Source: Deltaproteobacteria bacterium
GTDB lineage: Bacteria; Desulfobacterota; Desulfuromonadia; Desulfuromonadales; BM103
DNA: 64,000 bases
Assembly (NCBI GenBank): GCA_024279915.1
Contig: JAJRRB010000039.1
Span: 64,652 to 128,651 of the forward strand
Reading direction: 5' to 3'
The notes beneath the pieces were generated by a model, which did not search any database, was not told the origin of the DNA, and worked only from the letters and a program-made list of their open reading frames with translations. Both the position numbers and the translations under genes were made by a program. Positions 1 to 64,000 of this stretch are shown piece after piece. Within the stretch, counting starts at the first letter, position 1. Every line of letters begins with the position of its first letter.

Positions 1-1
1 T

Positions 2-2518
2 GCATGTATTACCGACATGGCGGATACACTGATTCTCAATCTTTATCAGTGTGCAGCAGCCGATTTCCCTACGACGGGTAAAGCTTGTTCGGCAGTACTG
101 GCGATCGGAGGGTACGGTCGTGCTGAATTGAATCCTCTTTCTGACATCGACGTGATGTTCTACTGTAGCGATCAGAATAAGGACCTGGCCGAGAAGATTG
201 CCGAACGAATTCTTTATCTGTTGTGGGATCTCAACCTTGATGTTGGTTACAGTGTGCGTACTTCCTCTGACTGTCTGACGATGGCCCAGCAGGACATTAC
301 AATTCGTACGGCTATGCTGGATATACGTTTTCTGGCCGGGGACGAGGTCCTCTTTCACGAGTTTGAGCATCAGGTTATGCCCGCACTGCTGAGTCGTAAC
401 AGTCAGCAATTTCTGAAAGCCAAATACGAAGAGCATGAAACCCGCTTAGCTAAATATGGCTCCTCTGTCTATATGCTCGAACCGAATATCAAGGAAGGCG
501 AGGGTGGCCTGCGTGATTTGCATACAGCCGTATGGATGGCTCGCGTTAAATTTAAAGCCAAAGGATTACGCGATCTTCTGAAAAAGGGTGTTATCTCAGA
601 GCGGGAAATGCAGGAAGTCGAGGCGGCTTACGATTACCTCTGGCGAATTCGCAACGAACTGCATTTTCAATCCAAGCGCAAAACCGATCAGATCCAGTAT
701 GAAAAACAGGAACAGATTGCAGCCTTTCTTGGCTACAAGGATAACAAACTGGCTCTTTCTGTAGAGCAGTTCATGCAGGATTACTATGCCCATGCAACCA
801 GGACTGAACATCTTGCCTCGTCTTTGATCTTCAGAACTTTTAAGGACAAAGATGCTTCAACGGGGATATTCGGCTATCTTGGCCGGCGCAAGTTAGGTGA
901 TGATTTCTTCAGTTATCGTGGCGAACTGAAAACGGCCCGTAAAAACCTTTTTACCAGTCGCCCGGAAGCAATGATGCAGGCCTTTCTGTTGGCGAAACAG
1001 AACAGTCTTGCTTTGAGTGCAGATGTTAAAGGTCAGATTCGCGACAATTTATCTCTGGTCAATGATGGTTTCAGACGCAATCGCGAAGTATCTGAAATGT
1101 TTCTGGAGATCATGCGTGGGCCCACAGGAGTTGCCCAGAGTTTGCGTGATATGCATCACCTGGCATTTCTGAATAAGTATATCCCCGAATTCAAGCGCAT
1201 CTACTGTAAGGTTCAGCACGACGCTTACCATGTTTACACGGTTGACATTCATTCGATCTTTGCGGTAGCTGAAATCGAAAAGCTCTGGTCAGGAGCTTAT
1301 CGGGAGTCCAAACCGCTGCTGACCAACGTGGCTGTCGATATTGGTAAGCCTGAGTTGATCGTACTGGCCGTGCTGTTTCACGATATCGGCAAAGGTGAAG
1401 GGAAGGATCATTCCAACAAGGGCGCGGACATGATGCCCAAGATCGCTCGCCGCTTGAATCTGAGCAAGGAGAGCAGCAAACGTGTGGAATTCCTGGTGCG
1501 CCACCATCTCGATATGGCGCATATTTCACAACGCCGCGATCTGAATGATATCAAGTTGATTCAGGACTTTGCCAATACCATGGAGATGGTTGAAACTCTG
1601 AAGATGCTCTATATGCTGACCTTCGCCGACCTTAAAGCGGTTGGACCGGATGTTTGGTCCGAATGGAAAGGTCACCTGCTGCAGGACCTCTACGAAAAAA
1701 CGTATGAGACTCTCGAACGCGGCAACTTTATCAGTGGTTTGCGTTCCGAAAGAGTGCGTAACCGCAAGCGTAAAGTTTTGGCTGCTCTGAAAGATGATTT
1801 CGGTGAAAAGCGTGTCAAGAGTCGTTTGCGCTCAATGAGTTTACGTTACCTGTTGACCCACCGTTCCTGGGAAATCAAAGATCATGTTGAGCTTGAGTTG
1901 TCACGTGGAGATGAAACAGTCGCCATGCAGATGAGCCACGACACAGTTTCAGAGTACACTATCGTGACTATTTCCGCTCTGGATGTACCTGGCCTCTTCA
2001 GTATGATCACTGGGGTTATGGCTGCCAATGGCATCAATATACTTGGTGCGCAAATTTACACCCGAAGTAACGGTTTTGCTCTGGATGTTCTGCATGTCAA
2101 TAAGCCCATTGGGGGTGTCATTGACGACCCTGCCAAGTGGCAGAAGGTTAAGGTTGATTTGACTTCCGTTCTTGAGGGACGAGTCAAGGTCTCCAGCCTG
2201 GTCAAGAAGAGACAGAAAAGCAGCTCACTACCCGGCCAGAAAATGCCACGCTTCCCGAACAAGGTTGAATTTGATTGTGATGTGTCGAGGGAGCACACCG
2301 TTATTGATATCTTTGCACACGACGAAGTTGGTTTGCTTTACAGGATCACCAGGACCTTGGCAGACCTTGGCCTATATATCCATGTTGCAAAGATTTCCAC
2401 CAAAGTCGATCAGGCTGCCGACACATTCTATGTCAAGGATATCTTCGGTCAGACGATCAGTGATGAGGCCAAACGTAAGGACATCTGCAAGTCACTTTTG
2501 AAATGCATGGAAGATTGA
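2..2518 (+). CDS. glnD: [Protein-PII] uridylyltransferase GlnD, 5'-truncated by window edge
   Basis: Bifunctional uridylyltransferase/uridylyl-removing enzyme that modifies PII in response to glutamine. The nucleotidyltransferase signature GGYGRAELNPLSDID lies about 31 residues after the ATG at 17. The HD-domain motif FHDIGKG is near residue 455, and two ACT domains begin near residues 645 and 760. The frame is open to the left edge, and the family normally has roughly 50-80 residues before the signature, so the true start is probably outside the window and the ATG at 17 is internal. xerD follows after 18 bp, suggesting co-transcription. All visible domains look intact. Confidence 0.95.
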   Translation, partial: ACITDMADTLILNLYQCAAADFPTTGKACSAVLAIGGYGRAELNPLSDIDVMFYCSDQNKDLAEKIAERILYLLWDLNLDVGYSVRTSSDCLTMAQQDITIRTAMLDIRFLAGDEVLFHEFEHQVMPALLSRNSQQFLKAKYEEHETRLAKYGSSVYMLEPNIKEGEGGLRDLHTAVWMARVKFKAKGLRDLLKKGVISEREMQEVEAAYDYLWRIRNELHFQSKRKTDQIQYEKQEQIAAFLGYKDNKLALSVEQFMQDYYAHATRTEHLASSLIFRTFKDKDASTGIFGYLGRRKLGDDFFSYRGELKTARKNLFTSRPEAMMQAFLLAKQNSLALSADVKGQIRDNLSLVNDGFRRNREVSEMFLEIMRGPTGVAQSLRDMHHLAFLNKYIPEFKRIYCKVQHDAYHVYTVDIHSIFAVAEIEKLWSGAYRESKPLLTNVAVDIGKPELIVLAVLFHDIGKGEGKDHSNKGADMMPKIARRLNLSKESSKRVEFLVRHHLDMAHISQRRDLNDIKLIQDFANTMEMVETLKMLYMLTFADLKAVGPDVWSEWKGHLLQDLYEKTYETLERGNFISGLRSERVRNRKRKVLAALKDDFGEKRVKSRLRSMSLRYLLTHRSWEIKDHVELELSRGDETVAMQMSHDTVSEYTIVTISALDVPGLFSMITGVMAANGINILGAQIYTRSNGFALDVLHVNKPIGGVIDDPAKWQKVKVDLTSVLEGRVKVSSLVKKRQKSSSLPGQKMPRFPNKVEFDCDVSREHTVIDIFAHDEVGLLYRITRTLADLGLYIHVAKISTKVDQAADTFYVKDIFGQTISDEAKRKDICKSLLKCMED

Positions 2519-2536
2519 TCTCCTTTACAGGTTGTT

Positions 2537-3424
2537 ATGAACCATTACCTCGACCATTACCTGAATTATCTGACCGTTGAGAGAGGCCTGGCCAACAACA
2601 CGCTTGACGCCTATGGTCGAGATCTGGCGCGCTATCTGGACTATCTGGAGAAGCATCAGATTGCGACCCTGGAGAGCATAACGCCAGCTGTTGTGTTACG
2701 CTTTCTCAGCCATCTCAAAAAAACAGGGTTGTCAGCCAGAAGTCGAGCGCGTAGCCTGGCCGCGTTGAAGACCTTTCATAAGTTCCTGGTACGGGAAAAG
2801 ATCACCAAGGATAACCCGACAGACCAGGTTGTCTCCCCCAAAAGCCTTTCGGCTCTGCCGCATACGCTGTCACCACTGGAGGTGGATAATCTGCTGGCCA
2901 GTCCAAAGGGGGAAACTCCCCTGGCCTGGCGCGACAGGGCTATGCTTGAAATTATTTACGCGACCGGTTTGCGCGTTTCAGAACTGGTTTCACTCAGGTT
3001 GAGTGACCTGCAAATGGATGTCGGATATTTGACTGCTTTTGGCAAGCGTAGCAAGCAACGGATTGTGCCATTGGGAGAGACTGCCATTATCTCTATACGT
3101 GAATATCTGCACTATGGCCGACCGGGCCTGGATAAGGACCGAGGGTCACACTTTCTCTTTCTTAATCGTTCCGGTGAAGGCTTGACACGTCAGGGCTTCT
3201 GGAAGATTATTAAGCGCCGCGGTCTTGAGGCGGGTATCCGACAAAGTATCACACCGCATATCATGCGGCATTCCTTTGCAACGCATCTACTGGAAAATGG
3301 AGCGGACTTGCGCTCTGTACAGGCGATGCTCGGCCATGCAGATATCTCCACAACCCAGATTTATACCCACGTGACTCGCGAACGGTTAAGGAAAATGCAT
3401 GCCCAGCATCATCCTCGGGGGTGA
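2537..3424 (+). CDS. xerD: Site-specific tyrosine recombinase XerD
   Basis: At 295 aa it has the usual XerC/XerD length. The N-terminal SAM-like domain opens with a DHYLNYLTVERGL-type sequence. The catalytic residues are visible: Arg in ATGLRVSEL (about 145), Lys in GKRSKQR, HIMRHSFATH (about 241), His in GHADIST and the nucleophilic Tyr in TTQIYTH (about 275). The expected role is resolving chromosome dimers at dif with a second Xer protein and FtsK. It sits 18 bp after glnD and 60 bp before apgM. XerD is preferred over XerC because of overall sequence and this gene context, but the two cannot be fully separated by eye. Confidence 0.9.
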   Translation: MNHYLDHYLNYLTVERGLANNTLDAYGRDLARYLDYLEKHQIATLESITPAVVLRFLSHLKKTGLSARSRARSLAALKTFHKFLVREKITKDNPTDQVVSPKSLSALPHTLSPLEVDNLLASPKGETPLAWRDRAMLEIIYATGLRVSELVSLRLSDLQMDVGYLTAFGKRSKQRIVPLGETAIISIREYLHYGRPGLDKDRGSHFLFLNRSGEGLTRQGFWKIIKRRGLEAGIRQSITPHIMRHSFATHLLENGADLRSVQAMLGHADISTTQIYTHVTRERLRKMHAQHHPRG

Positions 3425-3484
3425 AGCTAGTTACCAGTTGTCAGTGACCTTTAACCTTTAACCTTCCTCTTTTTACGGATAATC

Positions 3485-4699
3485 ATGAAATACATTATTT
3501 TACTCGGCGATGGCATGTCCGATGAGCCGATTAATGAACTTGATGGCAAGACGCCTCTGCAGGCTGCCAAAACTCCGCATATGGACAAACTCGCCCAACA
3601 GGGCATTATTGGCCTCGCTGAAACGGTCCCTGCAGAATTTCATCCAGGTTCTGATGTCGCCAACCTCTCTGTCTTTGGCTATGATCCGGCGAGCTGTTAT
3701 ACCGGTCGTTCACCCTTGGAGGCTGCCAGTATGGGCGTTGAACTAGGCCCTGACGATGTTGCTTTCCGCCTCAATCTGGTCACTCTTGGCCTGGCTGGCG
3801 GCGATATGTACATGCAGGACTTCTCCGCTGGGCACATTACGACTGAGGAGGCGCGTGAGTTGATCGAGTGTCTCCAGGAAGAGCTGGGTGATGATGAGTT
3901 CCAGTTTTACCCTGGCGTATCGTACCGGCATTTGATGGTCTGGAGAGGAGGGCGGGACGACTTCAATGTGCTGCCACCGCACGATTTGACCGGGAAGAGC
4001 GTCCAGGATTATGTCTTGCGATCAGAGGATGCGATGCCGTTGATGCACATCACTAATGCGGCGCAAATGCTCTTTAAACACCATCCGGTCAATATCAAGC
4101 GCGAGAAGGAAGGCAAGCTTGCCGCGAACTCTATCTGGCTCTGGGGGCAGGGGCGTCGTCCCAAGATGCCGACCTTACAGGAGAAATTCAAACTGAATGG
4201 TGCGGTGATTTCAGCTGTTGATTTGATCAAAGGGATCGGTATCTATGCGGGTCTTGATGTTATCGATGTGCCGGGAGCCACGGGCTATCTGGATACCAAC
4301 TATCTGGGAAAAGCCGAGGCTGCTCTGGAAGCCCTGAAAACCAGGGATTTTGTTTACCTGCACGTTGAGGCCCCTGATGAGGCTGGCCATAGCGGTATCC
4401 TCACTGACAAAATCGAAGCGATTGAGCGTTTTGATGAGGATGTTGTTGGCACGGTCATGAACGGTATTGATGCTCTGGGTGATTATCGTGTTCTTTTACT
4501 TCCCGATCATCCGACGCCGGTTGTCAAGATGACACATACCAAGGATCCTGTGCCATTTGTTCTCGCAGGTTCTGGCAAAGAGTTTACTGTGGAGAAGATT
4601 GCCACTGAGTATTCCGAACCTGCAGCTAAGGCATCAGGGGTTGTTGTTGCCCCCGGATACCGGATGATGGAGATTCTGGTGAGCGGTAAGCTTTCGTAG
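3485..4699 (+). CDS. apgM: Cofactor-independent phosphoglycerate mutase, archaeal type
   Basis: Interconverts 3- and 2-phosphoglycerate in glycolysis and gluconeogenesis; cytosolic, metal-dependent alkaline-phosphatase superfamily. The 404 aa length fits ApgM rather than the longer GpmI. The start MKYIILLGDGMSDEP contains the first metal ligand. PGSDVANLSVFGYDP carries the phospho-acceptor serine, HVEAPDEAGHSG and LLPDHPTP carry the remaining metal ligands. It is the last gene of the glnD-xerD-apgM run and is followed by a rho-independent terminator 25 bp downstream. Confidence 0.93.
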   Translation: MKYIILLGDGMSDEPINELDGKTPLQAAKTPHMDKLAQQGIIGLAETVPAEFHPGSDVANLSVFGYDPASCYTGRSPLEAASMGVELGPDDVAFRLNLVTLGLAGGDMYMQDFSAGHITTEEARELIECLQEELGDDEFQFYPGVSYRHLMVWRGGRDDFNVLPPHDLTGKSVQDYVLRSEDAMPLMHITNAAQMLFKHHPVNIKREKEGKLAANSIWLWGQGRRPKMPTLQEKFKLNGAVISAVDLIKGIGIYAGLDVIDVPGATGYLDTNYLGKAEAALEALKTRDFVYLHVEAPDEAGHSGILTDKIEAIERFDEDVVGTVMNGIDALGDYRVLLLPDHPTPVVKMTHTKDPVPFVLAGSGKEFTVEKIATEYSEPAAKASGVVVAPGYRMMEILVSGKLS

Positions 4700-4723
4700 T
4701 CACTACTCGTGAAACTTGTGGTT

Positions 4724-4755
4724 AAAAAAGGACGGCCAAGTTGCTGTCCTTTTTC
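4724..4755 (+). terminator. Rho-independent terminator after apgM
   Basis: AAAAAAGGAC pairs with GTCCTTTTT across a short loop and ends in a T-rich run. It lies just past the apgM stop and before the convergent DUF2917 gene. Confidence 0.75.
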
Positions 4756-4767
4756 GTTGTGTGGCTG

Positions 4768-5061
4768 TCAAAAATTAAATAAAGAGCCCTTGATAGCGAC
4801 CCGGAGTGTTCGACATGCTGCTAACCATGACACTTGGCTTTGCACGTCAAAGCCACTCAACATGAGTCGACACGATTCAGTGGCCGTGATAATGAGCTGA
4901 CCGCTGGTGTTGACCGTGAATCTGCTACCAACACCCAGAATGTGGTCGCGGCTGTCACCTGTCTGGGTGATCCAACACCGTCCTTGACGACAGATAATAC
5001 TGACCCCCTGTAGATCCTCACCAAGATCAAGCATCTCTTGTTTACCTAGAAGTAGCTCCAT
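4768..5061 (-). CDS. DUF2917 domain protein
   Basis: A 97-residue protein resembling the DUF2917 (cupin-like) family; the diagnostic part is GRCWITQTGD followed by DHILGVGSRF. No signal peptide or membrane segment is visible. ATG at 5061 has a G-rich Shine-Dalgarno tract a few bases upstream. It is divergent from the interrupted MocR-type regulator at 5292, so the shared 230 bp spacer probably controls both. Function of the family is not established; regulation by the neighbouring MocR is an inference from layout and the direct repeats at 5157-5203. Confidence 0.75.
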   Translation of the reverse strand: MELLLGKQEMLDLGEDLQGVSIICRQGRCWITQTGDSRDHILGVGSRFTVNTSGQLIITATESCRLMLSGFDVQSQVSWLAACRTLRVAIKGSLFNF

Positions 5062-5156
5062 ACTAAACCCCCTTTCTATGTACTCGTTGATGCCCGTAAT
5101 GCGTCGATGTCTGTATTTAATCGCGTTTCACGTTCTTGTGCCAGATACAGTCCTTT

Positions 5157-5203
5157 ACAATTGTAACCGTCACAGGTAGATTGTTTTGCAATTGTGACCG
5201 TCA
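5157..5203. promoter_or_regulatory. Direct-repeat operator candidate for the MocR regulator
   Basis: Two 16-bp direct repeats, ACAATTGTAACCGTCA (5157-5172) and GCAATTGTGACCGTCA (5188-5203), differ at two positions and are spaced 31 bp start to start, about three helical turns. MocR regulators commonly bind direct repeats in divergent promoters. The repeats lie between the DUF2917 gene and the regulator. Confidence 0.55.
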
Positions 5204-5291
5204 ATGAATGTGGAAACTGTATCTGTTCGTGTATGGAACAAACTGGTAGAAATAGAGCACAAGCAAGACCGGTTCTGCATCTAAGGAGGCA

Positions 5292-6761
5292 ATGATGATC
5301 GATATTAGGGGTGCGCAAAGGGGGAAAATCCCTCTGTACGAGGAAGTTGCCGGTAAAATCAATTTTCTGATCGAACAGGGCACGATGCGCCCTGGTGATC
5401 GTCTCCCATCAATACGGGGCCTGAGCAAGCAGTTGCAGGTCAGCATCAATACAGTCAAGGAGGCCTATAGTCTGCTTGAAGATCGCTGCATGCTAGAGGC
5501 CCGTCCACAATCCGGTTATTATGTGCGTGCACGACTGCCAGAGTTGCCTGCTGAGCCGGTGGTTGACCATCCGGCAATTAACCCTTCTGAGGTCAGCCTT
5601 TCCAAAATCTACCAGATTGTTATGCGCGACTTGCTCAATCCGAATCTGCTGCAATTGGGTATCGCCGTCCCGAATCCGGAACTGTTGCCGATTGAAAAAC
5701 TCAATCGTATGCTGGCTCGTGAAACTCGCCGCTTCCCTACTCAATCTGTTGCATACGAATTGCCCCCGTGAAATTTGCGGCTACGCAAGCAGATTGCTCA
5801 ACGTCTGTTACTTTCAGGTTGCGCCCTCAGCCCTGATCAGATCGTGATCACATCTGGCTGTGTTGAAGCTGGTGTGCTGTCTCTGCGAGCTCTTTGCAAG
5901 CCAGGCGATGCAGTGGCGATCGAGACGCCAGTCTACTTTAATTTTCTACAGATGATTCAGGATCTGGGACTTAAGGCTCTTGAGATTCCTGCTTCGCCAC
6001 GTGGTGGCATCAGTCTGGAGGCGCTTGAATATGCCCTTGATCGCAATGCGGGTGAAGTCAAGGCGTGCATTGTTATATCAAATTTCAACAACCCTCTCGG
6101 CGGTCGCGTGTCCGATGAAGACAAGCTACGCCTCGTGAGGATGCTAGAAAATCATCAGGTGCCGTTGATTGAGGATGATATTTATGGCGACCTTTCATAC
6201 AGCGATGAACGGCCTTCGGTGGCCAAGTCCTTTGACAAGACCGGAAATGTGCTGCTCTGCTCCTCATTCAGTAAAACCGTAGCTCCGGGATATCGGGTCG
6301 GTGGGGTCGCTGCCGGGCGCTATCAGGAACAGATTGAGCGCGGCAAGATGCTGGCCAATGTTGCGACAGCAAGCCCAACCCAGTTGGCCATTGCGGAGTT
6401 TCTGGCCAACGGTGGCTATGAACACCATCTCCGTTCTGTGCGCAGGGTTTATGCCCGTCAGTCGGCAAAAATGAGTGATGCTATTGGACGTGCTTTTCCA
6501 TCAGGGACACGAGTATCACGTCCTCAAGGTGGTTTCGTTCTCTGGGTGGAGATGCCGGAAGGCGTTGATTCGCTGGTTCTGTACAAAAAAGCCAAGGCGC
6601 TGAGTATAACCATAGCTCCAGGATCGATATTCTCGGTTGATGGCAAGTACCTCAACTGTATCCGACTCAATGCTGCCTGCTGGAACTCAGCAGTCGAGGT
6701 TGCAATTGAAACACTTGGTCGTTTGGCTACAGAGCAACTTACGGCAGCACCAAGGGATTAA
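5292..6761 (+). pseudogene. MocR-family (GntR HTH + aminotransferase class I) regulator interrupted by one in-frame TGA
   Basis: One reading frame of 490 codons with a TGA at 5769-5771 and no other defect. The first part (5292-5768) carries the GntR winged helix (PLYEEVAGKINFLIEQG, SINTVKEAYSLLE). The second part (open from 5772, possible TTG start 5775) is the aminotransferase-fold domain, with the PLP lysine in SSFSKTVAPGYRVGG. The sequence across the stop reads YELPP-stop-NLRLRKQIAQRL, matching the family pattern P-P-G-N-x-x-L-R, so a glycine GGA codon turned into TGA is the simplest reading. AAGGAGG lies just before ATG 5292/5295. An EamA transporter begins 3 bp after the stop and is probably its target. 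Either half alone would be unlikely to work as a normal MocR regulator. Confidence 0.8.
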
Positions 6762-6764
6762 AGC

Positions 6765-7688
6765 ATGACCAATTTTCTCTTTTACGCAATTACGATCCTT
6801 ATCTGGGGCTCCACCTGGTTGGGGATCAAGTTCCAGCTCGGCATCGTAGATCCGGCCCTGTCGGTGACTTATCGCTTTGCCCTGGCAGCATTGATCCTCT
6901 TTGTTTGGTGTCTGGTCCGTCGTCTACCTATGCGATTCTCGTGGGGAGCTCACTTCTACATAGCCTTGCAGGGTGTTTTCCTCTTCGCCGTGAACTATCT
7001 GCTATTTTACTTGGCTGAATTACAAATCACCAGCGGCTTGGCGGCTGTGGTTTTCTCTACGATCGTGGTCATGAACCTGCTGAATGGACGGTTATTTCTG
7101 GGCACACCCGTTGAGATGAGAGTACTTTTGGGCGGGGCACTGGGAATGGTTGGCCTGGTTCTGCTCTTCTGGCCGGAGATGGCGGCTGTCAACTTTTCCG
7201 GTCCAGTGGTGGTCGGTGTGCTGCTCTGCTTTGCCGCAACCTACTTGGCCTCACTTGGCAATATTATCTCTGCTCGTAACCAGCGTCTTCACTTACCTGT
7301 TGTACAAACCAATGCATTTGGTATGGCTTATGGTTCACTCTGCATGGCACTGGTTGTACTCATCAGTGGAACGCCTTTAACCATTGATCTGTCGGCAACT
7401 TACCTGCTGTCACTTGCTTATCTGGCTCTGTTCGGTTCGGTGATTGCATTTGGGTGTTATCTCAGCTTGGTCGGACGCATCGGTCCCGGACGTGCGGCTT
7501 ATACAACATTGCTTTTCCCGGTCGTTGCCCTTGCGCTCTCCACCATATGGGAAGACTATCAATGGTCGTTGCCAGCGGTATGTGGAATTCTTTTGATCCT
7601 GTGTGGTAACTTTCTGGCGCTGGCCAAGATAAAAGCGCGTCCAGCGAAAAGTGCGCTTCAACTGACGAAGGTCCCTGTTGATGTTTGA
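6765..7688 (+). CDS. EamA/DMT-superfamily transporter
   Basis: Inner-membrane carrier of 307 aa with about ten hydrophobic segments and two EamA repeats. The first begins with the typical ITILIWGSTWLGIKFQ; the second contains ALFGSVIAFGCYLSLVGRIG. The ATG is 3 bp after the MocR-type frame, so the two are surely co-transcribed. In the DMT superfamily such proteins usually export amino acids, metabolites or drugs; the substrate cannot be told from sequence. Pairing with a PLP-binding MocR regulator hints at an amine or amino acid. Confidence 0.88.
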   Translation: MTNFLFYAITILIWGSTWLGIKFQLGIVDPALSVTYRFALAALILFVWCLVRRLPMRFSWGAHFYIALQGVFLFAVNYLLFYLAELQITSGLAAVVFSTIVVMNLLNGRLFLGTPVEMRVLLGGALGMVGLVLLFWPEMAAVNFSGPVVVGVLLCFAATYLASLGNIISARNQRLHLPVVQTNAFGMAYGSLCMALVVLISGTPLTIDLSATYLLSLAYLALFGSVIAFGCYLSLVGRIGPGRAAYTTLLFPVVALALSTIWEDYQWSLPAVCGILLILCGNFLALAKIKARPAKSALQLTKVPVDV

Positions 7689-7713
7689 CAGATTCCTGGC
7701 GTCATTCACTTAC

Positions 7714-7746
7714 CGTCCCCACCTACTGTCCCCACCTACTGTCCCT
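7714..7746. repeat. 13-bp tandem repeat
   Basis: Two tandem copies of the unit TGTCCCCACCTAC (the first with C at its first base, 7714-7726; the second at 7727-7739) followed by a partial third copy TGTCCCT. They lie in the spacer downstream of the EamA gene. No coding potential. Confidence 0.7.
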
Positions 7747-7818
7747 AATCTTATGGCCCTGAGTTCTTACCCCCCTAATTTTACTTCGTTTGCGGACGTT
7801 ATTTGTAAACTAACATGA

Positions 7819-7846
7819 TTGAATTATTGGTTTTTTGAGGTATAGT
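7819..7846 (+). promoter_or_regulatory. Sigma-70-like promoter of the DUF2092 operon
   Basis: TTGAAT (7819-7824) and TATAGT (7841-7846) are separated by 16 bp. They would start a transcript roughly 100 nt before the ATG at 7954, consistent with the lack of readthrough genes upstream. Confidence 0.5.
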
Positions 7847-7953
7847 ATCGTACTGCGTTTTGATAGGTTTCTAACGGAGTGCCTCATAAAAAACATAAGA
7901 TTAATCATTAGTTGTCTGAAGAATGATGGATTATCCAAAGACAGGAGAATAAG

Positions 7954-8751
7954 ATGCTTGTAGTGCGAATGATTCTGGTTGCTCTCACTCTGGTTTTGCT
8001 CTCTGTCCCGACCGTCGCTATGGCTACGGATCAGGATGCCGGACAGATAGAAAATCAGATCGAAGCACAAGCTCTGGAGATCCTCACTCTTTCCAATAAT
8101 TTTCTTGCAAAGCTCAAGCAATTTCGCGTGACCGCTGAGTTCGGTTTCGATGTCCTTCAGGAGTCCGGGCAGATGATCGAATTTGGCTCCCGCCAGGAAG
8201 TCACAGTTCAACGCCCTGATCATTTCCGAGTCGATTTCGCCCGCAGGGATGGCGTCTCAGGTCATGTTGTTTATGACGGCAAGGAGATTGTACTATTCAA
8301 CCCCGAACTAGCTGTTTACGCCAAAGCTCCGTTCAAAGGTGAAATCGATGATGCTTTCGATTTTCTCGCCGAAGAGTTGAATCGCCCGGTTCCGTTGCGC
8401 GATTTCTTTGCCAGCGATCTTAATGAAATCATGATAGCAAAGACTGAGTCTGCCATGTTTGTGGGGGAATCGACAATTGGTGGAGTCCTTTGTGATCACC
8501 TTGCGTTGCGCAATGACACCGTCGATTTTCAACTCTGGGTCGCCCAGGGGGATGAGCCGTTACCACACAGGATGATCATCACGTATAAAAATGAGGAAGG
8601 ACAGCCTCAGTTCTGGGCTCAGTTTCTGAAGTGGGAGATTTCTCCTGAAATACCGAATGATTCCTTCTCCTATTCGCCTCCAAAGGGGGCGGAACACATT
8701 CCTTTTGCTGTCCTTGACGAGGAGATTCCGGAGGAAGGAGACAAGCCATGA
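7954..8751 (+). CDS. DUF2092 domain periplasmic protein
   Basis: A 265-aa protein with an N-terminal signal peptide (hydrophobic residues 4-22, cleavage near VAMA-TD). The body matches the DUF2092 pattern: a protein resembling LolA/LolB-type half-barrels, with RPDHFRVDFARRDG and a VVYDGKEIVLFNPELAVYA segment. Function is unknown; a role in handling a lipid or hydrophobic ligand in the periplasm is only a fold-based guess. Its stop overlaps the ATG of the next gene by 4 bp (ATGA), so the two are translationally coupled. RBS ACAGGAG lies upstream of the ATG. Confidence 0.8.
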   Translation: MLVVRMILVALTLVLLSVPTVAMATDQDAGQIENQIEAQALEILTLSNNFLAKLKQFRVTAEFGFDVLQESGQMIEFGSRQEVTVQRPDHFRVDFARRDGVSGHVVYDGKEIVLFNPELAVYAKAPFKGEIDDAFDFLAEELNRPVPLRDFFASDLNEIMIAKTESAMFVGESTIGGVLCDHLALRNDTVDFQLWVAQGDEPLPHRMIITYKNEEGQPQFWAQFLKWEISPEIPNDSFSYSPPKGAEHIPFAVLDEEIPEEGDKP

Positions 8752-9290
8752 AGAACTGGAAAGTGCAATCAGTCTTTGCAGGGTGCGCCGTCTTAGTCGC
8801 TCTCTTGTTTGTTGTGGCAGAAGTCGAAGCTCGTCGTGGCGGTGGTGGCCGAGGTGGTGGAGGCAGAAGTTTCTCTCGCAGTGGTCCTGCTTCCAGTGGT
8901 TCAGTTCGCAGTCATAAGGCTACTAGTAGCCAGCGTGGTAGCAATCGAGGTAACATGCATGATAAACGCAGTGACAATCGTAGTAACAGGCAGGGAAATC
9001 GTAGTGATCAGCTCGATGATCGTCAAGATCGTCGTGATGATCTCCGTGATGACCGCCGCGACTATGTGGATGATGTCCGTGACGACCGTCGTGACTGGTA
9101 TGATGATCGCTATCGTAGACGGGTTGGTACGTCCCTGACTTTTACTGCTTTCCGCTCGCTTTCTTGTACCAGCACCTTGATTGTTGCTGGCGGTGTTACC
9201 TATTACCGCTGTGGTTCGGACTGGTATTCGCGGGCCTACCATGGCGGCAATGTGACTTACGTCATTGTGACCGCTCCTGCGGGCTATTGA
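8748..9290 (+). CDS. Secreted basic low-complexity protein (DUF6515-like C terminus)
   Basis: 180 aa with a signal peptide ending near EVEA-RRGG, then a glycine/arginine-rich stretch (RRGGGGRGGGGRSF), then an Asp/Arg-rich repeat region (about residues 85-125, DDRRD-type repeats) that should be highly charged. The last 45 residues form a conserved-looking module with GVTYYRCGSDWYSR and end in VTAPAGY, as in the DUF6515 family. It is translationally coupled to the DUF2092 gene, so both probably act together in the periplasm or at the outer membrane. The repeats make homology beyond the C terminus uncertain. Confidence 0.72.
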   Translation: MKNWKVQSVFAGCAVLVALLFVVAEVEARRGGGGRGGGGRSFSRSGPASSGSVRSHKATSSQRGSNRGNMHDKRSDNRSNRQGNRSDQLDDRQDRRDDLRDDRRDYVDDVRDDRRDWYDDRYRRRVGTSLTFTAFRSLSCTSTLIVAGGVTYYRCGSDWYSRAYHGGNVTYVIVTAPAGY

Positions 9291-9346
9291 AATATCCGTA
9301 AGGAGCTTGGCGTTAGCTAAATTCTTTTACCCTGAGGAGAAAAAAA

Positions 9347-9994
9347 TTGAAAAAGTTTTTGATACTGTTAGTTGCTGTTAGCGTTCTTGCTGCTGGCTGC
9401 GCTGCACCACAGAACAAACAAGAACAAGGCACCCGCACCGGTGCTCTGGTTGGTGTGGCCGGTGGCGCTCTGCTCGGTCAGCTTATCGGTGGTAGCACCA
9501 AATCGACCCTCATCGGGGCCGGTGTTGGCGCCTTGGCTGGTGGCGTCATTGGCAACCAGATCGGCAAGATGATGGATGAGCAGGAAGCAACTATGCGCCG
9601 CGAACTGGCTGCAGTGGAAGCTGCCAATATCCAGCGCAACGCCGATGTGCTGGCAGTCACCTTCAAGTCTGACTACCTCTTCGCTGTTGGCTCTGCCAAT
9701 CTGAATGCAGGTGCTTATAATGAGATCAACCGGGTTAGCCGGGTTCTCAACCAGTATCCCGACACCAGCATACAGATCGCTGGTCATACCGATAGCACCG
9801 GTTCTGAGCAGACCAACAAGACCCTTTCGGAGAATCGTGCCGAAAATGTCAAAAATGCCCTGGTTGGCCAGGGTGTTCATCCCAACCGTATCAGTACGAC
9901 TGGCTTTGGTGAAGCTGCACCTATCGCTGACAATAGCAACGAATCCGGACGGCAGTTAAACCGTCGGGTTATCATCACGATTCAACCTCGTTAA
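9347..9994 (+). CDS. Glycine-zipper / OmpA-domain outer-membrane lipoprotein
   Basis: 215 aa starting with TTG at 9347, chosen because GAGGAGA sits 7 bases upstream and it gives a clean lipoprotein signal (VLAAGCAAP, lipobox Cys about residue 18). Residues 30-75 form a glycine-zipper segment (GALVGVAGGALLGQLIGG and AGVGALAGGVIGNQIG). Residues 110-215 form the OmpA C-terminal peptidoglycan-binding domain with the motif IAGHTDSTGSEQTN and NRRVIITI at the end. It probably links the outer membrane to peptidoglycan. It lies 56 bp after the DUF6515-like gene in the same orientation. Confidence 0.88.
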   Translation: MKKFLILLVAVSVLAAGCAAPQNKQEQGTRTGALVGVAGGALLGQLIGGSTKSTLIGAGVGALAGGVIGNQIGKMMDEQEATMRRELAAVEAANIQRNADVLAVTFKSDYLFAVGSANLNAGAYNEINRVSRVLNQYPDTSIQIAGHTDSTGSEQTNKTLSENRAENVKNALVGQGVHPNRISTTGFGEAAPIADNSNESGRQLNRRVIITIQPR

Positions 9995-10025
9995 TGCGTA
10001 ATTAACGTTCAAAGGAGAGAACCCC

Positions 10026-10481
10026 ATGCGCCTTAAATCCGTTTTACTGACTATCCTGTTGCTGGCTGTTCCATTTGTTGCTTTTGCTGATGAAGCTCTG
10101 GATTTAAAGAAGAAGATCATATTCGACCAGAAGAAGCTGGTCGTGATGGAGAATATGGACTTCACTGATGAGGAGGCTAAGGCATTTTGGCCGGTTTATG
10201 AAAAGCATCAGGAGGAGTTGTTCCAGGTCAGCCAGCGTGGGGCAACACTGATCCTTGCCTATGCGTCGGTTTACCAATCCCTGACGGATGAGCAAGCGAC
10301 GAAACTCGTAGATGAGTATTACGATATTCAGGATGAGCGTCTGGCTGTTATGAAGAGAATGATGGTTGATGTGGGAAAAGTTTTGCCTGGCAAGAAGGCT
10401 TTTCGTTATATGCAGGTTGAATCAAAGTTGACTGCAATCGCCCGGTATGAACTGGCCAAGGAAATCCCTTTAGCTAAATAA
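10026..10481 (+). CDS. Small periplasmic protein of unknown function
   Basis: 151 aa with a clear signal peptide (residues 1-21, cleavage near AFA-DEA). The mature part is charged and mostly helical, with DFTDEEAKAFWPVYEKHQEE followed by a second helical stretch (LTDEQATKLVDEYYDIQDER). The helical-hairpin character is reminiscent of Spy/CpxP-type chaperones but the LTxxQ motifs are not convincing, so no family is assigned. RBS AGGAGA precedes the ATG. It closes the envelope gene run that starts at 7954; a strong hairpin follows. Confidence 0.75.
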   Translation: MRLKSVLLTILLLAVPFVAFADEALDLKKKIIFDQKKLVVMENMDFTDEEAKAFWPVYEKHQEELFQVSQRGATLILAYASVYQSLTDEQATKLVDEYYDIQDERLAVMKRMMVDVGKVLPGKKAFRYMQVESKLTAIARYELAKEIPLAK

Positions 10482-10520
10482 AACTTGTTTTCTAGTCTGA
10501 CAATCGATGTGCAAAATAGA

Positions 10521-10550
10521 AACGGCCAGCTGAATAATCAGCTGGCCGTT
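10521..10550. terminator. Strong perfect hairpin after the small periplasmic gene
   Basis: A 13-bp perfect stem (AACGGCCAGCTGA / TCAGCTGGCCGTT) with a short loop. There is no long T-run after it, so it may be a terminator or an mRNA-stabilising hairpin. Confidence 0.6.
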
Positions 10551-10581
10551 ATCTGTTCAAGACTGTTTCTGGCTCTATCGG

Positions 10582-10680
10582 TTAGTTCTCCCAACGATAG
10601 GTTGCCATCACGCCCAGGGTTACCTGCGAATCGTTACCTTGGTCATCAACTTGTAAGCTTTCGTGTAGATAACATATCGC
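10582..10680 (-). pseudogene. Remnant of the C terminus of an outer-membrane beta-barrel protein
   Basis: On the minus strand this stretch encodes a short open tail ending QVTLGVMATYRWEN-stop. It is preceded by HESLQVDDQGNDS and an upstream stop codon. The alternating hydrophobic pattern with Y-R-W near the end looks like the last strand of an outer-membrane barrel. No start codon or upstream barrel sequence remains in this frame, so it looks like a decayed gene end. Short length limits confidence. Confidence 0.35.
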
Positions 10681-10856
10681 CGTTTAGTGCGGTCTATGAT
10701 CGTTATCAGCCCACTGGCTTTTCTTGAGCTGTCATATCTTCTGCTTGGTTTTCTCGTGAATATCGTTAGAATGCTTAGATGAGAATATGAGTGTTGTCGT
10801 AACAGGCTCAAACAAGTTATGTGAATTATAAAAAATGATCTGGAGTTGGAAGGTCG

Positions 10857-12638
10857 ATGTCTCTGCGTTTACTCAGGTTGAAAATTCTCTGTAGTCTTTT
10901 TTGTGTGCTGACTTTGTCTCTTGTGACTACAGCCTTCGCTTTGCCGTCAGATGTCGAGGTGTTGGTCACAGGGGTGAAAGGAGCGAAGAAGGAAAATGTT
11001 GAGGCGGCACTTGGGCTCCCTCCTGGGATCGTACGTGATGGACAGGTCGACCGGCGCTGGCTACTTCGTTTTGCCGAACAGATCCCTGGACTGGTCGAGA
11101 AGGCTCTGCAGCCTTTCGGCTACTATCAAAGCGAGATAAATGCGGATCTGAAGGAAACAGCAGAACTTTATCGAATCGAAGTTAAAATCATCCCTGGTCC
11201 CCCTGTCAGGATAAGGAAACTGTCTCTGCGATTGACCGGGCCTGGCGCTGACAAGGCCAAATTGAGAAAAGAACGTAGTCTCTTCCCGCTCAAATTGAAA
11301 GACGTCTTGCGTCATGATTATTATGATGAAGGGAAGAAAACTCTGCTTCTCAAAGCTGTTGACCTGGGTTATCTGAAGGCAGCGTACACAAAGAACCAGA
11401 TAACGGTCTACCCCGAGGAAGGTGTTGCTGACATCGAGTTGGAGGTGGCAACCGGAGCGCGATATCGTTTCGGTGCTGTCAGTTTCGAAGGTAGCCTCGA
11501 TCGGTTTGATGAAAGCTTTCTGCGCAGGTTCATCTCTTTCTCTGAAGGGGATGTTTTCTCACATCGTGAATTGCACCGCAGTCGCATCAACTTTTATCAG
11601 GCGAGCCGTTTTGACGAGGTCCTGATGATTCCACGTATGGACTTGGTAGCTGAGGATCTCAAGGTCCCGATTGACGTCAAATTGACCCCGGGACCGCAGC
11701 AACGCTTGAGACCGGGGATCGGCTATGGGACAAATACCGGTGGCCGCGTCTCACTTAACTACCAAAACACGCAAGTTATGGATCGTCCTGACGTCTACTC
11801 GTTTGATCTGCTTTTGGCTGAGAAAGCCAAGTCTTTGATCAGTCGCTATGCTATCCCTCAGAAAGGGCATTGGGAAAACAACCTGATCGGCCCTTTTGCG
11901 ATTATCCAGGAGGACCTAGATTCTTATGAAACTCAGATCGTTTACACCGAACTGGAACAAACTTACGGACTAGGTATTGGAAAAACCGGAGCGCTCTTTC
12001 TCCGTTATTCCCGAGAAGATAGCGATATCGGCACAGACGATAATATCTCTCATCTGCTGACTCCGGGGGTCCGCTACTATCAGCGTACTTACGATGACCC
12101 ACTCCACCCGAGAGCCGGGTATCAGTTCCGCTTGGAGCTCCGCGGCAGCCACGATAAGTTTTTGTCGGATACGACTCTCGGCCAGGTCCTGGGTGCTGGC
12201 AGTTTTATGTGGCCGCTTACCCAACGTTTCACATTACACACCAGGGTGGAGGCGGCAACCACCTTTAAAGATGACTCGTTCAGCGAGATCCCTGCTTCTC
12301 TGCGATTTTTTGTCGGCGGTGACAGCAGTGTACGTGGCTATGCCTATAAATCACGTGGTCCGGAGGATGATAACGGCGATGTGATCGGTGGCGATTCATT
12401 GCTGGTAGGTAGTATTGAGACAGAATATTCCTTGACCGATGATTGGGGTTTGGCTCTTTTCTACGATATGGGTAGCGCCTTCAACAACGATGCAGAAGAT
12501 ATTACGTTTATTCGTGGCGCTGGTGTTGGCATCCGTCGTTACACGCCGATTGGACCTATCAAAATTGATTTTGCCAACCGTATCAGTGAGAGCCATCACG
12601 GTGTGCGTGTTCACCTGAGTATCGGATTCGATATATGA
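10857..12638 (+). CDS. tamA: TamA-like outer-membrane assembly protein (BamA superfamily)
   Basis: 593 aa, close to the usual TamA length. It has a signal peptide (cleavage near AFA-LPS), then three POTRA-like domains (about residues 30-265, the last containing YRFGAVSFEG), then a C-terminal 16-strand barrel (about 275-593) with the conserved FFVGGDSSVRGY loop motif, ending in LSIGFDI. It should insert or translocate outer-membrane proteins with TamB. Its stop overlaps tamB by 4 bp, which supports TamA over a stand-alone BamA. Confidence 0.9.
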   Translation: MSLRLLRLKILCSLFCVLTLSLVTTAFALPSDVEVLVTGVKGAKKENVEAALGLPPGIVRDGQVDRRWLLRFAEQIPGLVEKALQPFGYYQSEINADLKETAELYRIEVKIIPGPPVRIRKLSLRLTGPGADKAKLRKERSLFPLKLKDVLRHDYYDEGKKTLLLKAVDLGYLKAAYTKNQITVYPEEGVADIELEVATGARYRFGAVSFEGSLDRFDESFLRRFISFSEGDVFSHRELHRSRINFYQASRFDEVLMIPRMDLVAEDLKVPIDVKLTPGPQQRLRPGIGYGTNTGGRVSLNYQNTQVMDRPDVYSFDLLLAEKAKSLISRYAIPQKGHWENNLIGPFAIIQEDLDSYETQIVYTELEQTYGLGIGKTGALFLRYSREDSDIGTDDNISHLLTPGVRYYQRTYDDPLHPRAGYQFRLELRGSHDKFLSDTTLGQVLGAGSFMWPLTQRFTLHTRVEAATTFKDDSFSEIPASLRFFVGGDSSVRGYAYKSRGPEDDNGDVIGGDSLLVGSIETEYSLTDDWGLALFYDMGSAFNNDAEDITFIRGAGVGIRRYTPIGPIKIDFANRISESHHGVRVHLSIGFDI

Positions 12639-15600
12639 GACGTTGGATTTTACTCATCTCTGTACTGCTGGTTTTCCTGGGCTTGACTCTTGTCGGGTTC
12701 GGTAGTTGGCTGTTGCACTCTACAGATGGAACTGCATGGCTGCTTGATGCTGTCGCAGATGTTGCTGATGTGCAAATCACGACTGGCTCGTTAGAGGGTC
12801 GACTCGCCGATGAATTGGTCCTCGAAGAATTATCGGTTGTCTGGTCGGATGGACAGATGACCGTTCAACGCATCCACCTGAGCTGGGAACCTTTCAGCGT
12901 GCTGCAGGGAAAGCTGAATGTCCGTTCTTTGGTGATCGATCAGTTGATGATTGTGGATGCTGATAGTTCCGATTTGCCTGATACTCAACCAGTTAAAGAC
13001 TCTCAGGCCATTAAAAGTGAGCAGATCGTCAGAGAGAATGAGATAGACTTCTCCGTCAGCGATCTTGCCTTTTTGCCCAGTTGGCTGACAGTGGAGATAG
13101 ATCATTTGCAGCTTCAGGGTTTTGCTTATCAGGACGCCGAAAGCACTGTCGTGATTGCTGACGAAATTTCTGGTCACTATCTTTGGGCGCATGGGCAGAT
13201 CAATGCGTCAGAATTCAGTTACCTTTCTCCCTATGTAAATCTTCGTGGGACTTTCGACTGGGATCTCAAGAGGCCTCATCTGGAGATGAGGGCGAATGTC
13301 CATCTCCCAGAGGTCCTGGTTGATCCTCAGCTGTTTATGGATATTGATGTACCTGTCGATTTTCCCGGACAGGTTGCTTTTGATGGTGACTGGAACGGTT
13401 TCTCTGGTCCCGTTCGATTTGGTACCGTTGCAGAGACAGAGGGCACGGGTTGGTTGGCAGCCGACGCTCAGGGTTCATGGCAAGGTATCCGCTTTGACAA
13501 TCTGCGAGGACAGTATTTAAAAGGAAGTCTGGCTGGAGATTTGGACCTTGCCTGGGTCGATTTTTATCGTATGAATGGTCAATTAACCGGGACCGAACTG
13601 GACACGGGTGTTTTGATCGAGGATCTGGAAGGTCGGGCCACACTGGATGTCTCGGGAGAGTTGTTGATTCCATACGATGATAGACCTACACAGTCGAGCC
13701 TGGATTGTATGATTCATAAGGCTCAGTTGCGTGGGCATACTGTTACTGGAAAGCTGGCTGTTGACTGGCAAGATGGCGACTTGAGTGAGATCGATCTGGA
13801 TCTGAACAGCAAAGATGCCAGAGTCGTTGCCAGGGGGAGACCAGCCGAACGACTCGATCTGGATCTCGCCATTGCTGATCTTCAGCCTTTCCATCCTGGC
13901 CTTGCCGGACAATTGCTGGCATCAGGCTGGCTGCGCTGGACTGACGATTATCTGACGGGCGAAGTTGTTGGCTCCGGTACAGACCTGGTCTGGCAGGGGT
14001 CTTCATTAGCCCGCCTGAGTTTCCAGGGTCGTCATCTGGCCCAGGAAACCCCTCTAGAGCTTGAGCTTGATGGACATGACTTGCGATATGCTGAATTGCA
14101 ATTTGAGCATCTGCAAGTCGGATTGAGTGGAACATTGGAGGATCACGATTTACAATTCAAGGTTGACGGCCTGACTGGTGACCTTGCTGCGCAATTAAGC
14201 GGTCAATATCGGGATGATGTCTGGTTGGCGGAACTTATAGCGCTGACCGGTCAAACGCCGACAATCGGTGCATGGACGCTCGAGGAACCAGCCAACATCT
14301 CTTGGCAGCCGGAGGGTCTCAGTCTCGATCATTTCTCATTAGGCAGTCAACGTGGTGAGCGGGTGGCCCTTGAAATCTCGCAATTGCTGGCGTCGGCGTC
14401 AGGGCGAGTGGCTCTGACTTGGCATGATCTGGATCACGATTGGCTCGCTTACCTCCAGCCTTCGCAGATGATCTCCGGCAAGAGCTCTGGTGAAGTTCAG
14501 CTGGAAATGACTGCAGACCAACTCATCTCATTACAGTCGCGACTGACAGCCTCTGCTGAAGTGAAGGATGACCTCGCGGAGGTCTTGATCCCTGTCCTGA
14601 CGGCGGAAGTCGTTTGGCGAGAGGATGGGCTGGCTTTGGACATAAATGCTGAGAGTGATAATGGCGAGTTTCTCATGGTCTCTGCCCGTTCATCGCAGTC
14701 TCTGAGCAACCAGTGGCCACCAGATGAACTCTCACTCGATATGAATTGGAAAGGGTTGAAGCTGGAACGACTCAGCCGATTTCATGAAGAACTTGATGTG
14801 CAAGGTCATAGTGACGGCAATGCACATCTGGAAATACTCGAAGGACAGTTACTAAAAGCTAATGCCAGGATCTCGGCTGACGGGCTTATGCAACAGCAGG
14901 CACAACCTGTCGGATTCCGTTCTCTGTTGGCGGAACTGAACTGGGATGAAGATGGATTTCTCTGCGCCACTCGGCTCCAAGGTCTCCACGACGGAGCTCT
15001 GGCTCTGAAATTGACCTCTAAGGACGCTCCTCATCTCTCCTGGCCACATTCCGGGCAAATTGAGATAGAAATCGATAAACTCGATCTCCAGTCGATTAAT
15101 CCGTTGTTGCCTTTAGGTGTCTCTTTAGATGGCGCTATTCATGGTAAATCTAACGGCTATTGGCGAGATGATAATCAGATCTTTCTTGATGGTCAGGTCA
15201 GTCTTGCAGAAAGTGAATTGCTTTGGCATGGCCATGATGGTCAGATTGCTGTTCTGATAGAGAAAGCTGATGTCGAATGGCAGTGGCAAGACGACCATTT
15301 TAATGGCTCGTTGGTATTGCTGCTGGGAAAAAATGGGCAGTTGCGTGGTAGCTGGCAGCTGCCGTTTCCTGCTCATCTGCCCGTCGGCTTTGTTGCAGGT
15401 GGAGCGCTGCAGGCAAAATTGCAAGGGCAACTGCGTGTCACAGGGCTTATGGCAGCGATTGCACCTGGTCTGGTTCAGGATTTTCAGGGCCAGATCAAGA
15501 GCGATCTGCAAGTCACAGGGAGTTTGGAAGACCCAGTTTTCTCAGGCCGTGTGTCGTTAACCGATGCGGGCGCATATTTGCCGTCAACCGGCGTCACGCT

Positions 15601-16576
15601 TGAGAACCTCAGATTAAGTCTTGCCTTGCAGGAGGATAAGATAATCATTGAGGACTTCTCGGTAAAATCCGGACTTGGAATAATGAGTGGGACAGGTGAA
15701 CTGGATTTCGACCGATGGCAACTGGAGCAGTACCAAATGAACGTCGAGGGAGATCGCCTGCAGTTCTACAACTTCCCTGAACTTAAGCTCTTGTGCAGCC
15801 CAGAACTCTCCCTTTCCGGAGACCTCGAAAGCGTTCAACTGCGCGGTAGCGTGTTGATTCCGGAGATGAGTCTGCGTGGATCATCAACCGTACCGAAAGT
15901 CCTGCCCAATTCTGATGTGGTTATCTCCGGAGTCGTCCACGACGAACGGAAGGTTTTGCCTGTCAATGCCGACATTCAGATAACTGTTGAATTGGGTGAA
16001 CAGGTCTGGGTCAAGACTGCCGGAATTAATACGAGACTCAAAGGTGGTGGAACGATTACTCTTGACGAACAGAACCATTTGGCGACCTGGGGAGAAATCC
16101 ATCTGGTAGAGGGGGTCTACAAGGCTTATGGGGCGAACCTCGATATCAAACAGGGATTGTTGAAATATAAAGGGGGCCAGATTGATAATCCTGAACTACG
16201 AGTTTTTGCTGCACGGGATATCGGCCTGGTTCAAGCGGGTGTGCAAATTACGGGAACCGCAGAGGCTCCGGTTGTCACTCTCTATTCTCGGCCGGCCATG
16301 CCGGAGAGGGATGTCTTAAGTTACATCTTTATGGGACGCCCTATGAGGGTTGATCAGGAAGGTGAAGATGGTTTGATAATCGGTGCCAGTACACTGATCC
16401 CAGGCTACGGCAATGCTTTCTCAGACCTGGGTATCACAGAAATAGATGTTCAAGGCCTGTTTGAAGGAGACGGCGGTGTGAGTTTGCGTAAGCGCTTGAC
16501 TGAAAGATGGGAAATAGAGTCAACCCTCGGTAGTGAAAGTGGGCTTGATCTCTACTATCTCTTTAAGTTTGATTGA
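12635..16576 (+). CDS. tamB: Translocation and assembly module protein TamB
   Basis: 1,313 aa, near the family length. One N-terminal membrane anchor (residues 3-25) precedes a very long, repetitive beta-rich region typical of AsmA-like bridge proteins. The C-terminal DUF490/TamB domain (about 940-1313) contains GTAEAPVVTLYSRPAMP, DVLSYIFMGRP and ends in ESGLDLYYLFKFD. It spans the periplasm from inner membrane to TamA and is thought to carry lipids or assist barrel assembly. Its ATG overlaps the tamA stop (ATGA), so the pair is coupled. Confidence 0.93.
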   Translation: MRRWILLISVLLVFLGLTLVGFGSWLLHSTDGTAWLLDAVADVADVQITTGSLEGRLADELVLEELSVVWSDGQMTVQRIHLSWEPFSVLQGKLNVRSLVIDQLMIVDADSSDLPDTQPVKDSQAIKSEQIVRENEIDFSVSDLAFLPSWLTVEIDHLQLQGFAYQDAESTVVIADEISGHYLWAHGQINASEFSYLSPYVNLRGTFDWDLKRPHLEMRANVHLPEVLVDPQLFMDIDVPVDFPGQVAFDGDWNGFSGPVRFGTVAETEGTGWLAADAQGSWQGIRFDNLRGQYLKGSLAGDLDLAWVDFYRMNGQLTGTELDTGVLIEDLEGRATLDVSGELLIPYDDRPTQSSLDCMIHKAQLRGHTVTGKLAVDWQDGDLSEIDLDLNSKDARVVARGRPAERLDLDLAIADLQPFHPGLAGQLLASGWLRWTDDYLTGEVVGSGTDLVWQGSSLARLSFQGRHLAQETPLELELDGHDLRYAELQFEHLQVGLSGTLEDHDLQFKVDGLTGDLAAQLSGQYRDDVWLAELIALTGQTPTIGAWTLEEPANISWQPEGLSLDHFSLGSQRGERVALEISQLLASASGRVALTWHDLDHDWLAYLQPSQMISGKSSGEVQLEMTADQLISLQSRLTASAEVKDDLAEVLIPVLTAEVVWREDGLALDINAESDNGEFLMVSARSSQSLSNQWPPDELSLDMNWKGLKLERLSRFHEELDVQGHSDGNAHLEILEGQLLKANARISADGLMQQQAQPVGFRSLLAELNWDEDGFLCATRLQGLHDGALALKLTSKDAPHLSWPHSGQIEIEIDKLDLQSINPLLPLGVSLDGAIHGKSNGYWRDDNQIFLDGQVSLAESELLWHGHDGQIAVLIEKADVEWQWQDDHFNGSLVLLLGKNGQLRGSWQLPFPAHLPVGFVAGGALQAKLQGQLRVTGLMAAIAPGLVQDFQGQIKSDLQVTGSLEDPVFSGRVSLTDAGAYLPSTGVTLENLRLSLALQEDKIIIEDFSVKSGLGIMSGTGELDFDRWQLEQYQMNVEGDRLQFYNFPELKLLCSPELSLSGDLESVQLRGSVLIPEMSLRGSSTVPKVLPNSDVVISGVVHDERKVLPVNADIQITVELGEQVWVKTAGINTRLKGGGTITLDEQNHLATWGEIHLVEGVYKAYGANLDIKQGLLKYKGGQIDNPELRVFAARDIGLVQAGVQITGTAEAPVVTLYSRPAMPERDVLSYIFMGRPMRVDQEGEDGLIIGASTLIPGYGNAFSDLGITEIDVQGLFEGDGGVSLRKRLTERWEIESTLGSESGLDLYYLFKFD

Positions 16577-16659
16577 TAATATGATAGTTGGAGATCGTCT
16601 ATTAATCTGTTATTCTTAAGAAAAACAAGAGACCTTTAACCTAAGGGATGAACGAAACG

Positions 16660-17307
16660 ATGAAGATTTTAATGCGTACATTTGGATTGATGCTTATTGG
16701 GCTCCTCGCTGCAGCCTGTTCCAGCACAACGATGAGTGGTTCCTGGTCAGATACCAGCTATATGGGACAAATTAAGAACGTCTTTATCATAGGTATTGCC
16801 AAAGATGAGGTTAATAGGCGGATTTTCGAGGATACTTTCGGTAACCAGTTGAGCAGTCAGGGTGTCAAGACGGTTTCCAGCTACCGTAGTTTTTCGGCAA
16901 ATGAAGAAGTGGATCGGGAAAAAATTGTACAGGCGATGACCGACAACGGTTGCGACTCGGTTCTGCTGACTAAATTAATCGGGCAGAGGACAGAGACAGT
17001 TACCAGCCCGGGCTATGCTTCAGGATATACCTCAAGGTATGGCGGTCGTGGCGGTTATGGTCGTGGTGGCTATGGTCGTGGCGGTTGGGGCAGCTATTAC
17101 AATCGCAGTTACGATGTCGTTTATCAGCCGGCAACAACCACCGAGTTTGTTATCATGACCGTGGAATCGGTGTTGTATGATCTGAAAACCGAGGAAATGA
17201 TCTGGTCGGCCCAACTGGAAACAGTTCTGGAAGGCAATATCGAGAAAATGATGCAGGATTATGCTAAAGAAGTCACTAAAGATCTTAAAGAAAATAACCT
17301 TATCTGA
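16660..17307 (+). CDS. DUF4136-like lipoprotein with Gly-Arg-Tyr repeats
   Basis: About 215 aa. The lipobox LAAAC lies near residue 20, so it should be an outer-membrane or periplasmic lipoprotein. The start at 16660 (MKILMRTF) is preferred to the ATG at 16648 because AAGGGA at 16643-16648 is then about 11 bases upstream. Residues around 125-150 are a GGRGGYGRGGYGRGGW-type repeat. The flanking parts (NVFIIGIAKDEVNRRIFED, EEMIWSAQLETV) resemble lipoproteins related to DUF4136. It is followed by a terminator; role unknown. Confidence 0.7.
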   Translation: MKILMRTFGLMLIGLLAAACSSTTMSGSWSDTSYMGQIKNVFIIGIAKDEVNRRIFEDTFGNQLSSQGVKTVSSYRSFSANEEVDREKIVQAMTDNGCDSVLLTKLIGQRTETVTSPGYASGYTSRYGGRGGYGRGGYGRGGWGSYYNRSYDVVYQPATTTEFVIMTVESVLYDLKTEEMIWSAQLETVLEGNIEKMMQDYAKEVTKDLKENNLI

Positions 17308-17338
17308 TGATGTAAGGTTCTCTTTAATACCTCTGGAT

Positions 17339-17377
17339 AAAAAGCTCATCCGATAGGACGGGCTTTTTGTTTTTTTG
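17339..17377 (+). terminator. Rho-independent terminator
   Basis: AAAAAGC (17339-17345) pairs with GCTTTTT (17362-17368) with an inner TCC/GGA pairing. The sequence continues in a T-rich run, just after the lipoprotein gene. Confidence 0.75.
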
Positions 17378-17557
17378 CTCTTCGCACTCTGCGATTCAGC
17401 GTTAAAATCTTCTTTTTGCTCTCCAAAGTATCCAGAATTAAGTGATCTTTTTGGTTCGTCAGATTAAGATGAAACTCGCATCAATATTTACGTCTTGACG
17501 GTGTGTTTCGGTATGCAGTCATGCTATACTTCAAAATTGTTTTGATGGGGTAAACAG

Positions 17558-18106
17558 ATGCCTAATTTTACTGTAATTTTTACTCATGGTCGCGAAAGTG
17601 GCCCATGGGGAACAAAAATCAGGGTGCTTGCTAAAGTGGCCGAGCAACATGGTTGTCGGGTCATCAGTGGTGATGATAGCGATAATCATGACCCCGAACT
17701 GCGTGTTGTCAGGTTGCTTGATGAGGTTAAATCGATAGATGGTCCGGTTGTGCTGGTTGGTTCAAGCATGGGGGGTTATGTGGCAACCGTAGCTTCTCAG
17801 ACTGTGCGGCCGGTTGGTCTGTTTCTTATGGCCCCGGCATTCGGTTTGCCCGGTTATTGCAATCAGGAGCCACTACCGGTTAGCCCTGAATTGACAGTTG
17901 TTTACGGCTGGGACGACGATGTCGTTTCGGTTGAACCGGTGCTTGCATTTGCCAAAAAGCATCAAGCGATGCTGCATCTGGTCCCAGCTGGTCATGCACT
18001 CCTCGAACTGGTTGACTGGCTGGCACAGATCTTTGAACTCTTTCTCACTCGTTGTCTACAGATTGACGGTAATATGGCAAAAGAACGCTTACTGGCGACA
18101 CTTTAA
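17558..18106 (+). CDS. Alpha/beta-hydrolase-fold protein
   Basis: 182 aa small hydrolase. The N-terminal strand VIFTHGRESGPWGTK, nucleophile elbow VGSSMGGY (Ser about 72), an acid in VVYGWDDDVVSVEP and a late His in VPAGHALLE fit the Ser-Asp-His triad. It resembles the YqiA/RBBP9-type and alpha/beta hydrolases annotated next to tlyA in relatives. The substrate is unknown; an esterase is most likely. It is 22 bp upstream of tlyA. Confidence 0.78.
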   Translation: MPNFTVIFTHGRESGPWGTKIRVLAKVAEQHGCRVISGDDSDNHDPELRVVRLLDEVKSIDGPVVLVGSSMGGYVATVASQTVRPVGLFLMAPAFGLPGYCNQEPLPVSPELTVVYGWDDDVVSVEPVLAFAKKHQAMLHLVPAGHALLELVDWLAQIFELFLTRCLQIDGNMAKERLLATL

Positions 18107-18128
18107 CTTCCAGGTGGTTTGAACTCCG

Positions 18129-18875
18129 ATGGCTGTCAAAGAGAGAATTGATAAACTGCTGGTTCAACAACAGCTGGCAGGTTCACGTGAACGAGCACGG
18201 GCTCTGATATTGGCCGGCCGCGTTCTGGTTGATGATCAGACTGTCGACAAAGTTGGAACTCAGGTTTATCTTGACTCCTCCATTCGTCTGCGTGGAGAAG
18301 ATATTCCATTTGTTTCTCGCGGTGGACTGAAATTAGCCAAAGCTCTGGAACATTTCGATGTTGCCATCACCGGGCGTATCGCTATTGACGTCGGAGCTTC
18401 GACGGGTGGGTTTACCGACTGTTTACTCCAAAATGGTGCTGCAAAGGTTGTTGCCGTTGATGTTGGCTATGGTCAGTTAGCGTGGAAGTTGCGTGAGGAC
18501 ACCAGAGTGGTGAATCTTGAACGCACCAACATCAGGCATCTGACCACTGAACAACTCGAAGTCACTCCCGAACTTGCTGTAATCGATGCATCGTTTATCT
18601 CCCTTGAGAAAGTCTTGCCAGCGACCCTCGCCTTGCTGAGAGCTGGTAGTGATATTATTGCCCTGATCAAACCGCAATTTGAAGTGGGTAAGGGGCAGGT
18701 GGGCAAGGGTGGCGTTGTCCGTGATCCGAAGCAGCACATTCAGGTTGTCGAAAAAATCAAACTTCTGGCGACCCAACTTGGTTGCGAGGTCGTGGGTGTT
18801 TGTGAAAGCCCACTTCTTGGCCCGAAGGGTAACCATGAATTCCTGATTCATCTGCGTTTGGAGACGGTCTCATGA
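18129..18875 (+). CDS. tlyA: TlyA-family rRNA 2'-O-methyltransferase / S4-domain protein
   Basis: 248 aa. The N-terminal S4 RNA-binding domain (RIDKLLVQQQLAGSRERAR) is followed by an FtsJ-like methyltransferase domain with the SAM motif DVGASTGGFTDCLL near residue 95 and the conserved ALIKPQFEVGKGQVGKGGVV stretch. TlyA enzymes methylate cytidine 2'-OH in 16S/23S rRNA; older annotations call them hemolysins. The gene's end overlaps the following methylase gene by 4 bp. Confidence 0.92.
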   Translation: MAVKERIDKLLVQQQLAGSRERARALILAGRVLVDDQTVDKVGTQVYLDSSIRLRGEDIPFVSRGGLKLAKALEHFDVAITGRIAIDVGASTGGFTDCLLQNGAAKVVAVDVGYGQLAWKLREDTRVVNLERTNIRHLTTEQLEVTPELAVIDASFISLEKVLPATLALLRAGSDIIALIKPQFEVGKGQVGKGGVVRDPKQHIQVVEKIKLLATQLGCEVVGVCESPLLGPKGNHEFLIHLRLETVS

Positions 18876-19642
18876 GTCATCATGTTTATTTTCTTGGCGC
18901 TGGTCCCGGTGATCCAGAGTTGCTGACCCGACGTGCAGAACGCTTGCTTGGAGAATGTCAGGTCGTTTATTTACCTCCTCTCTATGACCAGACATTTGCA
19001 GAACTTTTGGAAGGGAAGGAACTGTTTGTTCCCTTTGAATTCTATTTTGCCGATCTGATCAAGCTTGTTAAAGAGCAGTTAGTCAACGGGCCGGTTGCCT
19101 TCCTGGTGCCTGGCGATCTGACCTTCTATTCCCCTTTTCAGGCTGTAGTCGACGCACTGGATGACTTGGCTGTTGTCGTGCCGGGCGTTGGCTCTGTCAA
19201 TGCCGCCTCTGCACTTTTGAAGAAAACCCTTGATCTACCTGGTGTTTGCAGTCGTGCCATCCTTGCTTCGCCACGTACGCTCGGTAATGGACCTGATGCA
19301 CCAACCATGGGTGATCTCGCTTCACCAGGTGTTTCACTCCTGATCTACATGAATAATATTCCTTTGCCCGAGTTGGTCGCTCAGTTACGCAAAGGTTACG
19401 GTAAGGATATCCCGATCGCCCTGGCCCATCGGGTCGGCTTGCCTGATGAAGAAATCATTGTGGCAACTCTGGATACGATAGTGACAAAGGTGGGGGACAG
19501 AGATTTTTTCAATCTGGAGAGTACCAACCCCAGGCCCGCCCTGACATTGCTGCTGGTTGGCGAAAGCCTGACTGCTGATGCCGATCCAACCTGGTGGGAT
19601 TATCGCCGCGATCATATCTGGAAACATCAGGATAACAGTTGA
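18872..19642 (+). CDS. SAM-dependent tetrapyrrole-methylase-fold protein (CobM/CbiF-like)
   Basis: 256 aa. The start VYFLGAGPGDPELLTRRAERL is the glycine-rich first motif of the corrin/porphyrin methylase family, and the second motif LVPGDLTFYSPF also fits. It is most like precorrin-4 C11-methyltransferase. No other cobalamin genes are present; instead it sits between tlyA and a U32 peptidase with 4-bp overlaps on both sides, so a non-cobalamin role is possible. The true substrate is unknown. Confidence 0.75.
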   Translation: MSHHVYFLGAGPGDPELLTRRAERLLGECQVVYLPPLYDQTFAELLEGKELFVPFEFYFADLIKLVKEQLVNGPVAFLVPGDLTFYSPFQAVVDALDDLAVVVPGVGSVNAASALLKKTLDLPGVCSRAILASPRTLGNGPDAPTMGDLASPGVSLLIYMNNIPLPELVAQLRKGYGKDIPIALAHRVGLPDEEIIVATLDTIVTKVGDRDFFNLESTNPRPALTLLLVGESLTADADPTWWDYRRDHIWKHQDNS

Positions 19643-19644
19643 TT

Positions 19645-20625
19645 ATGCGTATCATCTCTCCGGTCGACAATCTTAAAGAAACCCGTTCGCTTTTACAGGC
19701 CGGAGCGGATGAACTTTATGGTGGCTATCTCCCCGTAGAGTGGGATGATTACAGCCTGGCTGCTTCGCTCAATCAGCGAACCTTTTCGTCTGCACAAATT
19801 GCTTCTGAAGAGGAACTTTCTGAAATTATCGCTCTGGTAAAAGCCCATGAGTGTCGCTTTGCATTAACTCTGAATGCTCCTTTCTACACGGACGAACAGC
19901 TCCCCCTGCTGGTTGAATATGTCGATCGGATGGTGAGCTTAGGCATTGACAGTCTGATCCTTGCCGATCCCGGCTTGTTGCGACTATTGAAAAAGCGTCA
20001 TACGCACCTCGAATATCATGCCAGTACGCTTGCTCATCTAACCAACGCCGGTGCGGTTCGTTTTATGACAGAGCAGGGCGTGCAACGCGTTGTCCTGCCC
20101 AGGCATCTTACCGTGGCTGATATGGCATCAATCATACGGCAGGTCCCGGATGTTCAGTGTGATGCCTTCCTGCTGGTTGGTAAATGCCCAAATAGTGAAG
20201 GATTGTGCACCTTTCATCATTCCAGCCCAGAGAAAATATGGCCTTGTGAAATTCCGTATGAGATTGCAGTGCTCGCCGACAGAGCTTCTCCACGATTACA
20301 GCAGGCAATGCATCGGCAAAGCAGTTGGTCGGCAAGCAACCGTCGTCACGGCTGTGGTCTTTGCGCTATACCTCATCTGCGTGATGCTGGTGTCCATGGC
20401 TTGAAACTGGTCGGTCGTGGCGCACCAACCGCACAGAAAATCAGAAATATTACTTTAACAAGAGATTTTCTTGCTCTGACAGAGAGCTCCACTGATTTTG
20501 AAGAATATCAACGCCTGGCAATGACTGCTCACAGGGAAAGGTTCGGTGCAGTCTGCCAGCAGAATGTCTGTTACTATCCTGAGTTTTTTGATGGGCCAGA
20601 ATTTTTTGATAGGGGAGCAGTATGA
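19645..20625 (+). CDS. Peptidase U32 family protein
   Basis: About 326 aa. The ATG at 19645 (MRIISPVDNLKE) is preferred to the upstream TTG. The U32 barrel pattern is visible in AGADELYGGYLP, LEYHASTLAHLTNAGAVRF and GVQRVVLPRHLT, with Cys residues CPNSEGLC and CGLC positioned as in Fe-S-containing U32 proteins (cf. RlhA/UbiU type). It starts at the end of the methylase-fold gene. Many U32 family members act in rRNA hydroxylation or ubiquinone synthesis rather than proteolysis, so the name is a family label only. Confidence 0.82.
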   Translation: MRIISPVDNLKETRSLLQAGADELYGGYLPVEWDDYSLAASLNQRTFSSAQIASEEELSEIIALVKAHECRFALTLNAPFYTDEQLPLLVEYVDRMVSLGIDSLILADPGLLRLLKKRHTHLEYHASTLAHLTNAGAVRFMTEQGVQRVVLPRHLTVADMASIIRQVPDVQCDAFLLVGKCPNSEGLCTFHHSSPEKIWPCEIPYEIAVLADRASPRLQQAMHRQSSWSASNRRHGCGLCAIPHLRDAGVHGLKLVGRGAPTAQKIRNITLTRDFLALTESSTDFEEYQRLAMTAHRERFGAVCQQNVCYYPEFFDGPEFFDRGAV

Positions 20626-20807
20626 CACGTTTATTGGGCAGCACACGCATGGAGACTCTGGCGAAGGAAGAGAGTGTTCGCGGTGTGCTTGTACGCAATG
20701 TCCTGGAGCAAGCAGAGCATGCGGATAGTGAAGAAATGGAACTATTGGAAAAATCCCTACAGTTGCTCTTGACCCGTTTCCAGTCTCTGGAGGTGGATGC
20801 CCCATGA
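20622..20807 (+). pseudogene. 61-codon ORF, probable remnant of a YhaO/SbcD-type nuclease gene
   Basis: The ATG overlaps the U32 stop by 4 bp and its stop overlaps the start of the ATPase gene, as expected for the nuclease gene of a YhaO-YhaN pair. The 61-aa product (MTRLLGSTRMETLAKEES, then a charged helix ending LEVDAP) contains no metallophosphoesterase motif. I read it as the start and end of a nuclease gene joined by an internal deletion. It could also be a small real gene; the inference rests on position alone. Confidence 0.4.
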
Positions 20808-22992
20808 TATTGCGTAGCGTAGAGCTGGAAAGCTTTGGTAGGTTCCGTGACCAGACGGTCGAGTTCCGGCGTGGTATGAACCTGGTGATCGGTCCGAATG
20901 AGGCCGGTAAGTCGACTATTGCAGAGGCTGTCCCTGCTGGTCTCTTTGGTACAGATCGCCTGGAGAGATTTAAGCCCTGGGGGCGGAATGTTTGCTCTGC
21001 TGTCCTCTTTTTTGAAGGTCAGGGGCGCACGATTCAGGTCAAGCGTAACCTGATTACGGATGAAGTCGAGTTGGTTGAAAAGGATGGTTTGTATCATATC
21101 CTGTCACAATTCTCCGGGAAGGTACCTCTGCGTGGACGTGGTGCGTCCTGCCGCGAATAGCGAGCACTGCTTGAGTCTTTACTTGGAGTTGCCGATGAAA
21201 GTCTGTTTCGGGCGACTTACTTCTTTGGGCACCAGCCAAAGGAATGGAGTGGAGAAGCGCTTGCGCAGAAGCTGAGAACACTGGTCAGTGGCACCGCAGA
21301 GACCGATTATGCTGAAATCCTTGACACTTTGCTGGATGAGCATTTTCAACTGACACGCAGCAATCCCTGGGGACGTGATAAACAGCGTGATCGCGACTAT
21401 GAGGAAGTCTGTCAAAAGTTGGCAGCACAGGAGGAAGCCGCGCCTGTCGCCTCTGTCCCGGTTTTTGTTGAGATAGACAGCTCAGCTGACACTGAAGAAC
21501 AGATTGAAAAGCTTTTCATCGAGTTGGAAAATGACCAGAAGGAATATGAGAAAGGCTTTCTATACATTGAGCACATTCGTCGTCAATCGGTCGAGAACTC
21601 AGAGGTTGTTGTTGCCACTGTTGCTGAAAACCCCCCGGAAACCCTTGAAGATCAAGGGGCTGAAGGGGATAAAAAACATTGTCAGAGCAACTCGTTGCTG
21701 TTGGCTTACCGAAGAACCCGCCACGCGATCTGCCTGAATTGCTGGCTGAGGCTGCGAAGGTCAGACAGCAATTTGCTGGATTACAACAGCCTTTCTCTGT
21801 ACTTAACAGTCGTGAGAAGAAGATACCTACCGTGCCATGGCTGATGCTTCTTGCTATTCTTGCACTCCTCATTTCTGGAGTTACTTTTGCCTGGTGGCAG
21901 GATTTCCAGTTTCCCTTGATCTCACTGGGTGCTGGCTTATGCAGCACCTTGCTTCTTGGCTGGGGTGGCTGGCGTCACATGTTAAGAAAAAAGGCTTTGG
22001 ATGAATGTCGCAAAGAGCGCAGTCGCCTTGAGCAGCAAAAGTTGGCAGCACAGAAAAGACAGACAAATCTCACTGATCGTTGTGAGGCGCTTGGCTTGCA
22101 ATCCTCTGCGATAGACCTGGTCAGGGTGCAGAAGTTGGTTACGGCACATCGTGAGTTGCTTGAAAGCTGGTGGAAGCATGATGATTTGCCAGTGGCAGAG
22201 AGCAGTGTACCTCAGAACATTAGTGAGGGTGATAGTGCAGAGGCAGCAACGAGCACCAACACGTCAGTTGTAAACGAAGAGGCCGAGCAGGAGGTTGGAC
22301 AAGAGTTGGGGCAACTTGAAGCGCGCATGTCCGAATTTAGGGTAGAATTAGAGCAGAAAGAGTTGCGCTTAAAAAAATTGCAATTGCAGCTCAAAGAGTC
22401 CTCCAATGATCACCGCCCGAGCCGCACGACTTCTGACTCAGCTCTGCACCATCGCAAACTGGAGTTAGAAGAACGTATAACCATTTTACGTAAAGCAGTG
22501 AACCTGCTTGCCGCAGCAGTTGATGAGTTCAGTCGATCACACCTGGTGCGTTTGAACGAAGAATCCAGCAAACTGTTTGGTAAGATAACCGGCGGTCGTT
22601 ATCGCGCTATTAAGCTTGATGAGAATATGGCACCCTCGGTTCAGGTGGATGATCGGCGCTGGATGTCTGTTGAGAGTTTCAGCAGAGGAACCGTAGATGC
22701 AATCTATCTGTCGTTGCGCGTTGCCTTGGCGAAAGTTCGGGACGATGGTCGTTCTCTGCCATTGATGCTTGATGACCCTTTTGTTCATCTCGACCAAAAG
22801 CGCCTGACGACGACTCTCAATCTCATTGATATGGCTTCAGCGGATGGACAATTGATTCTCTTTAGTCATAACCTGGAACTAGGCAAACGTGCCGCTCGCG
22901 AGCGATGGCACGTTGTCCCTCTGGATGGGGACGCTGTTGCCGCTAGCACTGAGGAAGGAGGCGAAAATGCCGGACAATTGCATCTTCTGTAA
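20804..22992 (+). pseudogene. YhaN/SbcC-type AAA ATPase broken by a TAG codon and a frameshift
   Basis: The pieces join as one gene. Frame 20804-21157 has the Walker A motif GPNEAGKST. A TAG at 21158-21160 is followed in the same frame by RALLESLLGVADESLFRATY, which matches the family, where Tyr is expected at the stop. The frame continues to about 21675, then shifts by one base at an A6 run (21671-21676). The ORF from 21679 to 22992 carries two hydrophobic segments, a long coiled coil, the signature SVESFSRGT and Walker B LPLMLDDPFVHLD. Family members hold DNA ends with a partner nuclease. Loss of frame plus the missing partner suggests decay; each defect could also be a sequencing error. 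Confidence 0.8.
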
Positions 22993-23314
22993 AATTATTG
23001 CTGGAGAGATCCCTGGTAAATTTGTCTATCAGGATGATCACGTTATTGCCATTGAGGATGTTAATCCCCAAGCTCCAAGTCACATTTTGATCGTGCCGCG
23101 CAAGCATATCCGCACTACTCTTGACCTGACAACGGCTGATAATGAGCTGATTGGTCATATCTTTCAGATCGCCGGTAAGATCGCCCATGACAGGGGATTT
23201 GCAGAGGACGGTTTCCGTGTCGTCAATAACTGTAATGAAGCCGCTGGCCAGACCGTCTGGCATATCCATTTCCATCTGTTGGGCGGTCGCGACATGACCT
23301 GGCCTCCGGGTTGA
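22967..23314 (+). CDS. HIT-family (histidine triad) hydrolase
   Basis: 115 aa. ATG at 22967 with GGAGG just upstream gives MPDNCIFCKIIAGEIP, the canonical start with two zinc-binding-like Cys. The C-terminal histidine triad reads HIHFHLLGG preceded by GQTVW. HINT-like nucleotide hydrolases release AMP from adenylated amines. It overlaps the last 26 bp of the ATPase frame, so it was once in that operon. Confidence 0.9.
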   Translation: MPDNCIFCKIIAGEIPGKFVYQDDHVIAIEDVNPQAPSHILIVPRKHIRTTLDLTTADNELIGHIFQIAGKIAHDRGFAEDGFRVVNNCNEAAGQTVWHIHFHLLGGRDMTWPPG

Positions 23315-23419
23315 TAGCGCTTTTGACGTGATTTCAGCACCAGTTTCGCATCAGAGTTGCCAGTCTGCAATTTCTGCTTTACTATCATGTACAACCCCTT
23401 TACATGGAAGCATGGTTAT

Positions 23420-24910
23420 ATGGCTAGCATTCATCAACCGATAGCTCAGACTGATAAGCCTGAAAATTATGATGGGAAACGTCAGCATCGCCTGATCAAT
23501 GAGATCATGGAGCTGCTGGTTACGCATCATGGCGGCAGCCTCAGCGAGAAAGTTCTCGACGAATCGATTGATGCTCTGCAGAGAGCGATTCATCTTGCAG
23601 AGGAAGCTCATTGCCAACAAGTGCGCAAGTCTGGTGAACCTTATTGCTTTCATCCTCTGCGAGTCGCGCATATGGCGGCCCGGCACTGGATGGACTTTGC
23701 ATCAGTGATCTCCGCTCTCCTGCATGATGTTGTAGAAGATACTCAGACAACTCTTGAAGAGATCAGTGCCTTGTTTGGTATGGAAATTGGCTTGTTGGTC
23801 GACGGTCTGACCAAGGTTGATGATGATCTCCTCAGCCGCAGTGCCCTCAAGGAGCAAACCTATCGCAAACAGGTGCTTTTGGCGGTTCGAGACATTCGGG
23901 TGCTCTGTTTAAAGTTCTGGGATCGGATCGATAATCTGCAGACTATTCAGGCTCTGAATCCAGAAAAGCAGAGGTTGATTGCCGAGGAGACGCGAACCAT
24001 CTATGTCCCATTGGCAAGGCACCTCGGAATGGGACGCGTCGCTACGGAACTGGATGCGCTTTCTCTGACAATCCTTTACCCGACGAGGGCAGAACGTTAT
24101 GACATCGCAGTGAATGCAATGCGTCATACCTATGACTCTACCCTTGGCCGTATCCGTTCAGAACTTCATAACATTCTCGAGCATTACAAGATTGACGCTC
24201 TGGTTAAGGATCGCTGGCGTCCTTTCTCTATCGCTGCAGCCCGTATGACGTCCCGAGGCTTGCCAGCACTCTATACCTTGGACATCCTGGTCGATCGTTC
24301 CATGGATGCCTATCACGCTCTTGGACTGTTGCATAGCCTCTATCCGCCAATTCCTGGAAAGTTGCGTGACCATCTTAATATCCCGTCGCAATACGGTTAT
24401 CAGGCATTGAAGACCAGTGTGCAAGCGGGCGAAATCCGTTTGCGGGTTGAAATAACCACACGTAAGCTGTCACGTTTCAATGACTCCGGTGTTTTGGCCC
24501 CTGGCTTTGAGTTCCGTAAGTCGGGTTTTGAAGATTTGATGCAATCATTGATAGAGGGCGAATCGGCCTTTGATATGGAAAGCCTGCGTCTGGCTTCAGC
24601 TTCGATTCAGGTTTATACGCCGCTGGGTGATGTGCGTTCGCTTCCAGAAGGGAGCAGTGCCCTGGACTTTGCTTTCGATATCCATGAGCAGTTGGGGTTA
24701 CATGCTGTTCGTGTACGTATCAACGGCAAAACCCGTCAACTCAAGGCTCGACTGATGGACGGAGATCAAATTGATGTCGAAACAGCCAATCGACCGACAG
24801 TGCTACCGAAATGGCTCGAGTGGGCAGTTACGCCGCGGGCGCGTAATAGTATCCGCCGCTATCTGCGATCGAAAGTCAAGCGGGCGCAAAGCGATAAGTT
24901 TAAGTCATAG
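23420..24910 (+). CDS. Rel-like (p)ppGpp hydrolase with degenerate synthetase domain
   Basis: About 496 aa from ATG 23420 (GGAAG 9 bases upstream; ATG 23387 is an alternative). The HD hydrolase domain is intact in parts: FHPLRVAHMAAR, ALLHDVVEDT. The later motif reads DRIDNLQT where Rel proteins have DRLHNMRT. The synthetase domain is recognisable (NIPSQYGYQALKTSV) but its catalytic sequence is lost: the EVQIRT motif is RVEITT. A C-terminal TGS domain (SIQVYTPLGDVRSLPEGSS) follows, without ACT. It is therefore likely a hydrolase-only or regulatory (p)ppGpp protein. It is 105 bp after the HIT gene. Confidence 0.82.
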   Translation: MASIHQPIAQTDKPENYDGKRQHRLINEIMELLVTHHGGSLSEKVLDESIDALQRAIHLAEEAHCQQVRKSGEPYCFHPLRVAHMAARHWMDFASVISALLHDVVEDTQTTLEEISALFGMEIGLLVDGLTKVDDDLLSRSALKEQTYRKQVLLAVRDIRVLCLKFWDRIDNLQTIQALNPEKQRLIAEETRTIYVPLARHLGMGRVATELDALSLTILYPTRAERYDIAVNAMRHTYDSTLGRIRSELHNILEHYKIDALVKDRWRPFSIAAARMTSRGLPALYTLDILVDRSMDAYHALGLLHSLYPPIPGKLRDHLNIPSQYGYQALKTSVQAGEIRLRVEITTRKLSRFNDSGVLAPGFEFRKSGFEDLMQSLIEGESAFDMESLRLASASIQVYTPLGDVRSLPEGSSALDFAFDIHEQLGLHAVRVRINGKTRQLKARLMDGDQIDVETANRPTVLPKWLEWAVTPRARNSIRRYLRSKVKRAQSDKFKS

Positions 24911-24914
24911 TCGC

Positions 24915-25958
24915 TTGTTGCGAGTTCTTCAACTCGGAGTGCTGTTTCTTTTCCTCCTGACTGGTCTTTCAGCATTTGCCGACCAGGCTAATGTCTTTAC
25001 TTATCATCGATTTAACGATTCCCGTTATCCCTCCACCAATATATCTATTGAGGATTTTCAAGCTCACCTTGACCTTTTGTCCCAAGAAAGGTTGAGCGTA
25101 CTTACTCTCGGCCAGGTTGTTGATAAACTGCAGAAAGGGCTAAGCCTGCCGCCTCGTTGTGCTGTCATCACGGTTGATGATGCTTATCGCTCATTTCTCA
25201 CAGATGGGTGGCCGTTATTGAAGCAGTATGGCTATCAAGCCACCCTCTTTGTCAGTACGGATACGGTAGGAGGAGGTGGGTATCTTGGTTGGCAGGAACT
25301 ACGGCAGTTGCAAGACGCTGGAATCGAAATTGGTAACCATTCGGCAAATCATGCCTATTTACTCGACAGGTTGCCTTCTGAAAGTAATGCAAATTGGAAA
25401 AATCGTGTCACGGCAGACCTCAGACGTTCTCAGCAGGACTTTGAAAATCATCTTGGCTCAGCTCCAAAACTGTTTGCCTATCCCTATGGTGAATTTGCAC
25501 CTGAATTAGTCGCTTTGGTTAAATCAGAGGGCTTTACGGCAGCTTTTGGTCAGCAGTCTGGTGTTGTTACGCCAGGGCAGGATTTTTTTCGTCTACCACG
25601 CTTTCCAGTGGGTGGTGGTTATGCCTCTCTTGATGAATTTCGCAGTAAGCTTTTTATGAAAAGATTAGCGGTTCGTGTCATTTCGCCTGACAGTAGTGTG
25701 ATCCATAATGAAAACCCACCAAAGCTGAGGTTCTACCTGAATCAGGAGAATGTTGATAATCGCACCCTGCGCTGCTTTGTCTCAGGGCAGCCAGTTTGTC
25801 TGATCAGGGAAGTACCTGGAGAAGAGGGAATGTATGAAGCGGAAGCAAGCGAACCGCTTTCTGGAAGACGAAGTAAGTACACCTTGACGGCCTCGGATCT
25901 GAACGGCAAATCATGGTACTGGTTCAGTCAACCATGGGTGCAGCCGCATGGGAGGTAG
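24915..25958 (+). CDS. Polysaccharide deacetylase family protein
   Basis: About 347 aa from TTG 24915, selected because it gives a signal peptide (LLRVLQLGVLFLFLLTG, cleavage near AFA-DQA); the frame continues upstream inside the previous gene, so the start is uncertain. The NodB domain (about residues 40-240) has the metal and catalytic motifs TVDDAYRS and IGNHSANH, and PYGEFAPEL. It resembles the deacetylase half of PgaB-type proteins. The C-terminal 100 residues are an uncharacterised beta-rich extension. It is probably secreted or periplasmic and acts on an extracellular amino sugar polymer. Confidence 0.82.
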   Translation: MLRVLQLGVLFLFLLTGLSAFADQANVFTYHRFNDSRYPSTNISIEDFQAHLDLLSQERLSVLTLGQVVDKLQKGLSLPPRCAVITVDDAYRSFLTDGWPLLKQYGYQATLFVSTDTVGGGGYLGWQELRQLQDAGIEIGNHSANHAYLLDRLPSESNANWKNRVTADLRRSQQDFENHLGSAPKLFAYPYGEFAPELVALVKSEGFTAAFGQQSGVVTPGQDFFRLPRFPVGGGYASLDEFRSKLFMKRLAVRVISPDSSVIHNENPPKLRFYLNQENVDNRTLRCFVSGQPVCLIREVPGEEGMYEAEASEPLSGRRSKYTLTASDLNGKSWYWFSQPWVQPHGR

Positions 25959-26363
25959 GTGATCGATACTGCTGTTCCCCGTCAATGAAACGCCCTGATA
26001 ATTGCTCTATCAGTGCGTCAAATCATGTATTAAATATCCTTAGATGATGTAAGAACCAGTTGCGAGAGTATAAATAAGAATACTGTTAGACTCGGCTCCT
26101 GAGGTTACTGTTAATCGTGACTTTTAAGAATCTAAAGAAACGACCCCTGGAGCAAATGACTTGGTGAAGTATCAGGTGGTCATCATGATAGGGACCCCAG
26201 AGTAAGCCGAGGGATATGAACATTTTATTGATTCTTCCCTTTGGGATTTGAATCGCTATTTATGTCAATATATACTACTAAGAGAAGGGGAGAATCCACA
26301 TCGATAACTATGAGAATTATGTAGTTTTCTTTAATAACTATTGCTCTGGTTAAGGGTCACTTT
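25959..26363. other. Non-coding spacer at the left edge of the accessory block
   Basis: 405 bp without a credible gene. It contains the candidate structured RNA at 26091-26211 and an AT-rich stretch before the HTH gene. I see no IS end or tRNA. Confidence 0.6.
26091..26211 (+). ncRNA. Candidate structured RNA element
   Basis: CTCGGCT (26091-26097) is perfectly complementary to AGCCGAG (26205-26211) and closes a 121-nt stretch. Inside, TGAGGT can pair with ACCCCA with one mismatch, and ATGAC pairs with GTCAT in a hairpin. It fits no riboswitch consensus I recognise. It lies 150 bp before the HTH gene, so it may be a leader or a separate small RNA. Confidence 0.3.
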
Positions 26364-26567
26364 GTGAATATAGAACAACGGAAAAAAGTTATCGCCGATA
26401 AACTTAACGAGATGGGCGAAACTCTCAATTCTTGGGCAAGCAAAAACGATCTGCACCTCCGCATTGTCACCGACCTGATTGATGGCAAGTTGAAAGGAAC
26501 TCGTGGTGTTCCCCTGGAAAATCGACAGAAGATGGAAACAGCTTTCGGTCAAATCTTTGATGATTGA
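26364..26567 (+). CDS. Small DNA-binding protein, BcepMu gp16-like HTH
   Basis: 67 aa from GTG 26364 with AAGGG 7 bases upstream. The core LNSWASKNDLHLRIVTDL followed by GKLKGTRGVPLENRQ resembles the phage BcepMu gp16 helix-turn-helix group, a small Mu-type phage DNA-binding family. It is alone here, with no phage structural genes, so it is likely a captured regulator. The family assignment is by eye. Confidence 0.6.
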   Translation: MNIEQRKKVIADKLNEMGETLNSWASKNDLHLRIVTDLIDGKLKGTRGVPLENRQKMETAFGQIFDD

Positions 26568-26635
26568 ATCCTCCTGAGAGATGTGTAAGGCCAGGGAATA
26601 CTCTTTTAGTTCATGAGGGTGCCAGAAAACCTGAC

Positions 26636-26748
26636 ATACGAGAATGGCCACCGAGGATCGAACCCTGGTGGCCATAGTTATGCGCATTAAACTGCCTCTC
26701 AAATACCTCTATCAATAATAAGCCGGTTTTCTTCTCGGAAGTCGTGAC
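26636..26748. repeat. Dispersed hairpin module, copy A
   Basis: Hairpin TGGCCACC ... GGTGGCCA (26645-26674) with a 14-nt loop containing AGGATCGAACCCT, then a tail (26706-26748) ending TTCTCGGAAGTCGTGAC. The same hairpin and tail recur at 28306-28409 and 36874-36968, and the hairpin alone at 27835-27862. Confidence 0.75.
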
Positions 26749-26918
26749 ATATAGGAAATCAGGCACAGCCTTCGTTGAGGGCTTCTGCCAAAACGAATTG
26801 TTCGTGCTTTATTAATTGATACCAAGTGTTTACGTGTGATATACATACCCCTGTTTTTAATCTCACCTGTACGAGGTACTCCAACTTTAACAATCAACTT
26901 GAGGGGTTTTATAAGCGT

Positions 26919-27596
26919 ATGGATTTCCATGTCAAAATGAAGCTAAATCTTATGATGTTCGTTGTTGCTCTGTTGAGCCTTGCCTCCTATGCGAGTGCAG
27001 GTAATACAGATTCCAGAGTAGGTGTGGAGCTTAGAGGTAATCTTAACCTCTCTGGCTTTAGTATCGGTCTGGTTGGTCAGCATGTGGAGTATCAGGATGT
27101 AGATAAGGAGACTCGTTCAGTTGATTTAGGTACGCATCTTGATGGTGAGGTTTATGGTCAAGACCGTCATGGCCATACGTGGATGGCACCCGATACTCAG
27201 AGGGTTACCCGTACCGGCACAACCTCAACCAAGAAGTCTGATGACGTTGCTGGTTTTGGTGGTGGCATCTTTATTCCGTTAAGTGCGGACTGGAAGAAGC
27301 CAAGCGTTGAAGCTACTGGCATCTATGGTAATGATGAAGTTTATGGCAAAGCAGGTCTTGGCTATGACTTCAAGAGAGCAGAAGTAACGATTCCTGTTAG
27401 CGTAAACGCTAGTAATGTTGCTCTTGGTACTAACGTAAGGCACCCACTGGCTGATGCCTATCTCGGTGTGGATTCTATGGGTAACTTCGATGATTTGAGT
27501 GAGTTGAGTAGAAGTGTTGTTGAGACAAGAGAGAATGTATGTAGTAACCCGGACCGTATGGTTGGTTACAACGTTGACCTTAATGGTTGCCAGTAG
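26919..27596 (+). CDS. Orphan secreted protein
   Basis: 225 aa from ATG 26919 (an internal ATG at 26937 is equally possible) with a signal peptide, MKLNLMMFVVALLSLASYA, cleaved near ASA-GNT. The mature part is rich in Gly, Asp and Thr with beta-type repeats (VGVELRGNLNLSGFSIGL; AGLGYDFKRAEVTIPVSV) and ends with two Cys. This looks like a small barrel or an exported structural protein. I recognise no family. It lies alone between repeat copies A and B and has its own terminator. Confidence 0.65.
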   Translation: MDFHVKMKLNLMMFVVALLSLASYASAGNTDSRVGVELRGNLNLSGFSIGLVGQHVEYQDVDKETRSVDLGTHLDGEVYGQDRHGHTWMAPDTQRVTRTGTTSTKKSDDVAGFGGGIFIPLSADWKKPSVEATGIYGNDEVYGKAGLGYDFKRAEVTIPVSVNASNVALGTNVRHPLADAYLGVDSMGNFDDLSELSRSVVETRENVCSNPDRMVGYNVDLNGCQ

Positions 27597-27690
27597 ACAG
27601 GAACATTATTTCTCTAGCCTTGAGGAATACGCTGAACACATGATGCTTGAGGCAATCCAAGCAGTCTAGCTATAGGTACAAACACACTTT

Positions 27691-27730
27691 AGCCCCCAAG
27701 CCAACATAGGCAAGGGGGCTTTAACTTTTC
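27691..27730 (+). terminator. Rho-independent terminator of the orphan secreted protein
   Basis: AGCCCCC-AA-GCC pairs with GGC-AA-GGGGGCT (27691-27720), a long G/C stem with a small internal loop. A TTAACTTTT run follows. Confidence 0.75.
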
Positions 27731-27767
27731 ATGGCACAGGCTTTCTTTTCCTTCCTATAAATCATCC

Positions 27768-27862
27768 CGCATTGTTTCAGGGGTGTGAAGTTAGCAGAAA
27801 TGCATAATTCCTGCTGACCCTGACATATGAGAAAGGCCACCAAGGATCGAACCCTGGTGGCC
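27768..27862. repeat. Dispersed module, copy B (leader stem-loop plus hairpin)
   Basis: Leader CGCATT (27768-27773) to AATGCA (27799-27804), then CCCTGACATATGAGAA, then the hairpin GGCCACC/GGTGGCC (27835-27862) around AAGGATCGAACCCT. The leader recurs at 36681 and 38198. This copy lacks the tail that follows the hairpin in copies A, C and D. Confidence 0.7.
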
Positions 27863-27886
27863 GAGGCAATTTCACCATCATGCCTC
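27863..27886 (-). terminator. Hairpin after the IHF/HU gene
   Basis: GAGGCA (27863-27868) and TGCCTC (27881-27886) form a 6-bp stem. It overlaps the last codons of the IHF/HU gene (read on the minus strand) and directly abuts repeat copy B, so it may end that transcript. Confidence 0.45.
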
Positions 27887-28156
27887 GTTTATTGATTTCT
27901 TTAGAATCTGACTCGGTTTGAAGGTAAGGACTCTTCTCGGAGTGATTTCTATGACCTCTCCTGTCTGAGGGTTGCGTCCACGTCTGGCTGCCTTTTCCTT
28001 CACCTCAAAGTTGCCGAAGCCACCGATCTTGATGTTCTCCCCAGCTTCAAGTGTTGACTTTACAACATCAAAGACTCGCTCCACGATCTCAGATGATTCT
28101 TTCTTGGTGAAGGCGGTCATCAGACTGATTTTTTCTATAAGATCTGCCTTAGTCAT
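27878..28156 (-). CDS. ihfA: IHF/HU-family DNA-bending protein
   Basis: 92 aa from ATG 28156 (MTKADLIEKI) with a GGAGGG Shine-Dalgarno 4-10 bases upstream. The family signature GGFGNFEVKEKAARRGRNP then EITPRRVLTFKPSQ is intact. It is closest to IHF alpha, but a normal core ihfA lies beside pheT in relatives. This copy sits alone inside the repeat-rich accessory block, so it is probably a paralogue or a horizontally acquired HU-like protein; IHF versus HU cannot be decided here. Confidence 0.85.
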   Translation of the reverse strand: MTKADLIEKISLMTAFTKKESSEIVERVFDVVKSTLEAGENIKIGGFGNFEVKEKAARRGRNPQTGEVIEITPRRVLTFKPSQILKKSINEA

Positions 28157-28305
28157 TTTCCCTCCTAAAACAAGTACATAATTAGGACACTGCAAATTGT
28201 AACCGGTCATTGTGTAAGATCAAGCTCGGGCTATCTAATACAGTTGTGTCATGAGGTTTGCAGGGCTTAAATCCCTTGATCCCAGCCTCTGTCTCACACC
28301 CCCTG

Positions 28306-28409
28306 CAATGTAAGAAAAGACCACCAAGGATCGAACCCTGGTGGCCATAATTTTGTCTTCCTAAATGTCTCTATCAAAAAGAAGCCATATTCCGTCTTAG
28401 AAGTCGTGG
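28306..28409. repeat. Dispersed hairpin module, copy C
   Basis: Hairpin GACCACC...GGTGGCC (28319-28346) around AAGGATCGAACCCT, then the tail TCTCTATCAA ... AAGTCGTGG (28368-28409). The stem has one A/C mismatch. It lies between the IHF/HU promoter region and the cytochrome gene. Confidence 0.7.
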
Positions 28410-28448
28410 TATTTAAGAATCAAGTCATCCCGACCTGTATTTATGGGG

Positions 28449-28479
28449 AGCGACCCTCCCAGGGTCGCTTTCCTTTTGT
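28449..28479 (+). terminator. Rho-independent terminator upstream of the cytochrome
   Basis: AGCGACCCT (28449-28457), loop CCC, AGGGTCGCT (28461-28469), then TTCCTTTTG. It ends any rightward transcript before the cytochrome promoter. No gene precedes it on this strand within 850 bp, so it may end a small RNA. Confidence 0.7.
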
Positions 28480-28563
28480 TACCTGGTTCATCTCTGGTCC
28501 ATTTGCAAAAATTTTGACAGTGATCGATCTCTCAGTGTGCACTTATAAATTGTAAAATCAAAG

Positions 28564-28579
28564 CGGCATGACAATTGCT
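28564..28579 (+). promoter_or_regulatory. Sigma-54 (-24/-12) promoter candidate of the cytochrome
   Basis: CGGCATGACAATTGCT fits the YTGGCACGNNNNTTGCW pattern with GG (28565-28566) and GC (28577-28578) exactly 10 bp apart. Transcription would begin about 28590 with a 27-nt leader to ATG 28617. Confidence 0.55.
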
Positions 28580-28616
28580 TAATAAACACTGTCCAATTTT
28601 ACAAATAAAGGGGGGG

Positions 28617-31600
28617 ATGGGTACCTTGAAAGGTGTTGATGCGCCAAAATCAGGGGGAGTCCATGATTTCGCCAAAAAAATGGCGAGATTCGGGACACCA
28701 CTATTAGCCTTTTCGCTGGCCTCATTGCTGTATTTCCCCACTAATTGCCTTGCAGATCCAGCGACAACCCCGGGCCAACTCACTATTTCTCCTCAGCATC
28801 AGCAGTTAATTATCACCGCCACCTACAGCGGCGATGAAGATGGCAGCAATGCTCTTTGGGTTGACTGGGACGAGAATGATGGCGACTGGTCGACTCTCCT
28901 GGGCAGCACCCTTCTCACCCATACCGAAAGCCCTTACACTTACTCAATTACTGGTCTGACCAATGGGGCTCAATATCGGGTCCGGCTCAGATGGCAAGAC
29001 GATAATTCTCCTGACGATCAAGAACAAACCGGTCTGATTCCTTATACCCCAGTGGTCCACAATTCTCTTTCCACCGCTTCATCCAAATGGGATGGCTCAT
29101 GGGGGGTCAAAGATGGGCAGTATGGCGAATTTGTCTGCGCAACTTGCCATAAAAGAGGCAGTGCCAATATCAAAAGAATAAAAGAAATCTTTACGACCGC
29201 TGACGGATCAAATTGGAGCGGGCCCGCTGATCCCAGTGTCAACGTGTCCTTTCAAGATACACGGGATGACTCTTCAGATTTTGGAGATGACTCGGAGGGG
29301 CACTCCGCATCGTCACGGATTTGCGAAGTTTGCCACAGTTTGAACAAGTACCATAATTACAAGGTGACAGATAACACCGGTGGTAACACAGGACACTACA
29401 ATCGTTCAGATTGCATTCGCTGTCACAAACACAATAACGGCTTTAAACATGGCGGTGACTGCGAGGCCTGTCACGGTCATGACGCCGGGTACGAATACAG
29501 CCTGGGTCAACTCAGCGCAGGGGTCGGTAGCACACACAGCCACTCCACCCACACGGAGAATGATGCTGACGATCAGAAAGGACCGCACATCGGCTGTGAT
29601 GTCTGTCATGACACCAGCAGGTTTGCGGAGAAGATCTTCGCCGACGGCAAAACCCTGGAACAGACGATCGTCTGCGACGCTTGTCACAGTCCGAGCGGGT
29701 CATACGATGGAGTATATAACGCGGTTGTCGGCGCAAAAGCCAACTGGGATACTGGCGTCTACAACGGTGCTCAGCTGCAAGCTGGCAAAGAGAAGTGGTG
29801 CGTCACCTGTCATGATGATGTTCCCGCTGACTCTCAGGCTGATGGAAGCGGCGTAAGCGCACGCAATGTGGATGGTGACAATACCAACTTCGGTTTCTAC
29901 AGCAGTGGCCATGGCGTCAACGCGAACATTGACTGCACCGCCTGCCACGATATCACCAAGCGACATATCGACCACATTTATTATCCGGTCGATGACGTTC
30001 TTCTCCTCGGCAACAATCAAACCGATTATCGTTTCTATGATGGTGCGGGCATGATTATGCCCACGGGAAGCTACACACCCGCCGCCTTTGTGCTCTGCTA
30101 TCAATGTCATCAGGAAGGGCTGATTTCTACAGACCTACCTGTAGGAGCCACCACCGGCACCAACTTCCGCGAGCAAAGCGGCTCCTGGGGTGGAGTCAAC
30201 CTGCACAGGTACCATGTTATTGATGGATTATCGACGAGCTGCCTCAAATGCCATAACGTCCATGGCAGCCAACGAACCCGCATGACTGACCCCGCCCCAG
30301 AAGGCAACGGTGATTTTCGCCCACTGCGCTATGACAGTGGCAGCAGCCGTTATTTCGAGCTGGCTGATCAAGCCCTGCTGAATGACCCTGCTCACAACGT
30401 GGGCGGCAGCATAGTCACCAATCCTGTCTGTGGAGGCTGCCATAATGCCGTTTCACTTGGGTCTGGACTCACCCTTCCCAACGACGAAGGTTGGTACCTG
30501 CGTGAGTATGACCCCCAGAGTTATCAGGACGATACTGATTTTGATGGTGACGGGGTGGCACAAGAAGTCGACAATTGCCCCGGAACGGCCAACAGCTCGC
30601 AAGCAGACGATGACGGCGATGGGATTGGCAATGAGTGCGACAACTGTAAGGTCGCTGACACAGAAAAATCATTCAACCCGTTACAAACCGATACAGATCA
30701 AGATGGCCTCGGCGATAGCTGCGACGACATCTGTTACGGCTTAATCTCTGGTTGGGGGACCCAGTTTGGCCCTCTCGACAGTGAAGCCACAGACGTAGCG
30801 GTCGACAGTGATGGCAATAGCTTCATTGTCGGCTATACAACCTCAGTGATTGAACTCGGATACACCTCCCAGGGGAATGGTGACATGTTCATTGCCCGCT
30901 ATGATGCACATGGGAACCGGACCTGGATTCGACAATTCGGCAGTGCCGGTATTGACAGAGCCAATGCTGTAGCCATTGATGCAGAGAACAGCGCCTACGT
31001 GGTCGGCAGAACAAGCGGGACACTTGATGGTCCGATCAACAGCAGCGGCAATGATGCCTTCATTCTAAAATACAACACCGAGGGTATCCTGCAATGGGTT
31101 GAGCAACTCCACAGTTCTTACGATGAAACAGCTCATGACGTGACCGTTGACGCGGCCGACAATGTCTATGTCACTGGCACCACGGGGGGGGACCTAGACG
31201 GGGATGGCGACGAAAGCCACCATGGGGATGACGATATTTTCGTGAGCAGCTATAACAGTGCTGGCGTCCAAAACTGGTTCAAACAGCTCGGCACGAGCTC
31301 AAAGGATTACGGCTACTCCATTGCGGTTGACCCCAGTGCTGTTGTGTACAAGATTCTGGTTGCCGGTGACACCCTAGGCGATCTTGACGGCCCGGGTAGC
31401 CACATCGGCAGCACTGATTATTTTATTGCCAGTCTCTCAGCAGATGACGGCACACTAGACGAGTTGAGTCAACACGGCACGAACAATTATGAAACAATCA
31501 ATGCTCTTGCGGTCAGCGGCGCGGGCGATATTTTTGTAGGTGGGCGTGATTACTCTCTCGGAGGGACAACCGGCATTTTCCTCACCAAGCTCAACAAGAG

Positions 31601-33218
31601 CCGTATTATTCAGTGGAAACGAGCATTCGGAAGCCTCGGCAACGATTATAGTCGTGCGGTCGCCGTGGACAACGACGGAAATTCCTACATAGCTGGGGAA
31701 TACGGCAGCGAAATAGCCCTTAGAAAATACGATCCCGATGGATTGTTGCGTTATAGCAACCGATGGGGCAGAGCCAACACAGATATGGGCGGAATCGCCA
31801 TGGACGGTCTGGAGCGCATCTACCTGGCCGGGACCACCTCAGGCCCACTCTTTAATAACCCTGCAAATGGAAAGGATGCACTATTATTCCGTCTGGACCA
31901 GGCTCTTTGTCCGGATGGCGCGGACAATGATGCTGACGGCGACGGCATCCCCAACGGTTGGGACAATTGCCCCTACACCCCAAATGCCGGCCAGGAAGAT
32001 GATGACAGCGATGGCCTGGGGGATAACTGCGACACCTGTCTCAACGACAGTTTAAATGACCAAGATAGCGATGGTCTCTGTGATGCGACCGATGACCCCT
32101 GCTTGAACGACCCGGTCAATGACCCTGACGGCTACAATGTCTGCGCCAACGACGACAACTGCCCGCTGGACGCCAACAGTGATCAGTTTGACAGTGATGG
32201 CGACGGATGGGGGGATGTTTGCGACAACAGCCCTGATGACGACAATCCGGACCAGAAGGATTCTGACTTTGACGGCATCGGCGACATCAGCGATGTCTGC
32301 CCCGACGACCCGGACAACGACTTCGACGGCGACGGCATCTGCGTCGGCGCACGCTACCTGTACACGGAGAAGGATGGGGCGAACGATAACTGTCCGTTAA
32401 TAGCCAATGGTGCTGCGGAAGACAACCAGGCAGATACCGACCTGGACGGTATTGGCGACGCCTGTGAGCAAGCCTGTAGCGACTACAGTGTCAACTGGAA
32501 ATCCCAGTTCGGTACGCCCATCAGAGATGACATCCAGGCTATTGCGACGGTGGAAAACAATGGAACTGTTGTGGTCGGCAAAACCAATGGCGACCTCAAC
32601 AGTGGCGGTTTCGATTTCCATCTCACCCGGGTTGGTGCTGACGGCTCGCGCTCATGGAGCCGGCAACTCGGCTCTGCTGATGACAAAGTCTATCCATATG
32701 CCGTCGCTGTGGCTGCAGACGGTCATATTTATGTGGGCGGGGAAACCCAGGGAGATATCGACGCTGACGGCGACCAGGTTTACGCGGGCGCCAAAGATGG
32801 GTTCCTGGCCAAATTCGACTCCACAGGTGGATTACTTTGGCTTCGCCAGTTTGGAACCAACACCGATGATCTGGTGACCGGAATCGCCATTGACAGCAAT
32901 GGTGACATCTACCTCAGCGGCGCAACCAATGAAGATCTGGACGGCGCAGGCGCGCAGCTACACCTTGGCGAAACGGATCTGTTCCTCATCAAATACGAGC
33001 CAGACGGCACACGCACCTGGCTCCGCCAGCACGGCACATCCAGATCCGAGGGTGCCTCCGACATCGCCATCCACGATTTATCGATTTACCTGAGTAGCAC
33101 TGTCTCTATATACGGCCTTGATGGCCAAGATATGTACGGCTGGGATGATGCCATTCTGCTCAAATATGACAGCGATGGCACGCGCCAATGGACCCGGCAA
33201 ATTGGCACCGAAAATTAA
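28617..33218 (+). CDS. Giant multihaem c-type cytochrome-adhesin, N-terminal ORF (11 CXXCH)
   Basis: 1,533 codons before a TAA at 33216. ATG 28617 was chosen because it follows a G-rich SD tract and the sigma-54 site; a TTG at 28575 lies inside that promoter. Signal peptide ends near residue 47 (CLADP). Eleven CXXCH haem motifs lie between residues 174 (CATCH) and 605 (CGGCH). Then come a thrombospondin type-3 Ca-binding stretch (about 640-705), a first SBBP-type beta-propeller repeat region (710-1097), a second TSP3 stretch (1098-1285) and a second SBBP region. It should be exported and probably surface-exposed. The frame continues after the TAA through 36206, see the next two entries. Confidence 0.85.
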   Translation: MGTLKGVDAPKSGGVHDFAKKMARFGTPLLAFSLASLLYFPTNCLADPATTPGQLTISPQHQQLIITATYSGDEDGSNALWVDWDENDGDWSTLLGSTLLTHTESPYTYSITGLTNGAQYRVRLRWQDDNSPDDQEQTGLIPYTPVVHNSLSTASSKWDGSWGVKDGQYGEFVCATCHKRGSANIKRIKEIFTTADGSNWSGPADPSVNVSFQDTRDDSSDFGDDSEGHSASSRICEVCHSLNKYHNYKVTDNTGGNTGHYNRSDCIRCHKHNNGFKHGGDCEACHGHDAGYEYSLGQLSAGVGSTHSHSTHTENDADDQKGPHIGCDVCHDTSRFAEKIFADGKTLEQTIVCDACHSPSGSYDGVYNAVVGAKANWDTGVYNGAQLQAGKEKWCVTCHDDVPADSQADGSGVSARNVDGDNTNFGFYSSGHGVNANIDCTACHDITKRHIDHIYYPVDDVLLLGNNQTDYRFYDGAGMIMPTGSYTPAAFVLCYQCHQEGLISTDLPVGATTGTNFREQSGSWGGVNLHRYHVIDGLSTSCLKCHNVHGSQRTRMTDPAPEGNGDFRPLRYDSGSSRYFELADQALLNDPAHNVGGSIVTNPVCGGCHNAVSLGSGLTLPNDEGWYLREYDPQSYQDDTDFDGDGVAQEVDNCPGTANSSQADDDGDGIGNECDNCKVADTEKSFNPLQTDTDQDGLGDSCDDICYGLISGWGTQFGPLDSEATDVAVDSDGNSFIVGYTTSVIELGYTSQGNGDMFIARYDAHGNRTWIRQFGSAGIDRANAVAIDAENSAYVVGRTSGTLDGPINSSGNDAFILKYNTEGILQWVEQLHSSYDETAHDVTVDAADNVYVTGTTGGDLDGDGDESHHGDDDIFVSSYNSAGVQNWFKQLGTSSKDYGYSIAVDPSAVVYKILVAGDTLGDLDGPGSHIGSTDYFIASLSADDGTLDELSQHGTNNYETINALAVSGAGDIFVGGRDYSLGGTTGIFLTKLNKSRIIQWKRAFGSLGNDYSRAVAVDNDGNSYIAGEYGSEIALRKYDPDGLLRYSNRWGRANTDMGGIAMDGLERIYLAGTTSGPLFNNPANGKDALLFRLDQALCPDGADNDADGDGIPNGWDNCPYTPNAGQEDDDSDGLGDNCDTCLNDSLNDQDSDGLCDATDDPCLNDPVNDPDGYNVCANDDNCPLDANSDQFDSDGDGWGDVCDNSPDDDNPDQKDSDFDGIGDISDVCPDDPDNDFDGDGICVGARYLYTEKDGANDNCPLIANGAAEDNQADTDLDGIGDACEQACSDYSVNWKSQFGTPIRDDIQAIATVENNGTVVVGKTNGDLNSGGFDFHLTRVGADGSRSWSRQLGSADDKVYPYAVAVAADGHIYVGGETQGDIDADGDQVYAGAKDGFLAKFDSTGGLLWLRQFGTNTDDLVTGIAIDSNGDIYLSGATNEDLDGAGAQLHLGETDLFLIKYEPDGTRTWLRQHGTSRSEGASDIAIHDLSIYLSSTVSIYGLDGQDMYGWDDAILLKYDSDGTRQWTRQIGTEN

Positions 33219-33908
33219 GATGAAGCCAAAGCTGTCAGCACAGATATCTCTGGAAACATCTACCTGAGTGGAGATACATCGAGCAGTCTCTTCTCTGGTA
33301 ACGCCGGCGGCCCTGACTTCTTCCTGGTCAAATTCGATGCAGAGGGCAACCAGCTCTGGGGGCAACAACTTGGTGGCAGAAGCAATGACTATGTCTACGA
33401 CCAGGCAATAAATAACAGCGGCGTATATCTTACCGGACATACCAACGGCGATTTCGATAACGAGGGTCCGTTGATCCAACAGGGATCGGCTAACAGCAAT
33501 GCCGTCCTGGTCAAATTTGATCATGATGGCCAGCACCTGTGGAGCAATCAATATGGCCTCGCAGAAGGCCCCTGGACGGATTATTTAGGGATTCAAGCCA
33601 TAACCGGGTCTTCTGACGGAAAACTGTATCTGGCCGGTTTTTCCAATAGGGGTGATTTCGCCATCGAAAATATCGGTTTTGAGGACAATATCCTCATGCA
33701 GATTGAAGAATGTAGTTCTGCGGGGCCTGCTGTACCGACCCTGTACTGGACCGGCGAGAGCAACTACACCAACGATGGTGTCGATCCTGACAGCGGCGCG
33801 CAGTTCAGCAACTTCACTTTCCGGGTGAACTATACTGATGCTGACAATGACTACCCGTTGCCCATCGAAGTCTGGGTAGACGTTGACGACAACGGCGCCT
33901 ATGCGTAA
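33219..33908 (+). pseudogene. Middle segment of the giant cytochrome frame, between two TAA codons
   Basis: Same reading frame as the cytochrome. It begins DEAKAVSTDISGNIYLSG, continuing the SBBP repeat that was cut (the sister repeat reads RQFGTNTDDLVTGIAIDSNG), and runs into an Ig/cadherin-like stretch. It ends at a second TAA (33906-33908) inside the repeat DDNGAYA-stop-AEKFVMNE. No start codon with a Shine-Dalgarno is evident, so this part should not be made independently. Confidence 0.8.
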
Positions 33909-33923
33909 GCTGAAAAGTTTGTC

Positions 33924-36206
33924 ATGAACGAAGTGGATAGCGGAGACATTGATTATACCGACGGCAAGCTGTATACCAGAAGTAGGTCCTTACCGTACGT
34001 CGGAGACGGTATGCTGACGTATCGCTTCAACGCCACAGATGGAAGCTCTACCTCGACCGGTGATCCTGTCGCAGATAAAACGGTTACTGTAATCAATATT
34101 CCTCCAGATACTCCAGTTGTTGCGACTCCTGTAGATGGAGCAATCGATGTTCCACAACCGATTGCTCTGTATGCCTCTGACTTTGTTGATACAGATGCAG
34201 GCGATACGCATCAAGCCAGTCAATGGCTAGTTAGCACTGTTTCCGGTGATTATTCCGACCCCAATCTGGTGCATGACAGCGTTACGTTCGCACGCACGTT
34301 TTATTATCCGAGTATGTCGCAGACTCAGGGAGTGACCTACTACTGGAAGGTTCGCTATCAAGATCAATTTGGTGCATGGTCAGATTATTCAACAGAAGCC
34401 AGTTTTACACTGATTGATAACGCGATACCGGATGAACCAGCACATATTTCGCCAGTCGTAGATGCCGTAGATGTAGATCGACAACTGACGCTTGAGGCCG
34501 GACCTTTTTCAGATAGTGATGGCGATACTCATATCGGCAGCGTGTGGCAAGTGAGCACCACGTACGGGGATGATTTTGTCTATGGAATCGTGCATAGCAA
34601 TGTTGGTGCAGCAGCGACTAGCTATGTTCTCCCTGTGACATTGGACGCAGGTCAAATATATTACTGGCGAGTTCGGTATCAGGACGACAAGGGACAATGG
34701 TCTGATTTCACAGATACAAAATTTACGACCAACAGCGTTGTTGTTATGTATCATTTCGATGAAGGCAGCGGCAACGTCGCGACGGATGCAGTCGGTAACA
34801 ACAACGGTAGTATTCGGAACGGAGCCACCTGGAGCACCGGCTTTTCCGGTCAAGGTCTGCTTTTTGATGGCGTCGATGATGACGTAATCTGGAGTTACCT
34901 CGATGGAACGCTGGCTGATAATTTCACCATCGAAGCAATGGTCAAGGCAACCACTACACATGAGATCTCTGCTGCTACTGACCCAGAAGCAACTTCCGGA
35001 ACTGGTGGTATCAGTGGTCAAAAGTATCTGTTCGGTGCCCAGCATCCTGGTGGTCTAATAAACTCCGGAGCTGGAATATCGATGGGAACCAACGGGATTT
35101 CAGTATACGAACACGGCGATACATATATGCCGCCATTAGCGGTTTACGACCCTTCTACTGAAAATCCGGTGGAACCGCAGCTGGGAACAGCATGGAACCA
35201 TGTTGTCGCTACGTATACGGATAAACAACCGAGGATATATTTGAACGGTCAGCTCGTTCACACGGGGTTAACATCGTTAAAGACATCTGTGTTTGCGCCG
35301 ATTCAGTTAGCTCGTGGTTCCTACGGTGCCTTCGCTGGAACGATCGACGAAGTAGCGATCCATGGTAAGTCACTGACTGAAGCCGAGGTGCTAAAGCGTT
35401 GTATCGCTGTCGGTCAATGTGCCGATGGCGATATCGATAGCGATGGGGTGACTGATAGCACAGATAACTGTCCGTTCGAGGCCAATACTGATCAGGCCGA
35501 TTTCGACGCTGATGGGGTCGGCAATGTCTGTGAGTATCTGGGCTACTGGAAGTTCGACGAAGGGGCCGGTGCGATTACACATGACGAAACTGTCCACAAC
35601 AATGACGGCCAGCTCTTCGGCGGCGCAACCTGGACTGCTGGCAAGGTAAGTAGTGCCGTCGACTTTGACGGTTCAACCGGCTACGTTAGTATCCCCGACT
35701 CGCCAGTCCACCACTTCGGCTCAGGGAGCTTCACCGTTGAAACCTGGATCAATGCCTCCTCCTTTACTTCCACCGACAATCCGGCCTACGTTCGCTGGCT
35801 TTCCAAAAGTGCATGGTGCGCCTCATGGTCAACAGAGGCTTCTTGCAAATGGTTTGTCGGCCAGGTCGACAGTACCGGCCATCCACAATTTAGCGGTAGG
35901 GGATATAACGATTCTTCCGGCTTCAACTATACTGCTCCCGGAACCATTTCCCTGAACACCTGGCATCACATCGCCTATGTCATTGACCGTAGTGGCACTC
36001 CGGGCAAGGGCTTCATCTATATCGACGGTGTCAACCAGAGCGGTACAGGTGTCGATCTGAATGCATTAAACGGCGAGCTGAACATTCCCGCAGCGCTCCA
36101 ACTCGGCGGGCCATATGCCGAGTTAACCGGCAAGCTTGACCAGACAGCGATATACGGCAACGCGTTATCTGCGGCGGAGATTCTAGATCACTACCAGAAC
36201 CCGTAA
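33924..36206 (+). CDS. C-terminal segment of the giant cytochrome frame (Fn3-like, LamG, TSP3)
   Basis: Still the same frame; the first ATG after the second TAA is 33924. It contains two Fn3-like repeats (about full-length residues 1828-2038, ASQWLVSTVSGDYSDPN and IGSVWQVSTTYGDDFVYG), a LamG domain (2042-2262; YHFDEGSGNVATD), a short TSP3 stretch with DGVTDSTDNCP (2270-2305) and a second LamG (2307-2529) ending DHYQNP. I would treat it as the tail of the interrupted adhesin-cytochrome, not a gene of its own, though translation from 33924 cannot be excluded. No signal peptide follows the ATG. Confidence 0.6.
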   Translation: MNEVDSGDIDYTDGKLYTRSRSLPYVGDGMLTYRFNATDGSSTSTGDPVADKTVTVINIPPDTPVVATPVDGAIDVPQPIALYASDFVDTDAGDTHQASQWLVSTVSGDYSDPNLVHDSVTFARTFYYPSMSQTQGVTYYWKVRYQDQFGAWSDYSTEASFTLIDNAIPDEPAHISPVVDAVDVDRQLTLEAGPFSDSDGDTHIGSVWQVSTTYGDDFVYGIVHSNVGAAATSYVLPVTLDAGQIYYWRVRYQDDKGQWSDFTDTKFTTNSVVVMYHFDEGSGNVATDAVGNNNGSIRNGATWSTGFSGQGLLFDGVDDDVIWSYLDGTLADNFTIEAMVKATTTHEISAATDPEATSGTGGISGQKYLFGAQHPGGLINSGAGISMGTNGISVYEHGDTYMPPLAVYDPSTENPVEPQLGTAWNHVVATYTDKQPRIYLNGQLVHTGLTSLKTSVFAPIQLARGSYGAFAGTIDEVAIHGKSLTEAEVLKRCIAVGQCADGDIDSDGVTDSTDNCPFEANTDQADFDADGVGNVCEYLGYWKFDEGAGAITHDETVHNNDGQLFGGATWTAGKVSSAVDFDGSTGYVSIPDSPVHHFGSGSFTVETWINASSFTSTDNPAYVRWLSKSAWCASWSTEASCKWFVGQVDSTGHPQFSGRGYNDSSGFNYTAPGTISLNTWHHIAYVIDRSGTPGKGFIYIDGVNQSGTGVDLNALNGELNIPAALQLGGPYAELTGKLDQTAIYGNALSAAEILDHYQNP

Positions 36207-36609
36207 TCTCTTTATTGACGACGGAACCACAGGCGCAGGTAGCATTCCCCACAGCACTTGGTGTCATTTTCTCTGGGCAATTGACCGAACCTATTATGTC
36301 ATGAAGATCTATAAGAACGGTGAGTACGAGAGTCAGCGCGGTATTTCTATCCTAGAAACTAATGCGATCACCGATGACAAGCTCTTCTATCTTGGTAAGG
36401 CTGGCGATAATGCTAATATGCACACCGGTTCAATGGACAATGCCACCGTGTATGATTTTGTGCTAGAGAGAGTTCTGACGCCCGAGAACATCTTGGGATC
36501 TTCAACTAACGTCAAAAATCAGTGGCTCTTTACTGCTACCTCACGGATTCGGGATCATTGGGGTTGGTTCAAATCCAGTCATCCCGGCCAGTATTATTGG
36601 TTATCTTGA
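36207..36609 (+). pseudogene. Degraded LamG-domain remnant
   Basis: In the +1 frame relative to the cytochrome tail the sequence DDGTTGAGSIPHSTW then CHFLWAIDRTYYVMKIYKNGEYE is a typical LamG strand set. ATG 36301 opens an ORF to 36609, but the LamG match starts 84 bp earlier with no start codon or RBS. It looks like the surviving end of a second LamG protein, or of a longer version of the cytochrome, joined here by deletion. Confidence 0.6.
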
Positions 36610-36970
36610 TTTTTAAGAAGGGTTACGTGACCATAGGCTGGAATAGACAGAAGAAAGACTGGGATTACTATTTATCCTCCCGCATTGTATGGATGGTGTG
36701 AAATTAGCCGAAATGCGAAATTCTTAGAACCCCTGACAAATAAGAACCCTGCAGATTTGTTAAGGTCACCGCAGGGTTCAGCTTCTCTTTCACTATGGAG
36801 GTAGGAAAATGAAAAGCTACTAACCACACTATCATCAAACTCTGCTCTGTCAATTTGCATTCAACTACCAAAGAATAAGGCCACCGAGGATCGAACCCTG
36901 GGGCCATTGTTTTAGCCCCTAAATGTCTCTATCAATAATAAGCCAGTTTTCTTCTCGGAAGTCGTGACTT
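36610..36970. other. Spacer with two repeat modules
   Basis: Nothing coding was found beyond a 4-codon ORF (ATG 36810, MKSY) preceded by GGAGG. The stretch is occupied almost wholly by repeat copy D. Confidence 0.6.
36681..36968. repeat. Dispersed module, copy D (leader, hairpin, second hairpin, tail)
   Basis: Leader CGCATT (36681-36686) to AATGCG (36712-36717), then CCCCTGACAAATAAGAA, then a hairpin GAACCCTGC/GCAGGGTTC (36744-36779) with a stem unrelated to other copies. About 100 bp later the GGCCACC/ATCGAACCC hairpin (36879-36906) recurs with a 2-bp loss, followed by the tail (36926-36968). It ends 2 bp before the glycosyltransferase stop codon. Confidence 0.75.
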
Positions 36971-37903
36971 TTATGTTTGTTTGTCAGAGAAGTTCTGGGT
37001 ATCAAGAAGCCAACTTAACTTATCACATTCATCAACCTCATCTGTACCAAACAACTTTTCCAAAATCGTTCTGGCCCCAAAATTTTTAAAAATCGTGTGG
37101 TAATGTATCGATGTTATGCCCTCTAATGATTTTGGACGAATTTTTTCAGCAACATCTAGGTGCATATGAATTGGATAGTTATACCCAAATGGTAGTTCTT
37201 TGATTTTTGCAACAAGTTGATGGAGGGTTGCTGCAAGGACAGACTGCTCAGTAAAAAAGATACCGTCAGCAGGCTGAATCCCCATGGTCATAACTCTTGA
37301 GAAGTTATCAGCCCAAGCGGAGAAAACTCCCTTCGACCTCCTAACCGCAACCATACCACTGTTCCAATAACCAATAATTCTTAAGTTAGTCACAGTCGTA
37401 TCCACATAACAGTAATTCGTAACTCCAAGTAGATTGAAAAGGCTTTCCCAGTAAGGATGATTCTTGTCAACTGTACCGCAAGAACCAATATTTTTCCCAT
37501 CGACAGGCCGCAGGGCAACATCAAAGCTCTCCAGAGAAAATAAATCACTAGGTGGAGCTAATAGAACCTTGTCGCTATCAAGGAATACCAAGTACTCATA
37601 GTCTAGGTTACGCTCAGCATAGCTGCAGACTATCGGTTTGTTTGCCAGGGGATATTCGGGGAAGTCTAAATTCAACGTTTTATCGATATGTTCAACGGAT
37701 AGTGTATCAAACTCACGGAGGGTGGAGCTTGCTAGTTTTTCACCGGTCCGAGGTTGGAAGGAATATATTGGACATTCACTGAATACCCCGCCAAACTCAC
37801 GCACGGACTTAGCAAGAAGAAGCGACTTTTCTTCTAGATCACCAACCTCTGTGCATATAACAAAAGCTAGGTTAGCTTTGATGCCCTTATGGAGATGATT
37901 CAT
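36971..37903 (-). CDS. Glycosyltransferase-like protein (GT-A fold)
   Basis: 310 aa. LDYEYLVFLDSDKVLLAP carries a DxD metal-binding motif (FLDSDK), and the IIGYWNSGMVAV and FTEQSVLA segments match GT8-like sugar transferases. No membrane segment or signal is visible, so it is probably cytoplasmic. The gene is low in G+C compared with its neighbours, and it lies between repeat copies D and E, which suggests acquisition. The donor and acceptor are unknown; no other polysaccharide genes accompany it. Confidence 0.65.
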   Translation of the reverse strand: MNHLHKGIKANLAFVICTEVGDLEEKSLLLAKSVREFGGVFSECPIYSFQPRTGEKLASSTLREFDTLSVEHIDKTLNLDFPEYPLANKPIVCSYAERNLDYEYLVFLDSDKVLLAPPSDLFSLESFDVALRPVDGKNIGSCGTVDKNHPYWESLFNLLGVTNYCYVDTTVTNLRIIGYWNSGMVAVRRSKGVFSAWADNFSRVMTMGIQPADGIFFTEQSVLAATLHQLVAKIKELPFGYNYPIHMHLDVAEKIRPKSLEGITSIHYHTIFKNFGARTILEKLFGTDEVDECDKLSWLLDTQNFSDKQT

Positions 37904-38511
37904 TCAGAAGCCCTCTATATCTTCCATACCGTTCCCCGATACTCAACAAATTCATATTTGACGTTATTTTAACTCAACCCGCAAACTGCCCATTAATGCA
38001 CAGCTCAAAACTAGAGCTACAAAACAAAAAAATCGCCGGGCAGCAAATGCCGACAACAGCGGTAAAGAGTTTGTTCCTTATTGTTTTGCAAGCTGGTTGA
38101 TCATTTCCATTCCCCATAAAACACATCAAATAAGACGAGACCAATCTACGCCATGAATCTGATTAGGTCAAAGATATTGGATTCTTATTAATCCTCTCAC
38201 ATTGTTTGGTAGCCCTCAAATTGGCAGAAATGCGAAATTCTTACTACCCCTGATAAATAAAAACCCCGCTCAACCTGGAGGGGTTGGGATCTGGGGCGCG
38301 TCTACGAACCGGGAGGCTCAAGCAGGCGGACGCAATATACATTAAGGCGGTCTTAACTGGAAGTGGGAAACAAGGTGTTTTCCGTAGAAAAAGAAGTAAG
38401 TATTTTTTGTGTGAAATTGAGGTTTTGAGTAACTATTGGTCTTGAAACTGGTCTCGAAAGCAATAAGCGTCGCCAATAAAGTCGATGCTGTCTGATTATA
38501 AGTACATAGAA
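37904..38511. other. Gene-free spacer between glycosyltransferase and Bax-like gene
   Basis: 608 bp without a supported gene; only short random ORFs. It contains repeat copy E (38198-38285) and AT-rich sequence. I see no tRNA, IS end or integrase gene. Confidence 0.7.
38198..38285. repeat. Dispersed module, copy E (leader plus hairpin)
   Basis: Leader CACATT (38198-38203) to AATGCG (38229-38234), then CCCCTGATAAATAA, then a hairpin with AACCCC (38262-38267) pairing GGGGTT (38280-38285). As in copy D, the hairpin position is kept while its stem sequence differs. Confidence 0.65.
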
Positions 38512-39516
38512 TTACTCGTGTCGTAACGGAGTAAAGTGTCCTATGGCCCTGTTTCTCGTTGAGAAAAATCCACTGCCTGAAGTTCTGATACTGGTGAGTA
38601 CCTCTACCTTCGGTTGACGCAGGGATGCTTCTTCCGTTCGTGATAATTTGTTCTGGCGAATCATGGCTTGAATCTCTTCAATATATTCTTCGCCACGCTG
38701 TGAATAGTGTAACAGCCCTTGCGCCAAGGCCATTCCAGTCACCGCTTGTTCCGATTTAAGTAGCTCTGCTCTTACTTTACGTAACTCGCGATATGCCCCG
38801 TTTCGATTGAGATTGTTCATGTAGCTGCGGATCGATTCGTACAGGCTGGAGAACTTACGTACCTCATAAGTCTCTCCGGGTGGACGGCCTGCCGGCACGA
38901 TGCCGGTGCCGGGTTTGTAGGTCCATTCGCCAAAAAGATTATTCCCCAATCGTGCAAAACGTGAGGTTCCCCAGGCGGATTCATTCGCAGCCTGGGCCAG
39001 CACCAGAGACGCCGGGATTGTTCCAACTCGCTGTAAAAGTTGTGTACGGGCCCGGTGATCAGTGCTCGGGCGACCGCGCAAGCCGTAGCGCTTTGATATC
39101 TCTGCGAGACGTTCGTGGTCGGTTGGATGCGAAATGTTCGACTCGTGTTTCTGCAGAAGTCGCAATATCTCCACACGTTCTTCTTCAATCTCCTGGTTGG
39201 CCAACAGAACCATTGGCAGGAGTCCCATAAAAAAAGTACGTTTCTTGACAGCTGTACATGCTGATTTTTCAATGTCTGCAGGAATGTTTTCGAGAATAAG
39301 TGGTGGAACCCCATTCTCAAGTTGTACCCAGTCATAGTTGAGAGTCTGGAAAAAAGTCTGGAGACCTGCTGTTGTCTTAGGTCTAATGGTTTGCATGTTA
39401 CTTCGATCTATCGGCTGGGCAGATGCCAATACAGGTGTATAGCAGGCGATAAACACGAGCGGAACGAGTATCAACGAAGATGTCCTGCGTGTCCGTATTG
39501 TCGGGAAAGGTAACAT
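38512..39516 (-). CDS. Bax-like glucosaminidase (peptidoglycan hydrolase)
   Basis: About 334 aa from ATG 39516, which gives a signal peptide (SLILVPLVFIACYTPVLA, cleavage near LASA-QP). An ATG at 39582 would add 22 residues without a better signal. The glucosaminidase fold is shown by LAQAANESAWGTSRFARLGNNL with a catalytic Glu, and FSSLYESIRSYMNNLN. It resembles the Bax family of N-acetylglucosaminidases. Likely acts on periplasmic peptidoglycan. Confidence 0.82.
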   Translation of the reverse strand: MLPFPTIRTRRTSSLILVPLVFIACYTPVLASAQPIDRSNMQTIRPKTTAGLQTFFQTLNYDWVQLENGVPPLILENIPADIEKSACTAVKKRTFFMGLLPMVLLANQEIEEERVEILRLLQKHESNISHPTDHERLAEISKRYGLRGRPSTDHRARTQLLQRVGTIPASLVLAQAANESAWGTSRFARLGNNLFGEWTYKPGTGIVPAGRPPGETYEVRKFSSLYESIRSYMNNLNRNGAYRELRKVRAELLKSEQAVTGMALAQGLLHYSQRGEEYIEEIQAMIRQNKLSRTEEASLRQPKVEVLTSIRTSGSGFFSTRNRAIGHFTPLRHE

Positions 39517-39758
39517 CAAGTGCCTAAGTTTGGTTCTGATAAAAGTTGTTAGCAAACTACAATAATTTGCACACTCTACCATGCTTGTTTTTGTGTCTAC
39601 AAGTGTTCGCCGGTTGAGAATGCGGCATTCGTTGGGTATGCGTTGGTTAGATTAACGTAAAACATTGTTTTGTTGTGCTTGCCTTTGATGAGAATTTGCA
39701 TATAATTAGGGAGAGTATAGGTTGCAGTTGTCGAAGCAGTTCTACGGAGGTTGGTGTC

Positions 39759-40097
39759 GTGAATGCACATATTGTCTTCGGTCTCTTTGCCCTCTATGTT
39801 GCTGCTATTTCCCTGTGGTTGGTTCTTGCTGGTCAACAGGATACTCTACTTGCATTATTAAGACAGTTCTGGGGGCGCACCGTAGGCCATGCCCTCTACT
39901 TTGTTGCCAGGGTTGCTCTTCCCATACTGATATGCGTTATCTGCCTGAGTTGGGGCATCCGTCAGTATGACGCAACCATCGCCTTCCATAATTCCGATCC
40001 TCCTCTGCAATTGAACATTGAATATTATCGTAACCTCAGGTTGATGTTACTGATGGATAAATCCCCTGAACCGGTTGACGTTATCTACGGAGCCTGA
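39759..40097 (+). CDS. Small inner-membrane protein of unknown function
   Basis: 112 aa from GTG 39759, chosen because ACGGAGG lies 8 bases upstream. Two hydrophobic segments are visible, IVFGLFALYVAAISLWLVLAG (residues 5-25) and ARVALPILICVICLSWGI. The C terminus NIEYYRNLRLMLLMDKSPEPV is soluble. No family recognised. It stands 120 bp before htpG but the htpG promoter lies between. Confidence 0.65.
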   Translation: MNAHIVFGLFALYVAAISLWLVLAGQQDTLLALLRQFWGRTVGHALYFVARVALPILICVICLSWGIRQYDATIAFHNSDPPLQLNIEYYRNLRLMLLMDKSPEPVDVIYGA

Positions 40098-40115
40098 TTT
40101 TACCGTCTTGCATCC

Positions 40116-40144
40116 TTGACATTCTGCTACATCATAACTATCTT
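40116..40144 (+). promoter_or_regulatory. Promoter candidate of htpG
   Basis: TTGACA (40116-40121) and TATCTT (40139-40144) separated by 17 bp, about 70 bp before the ATG at 40216. No CIRCE element or sigma-32 consensus was seen. Confidence 0.5.
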
Positions 40145-40215
40145 CCTTCCGGACATTTAACTTTGGATCTGTCTTTTTTTACGGATTCAAATTATAGCCT
40201 TCGGGAGGATTTGTT

Positions 40216-42105
40216 ATGACAGAGAAAAAAAAGAAAGAGCAACAATTGAAAGAGCAAAAATCGAAAGAGCAGGGAAACATTTCCATTCATACGGAAAATA
40301 TCTTTCCGATCATTAAAAAATGGCTTTATAGCGAGAAAGAAATTTTTCTACGTGAGCTCGTCTCCAACGCTGTTGACGCAATTCACAAACTTCAACATGT
40401 CAACCTGATTGAAGGCTTGCAAATAGCTGATGAATACCGTGTTGATGTCTCTGTGGACAAAGATAACAAAACATTAACGATCAAAGATAACGGTATTGGT
40501 ATGACTGCTGATGAAATCCGCCGTTATATCAATCAGATTGCCTTTTCCTCTGCTGAAGAGTTCGTGCAGAAATTCAAAGATCTGGATGACAAGAGTCAGA
40601 TCATCGGTCATTTCGGCCTGGGGTTCTACTCGTCTTTTATGGTGGCAAAGAAGGTTGAGATCCGTTCACTCAGTTATCAGGCAGATGCTTCGGGTGCTCA
40701 TTGGTCATGTGATGGCTCAACCAGCTACGAGCTCGCTGAAATCGACATAGATGCACGTGGTACGGAAATCACTCTGTTTCTCGATGATGATGAAATGGAG
40801 TTTCTTGAAGCGCCCCGTGTACGAGAAGTTCTGACGCGATACTGTAACTTCCTGCCAATTGCAATACATCTGGAAGGGGAGGTGGTTAATGATCAGAATC
40901 CTCTCTGGACGCGCATGGCCACAGAACTCAGTGACGATGACTACAAAGATTTTTATCGTAAACTCTATCCTTTCTCAGAAGATCCACTCTTTTGGATTCA
41001 TCTCAATATTGATTTCCCATTCAACCTGAAGGGAATTCTCTACTTCCCCAAATTGACCAATGAGTTTGATGTCACCAAAAGTCACATCAAGCTCTTTTGC
41101 AACCAGGTTTTTGTCAGTGACAACTGTGCAGAACTGATTCCAGAGTTTTTAACGCCCCTGCAAGGCTGCCTTGATGCCCCTGACCTGCCGCTAAATGTTT
41201 CACGTAGTTATCTGCAGAATGATCCGCAGGTGCGAAAGATACGTGACGTTATCACCAGTCGAGTGGCTGGTAAATTGATCGATCTCGATAAACAGGACCG
41301 CAAGGCTTTCTCTGCTATCTGGTCAGATATCCATACGTTCGTTAAGTTCGGCATGATGCGAGATGACAAGTTTTATGAAAAACTCAAAGATCAAATGCTC
41401 TTTTCAGTAAGTGGTTCTGATGAGTGGACAACTCTGCCTGAATATCTTGAAAACAGTTCTGCAGCAAAAGCAACGACTGTTTATTACACCAATGACGAAG
41501 TGGCACAGGCAACCTATCTGAAGTTGTTCAAAGCGCAAGGGATCGATGTCCTGGTGTTTGATGCCCAGATCGATTCCCATTTTATGCAGTTTTTGGAAAT
41601 GAAAAACTCTGAAGTGAAATTTGCCCGGGTTGATGCCGATGTTACAGAAAACCTGATTCAGCAGGATGCGTCCAGTGAATTGGTCGATGGTGAGGATGGT
41701 AAAACACGTGACGAGAGGATCGCTGAGCTGTTCAAACAGTACCTCCAGGATGAGGAGCTCGAGCTTCGCGTGGAACGACTCAAGGATGATTCTGTGTCGG
41801 CTATGGCACTATTCTCTGAGCAGGATCGTCGTTTTCAGGAGATGACGCGTACTCTTGGCAAAGAGATATCGATTCCGGACAAAGGGCCCACTCTTTTGAT
41901 TAATGCCAATAGTTCCGTAGTGCAGAATATCCTTGATCTCCATGCCAAGCAAAAAAACGACGACGTTGAATTACTCGTCGCTCAGGTTTTTGATCTGGCC
42001 ATGCTGACTTGCCGGGCTTTTAATCAAGAGCAAATGTCGCGTTTTCTAGATCGTAGCAATCAACTTTTGGCAAGAATTAATGCTGAGAATGTTGACAAGA
42101 ATTAG
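40216..42105 (+). CDS. htpG: Molecular chaperone HtpG (Hsp90)
   Basis: 629 aa, the usual length. After a lysine-rich N-terminal extension, the ATPase domain shows LRELVSNAVDAIHKLQ and IGHFGLGFYSSFMVAKK; the middle domain shows PLNVSRSYLQNDPQVRKI, the highly conserved Hsp90 segment. It is a cytosolic ATP-dependent chaperone, here monocistronic with a hairpin terminator shared with the convergent fxsA. The lysine/glutamate-rich first 20 residues are unusual but should not affect the fold. Confidence 0.95.
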   Translation: MTEKKKKEQQLKEQKSKEQGNISIHTENIFPIIKKWLYSEKEIFLRELVSNAVDAIHKLQHVNLIEGLQIADEYRVDVSVDKDNKTLTIKDNGIGMTADEIRRYINQIAFSSAEEFVQKFKDLDDKSQIIGHFGLGFYSSFMVAKKVEIRSLSYQADASGAHWSCDGSTSYELAEIDIDARGTEITLFLDDDEMEFLEAPRVREVLTRYCNFLPIAIHLEGEVVNDQNPLWTRMATELSDDDYKDFYRKLYPFSEDPLFWIHLNIDFPFNLKGILYFPKLTNEFDVTKSHIKLFCNQVFVSDNCAELIPEFLTPLQGCLDAPDLPLNVSRSYLQNDPQVRKIRDVITSRVAGKLIDLDKQDRKAFSAIWSDIHTFVKFGMMRDDKFYEKLKDQMLFSVSGSDEWTTLPEYLENSSAAKATTVYYTNDEVAQATYLKLFKAQGIDVLVFDAQIDSHFMQFLEMKNSEVKFARVDADVTENLIQQDASSELVDGEDGKTRDERIAELFKQYLQDEELELRVERLKDDSVSAMALFSEQDRRFQEMTRTLGKEISIPDKGPTLLINANSSVVQNILDLHAKQKNDDVELLVAQVFDLAMLTCRAFNQEQMSRFLDRSNQLLARINAENVDKN

Positions 42106-42125
42106 CGACGACAGAAAATACGTAA

Positions 42126-42170
42126 CACAAAAAGCAGGAGTCGTGCATCAACATGGTTCCTGCTTTTGTG
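42126..42170. terminator. Bidirectional terminator between htpG and fxsA
   Basis: CACAAAAAGCAGGA (42126-42139) pairs with TCCTGCTTTTGTG (42158-42170). The A/T-rich ends suit termination on both strands. Confidence 0.7.
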
Positions 42171-42254
42171 TAGCTTAAATAACATCGCAGGATGTGGTGA
42201 GGTGCTAACCGCATCAATAAGGTAATGGTCTCATAGATGTGAGGTGCCGGAGGT

Positions 42255-42647
42255 TTAAAGGTGACGAATCGTAACCGTGCCGTTACGCATCTGCTTCTGC
42301 AGCCAGGCATTCAATCCTTTACGCCAGAGATCTCGAGTCAAAGGAACCAGAAAACTGAAGCCAAGCACATCGGTAAAAAATCCAGGAGTAAGCAACAATA
42401 GCCCACCGACCAATACCAGGGCTCCATCGATCATGGTGATGGCTGGCATCTGTCCGCGAGCTGTCTCTTCTTGTATCTTACGCAGGATCTCTACCCCCTG
42501 GCTGCGAGCCAGCCAGGCCCCTGCTGTGCCGGTCAGCATGATGAGACCGATCGTTGACCCCAGGCCGATAATCCGTCCAGCTTCAATCAGGATGTAGAGT
42601 TCCATAAGTGGTACAAATATGAAGATTATAAGTAGCTTTATAAACAC
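42255..42647 (-). CDS. fxsA: FxsA family membrane protein
   Basis: 130 aa with four hydrophobic helices. The start KLLIIFIFVPLMELYILIEAG, the GLGSTIGLIMLTGTAGAWLA helix and LVGGLLLLTPGFFTD match FxsA, named for suppressing F-plasmid exclusion of phage T7. The cellular function is unknown. It is an inner-membrane protein in convergent orientation to htpG. Confidence 0.88.
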   Translation of the reverse strand: MFIKLLIIFIFVPLMELYILIEAGRIIGLGSTIGLIMLTGTAGAWLARSQGVEILRKIQEETARGQMPAITMIDGALVLVGGLLLLTPGFFTDVLGFSFLVPLTRDLWRKGLNAWLQKQMRNGTVTIRHL

Positions 42648-42959
42648 GTTGCCTCGTTTAATGGGTGCCTGCCAATGAGATTGCTTGAGGTTCGCACCAT
42701 ATCTAGTTTGTCTTATGAACCATCTGGTAAGTAGTTGATTATACAGTAAAAATTAACTGCACAAAAAATGTGCATAGTGTAAAAGCTGTTATCGTGCGGT
42801 TTAGCAGTTGGTTTGTACACATGTTTTTCAACGACTTATCCACAGCTTTTGTGGACAAGGTGGCAAGATGCCCGGAACACATTGTTTTTTTCGGTTTTAG
42901 CCGCATATCTAAACAAAAGTTACAGCGGTTATAATGATCAAATAACAGTAAAGCGGGAG
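42648..42959. other. Spacer between fxsA and mazG
   Basis: 312 bp without a gene. Contains the DnaA-box pair at 42836-42858 and otherwise A/T-rich sequence with no repeat I could follow. Confidence 0.6.
42836..42858. promoter_or_regulatory. Inverted pair of DnaA boxes
   Basis: TTATCCACA (42836-42844) and TGTGGACAA (42850-42858) face each other 5 bp apart, near AT-rich sequence. Each is a full match to the DnaA consensus TTWTNCACA or its complement. Only two boxes exist, and no dnaA, dnaN or gyrB lies in the window. Confidence 0.5.
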
Positions 42960-43697
42960 TCAGTTCTGATCTAAATGTTTAATGGTTTTCCGAGTTGTTT
43001 TACGTAATGCTGTTTCAGCATCAAGGTTATTGTCATGGGCAAATTTTACAAGCTCGAACAGTGCCTGTCCAAGGGCCTCCTCGTTCTTCTCGTTATTGAC
43101 TGCTGGCTCAGTATTGTCTACTGAATTGTTAAGGCTCCGCAGCAGTTCTGACTGATCTTCCGGCAGCTCGTTTTGACGGCCAACCCGGTATGCTCTGGAT
43201 ATCAGCTTTTGGGCACGTTGCAGCGCGGGTAGATGACTCGGCAGGTGGTCTGCAAGACAGGTTTTGTTGTGAGTTGCCTCAGATCGTTTGATCTCGTCCC
43301 ATTGTTTGTCCAGATAGGTTGTTTGAACTGCTGAGCCTGTTTGTTGCAAATCCTCTGGTTGTTGAAAATTATGTGGGCGTGAAAAAACATGCGGGTGGCG
43401 TCGAACCAGTTTTTCGGTAATGCCATCTGCAATGTCGTGAAAATCAAACTGGTCACGTTCTTTAAAAATTTGTGCTTGAAAAACGACCTGCAAAAGCAGA
43501 TCGCCTAGCTCGTCTAAAATAAGCTCTGGAGTGCCATCTTCAATAGCGTCAATCAGTTCACAGGCTTCTTCCAGTATGTAGGGCGCCAGACTTTCCGGGG
43601 TCTGTTCTACATCCCAGGGACATCCCTTTGGTGCTCTGAGGGCCTGCATGGTTTCCAGTAGAGAGTTTAAACTGTTATGTCTGTTTTTATGAGTCAT
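42960..43697 (-). CDS. mazG: MazG nucleoside triphosphate pyrophosphohydrolase
   Basis: 245 aa from the second of two adjacent ATGs (43697), better spaced from its AAGG than 43700. Family motifs: GCPWDVEQTPESLAPYILEE near residue 25 and LDELGDLLLQVVFQA with the EExxE and metal ligands; the C-terminal half repeats the fold. MazG hydrolyses non-canonical or excess NTPs and interacts with Era and (p)ppGpp metabolism. Monocistronic, with upstream spacer to the fatty-acid run. Confidence 0.92.
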   Translation of the reverse strand: MTHKNRHNSLNSLLETMQALRAPKGCPWDVEQTPESLAPYILEEACELIDAIEDGTPELILDELGDLLLQVVFQAQIFKERDQFDFHDIADGITEKLVRRHPHVFSRPHNFQQPEDLQQTGSAVQTTYLDKQWDEIKRSEATHNKTCLADHLPSHLPALQRAQKLISRAYRVGRQNELPEDQSELLRSLNNSVDNTEPAVNNEKNEEALGQALFELVKFAHDNNLDAETALRKTTRKTIKHLDQN

Positions 43698-43906
43698 CAT
43701 TTACCTTTTTCCAAGCCGTGTCGACTCCTTCTACCTCAGCTCCTAATAGATTGCAAGAGACCCCTGATTTCAGGCACTAAACTCTTGCAAATTTATTCTT
43801 AATACGTTAATAGAGAGGACTTAACTCCGGGCACCGGTGAAACTTGACTGTTGCCGCTTGGTCCTGATACTGACAGCTTGCCTGATTAAATACGAGGTCG
43901 ATTGTC

Positions 43907-44449
43907 GTGTTGATACAAATCGACAAACTAAAAAGACGGCCGCGCCAAATCAACATCGCTGAACTAGCAACAAATTTCCCGGCTCTACGGGATCTTGTTG
44001 AGCAGGGGACTGTTGCCTTCAATAAACCGATTAATGGGACTTTAGAAGCGATTTGGGCAGGAGATGTTATTGAGGTCTCAGGACTATTGACCACTGTGGT
44101 GACTTCTCCCTGTAGTCGGTGCCTGATACCAGTGCTCGATCAGCTTGAAGTTCAGGTAACTCTCTGTTACTCGAGTCGTGAAGATGACGACGAAGTTCCT
44201 GTCGTCGAAGAGCTTGAAATAGAGCAAAGCGAACTCGGATTGATTCCGCTCTCTGGCTCTGAAATAGATTTACGCCCGGATCTAGCTCAGGAGATTGTCA
44301 TGGCCTTGTCACAGCAGCCGTTGTGTCAGGAATCATGTCAGGGGCTTTGCCCTGTTCGTGGCTGCAACCTGAATCAGGACCGCTGTGATTGTGAGCCGCC
44401 AGTTTTTCATGCCGGGCTGGCTGCTTTGAAGAGTTTTAAAGTCAAATAA
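43907..44449 (+). CDS. DUF177 (YceD) protein
   Basis: 180 aa from GTG 43907. The N-terminal and C-terminal Cys motifs, PCSRCLIPVL and CQESCQGLCPVRGC, match the YceD/DUF177 family. It is always next to rpmF-plsX in this group and has been linked to 23S rRNA accumulation. It begins the fatty-acid and L32 transcription unit. Confidence 0.88.
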   Translation: MLIQIDKLKRRPRQINIAELATNFPALRDLVEQGTVAFNKPINGTLEAIWAGDVIEVSGLLTTVVTSPCSRCLIPVLDQLEVQVTLCYSSREDDDEVPVVEELEIEQSELGLIPLSGSEIDLRPDLAQEIVMALSQQPLCQESCQGLCPVRGCNLNQDRCDCEPPVFHAGLAALKSFKVK

Positions 44450-44556
44450 CTACGCGCTAGGGCCTGAGGCCCTATACTAAAAAAGATTCAAAGGGCCCAA
44501 ACCCTATACTCAACATAAAAACCGGTTGTTCCGGTATCCAAGGAGACACTTAGACA

Positions 44557-44736
44557 ATGGCAGTACCAAAGAAAAAGACCTCGAAATCCAAACGTGATAT
44601 GCGTCGTTCTCATGATGGCTTGAAAGCTCCCGGTATATCTCTGTGCCCACAATGTCAAGAGCCGAAGCAGTCTCACCGTGCTTGTCCTTCCTGTGGCAGT
44701 TATAAGGGTAAGGATGTTCTTGGTGTCAAAGAGTAG
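44557..44736 (+). CDS. rpmF: 50S ribosomal protein L32
   Basis: 59 aa: [20 protein letters not shown] start, LCPQCQEPK and CPSCGSYKG Cys pairs, as expected for zinc-binding L32. RBS AGGAGA lies upstream. It is too short for simple ORF scans but sits exactly between DUF177 and plsX, where rpmF is expected. Ribosome structural protein. Confidence 0.96.
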
Positions 44737-44747
44737 GGGCGCTGCTT

Positions 44748-45791
44748 TTGCGTAAAAACCCCATAGTTGCTGTTGATGTCATGGGAGGTGATCATTCGCC
44801 TGCCCATGAGATTTCTGGTGCCATAATGGCTGCCAGGAAATGGCAGATTCCCATTGTGTTGGTTGGTCAGGCTGAGTCAGTTGCAAAAGAGCTGGCAAAC
44901 CACGATATTAAGGGTCTGGATATCCGTGTTGAGCATGCGAGCGAAGTTGTCGGCATGCACGATTCGGCTTCTGATGCTGTACGCAAAAAGAAGGACTCTT
45001 CGGTACGTGTTGCATTTAATCTCGTCAAGCAAGGGACTGCCGACGCTGTGGTCAGTACTGGTAACTCCGGTGCCACAATGGCATCAGGAATGTTTGTTCT
45101 TAAACGTATCCCAGGTATAGACCGTCCAGCGATTGTGACGGTTGTTCCCAATCTCAAAGATCAGACACTTGTCCTGGACGTTGGCGGCAATGTCGATTGT
45201 AAACCTCCGCATCTTGTTCAGTTTGCCTTAATGGGTAGTGTCTATGCATCTCAGATGCTAGATAAAAGTGAACCCCGTGTCGGCCTTTTGTCTAATGGTG
45301 CAGAAGAGTCCAAAGGTAACGAACTGACTCGTGAAGCCAATCAGGGACTCAAGGGAACTTCGCTTAACTATATCGGTTATATTGAGGGGCGTGATATCTT
45401 TAATGGTCGTGCTGATGTCGTTGTCTGTGACGGCTTTGTCGGCAATGTTGTCTTGAAGGTCTCTGAGGGGCTGGCTGAGGCGATTGGTGTCATGTTGCGT
45501 GAAGCATTTAGCTCAAGTCTTTTAACCAAAATTGGCTACCTCCTGGCCAAGCCTGCTCTTAAAACTTTCCGTAAGAAAGTTGATTACGCGGAATATGGTG
45601 GTGCTCCGTTACTGGGCATTCAAGGGACGGCAATGATCTGTCACGGCAGTTCCAACCCCAAGGCTATTATGAATGCTATCAAATTGGCTCATGATAGTGA
45701 GACTCACCAGGTCAGCCAGAAGTTGGCTGAACGGCTTAAGGAAATGCGGGCTGAAAACTGTAATGAGACCGACTCTTCGGTTGTTGCCTAA
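44748..45791 (+). CDS. plsX: Phosphate acyltransferase PlsX
   Basis: 347 aa starting with TTG ([18 protein letters not shown]), 11 bp after rpmF. The DAMGGD-like motif is [11 protein letters not shown], and the substrate loop [19 protein letters not shown] is intact. PlsX makes acyl-phosphate from acyl-ACP for phospholipid synthesis, so its place before fabH links fatty-acid to membrane synthesis. Confidence 0.94.
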
Positions 45792-45823
45792 ACGAATACT
45801 TAAAATTTTGAAGGAGTTTCATT

Positions 45824-46804
45824 GTGATCAGAGCACGAATTACCGGAACAGGATCTTATGTCCCTGAAAAAGTTCTGACCAATCTTGATATCGAGAAATT
45901 TCTCGACACCAATGATGAGTGGATCAAGGCGCGTACGGGAATTTCTGAACGTCACATTGCTGCTGACAGTGAAAATACCTCGGATCTGGCAACCCGGGCG
46001 GCAGAACGCGCTATGGAGATGGCCGGGATCACAGCTGAGGATCTCGATCTGATCGTGGTCGGCACCATTACCGGTGATTATCCCTGGCCAGCAACTGCGT
46101 GTATCGTACAGGCGAATCTTGGCGCCAAAAACGCCGGTGCCTTTGATGTGTCCGCTGCTTGTAGCGGTTTTCTCTACGCCTTGTCCTGTGCCATTGATCG
46201 TGTCGAAGCTGGTCGCTGTAAAAAAGCGCTGGTTATCGGTGCTGAGATCCTGAGCCGCATCGTTAACTGGGAGGATCGTAACACCTGTATTCTCTTTGGT
46301 GATGCTGCTGGAGCGGTTATTGTTGAAGCTGGCGAAGGAGATCGTGGAATTCTTTCCACTCACCTGCACGCAGATGGAACACAGCTTGAGCTGCTTTATC
46401 ATCCTGGCTTCGGTACTAAAAATCTACCGAGCGTGGAAGCATTGGAGAGCAAAAGTTACTTATTAGAGATGCAGGGCAATGAAGTCTTTAAAGTTGCTGT
46501 GCGTTCGATGTCCAGTGTTGCCCAAATTGCTCTTGAGGCAAACGGTATGACTGTGGAGGATGTCGATCTGTTTATTCCTCATCAGGCCAATATCCGTATT
46601 CTAAATGCTACGGCAAAAAAGATCGGCTTGCGGGATGATCAGGTTTATATCAACGTTGATCGTTTCGGCAATACTTCGGGCGCGACGATTCCATTAGCCC
46701 TGGATGAAGCGAACCGAGCCGGTCTCATTAATGAAGGTGACATCCTTCTTCTTGATGCTTTGGGCGGCGGTTGTACCTGGGCGGCAACGCTGTTACGCTG
46801 GTAG
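45824..46804 (+). CDS. fabH: Beta-ketoacyl-ACP synthase III
   Basis: 326 aa. The catalytic Cys is in FDVSAACSGFLYAL (about 112), His in PHQANIRI and Asn in GNTSGATIP. FabH starts fatty-acid synthesis with acyl-CoA and malonyl-ACP. RBS AAGGAG is 8 bases upstream of GTG 45824 in the operon plsX-fabH-fabD-fabG-acpP-fabF. Confidence 0.96.
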   Translation: MIRARITGTGSYVPEKVLTNLDIEKFLDTNDEWIKARTGISERHIAADSENTSDLATRAAERAMEMAGITAEDLDLIVVGTITGDYPWPATACIVQANLGAKNAGAFDVSAACSGFLYALSCAIDRVEAGRCKKALVIGAEILSRIVNWEDRNTCILFGDAAGAVIVEAGEGDRGILSTHLHADGTQLELLYHPGFGTKNLPSVEALESKSYLLEMQGNEVFKVAVRSMSSVAQIALEANGMTVEDVDLFIPHQANIRILNATAKKIGLRDDQVYINVDRFGNTSGATIPLALDEANRAGLINEGDILLLDALGGGCTWAATLLRW

Positions 46805-46840
46805 CCTGTTTTTTATTGTTTTTAAAGGTGTCTGACTAAG

Positions 46841-47761
46841 ATGATTGCTTTTCTGTTCCCCGGCCAAGGCTCACAACATGCTGGCATGGGCAAGGATCTT
46901 GCCGAAAACTTCCCGATTGCCCGTCAGGTTTTTGAGGAAGCCAACGATGCCCTCAGCTTCGACCTGGCTTCACTCTGCTATAACGGTCCTGAAGAAGATC
47001 TTAAGCTGACAGCCAATACGCAGCCGGCAATACTCACGACCAGTGTTGCAGCATTGCGGGTGCTAGAGGCTGAGACCGGTCCCGTACCTGCACTTGCAGC
47101 CGGACATTCGCTTGGTGAATACAGTGCTCTGGTTTGTTCCGGCGCTCTCGTTTTTGCAGATGCTGTTCGTACTGTTCGCCAACGTGGTACTTTCATGCAG
47201 GAAGCCGTTCCAGTTGGTACTGGTTCTATGGCTGCTATTCTTGGCCTCGATCTGGAATCTCTGGATGCTGTTTGTCTTGACGCGGCTCAGGGACAAGTGG
47301 TCTCACCAGCGAACTATAACAGCGACGGGCAAGTGGTTATTGCCGGTCATACCGAAGCGGTAACCCGTGCCATTGAAGTGGCGAAGGAAAAGGGTGCAAA
47401 AAGATCCATGCTATTGCCAGTCAGCGCACCTTTTCATTGTAGTTTGATGGTTCCAGCTGGTGAGCGTCTGGCTGAAGTCCTGATGGATATTACTGTTAAT
47501 GAAATGTCATGCCCGGTTGTAAGCAATGTTGAGGCGACGTCTAACCATGATGCCTCTCGTGTTTGTGATTTATTAGTGCGTCAAGTCAGTGCGCCGGTGC
47601 GTTGGCGAGAGATCGTTGCTTGTATGGTTAACCTTGGAGTCGAACGTTATATTGAGATCGGCCCAGGCAAGGTTTTGTCCGGTCTGGTAAAACGCATGGC
47701 GAAAGGCAGCACTATTCAGAATGTACAAAATGTTGCTGATATCAGCAAGTTTGCCGGATAA
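46841..47761 (+). CDS. fabD: Malonyl-CoA:ACP transacylase
   Basis: 306 aa. The GHSLGEYSAL motif with nucleophile Ser near residue 90 and the starting FLFPGQGSQHAGMGKDL segment are typical. PGKVLSGLVKRM is near the C terminus. Transfers malonyl from CoA to ACP. It starts 37 bp after fabH. Confidence 0.96.
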   Translation: MIAFLFPGQGSQHAGMGKDLAENFPIARQVFEEANDALSFDLASLCYNGPEEDLKLTANTQPAILTTSVAALRVLEAETGPVPALAAGHSLGEYSALVCSGALVFADAVRTVRQRGTFMQEAVPVGTGSMAAILGLDLESLDAVCLDAAQGQVVSPANYNSDGQVVIAGHTEAVTRAIEVAKEKGAKRSMLLPVSAPFHCSLMVPAGERLAEVLMDITVNEMSCPVVSNVEATSNHDASRVCDLLVRQVSAPVRWREIVACMVNLGVERYIEIGPGKVLSGLVKRMAKGSTIQNVQNVADISKFAG

Positions 47762-47780
47762 CTACGGGAGATATTGAACT

Positions 47781-48518
47781 ATGCTGTCTGACAAAGTAGC
47801 CATTGTAACAGGAGCATCACGAGGGATTGGTCGGGTGCTTGCCCTTGCACTTGCCGGACAAGGCGCTAAAGTAGTTGTGTCGGCCCGCAATGCAGAAGCT
47901 TTGGAAACTCTGACCGCAGAGATCAAGGCGCAAGGTGGTGACGCTCTGGCTGTTGTCGGTGATGTCGCGCTGGATGCCGATGCAAACAATCTCATCGGCC
48001 AGGCTATCGCAATTTACGGAAAGATTGATATCCTTGTCAATAATGCCGGTATTACCCGCGACGGTTTGTTGCTGCGTATGAAAAGTGATGACTGGTACGC
48101 TGTCCTCGATACGAACCTGAAAGGTGCTTTTCTTTGTACTCGGGCAGTCGCTAAATTTATGAGTAAACAGAGATCTGGACGTATTATCAATATGTCATCG
48201 GTCGTCGGAGAAATGGGCAATGCTGGTCAAGCGAACTACTGTGCCAGTAAGGCAGGACTGATTGGACTGACCAAATCGGTCGCTCGTGAGCTGGCTCGCC
48301 GTAATGTGACAGCGAATGTCATCACACCTGGTTTTATTGTTACTGACATGACTGAAAATATGACCGATAAGGCTCGCGAGGCCATGACCGAGCAGATTCC
48401 GCTGGGTCGTCTTGGTGAGCCAGAAGATGTCGCCAATGCTGTGCTTTTCCTTGCTTCTGACCAATCATCCTATATCACTGGGCAGGTACTTGGCGTCAAT
48501 GGCGGAATGTATATGTAG
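47781..48518 (+). CDS. fabG: 3-oxoacyl-ACP reductase FabG
   Basis: 245 aa short-chain dehydrogenase. VTGASRGIGRVLA is the cofactor site, NNAGITRDG follows, and YCASKAGLIGLTKS carries the catalytic Tyr-Lys. Reduces 3-oxoacyl-ACP with NADPH. Located between fabD and acpP as usual. Confidence 0.96.
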   Translation: MLSDKVAIVTGASRGIGRVLALALAGQGAKVVVSARNAEALETLTAEIKAQGGDALAVVGDVALDADANNLIGQAIAIYGKIDILVNNAGITRDGLLLRMKSDDWYAVLDTNLKGAFLCTRAVAKFMSKQRSGRIINMSSVVGEMGNAGQANYCASKAGLIGLTKSVARELARRNVTANVITPGFIVTDMTENMTDKAREAMTEQIPLGRLGEPEDVANAVLFLASDQSSYITGQVLGVNGGMYM

Positions 48519-48591
48519 GTCCACCGAAGTATTAACATAATCATAATGAGACGGTCGTAGATCGGATCGAAACCACGAGGAGGAAAATAAA

Positions 48592-48825
48592 ATGGCTAAT
48601 GTTGCAGAGCGTATCAAGCAAATTGTTGCAGAGCAGTTGGGTGTAGAAGAGGATCAGGTTACCACGGAAGCGTCTTTCATGGACGATCTGGGCGCTGACT
48701 CTCTGGATACAGTAGAGCTGGTTATGGCTCTTGAGGAAGAATTCGACATCGAAATCTCTGATGAAGATGCTGAAAAAATTCAGACTGTTCAGAATGCGAT
48801 TGATTATATCGGCGGAAATTCCTAA
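48592..48825 (+). CDS. acpP: Acyl carrier protein
   Basis: 77 aa acidic helical protein. The 4'-phosphopantetheine Ser is in [26 protein letters not shown] precedes the ATG. Carries acyl chains for the Fab enzymes. Confidence 0.97.
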
Positions 48826-48937
48826 ATCTTTGACAGTCGCAGCTCGCTGCTGTGGTTGTCGCTTATAACAGAACCGGCCCCGGCAGCCCAGATTGGGTTG
48901 CCGGTGGTTGGCTTTGTGTTGGGAGGACAGTAGCCTC

Positions 48938-50170
48938 ATGCGCAGAGTTGTTGTAACCGGTCTGGGAATCACTTCCCCCTTGGGCACCGGAATTGAAAAA
49001 AACTGGGATGCCTTGACTAATGGTCGCTCCGGCATCGGTCCGATCACCCGTTTTGATACCACAAATTTTCCGGTTAATATCGCCGGTGAAGTCACAGACT
49101 TTCCTGCAGAAGAATTTTTTAGTAAGAAAGAGGCCCGCAAGATGGACCTCTTTATCCATTTTGCGCTTGGCGCGGCAGCTATGGCGCTTGCTGATTCCGG
49201 CTTGGAAATCAATGATGACAATGCTGCACGTGTCGGGGTTGTGGTTGGTTCCGGAATGGGTGGTTTGCCTGCTATTGAGAAGTATCAGGAGGCTCTCTCC
49301 AAGGGTGGTTACCGCAAGATCAGCCCCTTCTTTATTCCGATGACAATTATTAATCTGGCTGCGGGTCAGATTTCCATAAAATGTGGTGCTAAAGGTCCTA
49401 ACCTTGCGCCAGTTTCTGCTTGTGCGTCGGGTACGCATTCGATTGGTGATGCCTTTCGCATGATCCAGCGTAGTGATGCTGATGCGGTTATTGCTGGTGG
49501 TACAGAATCGACTATCTGCGCACTTGGTATGGGTGGATTCTCGGTCATGAAAGCCCTGTCGACTCGTAATGACGACCCACAAGCTGCGAGTCGTCCCTTT
49601 GAGAAAAACCGTGACGGCTTCGTTATGGGTGAGGGCGCCGGTATCGTTATTCTTGAAGAATATGAATTGGCCAAGCAGCGCGGTGCCAAAATCTATGGTG
49701 AAGTTGCCGGTTATGGTTTGACCGGCGATGCTTATCATCTAACAGCTCCTGCTCCCGGCGGAGAAGGCGCAGCGCGTTGTATGCAGATGGCTTTGGATAC
49801 CGCGGGTGTGAACGCTGAAGAGGTTGATTACATCAATGCCCACGGCACCTCAACACCATTTAATGATCTCTACGAGACTCTGGCTATCAAGTCAGTTTTC
49901 GGTGAGAAGGCCAAAGATTTGATGATCAGTTCAACCAAAAGTATGACCGGTCATCTGCTTGGCGCCGCAGGTGGTGTTGAAGCTGTTTTCTCACTTCTGG
50001 CAATAAATCATGGTGTTGTGCCGCCAACAATCAATTACACAGAGCCGGATCCTGAATGTGATCTTGACTATGTACCGAACGAAGCGCGTCAGGCTAATGT
50101 GGATATCGTTATTTCCAACTCGCTTGGCTTTGGTGGTACCAATGCCAGCTTGCTGTTTCGTAAGGTGTAA
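48938..50170 (+). CDS. fabF: Beta-ketoacyl-ACP synthase II
   Basis: 410 aa from ATG 48938 (GGGAGGA upstream); the open frame begins at 48893 but lacks a start signal. Catalytic Cys in [11 protein letters not shown], His in [11 protein letters not shown] and [12 protein letters not shown]. Elongates acyl-ACP. It ends the fab gene run; rpiB begins 5 bp after. Confidence 0.96.
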
Positions 50171-50175
50171 ATAAT

Positions 50176-50631
50176 ATGCTTGTCATTGGTAGTGATCATG
50201 GTGGATTGGAGTTGAAAGAGGCCGTCAAGGATTCACTCACTTCACGCGGAATAGCTGTAGAAGATTACGGGACTGACAACGGTGATTCTGTTGACTACCC
50301 AGATTTTGCTGAAAAAGTTGCTGGTGCTGTTTCCAGTGGCGATGTCGCTCTTGGTATCCTGGTCTGTGGGACAGGTATTGGCATGTCGATTGCGGCCAAT
50401 AAGTTCCCTGGTGTTCGCGCGGCTTTGGCCACTGATGAGTTTATGGCACAAATGGCCAAACAACATAACAACGCCAACATCCTCGTTCTAGGCGGGCGGG
50501 TCCTGTCGGTTGACCTGGCTATTAAAATGGTGAATGTCTGGTTAGACACTGCCTACGAGGGCGGTCGTCACCAGCAGCGACTCGATAAGATCTCTAAAGT
50601 AGAAGACGCTGTTCGCGCTGGTAAATTATAA
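50176..50631 (+). CDS. rpiB: Ribose-5-phosphate isomerase B
   Basis: 151 aa RpiB/LacA/LacB family. IGSDHGGLELK start and LVCGTGIGMSIAANK loop are intact. Converts ribose-5-phosphate and ribulose-5-phosphate. Placed between fabF and glyA and followed by a terminator. Confidence 0.94.
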   Translation: MLVIGSDHGGLELKEAVKDSLTSRGIAVEDYGTDNGDSVDYPDFAEKVAGAVSSGDVALGILVCGTGIGMSIAANKFPGVRAALATDEFMAQMAKQHNNANILVLGGRVLSVDLAIKMVNVWLDTAYEGGRHQQRLDKISKVEDAVRAGKL

Positions 50632-50643
50632 TTTTATACTCTT

Positions 50644-50670
50644 CGGGCAGGCAAGTTGCCTGCCCGTTTT
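50644..50670 (+). terminator. Rho-independent terminator after rpiB
   Basis: CGGGCAGGCAA / TTGCCTGCCCG stem (50644-50666) followed by TTTT. Separates the fab-rpiB unit from glyA, which keeps its own expression. Confidence 0.8.
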
Positions 50671-50703
50671 ACTTAATAAACCTATCTGGAGGCTGGTCTT
50701 ACC

Positions 50704-51954
50704 ATGTTTGATAAACTCGCCCAATTTGATCCGGAAATTACTGCAGCAATTCGCCAGGAAACGGAACGTCAGGAATACTGCCTGGAATTTATTGCCTCGG
50801 AAAACTTTGTCAGTGAGGAAGTCCTTGCCGCCCAGGGCTCAGTTCTTACCAACAAGTATGCTGAGGGGTATCCGGGCAAAAGATATTATGGTGGCTGCGA
50901 GTTCGTTGATGTTGCCGAACAGTTGGCCATTGATCGTGCCAAAGAGATCTTTGGTGCTGAACATGCTAACGTTCAGCCCCATTCCGGTTCGCAGGCCAAT
51001 ATGGCAGTCTATTTCGCGACCTGCAAGCCCGGCGATACCGTTCTTGGTATGAACCTCGCCCATGGTGGCCATCTGACCCATGGCTCTCCGGTGAATTTTT
51101 CTGGGAAACTTTTCAATATCGTACCTTACGGACTGCGTAAAGAGACTGGCCGGATCGATTACGACGAAGTTGAGCAGTTGGCAAAAGAGCACAAACCGAA
51201 ATTGATTGTGGTTGGTGCCAGCGCTTATCCTCGGACCCTGGATTTTGAAGCTTTCAGAAGGATTGCCGACCTGGTTGGCGCACCGGTCATGGTTGATATG
51301 GCTCATATCGCTGGTCTGGTTGCCGCCGGTGTCCATCCGACCCCAGTTCCGCACGCAGAATTCGTGACAACCACGACCCATAAGACACTGCGCGGCCCTC
51401 GTGGCGGCATGATCCTCTGCCGTGAAGAGTATGCTAAGAAAGTTAACAGCAATATCTTCCCGGGCATTCAGGGTGGTCCTTTGATGCACGTGATTGCTGC
51501 TAAGGCAGTTTCCTTCAAAGAAGTGCTGACTCCCGAATTTACAATTTATGCAGAGCAGGTGGTCAAAAATGCCCAGGCTCTTGCCGAAGAGCTGGTTTCC
51601 CGTGGCCACAATCTGGTCTCAGGTGGTACCGATACCCACTTGATGCTACTCGACTTCACAGGCACTGAGTTGACTGGTAAGGTTGCCGAGGCTGTTCTTG
51701 AAGCGTCCGGGATTACAGTGAACAAGAATGCTGTTCCTTTCGATACCCGTTCGCCATTAGTCACCAGCGGTATTCGGATTGGTACACCAGCGAGTACAAC
51801 ACGTGGTCTGAAAGAGAATGAAATGCGCCAGGTCGGTGCATGGATTGACGAAGCACTGCAAAATCTCGAAAATGAGACGGTGCATGCCAGAATCAAGGGA
51901 GAAATTAGCGAGCTCTGCAAGCAGTTTCCCCTTTACGCACACAGGCTCGTTTAG
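50704..51954 (+). CDS. glyA: Serine hydroxymethyltransferase
   Basis: 416 aa. [16 protein letters not shown] has the PLP-binding Lys, and [17 protein letters not shown] is the substrate loop. It makes glycine and methylene-THF from serine. RBS GGAGG lies 10 bases before the ATG. Confidence 0.97.
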
Positions 51955-51991
51955 TACCACGTAAACCATAAACTATCGCATCTTGCTGGTT

Positions 51992-52093
51992 ATTTGTCGC
52001 GCCAGCTGCGTTGCGACTTCAGTTGCATAGCTACGGCTATGGAACTGAAACCGCGCCTTGCTGGCACAACAAATCCCGGCGCAATATTGCGAC
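51992..52093. repeat. Palindromic intergenic element 1
   Basis: Outer arms ATTTGTCGCGCCAGC (51992-52006) and GCTGGCACAACAAAT (52060-52074) are imperfect inverses. Inner arms CATAGC and GCTATG meet around TACG (52026-52041), and GCGCAATATTGCG follows (52080-52092). Lies between glyA and the dCMP deaminase gene. No ORF. Confidence 0.7.
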
Positions 52094-52117
52094 ATTTTAA
52101 GATGTACAAGGCACTAG

Positions 52118-52582
52118 ATGGAACGACCGTCATGGGATGAGTACTTCATGGATATCACCCGCTTGGTGGCGCGACGTTCAACTTGTATGCGTCGCCAGGT
52201 TGGTGCTGTCATGGTCAAAGACAAGAATATACTGGCTACTGGTTATCACGGTACGCCCAGTGGCATCACTCACTGTGAAGTGACAGGTTGTCTTCGTGAA
52301 CAGTTGAAGGTCCCTTCCGGTGAACGACATGAACTCTGCCGTGGCTTGCATGCCGAGCAGAATGCTATTATCCAGGCAGCACGACATGGTGTGAATATTG
52401 ATAACTCGGTGCTCTATTGTACTGATTCACCCTGTATTATCTGTACAAAAATGTTGATCAATGCAGGTATCCAAAAGGTGGTTTACCTAAAAGGCTATGC
52501 TGATAAACTCTCAATGGAAATGTTGGCAGAGTCCGGCATCGAGGCTTATCTTTTCGACGATATTGTTTCTGGAGGCAGTTAA
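52118..52582 (+). CDS. Deoxycytidylate deaminase family protein
   Basis: 154 aa. Zinc-binding residues are in [12 protein letters not shown] and [19 protein letters not shown], the CDA-type fold with a second Cys cluster. The best reading is dCMP deaminase (ComEB type), which supplies dUMP for dTMP. It overlaps nrdR by 1 bp, linking dNTP metabolism and control. Confidence 0.88.
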
Positions 52583-53046
52583 TGAAATGTCCCTTTTGTA
52601 CTCATAATGACACACGTGTCGTTGATTCCCGACTTGGTAAGGAAGGCAACAATATTCGCCGACGCCGTGAATGTGTTGATTGCGAACGCCGCTTCACCAC
52701 CTACGAACGAGTCGAGGAGACCTTGCCTCTGGTCATCAAAAAGGATGGCCGACGGGAAGCATTCGATCGTCATAAAATCATCTCCGGGATTCAACGTGCT
52801 TGCGAAAAGCGACCGGTCTCAATTGCCACGATTGAAAAAGTTGTCGACCAGATGGAAGTTTCCCTTCAGGAATGTGGTGAAAAAGAAATTCCTGCCAGCC
52901 GTATTGGTGAATCGATCATGGAGGCTTTGCAAGCGCTTGATGAAGTTGCGTATGTCCGTTTTGCCTCTGTCTATCGTCAGTTTCGCGATATCAATGAATT
53001 CATGTCCGAATTGACCGACATTCTGTCGAAAGGTTCTCCTAAGTAA
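52582..53046 (+). CDS. nrdR: Transcriptional repressor NrdR
   Basis: 154 aa. The N-terminal zinc ribbon [15 protein letters not shown] and [16 protein letters not shown] is followed by an ATP-cone domain ([18 protein letters not shown]). NrdR represses ribonucleotide reductase genes. It starts within the deaminase stop, so translation is coupled. Confidence 0.96.
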
Positions 53047-53113
53047 TGTCTATCCAGAAGCTTCGTTCCGTATAGTCTGACTGCTTCCTAGCGGTGACGC
53101 ACTGCGAGCCGAC

Positions 53114-54226
53114 ATGACAATCCAAGCCAAACAATTCATGCAAAGAGCCATTACTCTGGCCCAAAGAGGTCTGGGCCGTACGGCGCCTAATCCTCCGGTT
53201 GGTGCTATTCTGGTAAATAATGGCAAAGTAGTAGGCGAAGGGTTTCATCCCGCAGCCGGCCAACCGCATGCGGAAATCCTGGCCTTGCGTGAGGCCGGTG
53301 ATCTGTCCCGTGGTGCGGATCTCTATGTAACACTGGAGCCCTGTTGTCATCAGGGGCGTACCGGACCTTGCACCGAGGCGGTGATCAATGCCGGAGTTGC
53401 CAGAGTTTTTGTTGGCACACAGGACCCTAATCCACAAGTCGCTGGCAAGGGCATGGAGCGTTTACACGAGGCTGGTATTGAGGTCGTTTGTGAAGTCCTT
53501 AAGACCGAATGTCGGGAGTTGATTGCCCCCTTTAGCAAATATATGTCAACGGGTTTACCTTATGTTGTACTCAAGTCGGCAATGACCCTTGATGGCCAGA
53601 CTGCCGCCGCGAACGGTGATTCACAATGGATCTCCTGTGCCGCGAGCCGTGAACTTGTGCATCAACTGAGAAATCAGGTCGATGGCATCATGGTTGGCTC
53701 AGGGACAGTGAAAACAGATAATCCCCGCCTTACAACTCGCCTGGACAATGGTGGTCGTGATGCGGTCCGTATCGTATTTGACGGCCAACTTGGAACATCA
53801 CCACAAGCAAAGGTATATACTCAGTCGTCAGAGGCAAAAATCTTTCTGGTGACTTCGTCTAAACACACTGAGGCTGTTTTACAGCCATATCATGATGCAG
53901 GTGCCGAAATCATTCAGGTCGGGAGAAACACAGATGGTCTGGATTTGTCTGCTGCACTTATTGAGCTTGGCAAAAGGAATCTGCAACACCTTTTACTGGA
54001 AGGTGGCAGCGTGCTTGGTGGAGCTATGATGCGGGCAGGTTTGGTCGACCGTGTTATGATGTTTATCGCGCCGAAACTTCTCGGTGGCGTTGGTCGTAGC
54101 CTGTTGGCTGGAGAGGGCGTTGCCAATATAAGTGAAGCCTTTCCATTAATGAATTTATGCGCCCGACAGGTTGAAACTGATATCCTGATAGAAGGGGAGG
54201 TGCACCATGTTCACCGGACTGATTGA
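53114..54226 (+). CDS. ribD: Bifunctional riboflavin deaminase/reductase RibD
   Basis: 370 aa. The N-terminal deaminase has AAGQPHAEILALREA and TLEPCCHQGRTGPC; the C-terminal reductase has KSAMTLDGQTAA and LLEGGSVLGGAMM. It performs steps two and three of riboflavin synthesis. It overlaps ribE by 20 bp. No FMN riboswitch was found in the 67-bp spacer before it. Confidence 0.95.
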   Translation: MTIQAKQFMQRAITLAQRGLGRTAPNPPVGAILVNNGKVVGEGFHPAAGQPHAEILALREAGDLSRGADLYVTLEPCCHQGRTGPCTEAVINAGVARVFVGTQDPNPQVAGKGMERLHEAGIEVVCEVLKTECRELIAPFSKYMSTGLPYVVLKSAMTLDGQTAAANGDSQWISCAASRELVHQLRNQVDGIMVGSGTVKTDNPRLTTRLDNGGRDAVRIVFDGQLGTSPQAKVYTQSSEAKIFLVTSSKHTEAVLQPYHDAGAEIIQVGRNTDGLDLSAALIELGKRNLQHLLLEGGSVLGGAMMRAGLVDRVMMFIAPKLLGGVGRSLLAGEGVANISEAFPLMNLCARQVETDILIEGEVHHVHRTD

Positions 54227-54854
54227 AGACCTCGGTACTTTGCGCGACATTCGTACTGGCGCAGACCAGGCTCGGTTAACGGTTGCGACCGGGTTACCCA
54301 TGGCGGAACTTACCCTCGGTGAAAGTATCGCTGTTAATGGTGTCTGCCTGACAGTGACATCCTTCGCTGACGGTGCCTTTTCCGCTGATGTCTCTCCGGA
54401 AACCATGGGATGTACCACGTTGGGCCAACTGGCACGAGGGGCTCGCGTTAACATTGAACGGGCTTTGCGTCTCTCTGATCGCCTGGGAGGACACATGGTG
54501 ACGGGACATGTCGATGGCCAGGGGCGCATCGTTGAGCGTCGTAAAGATGGTAACGCCTGGCTTTTCAAGTTTCAGACCGATGCTGTTGTCAGTTCCTTGC
54601 TGGTGGCAAAGGGAAGTGTCACCATTGATGGCATCAGCCTGACCGTGAATGAGGTCTCTGAAGATACTTTTTCTCTGGCCATCATTCCTCTCACCTTGGA
54701 AAAGACTACTCTGCAGGATCGCAACGTCGGTGATGATGTAAATATTGAGACAGACCTGATCGGTAAATACGTTGCGCGATTTTTACAGGATGGCCCTACC
54801 GTTAAACCGCAAGGCGTGACGATGGATCTCCTTGCCAAAAATGGTTTTCTGTGA
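54207..54854 (+). CDS. ribE: Riboflavin synthase alpha chain
   Basis: 215 aa with two lumazine-binding domains starting MFTGLIEDLGTL and, near residue 99, HMVTGHVDGQG. LTVNEVSEDTFSLAIIPL lies in the second domain. It dismutates dimethyl-ribityllumazine to riboflavin. It overlaps ribD and is 45 bp before ribBA. Confidence 0.95.
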   Translation: MFTGLIEDLGTLRDIRTGADQARLTVATGLPMAELTLGESIAVNGVCLTVTSFADGAFSADVSPETMGCTTLGQLARGARVNIERALRLSDRLGGHMVTGHVDGQGRIVERRKDGNAWLFKFQTDAVVSSLLVAKGSVTIDGISLTVNEVSEDTFSLAIIPLTLEKTTLQDRNVGDDVNIETDLIGKYVARFLQDGPTVKPQGVTMDLLAKNGFL

Positions 54855-54899
54855 GATCTTTAGGGGTCTTACTGAATAGATAGATTTTTAAGGAGTCAT

Positions 54900-56105
54900 A
54901 TGCCTTTAGACCGTGTTAAAGATGCACTTGAAGATATTCGCCAGGGGAAAATGGTCATTCTGGTCGATGACGAAGATCGTGAAAATGAAGGTGATCTTTG
55001 CATGGCCGCAGAGATGGTTACCCCGGAAGCTGTGAATTTTATGGCTAAGGAAGGCCGTGGCCTGATCTGCCTGACTTTGACTGAAGATCGTGCGGATCAT
55101 CTTGGCCTGCCACTGATGGTTCAGGAAAATTCCTCTTCTTTTGGGACTGCTTTCACTGTTTCCATTGAAGCGCGACGAGGTGTCACAACCGGCATCTCCG
55201 CAGCTGATCGCGCTCAGACAATCCAGGTCGCTCTTGCCGATGAAACCGTTGCACAGGATTTAGCACGTCCAGGGCACGTCTTCCCGCTTCGCGCCAAAAA
55301 GGGCGGAGTTATGGTCCGTGCCGGTCAGACAGAGGGCTCTGTTGATCTGGCGCGTATGGCCGGGTTGAAGCCCTCTGGCATGATCTGCGAGATCATGAAT
55401 GATGACGGCACCATGGCGCGCATGCCTGAACTGCGCGAGTTTGCAAAAAAACACCAGTTACGCATCGTTACTATTGCCGACATGGTTGCCTACCGGATGC
55501 GCAAGGAGTTATTGATTACGCGTGCTGCAGAGACCAGGATCCCAACGCGTTTCGGTGGTGAGTTCCAGGCGATTGTCTATGATAATGAAGTTGATGACAG
55601 TCAACACCTTGCCCTTTACAAGGGAGAGATTAATCCAGATGAAGCGGTTCTGGTCAGAGTCCACTCTGAATGTCTGACCGGCGATGTATTCAGCTCTGAA
55701 CGTTGCGATTGCGGTGACCAATTGCATGCGTCCATGAAGATGATCGACGAAGAAGGCAGTGGAGTCGTCCTCTATATGCGTCAGGAGGGACGGGGCATTG
55801 GCCTCGTCAACAAACTCAAAGCATATAACCTGCAGGATCAAGGACATGATACTGTCGAGGCCAACGAGGCTCTTGGCTTCCAAGCGGACCTTCGTGACTA
55901 TGGCATCGGTGCCCAGATGCTCACTGATCTGGGCGTGCGAAAGATCCGTCTTCTGACGAATAATCCACGCAAAATTATCGGTCTCGAAGGCTACGGTCTC
56001 GAGATTGTTGAGCGGGTCGCAATAGAAATGCCTGCGAATAAAAGTAATTTGAAGTATCTCAAGACCAAGCAGGAAAAGCTTGGGCACTTGTTAGAAAATT
56101 TATAA
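54900..56105 (+). CDS. ribBA: Bifunctional DHBP synthase / GTP cyclohydrolase II
   Basis: 401 aa. The RibB half (1-200) has [16 protein letters not shown] and [11 protein letters not shown]. The RibA half (205-401) has [19 protein letters not shown] with three zinc Cys and [18 protein letters not shown]. It makes both precursors for lumazine. Order ribD-ribE-ribBA-ribH is standard. Confidence 0.96.
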
Positions 56106-56172
56106 ACTCGAATTTGAAAATCTATAGTTTCGGAGCAAATCGTTCCGGATTATGCTTTAGGGGAGATCAGTG

Positions 56173-56637
56173 ATGCCCAATATTATCGAAGGAAAACTGG
56201 ACGCCAAGGGATTGCGTGTCGGACTGCTGGTAAGTCGGTTCAATAGCTTTATCAGCGACCGTCTTGTTGAAGGTGCCATAGATGGCTTGCTGCGTCACGG
56301 TGCCGAGAAAGAGGACATCAATATTGTGCGGGTTCCTGGTGCTTACGAAATTCCACCAGCAGCCAAGCGGATGGTCGAATCTGGTCGTTATGACGCCATT
56401 GTCTGCCTTGGTGCCGTTATTCGTGGTGCAACGCCTCATTTCGATTACGTGAGTGCCGAGGTTTCCAAAGGGATTGCCACTGTTTCGATCGATTCTGGTA
56501 TCCCTGTGGCCTTTGGTGTGTTGACTACCGATACGATCGAGCAAGCGATCGAACGCGCTGGCAGTAAAGCTGGCAACAAGGGGTTCGATGCTGCAATGGC
56601 TGCTGTTGAGATGGCCAACCTCTATAAAGCGCTATAG
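56173..56637 (+). CDS. ribH: 6,7-dimethyl-8-ribityllumazine synthase
   Basis: 154 aa from ATG 56173 (an earlier GTG at 56170 is less likely). [19 protein letters not shown] and [16 protein letters not shown] contain the active site. Penultimate enzyme of riboflavin synthesis. nusB begins 6 bp after its stop. Confidence 0.95.
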
Positions 56638-56643
56638 CCCGAG

Positions 56644-57117
56644 ATGTCGCGAGGTATTAGACGCCAGGGGCGTGAAATGGCCCTGAAAGTACTTTATAGC
56701 TTGGCCGATCATGAAGGCGGAGCTCTCGATCATGTGCTCGGGGATTTCTGGAAGAACTTTCAGTTCCGCAATGATGTGTTAGGTGAAGCTGTTGTTGATG
56801 AGGATACCACTCCGAAACCGGAAGTCAGGCATTTTGCCGAACGCCTGGTCTGTGGCGTTGCTGAGAATCTCGAAAGTATTGATCGGGAACTCAAATCTTA
56901 CTCAACCAACTGGGCTCTTGATCGTATGTCGAGAGTCGATCTCGCCATCCTCCGACTAGCTGCTTATGAACTGACCTATTGTCCGGATGTGCCGCGAAAT
57001 GTTGTCATCAATGAGGCTATTGAGATTGGCAAGCGTTTTGGCACTGAAGAGACGTCATCCTTTGTTAATGGTGTTCTGGACCATCTCTCACAACAACATA
57101 GAACCAAGTCACAATGA
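56644..57117 (+). CDS. nusB: Transcription antitermination factor NusB
   Basis: 157 aa helical protein. RRQGREMALKVLYSLADHEGG at the N terminus and MSRVDLAILRLAAYELTYCPD are typical, with VVINEAIEIGKRFGTEETSSFVNGVLD at the end. NusB binds boxA RNA with S10. Follows ribH as in many bacteria and overlaps the next gene by 4 bp. Confidence 0.95.
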   Translation: MSRGIRRQGREMALKVLYSLADHEGGALDHVLGDFWKNFQFRNDVLGEAVVDEDTTPKPEVRHFAERLVCGVAENLESIDRELKSYSTNWALDRMSRVDLAILRLAAYELTYCPDVPRNVVINEAIEIGKRFGTEETSSFVNGVLDHLSQQHRTKSQ

Positions 57118-57575
57118 GCCCGTTGCAACGAGTGACGCTTCCTGCTGATGCCATGACCGGCGAGTCGGTTGTGGCACTCTATTTCTCTGATCAGAAGCCT
57201 GTTGATGGCCCTGCTGCATTGCTCGATTGGCGTCTTGATGGCCAGTTGACCAGAATGCTCATCGATGGTCAAATTCGGGGGCGTGCTGGTGAACATGTTA
57301 TGTTGCAAAATAATGGCAAACTCAAGGCAGACTGGATCCTGTTTGTTGGCGGTGGCAAATGGCATGGACTCTGCCAGGAAACTCATGCATCCCTGGTCAG
57401 ACATATGCTGAGCGTCGCTTGTCAGGCAGGTTTTAAAGATGTCTCCTTGTCATTCCTGCCACACCATGAGGTTGCCCCGGATGTTTTGCAGCAACAGATA
57501 GAAGATGCCCTGGCCTTAGAGGGGTCGGGTATTGACGTTTGTCGTTTTTCCTGTGAAAAGGATGTTTCCGTATAG
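57114..57575 (+). CDS. M17 leucyl aminopeptidase N-terminal-domain protein
   Basis: 153 aa, translationally coupled to nusB by a 4-bp overlap. ILFVGGGKWHGLCQETHAS and VSLSFLPHHEVAPDV resemble the macro-like N-terminal domain of M17 leucyl aminopeptidases, but the catalytic metal-binding C-terminal domain is absent and there is no room for it. A stand-alone regulatory or ligand-binding role is an inference. Confidence 0.6.
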   Translation: MSPLQRVTLPADAMTGESVVALYFSDQKPVDGPAALLDWRLDGQLTRMLIDGQIRGRAGEHVMLQNNGKLKADWILFVGGGKWHGLCQETHASLVRHMLSVACQAGFKDVSLSFLPHHEVAPDVLQQQIEDALALEGSGIDVCRFSCEKDVSV

Positions 57576-57631
57576 AATTTAAAAAGGGCCAGATTCGTGG
57601 CCTTCGGTCTTTTCCTGAAAAGGTAAGAATT

Positions 57632-58942
57632 ATGCAAAATATCAAAGTTGGCTTACTCGGTTTCGGTACGATTGGCACTGGGGTTGTAAGGGTCTTTCAA
57701 CAAAATCATGATCTTCTGGCTAATCGCCTTGGTGCCAGCCTGGAACTGGTGCGTATCGCTGATCTTGATACAACGACTGATCGTGGAGTGAAGCTTGCAC
57801 CCGGTTTACTTACTGATGATGCTCGTGCGCTCCTGAATGACCCAGAGGTTCAGATCGTTATTGAGTTGATCGGTGGCTACGAACCTGCCCGTACCTTTGT
57901 TCTTGAGGCTATCCGCAACGGCAAACATATTGTTACTGCTAACAAGGCTTTGCTTGCCATGCATGGTGAAGAAATCTTCAGTGCCGCTGAGGAGGCTGGT
58001 GTCAGTGTCATGTTTGAGGCGGCCGTTGCTGGTGGTGTCCCGGTGATTTCCGCAATCAAGGAGAACCTTGGCGCAAACAATTATTCAGCCCTGTATGGCA
58101 TCCTTAACGGTACCTGCAACTACATCCTGACCGAGATGGATGAAAAAGGTAAGGATTTCTCCGACGTGCTGGCTGAAGCACAAAAACAAGGTTATGCAGA
58201 GGCAGATCCTACTTTCGATGTGGAAGGGATTGATACTGCGCATAAACTGGCTTTGTTGCTCAGCCTCTGTTTTGGGACAAAGGTTGATTTCAATGATATT
58301 TACACCGAAGGAATTAGCAAGGTCACTGCTATCGATATCGAGTATGCCCGTGATTTTGGTTACAAGCTCAAGTTATTAGCGATCGGTAAGCGTGATGGCG
58401 ATAAAATCGAGGCGCGGGTGCACCCCACTATGATCCCCGAAGATTATCCTCTTGCTGCTATTAACGGAGTCTTCAATACGGTTCGCCTGGTTGGTGATTT
58501 CTCTGGCCCGGTTATGCTCTCTGGCTATGGTGCCGGGATGGATGCTACTGCAAGTGCGGTCATGGGGGATGTCCTGTCTGTTGCGCGAGATTTGCAAACT
58601 GACTGTTCTGCCAGGATGCCTGCTTTGGGTTGCCCACAGTCACAATTGGCGAACTATACTATAAAGCCTATGGAACAGGTTGTAACTCCCTATTATCTAA
58701 GGTTTAATGTAAAGGACCATCCTGGTGTCCTGGCCAGTATTGCCGGGATTCTCGGCAAACATGAAATCAGTATCGAATCGATGGTTCAACCACATCGTCA
58801 TGAAGCTGAAGCAGTGCCGATTGTCTTTATGACCCATGTTGCGGAAGAACGTAACGTGATTGCGGCACTTGCTGAGATTAATGAGATGGATGTGATTCAG
58901 GAAGAGACCTTACTGATTCGTATTGAGGATCATCTGGAATAA
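57632..58942 (+). CDS. hom: Homoserine dehydrogenase
   Basis: 436 aa. GFGTIGTGVVRVF is the NAD(P) site; NGTCNYILTEMDEKGKDF and AEADPTFDVEGIDTAHKL are the substrate region. A C-terminal ACT domain (HPGVLASIAGILGKHEISIE) suggests feedback control. Makes homoserine, the acceptor for the two MetY enzymes encoded downstream on the opposite strand. A weak hairpin lies at 57584-57604 before it. Confidence 0.95.
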   Translation: MQNIKVGLLGFGTIGTGVVRVFQQNHDLLANRLGASLELVRIADLDTTTDRGVKLAPGLLTDDARALLNDPEVQIVIELIGGYEPARTFVLEAIRNGKHIVTANKALLAMHGEEIFSAAEEAGVSVMFEAAVAGGVPVISAIKENLGANNYSALYGILNGTCNYILTEMDEKGKDFSDVLAEAQKQGYAEADPTFDVEGIDTAHKLALLLSLCFGTKVDFNDIYTEGISKVTAIDIEYARDFGYKLKLLAIGKRDGDKIEARVHPTMIPEDYPLAAINGVFNTVRLVGDFSGPVMLSGYGAGMDATASAVMGDVLSVARDLQTDCSARMPALGCPQSQLANYTIKPMEQVVTPYYLRFNVKDHPGVLASIAGILGKHEISIESMVQPHRHEAEAVPIVFMTHVAEERNVIAALAEINEMDVIQEETLLIRIEDHLE

Positions 58943-58943
58943 A

Positions 58944-58974
58944 TAACAAAGGCGCCGAAAGGGCGCCTTTGTTA
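58944..58974. terminator. Bidirectional terminator after hom
   Basis: AATAACAAAGGCGCC and GGCGCCTTTGTTATT form a 15-bp stem with a GAAAG loop. It separates hom from the convergent trmL gene. Confidence 0.85.
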
Positions 58975-58999
58975 TTTCAAGTTGCAGGGTTGTAAGGCC

Positions 59000-59461
59000 C
59001 TAAAGCTGTCCCGTCTGCCGTAAGGCTTCATAAAGAACAATCCCTGCCGCAGTTGAAAGATTCAAGCTACGCACGACCGGGCTGAGAATTGGAATTCGAA
59101 CCGACTGCTCGGCGTTCTGCCGTAATAGCTCTTCAGAAAGACCTTTTGTTTCCTTGCCAAAAACCAAAAAATCCCCAGCTTGATAGTCTGCCTGAACGTG
59201 AGTTTTCTCTGCTTTCTTAGACGTGTACCAGTACCGTCCATCCGGAAAGCTTGCCTGCAACTCTTCCAGCTTTTCCCATTGACGAACATCCACTGCATCC
59301 CAGTAATCAAGTCCTGCACGCTTTAGATGCTTGTCGTCGATGGAAAAGCCAAGTTTGCCTACGAGGTGCAGGACTGTGCCAGTTGCACCGCAGAGTCGCG
59401 CAATGTTTCCCGTATTTGGTGGAATCTCAGGTTCAATGAGAACGATATGAAATGGGGTCAT
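59000..59461 (-). CDS. trmL: tRNA (cytidine(34)-2'-O)-methyltransferase TrmL
   Basis: 153 aa SPOUT family. IVLIEPEIPPNTGNIARLCG at the N terminus and LNLSTAAGIVLYEALRQTG at the C-terminal knot are diagnostic. Methylates the wobble base in tRNA-Leu. ATG 59461 is preferred over a GTG at 59479 that would overlap the acyltransferase gene; neither has a good SD, suggesting translational coupling with that gene. Confidence 0.9.
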   Translation of the reverse strand: MTPFHIVLIEPEIPPNTGNIARLCGATGTVLHLVGKLGFSIDDKHLKRAGLDYWDAVDVRQWEKLEELQASFPDGRYWYTSKKAEKTHVQADYQAGDFLVFGKETKGLSEELLRQNAEQSVRIPILSPVVRSLNLSTAAGIVLYEALRQTGQL

Positions 59462-59468
59462 GGCAGAG

Positions 59469-60350
59469 CTACTTTTCACAACAGGAGCGCCAGCGGCGAT
59501 GAAGCCAGAACCACTGACTGATGTCGTGACTTATCCCTGCTTCGATTTGCTGGTTGAGCAGAGTGGTGTTGGCCAGAATATTCTCTTCACTCAAGTCGCC
59601 TTCGAGTATGAACATCTTCTTGAATTGACACTTGTAAGTGTTGTCCGGCTGACGATAGGAAAAAGCTGCAACAATTGGTATCTGATATCTTGTTGCTAAC
59701 TGCGTAATGATGCTTGTGGTATGCGCCGGGCGGCCAAAGAATGGGGCGATAACCGAGCCCTGTCCCTTTAGGTGCTGATCGAGAAGAATGCATACGGCGT
59801 GGTTGTTTTTCAAAGATTTGAGAATGCCACGTGCACCTTTACGGCTGTTGATGATCTGGTTGCCGTTTGACCTGCGTATGCGACAGAAGTAATCGTCAAC
59901 CAGAGGGTTGCGCATCGGTTTAGCAACAATCTCTGTTGCAAATCCTAACTGCGGCATGAAGAAGGAACCCGCTTCCCAGAAGCCAAGATGTGCGGAGAGG
60001 ACAATGCAGCCACGGCCTAATTCAAGTGCCTCGCTCAGGTACTCTTTATTGTTGATTTCGAAATAACGATCAATATCTTGCTGCCCGCGATATCGGTCAA
60101 CACGTAGCATGTCGATAAAGCTGATGCCTAGATGTTTGAACATCTCGACTATGGTCTTGGAAACCTCTTGGGACGACATCTCCGGAAATGCATTTTGCAG
60201 GTTTTCGCGGGCGATATTGACACGTCGTCCTTGAAGTTTTTGAGCTAATTGGCCAAGCCTCTTACCAAGGGCCAGTGCCAAAGCTCTCGGCAGTACCCTG
60301 ACCAGCGAGGCAAGGGCAATAAAGGGAATATATTCCAGCCATTTGCGCAT
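59469..60350 (-). CDS. LpxL/HtrB-type lysophospholipid (lipid A) acyltransferase
   Basis: About 293 aa from ATG 60350 (SD CAGGA 9 bases upstream). One N-terminal membrane anchor (YIPFIALASLVRVLPRALA) and the acyltransferase box HLGFWEAG with the catalytic His/Glu are visible. NSRKGARGILKSLKNNHAVC and LLDQH are conserved in LpxL homologues. It likely adds secondary acyl chains to lipid A. Its stop lies 8 bp before trmL. Confidence 0.87.
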   Translation of the reverse strand: MRKWLEYIPFIALASLVRVLPRALALALGKRLGQLAQKLQGRRVNIARENLQNAFPEMSSQEVSKTIVEMFKHLGISFIDMLRVDRYRGQQDIDRYFEINNKEYLSEALELGRGCIVLSAHLGFWEAGSFFMPQLGFATEIVAKPMRNPLVDDYFCRIRRSNGNQIINSRKGARGILKSLKNNHAVCILLDQHLKGQGSVIAPFFGRPAHTTSIITQLATRYQIPIVAAFSYRQPDNTYKCQFKKMFILEGDLSEENILANTTLLNQQIEAGISHDISQWFWLHRRWRSCCEK

Positions 60351-60375
60351 AACTGTTTGTCCTGAAAATATCAGG

Positions 60376-60533
60376 AGGCTGTCCGACAATAAGGGTCGAA
60401 GCGAAAGCTCAGAAGTTTGAGAACAGATTTTGGCTCGTTTGAGAGCTCATAGCAGTAGCTATGGGCCGAAAAGGAGCTGAAATATGGGCCAAACAGCTGT
60501 GGTTGCAGCCGATCATGGATTGTCGGACAGGCT
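60376..60533. repeat. Palindromic intergenic element 2 (MITE-like inverted repeat)
   Basis: Ends AGGCTGTCCGACAAT (60376-60390) and ATTGTCGGACAGGCT (60519-60533) are near-perfect inverses over 15 bp. CATAGC and GCTATG around AGTA form the centre, as in element 1. Non-coding; no transposase. 158 bp, just upstream of the acyltransferase gene. Confidence 0.7.
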
Positions 60534-60577
60534 CCACATTGAGATGATGAGAAGATAGCACGGGACATGGCGTTGAG

Positions 60578-60608
60578 CAAAAGAAAAGCGGGCAGAAATG
60601 CCCGCTTT
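60578..60608 (-). terminator. Terminator after metY copy 1
   Basis: On the minus strand AAAGCGGGC / GCCCGCTTT form a 9-bp stem (60585-60593 with 60600-60608) followed by a T-rich TTTTCTTTTG run. Confidence 0.8.
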
Positions 60609-60627
60609 ATCGTTGATTGTCGAGCCG

Positions 60628-61914
60628 TTACTGGCTGGCTTTAAGTGCCTGGTCAAGATCGTCAATAATGTCTTGAACATCCTCAATACCAACTGAAATA
60701 CGAATATAATCCTGGCTGACACCGGCAGCATTCTGCTCTTCATCAGAGAGTTGCTGGTGAGTGGTGCTGGCTGGATGAATAACCAGCGTCTTGGCGTCGC
60801 CAATATTGGCAAGATGGCTACAGAGTTTGACCGAATCAATGAACTTTGCACCGGCCTTTCGGCCACCTTTGATGCCGAAACCGAGGATTGCACCTTGTCC
60901 TTCCGGAAGATAGCGTTGGGCTCTCTCGTAGTCGGGGTGGCTCTTGAGACCAGGGTAGTTGACCCATGCAACAGAATCGTGGTCTTCAAGGTAATGGGCA
61001 ACTTTCAGGGCATTTTCACAGTGCCTCGGCATACGCACATGTAATGTTTCCAGCCCTTGCAAAAACTGGAAAGCATTGAAAGGTGAGAGGCACGGGCCTA
61101 AATCGCGCAGCAGGGTGAGGCGCATTTTTAGAATGTAGGCCATTTCACCAAGGGCCTCATAGTAGACCAGACCGTGATAGCTTGGATCAGGAGTTGTATA
61201 CTCATCAAAACGGCCGCTCGACCAGTCAAATTTACCGCTGTCGACGACTGCACCGCCGATGCTGGTGCCATGTCCACCAATAACCTTGGTTAGCGAGTAA
61301 CAGGCGATGTCGGCGCCGTGCTCAAAGGGCTTGAAAAGGTAAGGAGTCGCCACGGTGTTGTCGACAATGAATGGCAGGCCATTTTCATGGGCGATACGTG
61401 CGATCGCCTCAAAATCATCGACATTGTTCTTGGGGTTGCCAATAGTCTCAGCAAAAACAGCCTTGGTATTTTCATCGATAGCCTGAGCGATGTTGTCGGG
61501 GTTGCTGCTGTCGACAAACTTGACGTTAATCCCCATGCGCTTCAGGGTGTAGTTGAACATATTGTACGTTCCGCCATAGAGGTAGTGGGCAGAGACGATA
61601 TTGTCACCGGCCTTAGCCAGGTTGAGGATGGCCAGGTTGATTGCGGCGCTTCCAGAGGCCATAGCCAGAGCTCCGACACCACCATCAAGTTCGGCCAGTC
61701 GCTTCTCCAGTACATCGGTAGTGGGATTCATGATGCGTGTATAGATATTGCCCATTTCGGCGAGCGAAAAGAGGTTGGCGGCATGCTCACTTGAGTCGAA
61801 GACGTATGAAGTCGTCTGGTAGATCGGGACTGCGCGGGAATTTGTGGTCGGATCTGCAACTTGTCCAGCGTGAAGGGCTTTAGTGCCAAGGCGATATGTG
61901 GGTTGGTCTGACAT
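60628..61914 (-). CDS. metY: O-acetylhomoserine aminocarboxypropyltransferase, copy 1
   Basis: 428 aa Cys/Met-metabolism PLP enzyme. [20 protein letters not shown] at the start, [18 protein letters not shown] with the PLP Lys, and [20 protein letters not shown] near the end fit MetY. It makes homocysteine (or cysteine) from O-acetylhomoserine and sulfide. GAGGAGAAAG precedes ATG 61914. No SAM riboswitch was seen in the spacer. Confidence 0.9.
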
Positions 61915-62044
61915 CAGCTTTCTCCTCTTTTGTTAAGTTTTCTGTATGAATAAATTCATCTTTATCCTGTCAAAAAAAGCAAATAAGTCAAGAAGAAAAA
62001 AATAGTATACAACGGTAGTCCACCGTACAACTGTCGGTTGCACT

Positions 62045-62074
62045 AAAAAAGGCAAACCCTGCGGGGTCCGCCTT
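62045..62074 (-). terminator. Terminator after metY copy 2
   Basis: On the minus strand AAGGC...ACCC / GGGT...GCCTT form a stem followed by TTTTT. Ends the second metY gene before copy 1. Confidence 0.78.
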
Positions 62075-62100
62075 CGACTGTCATGATTGTGGACAAGACG

Positions 62101-63384
62101 TTAGGACTGACTGTTCCGCAGTGCCTGATCAACGTCTTCAATGATATCATCGATATGCTCAATGCCAACCGAGATTCTGATCATATCGTCGGTGACGCCT
62201 GAAGCGATCTGCTCCGCATCTGAAAGTTGTCGGTGGGTGGTGCTGGCCGGGTGCAGTACACAGGAGCGAGCATCACCAACATGCACCACCAGTGCTATCA
62301 GCTTGGTGCCTTCCATGAATTTACGACCTGCTTCACTACCTCCCTTAATGCCAAAGGTCATAACACCACTAGCTCCACGGGGCAGGTAGGTCTGAGTCTT
62401 TGCATAGCTCGGATGACTTTCGAGGCCAGGGTAGTTGACCCAGCTGACACAGTCATGTTTTTCGAGATATTGTGCCAGAGTCAGGGCGTTGGTGCTATGG
62501 CGATCCATGCGCATTGGCAGCGTTTCCAGGCCGATGTTCTTGAGAAACGCATTGAACGGGCTTTGGCATGCACCGAGGTCGCGCATCCACTGTACGCGTG
62601 CTTTGACTATGTAAGCAAGATTGCCGAATTTCTCCAGGTATTTAAGGCCATGATAGCTCTTGTCAGGCTCGGTCAGTTCTGGGTATTTGCCGTTATCCCA
62701 ATTGAAATTGCCGCTGTCAACAATGATGCCGCCAACGCTTGTGGCATGGCCGTCGATATACTTGGTGGTCGAATGCACAACAATGTCGGCACCAAATTCG
62801 AAAGGACGGCAGAGCGCCGGGGTCGGAAAGGTGTTGTCTATGATAAGTGGCACCTCCATTGTCTTTGCGACAGTGGAGAACTTGACGAAGTCGAGAACGT
62901 TCAGCCCCGGGTTGCCAATTGTTTCAGCAAAGAGGAGGCGGGTCTCGTCCCGGAAGGCATTAAGCAACTCTTCCTCGCTGCATTCGGGATCGACAAAAGT
63001 AACTTCGATGCCCAGCTTCGGTAAGGTGTTGCTGAAGAGCGAATAGGTCCCACCGTAGAGGGTGCTGGCGGCAACAACATGCTGTCCGGCCTGACAAATG
63101 TTGAGAATAGCCAAGGACGTGGCGGCCTGACCTGAAGAAGTTGCCAGGGCCGCAACGCCAGCTTCGAGCGCGGTGACCTTGGCTTCAAAGGCGGCTACGG
63201 TCGGGTTGCTGATGCGCGAATACATGTGATCTGCCGCATCGAGGTCGAAGAGCTTCGCAACATGCTCGGCACTGTCGTATTTAAAGGTTGTCGATTGAAA
63301 CAGAGGCAGGACACGAGGTTCTATAGGCTTTGGGTCATAGCCGCCCTGGACGGCAATGGTTTCGAGATTCCACTCCTTGCTCAT
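62101..63384 (-). CDS. O-acetylhomoserine aminocarboxypropyltransferase, copy 2
   Basis: 427 aa from ATG 63384 (GGAGGAGAAT just upstream); the open frame runs further back without start signals. ATSSGQAATSLAILNI, VVHSTTKYIDGHATSVGG with the PLP Lys and STTHRQLSDAEQIASG define the same family as copy 1. The two copies align over their whole length but differ widely, so this is an old duplication or separate import, not a recent tandem copy. Each has its own terminator. Confidence 0.9.
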   Translation of the reverse strand: MSKEWNLETIAVQGGYDPKPIEPRVLPLFQSTTFKYDSAEHVAKLFDLDAADHMYSRISNPTVAAFEAKVTALEAGVAALATSSGQAATSLAILNICQAGQHVVAASTLYGGTYSLFSNTLPKLGIEVTFVDPECSEEELLNAFRDETRLLFAETIGNPGLNVLDFVKFSTVAKTMEVPLIIDNTFPTPALCRPFEFGADIVVHSTTKYIDGHATSVGGIIVDSGNFNWDNGKYPELTEPDKSYHGLKYLEKFGNLAYIVKARVQWMRDLGACQSPFNAFLKNIGLETLPMRMDRHSTNALTLAQYLEKHDCVSWVNYPGLESHPSYAKTQTYLPRGASGVMTFGIKGGSEAGRKFMEGTKLIALVVHVGDARSCVLHPASTTHRQLSDAEQIASGVTDDMIRISVGIEHIDDIIEDVDQALRNSQS

Positions 63385-63516
63385 AACAATTCTCCTCCAA
63401 AAGTGAATATTGATTGTGTAACTTAAGATGACGCAATAGCGCAGTATCATAACAGAATATGCATAAATCCCGAGAAAAACTTGCAGCCAATTGGGTAAAT
63501 GCCATAAGCTCAGCCG

Positions 63517-64000
63517 ATGGATAGTCTGATTTTTCAAGCTATGGCAGTGGAGCTTAAACAAAAGTTTGTCAACAGTCGATTAGACCGTGTGGTGCAGACG
63601 ACTGCTGGGACGCTGGTTTTAAGATTCTGGACTGGTCGTGAGAAGGTTCATCTGCTCTTGAAAGCCGACGGGCAGGGTACCTTCTACCAGACCCGCCAAG
63701 CTCATCCAGCACCAGCCAGCCCTCCACGTTTTTGCCAGCTTTTGCGAGCACGCCTGCGTCGCCTCCTCGAAATGCGTGCCGAGCCGCTTGACCGCATCGT
63801 TCATTTCATCTTTGCTGGAGCCGATAACGAACGTTATGACCTGATCCTGGAAGCGTTTGGCGCGCAAGGTAATCTGATTTTGACTGATGCTGCAGGGCGT
63901 ATCGTTGATCTCCTCTGGCGTGTAGACGGTGCACGAAAGCTTTTGCCCGGCGAAATCTACACTCTGCCGGTGCAGAAGGAACGGCTCTCCCTCTTTGCTG
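63517..64000 (+). CDS. NFACT/RqcH (FbpA-like) protein, 3'-truncated by window edge
   Basis: The frame from ATG 63517 stays open to the right edge (161 codons seen). MDSLIFQAMAVELKQKF then RLDRVVQTTAGTLVLRF and SPPRFCQLLRARLRRLLEMR match the NFACT-N domain of the RqcH/Rqc2/fibronectin-binding protein A family. Those proteins bind 50S-nascent-chain complexes in ribosome rescue and add C-terminal alanine tails. Divergent from metY copy 2 with 132 bp between starts. Confidence 0.85.
   Translation, partial: MDSLIFQAMAVELKQKFVNSRLDRVVQTTAGTLVLRFWTGREKVHLLLKADGQGTFYQTRQAHPAPASPPRFCQLLRARLRRLLEMRAEPLDRIVHFIFAGADNERYDLILEAFGAQGNLILTDAAGRIVDLLWRVDGARKLLPGEIYTLPVQKERLSLFA

Follow-up and report, generated by a model that had tools for sequence, protein, structure and literature searches.

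A single forward-strand reading frame of 2530 codons, lying within the 64,000-nucleotide stretch of DNA that was analysed (the window), was most likely one gene originally. In the reading favoured here, to which a probability of about 0.65 is given, it encoded until recently a secreted, surface-associated multihaem cytochrome that two in-frame TAA codons have since split, the copy having most likely just been lost. Read through these codons, the frame would specify a signal-like N-terminus followed by an 11-haem module, TSP3 repeats, a propeller, a TSP3 array, a second propeller, a module designated WTGESNY, Ig-like domains, a LamG domain, a further TSP3 repeat and a final LamG domain (Table 1).

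Table 1. Features of the cytochrome locus (window coordinates) and the basis on which each was assigned.
Feature	Position	Strand	Basis
N-terminus resembling a signal peptide, codons 1-47, with likely start (AAAGG-GGGGG-ATG)	28617..28757	+	by eye
N-terminal Ig/Fn3-like beta domain, bounds approximate	28758..29070	+	by eye
11-CXXCH cytochrome module, codons 174-609	29136..30443	+	motif count, Cytochrome_C7, alignments A1 and A2
TSP3 repeats 1, approximate	30516..30740	+	TSP_3; two NCBIfam models below cut-offs
SBBP beta-propeller 1, seven blades, codons 709-1097	30741..31907	+	SBBP profile; blades cut by eye, aligned
TSP3 array 2, approximate	31908..32489	+	TSP_3, best stretch 1098-1126
SBBP beta-propeller 2, seven blades, codons 1292-1699, broken in blade 5	32490..33713	+	blades, model, fold match
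In-frame TAA 1	33216..33218	+	translation
WTGESNY module, codons 1705-1830, interrupted	33729..34106	+	41 copies in 12 relatives' open frames
In-frame TAA 2	33906..33908	+	translation; bridged in G003 and G125
Two Ig-like domains, counted by eye	34107..34736	+	PF25788 whole-protein score only; 55% to G125
LamG domain 1	34749..35396	+	Laminin_G_3; 64% G003, 55% G125, 53% G015 2312-codon frame
TSP3 repeat 3	35418..35495	+	TSP_3 at 504-529 of last segment
LamG domain 2 with the native C-terminus (stop at 36204-36206)	35514..36203	+	77% to G003, final residues identical
C-terminal half of a further LamG, displaced and in a different reading frame	36208..36606	+	G125 and G015 end matches

Translation agrees with the first-pass annotation, which had described one frame from 28617 to 36206 broken by TAA at 33216 and 33906. 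These two codons (TAA1, codon 1534; TAA2, codon 1764) are the only internal stops and the sole interruptions, with no frameshift along the 7.6 kb of the frame. The stop-free stretches of 229 and 765 codons are beyond chance, their probabilities being about 2e-5 and 1e-16 if 4.7% of random codons are taken to be stops. Codon preference was positive in 7 of 7 segments and higher than in the other two forward frames, a weak test because in some segments an antisense frame, which contains several stops, equals or slightly exceeds the score of the gene's own frame.

The 11 haem sites claimed earlier were recovered as 11 CXXCH motifs (codons 174-605), and together with the Cytochrome_C7 profile (PF14522, 38.7 bits; cut-off 24.8) they identify the predicted product as a multihaem c-type cytochrome. 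The reported propeller, TSP3 and LamG content was also confirmed by the curated whole-protein cut-offs used to judge Pfam domain calls: SBBP (143.7 bits) matched in seven stretches ahead of TAA1 and two between the stops, TSP_3 in two ahead of TAA1 and one past TAA2, and Laminin_G_3 (104.9 bits) in two, both past TAA2, by which the protein would belong with bacterial LamG-bearing surface proteins. The label "Fn3-like" had to be abandoned, as the domains concerned score as Ig_Rha78A_N (PF25788, 29.4 bits against 27.4, with no single stretch passing alone) and the fn3 profile gave no match in the protein at E 0.01, which leaves it outside the fibronectin type III family. Pfam likewise gave no match in the N-terminal beta domain; a paralogue shows a weak, sub-cut-off fn3 match at a similar place. 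The MtrC/OmcA-type domain II/IV (PF22113) had no match in the window protein at E 0.01 and exceeded its cut-off in a paralogue (L048) and a relative (L060). The first TSP3 repeats drew two sub-cut-off NCBIfam matches (codons 634-704 and 639-678), and the MtsC cohesion protein model (NF047638), whose best stretch lies over TSP3, reached 81.4 of the 350 bits required.

The cytochrome module is conserved in both alignments made for it, A1 and A2. An AlphaFold model of this module built from A1 (9 sequences) was discarded (pLDDT 31.3), and a PDB profile search with A2 was considered too weak, its matches being partial, with a best E of 4e-5 over about 85 residues (6r2q_A, a chain not named as a cytochrome) and none listed by name as an OmcS/OmcZ-type cytochrome nanowire. 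A Pfam scan of 15 of the other frames in the window gave no match to a cytochrome or porin, the neighbours that would mark the outer component of a porin-cytochrome conduit.

Blades cut by eye and aligned form two sets of seven, and TAA1 falls in blade 5 of propeller 2, so that four blades remain before the stop. When read through TAA1, propeller 2 was modelled, from only two sequences, as a 28-strand structure (pTM 0.81, mean pLDDT 72.8); in the model, it is seven-bladed only when both sides of the stop are read. The repeats, and the closed propeller predicted for the second set, assign the protein to the SBBP beta-propellers. No relative found contains an orthologous stretch bridging TAA1; G003 and G125, the two genomes informative further downstream, are silent here, since the G003 contig opens only shortly ahead of the WTGESNY module and the G125 protein lacks a propeller in its middle part. 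The bridging of TAA1 is therefore argued from the blade count, the propeller model and the single propeller of a third genome, G015. The column at TAA1 is a gap in 20 of 84 blades of relatives and that at TAA2 in 2 of 40 module copies, counts that show only that related repeats continue at these points, the frames compared being stop-free by construction.

At TAA2 the relatives speak more directly. G003, of the same genus, is open across the site (63% identity) and ends in the same final residues, and G125 has an open frame of 2317 codons, colinear at both ends, that runs through it; both carry ordinary codons there. The earlier statement that the two stops lie inside repeats thus stands for TAA1 and not for TAA2, whose module of about 125 residues is tandem in several relatives and single in the window protein. 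Intact homologues of the full domain order, which the first-pass annotation had proposed to look for, were found only in approximate form. The closest uncut order in one predicted frame is that of G015 (same family), where 2312 codons encode cytochrome, TSP3, a seven-bladed SBBP propeller, TSP3, LamG, Ig-like and LamG in one chain. It differs from the window protein in having 17 CXXCH motifs, one propeller and an extra mid-protein LamG, and in lacking the final TSP3 and LamG 2; none found has the exact order with two propellers and this C-terminus. One match to G015 extends about 25 codons beyond the end of that frame, across two stops, and nothing further was recognised in this stretch by eye in three frames.

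Past TAA2, comparison with G003 over 746 codons gave dN 0.268 and dS 1.68 (near saturation), that is, a dN/dS of about 0.16. In 730 columns, 63 changes fell on the window side and 79 on the G003 side, indicating no acceleration in the window lineage. The stops would then have arisen recently, or else the living cell would not have them. The latter possibility, in which the TAA codons are assembly errors or minority-strain alleles and cells make the full protein, is unlikely on balance. In its favour are the selection on the far end without acceleration, the lack of frameshifts, and the fact that both stops are known from one draft assembly of 99 contigs. Against it, none of 12 own-genome matches carries an internal stop (the matches span the paralogue frames only in part), and two nonsense errors in one gene are generally many for base-level error. 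A truncated cytochrome that still works without its binding end, made from the first 1,533 codons as the first-pass annotation had allowed, is improbable. The N-terminus, all the haem motifs and propeller 1 do precede TAA1, and haem modules in other relatives are paired with quite different tails; however, the product would end after four of seven blades, and such a half propeller would be expected to misfold, which makes this outcome the less likely one.

A division into separate genes finds a precedent in five loci where a cytochrome frame adjoins a distinct SBBP frame, yet there a whole SBBP frame follows the cytochrome frame, whereas here the first stop breaks up a blade and the second a module that is uninterrupted in G003 and G125. 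By eye, moreover, the frames after the stops have neither a signal peptide nor a clear ribosome-binding site, and no relative ending at TAA1 was found, in line with the earlier view of a split single gene; separate genes are thus very improbable. Readthrough or recoding of TAA would account for a frame kept on both sides of the stops, but it is scarcely credible, because the frame itself ends in TAA where G003 also ends, relatives use ordinary codons at the second site and routine TAA recoding is not known in bacteria. Recent loss of the copy is the preferred reading because the C-terminal pieces, judged by eye, have no export signal and the N-terminal piece ends in a half-built propeller.

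From its domains, it is reasonable to infer that the intact, presumably exported and haem-loaded protein combined electron transfer with binding. The 11-haem module would carry electrons, the TSP3 spacers (calcium-binding by family) and the two propellers would serve as a stalk or as a scaffold for binding. With the Ig-like and LamG domains at the far end attaching to polysaccharide or to the surface of a partner, the haem chain would be held where it delivers electrons. The two TAA codons, if real, would now divide the gene in this genome.

The sequence following the terminal stop resembles the end of the G125 protein (54%) and of a 3724-codon frame in G015 (49%), and gave no other own-genome match at E 0.001. 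As judged from these alignments, it is the C-terminal half of the kind of LamG with which both proteins end, a different LamG having displaced it. The idea that LamG sequence beyond the terminal TAA makes that stop premature was rejected, given that G003 ends at the same residues, as was a mobile cassette marked by flanking repeats, the repeat being a dispersed intergenic family with 17 own-genome matches. Scans for tRNAs and tandem repeats found nothing, and promoter-like (12 against a shuffled mean of 9.8) and terminator-like sites (9 against 7.2) were near shuffled expectation.

With a new LamG at the end and half of its predecessor still next to it, the locus looks like a domain exchange in progress, which could be used to test what the binding ends recognise. 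The own genome holds at least five similar cytochrome frames (1809, 3963, 1923, 1953 and 796 aa), and the pairing of cytochrome with SBBP, whether as a fusion or as adjacent genes, suggests joint action of these propellers and cytochromes. A more speculative and rather doubtful proposal is that of surface cytochromes with interchangeable tips, having a common haem module, fused or neighbouring SBBP, and a C-terminal binding module exchanged by recombination, as the displaced half-LamG beside the new one suggests. If true, a bacterium could alter the surface or partner to which it is electrically joined by gaining, swapping or silencing tips. The question addressed is how extracellular cytochromes stay held against mineral, matrix or partner cell.

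Cytochromes of this general kind, large and multihaem with domains for binding, are already known; as a variant of it, the fusion of cytochrome and propeller and the exchanged end are new. Within the open-licence literature, no paper was found on multiheme with SBBP, multiheme cytochrome with thrombospondin, or c-type cytochrome with laminin G. The best fold matches of the read-through propeller 2 were five entries (PDB 7fh6 and four more) of CylK, a Friedel-Crafts alkylation enzyme (about 417 columns, 31% identity, TM up to 0.82), a likeness of fold only that implies no shared function. The CylK propeller is presumably of the SBBP type. SBBP repeats are also shared with the LipL53-family lipoprotein of Leptospira (NF047494), whose model scored 229.2 bits, below the required 400. 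A large multihaem cytochrome of Desulfuromonas is described as having 624 aa and at least 9 haem sites (PMC7762298). OetF, a cytochrome c with fibronectin domains, is part of an extracellular electron transfer conduit in sulfate reducers partnering ANME, and its authors suggest recognition of matrix or partner (PMC10553843). Like the window protein, it joins a cytochrome to surface-binding domains; compared by description only, it differs in that the available text mentions no propellers ("propeller" occurs 0 times), TSP3 or LamG. The cytochrome island of Desulfovibrio ferrophilus also links multihaem cytochromes genetically with 6- or 7-bladed propellers (PMC8322314). There, as far as the available descriptions go, the propellers are encoded by separate genes (DFE_0451, 0452 and 0463), the first and last being called NHL-repeat proteins (PMC9769857), and are not SBBP repeats fused with the haems in one chain.

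The first-pass annotation had taken the gene under study for a single cytochrome-adhesin frame split by two TAA codons. The single frame was confirmed, with 2530 codons and no frameshift, on contig C33 of a 3.83-Mb genome of 99 contigs. The mechanically called ORF begins at a TTG; by eye the downstream ATG, with AAAGG five bases 5' of it, is the better start. The encoded protein exceeds the whole-protein Pfam cut-offs for Cytochrome_C7, SBBP (the propeller repeat family), TSP_3, Laminin_G_3 and Ig_Rha78A_N.

Features in and around the gene (nucleotide positions are those of the window)
Feature	Window position	Codons	Remark
Gene under study	28617-36206 (+)	2530 in total	from ATG
TTG of the mechanically called ORF	28575		
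CXXCH motifs		174-605	11, by motif count
SBBP propeller 1		709-1097	seven blades, repeats cut by eye
SBBP propeller 2		1292-1699	seven blades, repeats cut by eye
TAA1	33216-33218	1534	inside blade 5 of propeller 2
WTGESNY module		1705-1830	about 125 aa
TAA2	33906-33908	1764	inside the WTGESNY module
LamG-matching stretch	36208-36606		directly after the stop, different frame
Dispersed intergenic repeat	26630-26753, 27819-27862, 28303-28415, 36863-36973		flanks the gene
Hairpin then T's within this repeat	28346-28319 (minus strand)		
Repeat of about 91 bases	27749-27839, 36662-36752, 38179-38269		copies 67% and 79% like the reference copy

That both propellers are complete, with seven blades each, is an addition to the first-pass annotation. 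When propeller 2 was modelled through TAA1, with an arbitrary residue at the stop codon and an alignment of only two sequences, a good fold was predicted (pTM 0.81, mean pLDDT 72.8), its 28 strands corresponding to seven times four. The top solved-structure matches of this model were five CylK entries (E 1e-24 to 1e-23, TM up to 0.82, 31% identity), the next-ranked match reaching only E 3e-9. The WTGESNY module, named after its signature, gave no Pfam match at E 0.01 when the pieces on either side of TAA2 were scanned separately. It occurs in 41 copies across 12 open frames of the fetched loci, and in the relative L060 it overlaps a GEVED match scoring under the cut-off.

Reading the two stops as interruptions of one gene is well supported, more directly at TAA2 than at TAA1. 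In a genome of the same genus (G003), an open frame that begins at a contig edge shortly before the WTGESNY module runs through the TAA2 position, with 523/834 (63%) identity to the window frame and C-terminal residues that end identically. A member of the same order (G125) has a 2317-codon open frame limited only by the contig end, whose start matches the window cytochrome module (47% over 541 columns) and whose end matches the WTGESNY-Ig-LamG part (47% over 780 columns); no SBBP blades were found in its middle, which by eye contains Ig-like domains and a beta-helix-like stretch. In G015, of the same family, an uncut 2312-codon frame combines 17 CXXCH, TSP3, a seven-bladed SBBP propeller, TSP3, LamG, Ig-like domains and LamG, and stops after the counterpart of the first window LamG.

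Past TAA2, 746 codons compared with G003 gave a dN of 0.268 and a dS of 1.68 (NG86; dS near saturation), and over 730 columns, with G125 as outgroup, 63 changes were assigned to the window and 79 to G003. The far end has therefore been selected as protein, without faster decay in the window lineage, and the stops are either very young or else absent from the living population. By eye, the frames downstream of the stops show neither an export signal nor a clear ribosome-binding site. Whether the gene is broken or its first 1,533 codons still work as a truncated cytochrome had been left open; the balance now leans towards recent loss, the main alternative being assembly or strain effects.

The C-terminus suggests a domain exchange that left a displaced LamG half, another addition to the first-pass annotation. 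The second, terminal window LamG shares 77% identity with its G003 counterpart and only about 26% with the LamG that ends the G125 protein or a 3724-codon G015 frame. The stretch directly after the stop matches the C-terminal half of these same domains, at 54% over 103 columns in G125 and at 49% in G015. Most simply, a different LamG carrying its own stop would have taken the place of the older terminal one in the window-G003 lineage, the stretch being the C-terminal half left over from the older domain. This remnant is absent from the G003 stretch, since its sole match there is the G003 LamG itself (31%, E 0.001) and only 37 bases separate the last sense codon from the next open frame.

The dispersed repeat has 17 matches in its own genome and, given its hairpin followed by T's, may be a repeated terminator-like element.

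Cytochrome-part matches were found in 43/147 genomes and propeller 1 matches in 28/147 (own genome included in the 147). The open frames of 500 aa or longer in 37 fetched loci include three distinct ones from G015 that combine 17 CXXCH with 6 or 7 blades. In five loci (G000:C69, in the own genome, G014:C37, G045:C11, G056:C18 and G112:C220) a cytochrome frame is followed directly, on the same strand, by an SBBP-repeat frame. A four-base overlap joins the first frame's stop to an ATG (G000:C69) or a GTG (G112) of the second; where the second frame starts is uncertain in the remaining three loci. This fused-or-adjacent pairing likewise adds to the first-pass annotation, and its counts give no frequency, as the loci were chosen by cytochrome match; in further genomes with both matches, e.g. 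G033, G040, G113, G125 and G143, these lie on different contigs or far from each other.

Other large cytochrome frames were encountered. One of about 3960 codons in the own genome (G000:C90, L048:8152-19998) has 22 CXXCH, the outermost of which lie close to the two ends of the frame; Ig-like, propeller-like, LamG and TSP3 domains are found between them. A 3842-aa frame (G079:C57, L053:6110-17635), with 24 CXXCH, TSP3, PKD, an FGE-sulfatase-type domain and RCC1 repeats, is a further cytochrome with a propeller of a different kind. In G015:C150 (L055, L066, L056) seven long frames with varied tails are clustered, each containing 16-22 CXXCH, and two gammaproteobacterial records (L030, L031), one titled Candidatus Thiodiazotropha, contain the same cytochrome module. 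In G112:C220 a cytochrome has its N-terminal part out of frame with the remainder (L081:6321-6360), and this gene also looks broken, or misassembled.

The putative role of the window protein is most likely secreted electron transfer with a binding end. In Pfam scans of 15 other window frames, neither a porin nor a further cytochrome was detected. OetF, with its fibronectin domains, offers a published precedent for domains that bind a matrix or partner being joined to a cytochrome (PMC10553843). In D. ferrophilus such cytochromes are linked with propeller genes that remain separate (PMC8322314, PMC9769857). Fe(III) oxide reduction by D. ferrophilus is described there as persisting after deletion of predicted outer-surface cytochrome genes (PMC9769857), so that outward electron transfer should not be assumed from sequence. 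The window protein is a new variation on an already known kind of protein.
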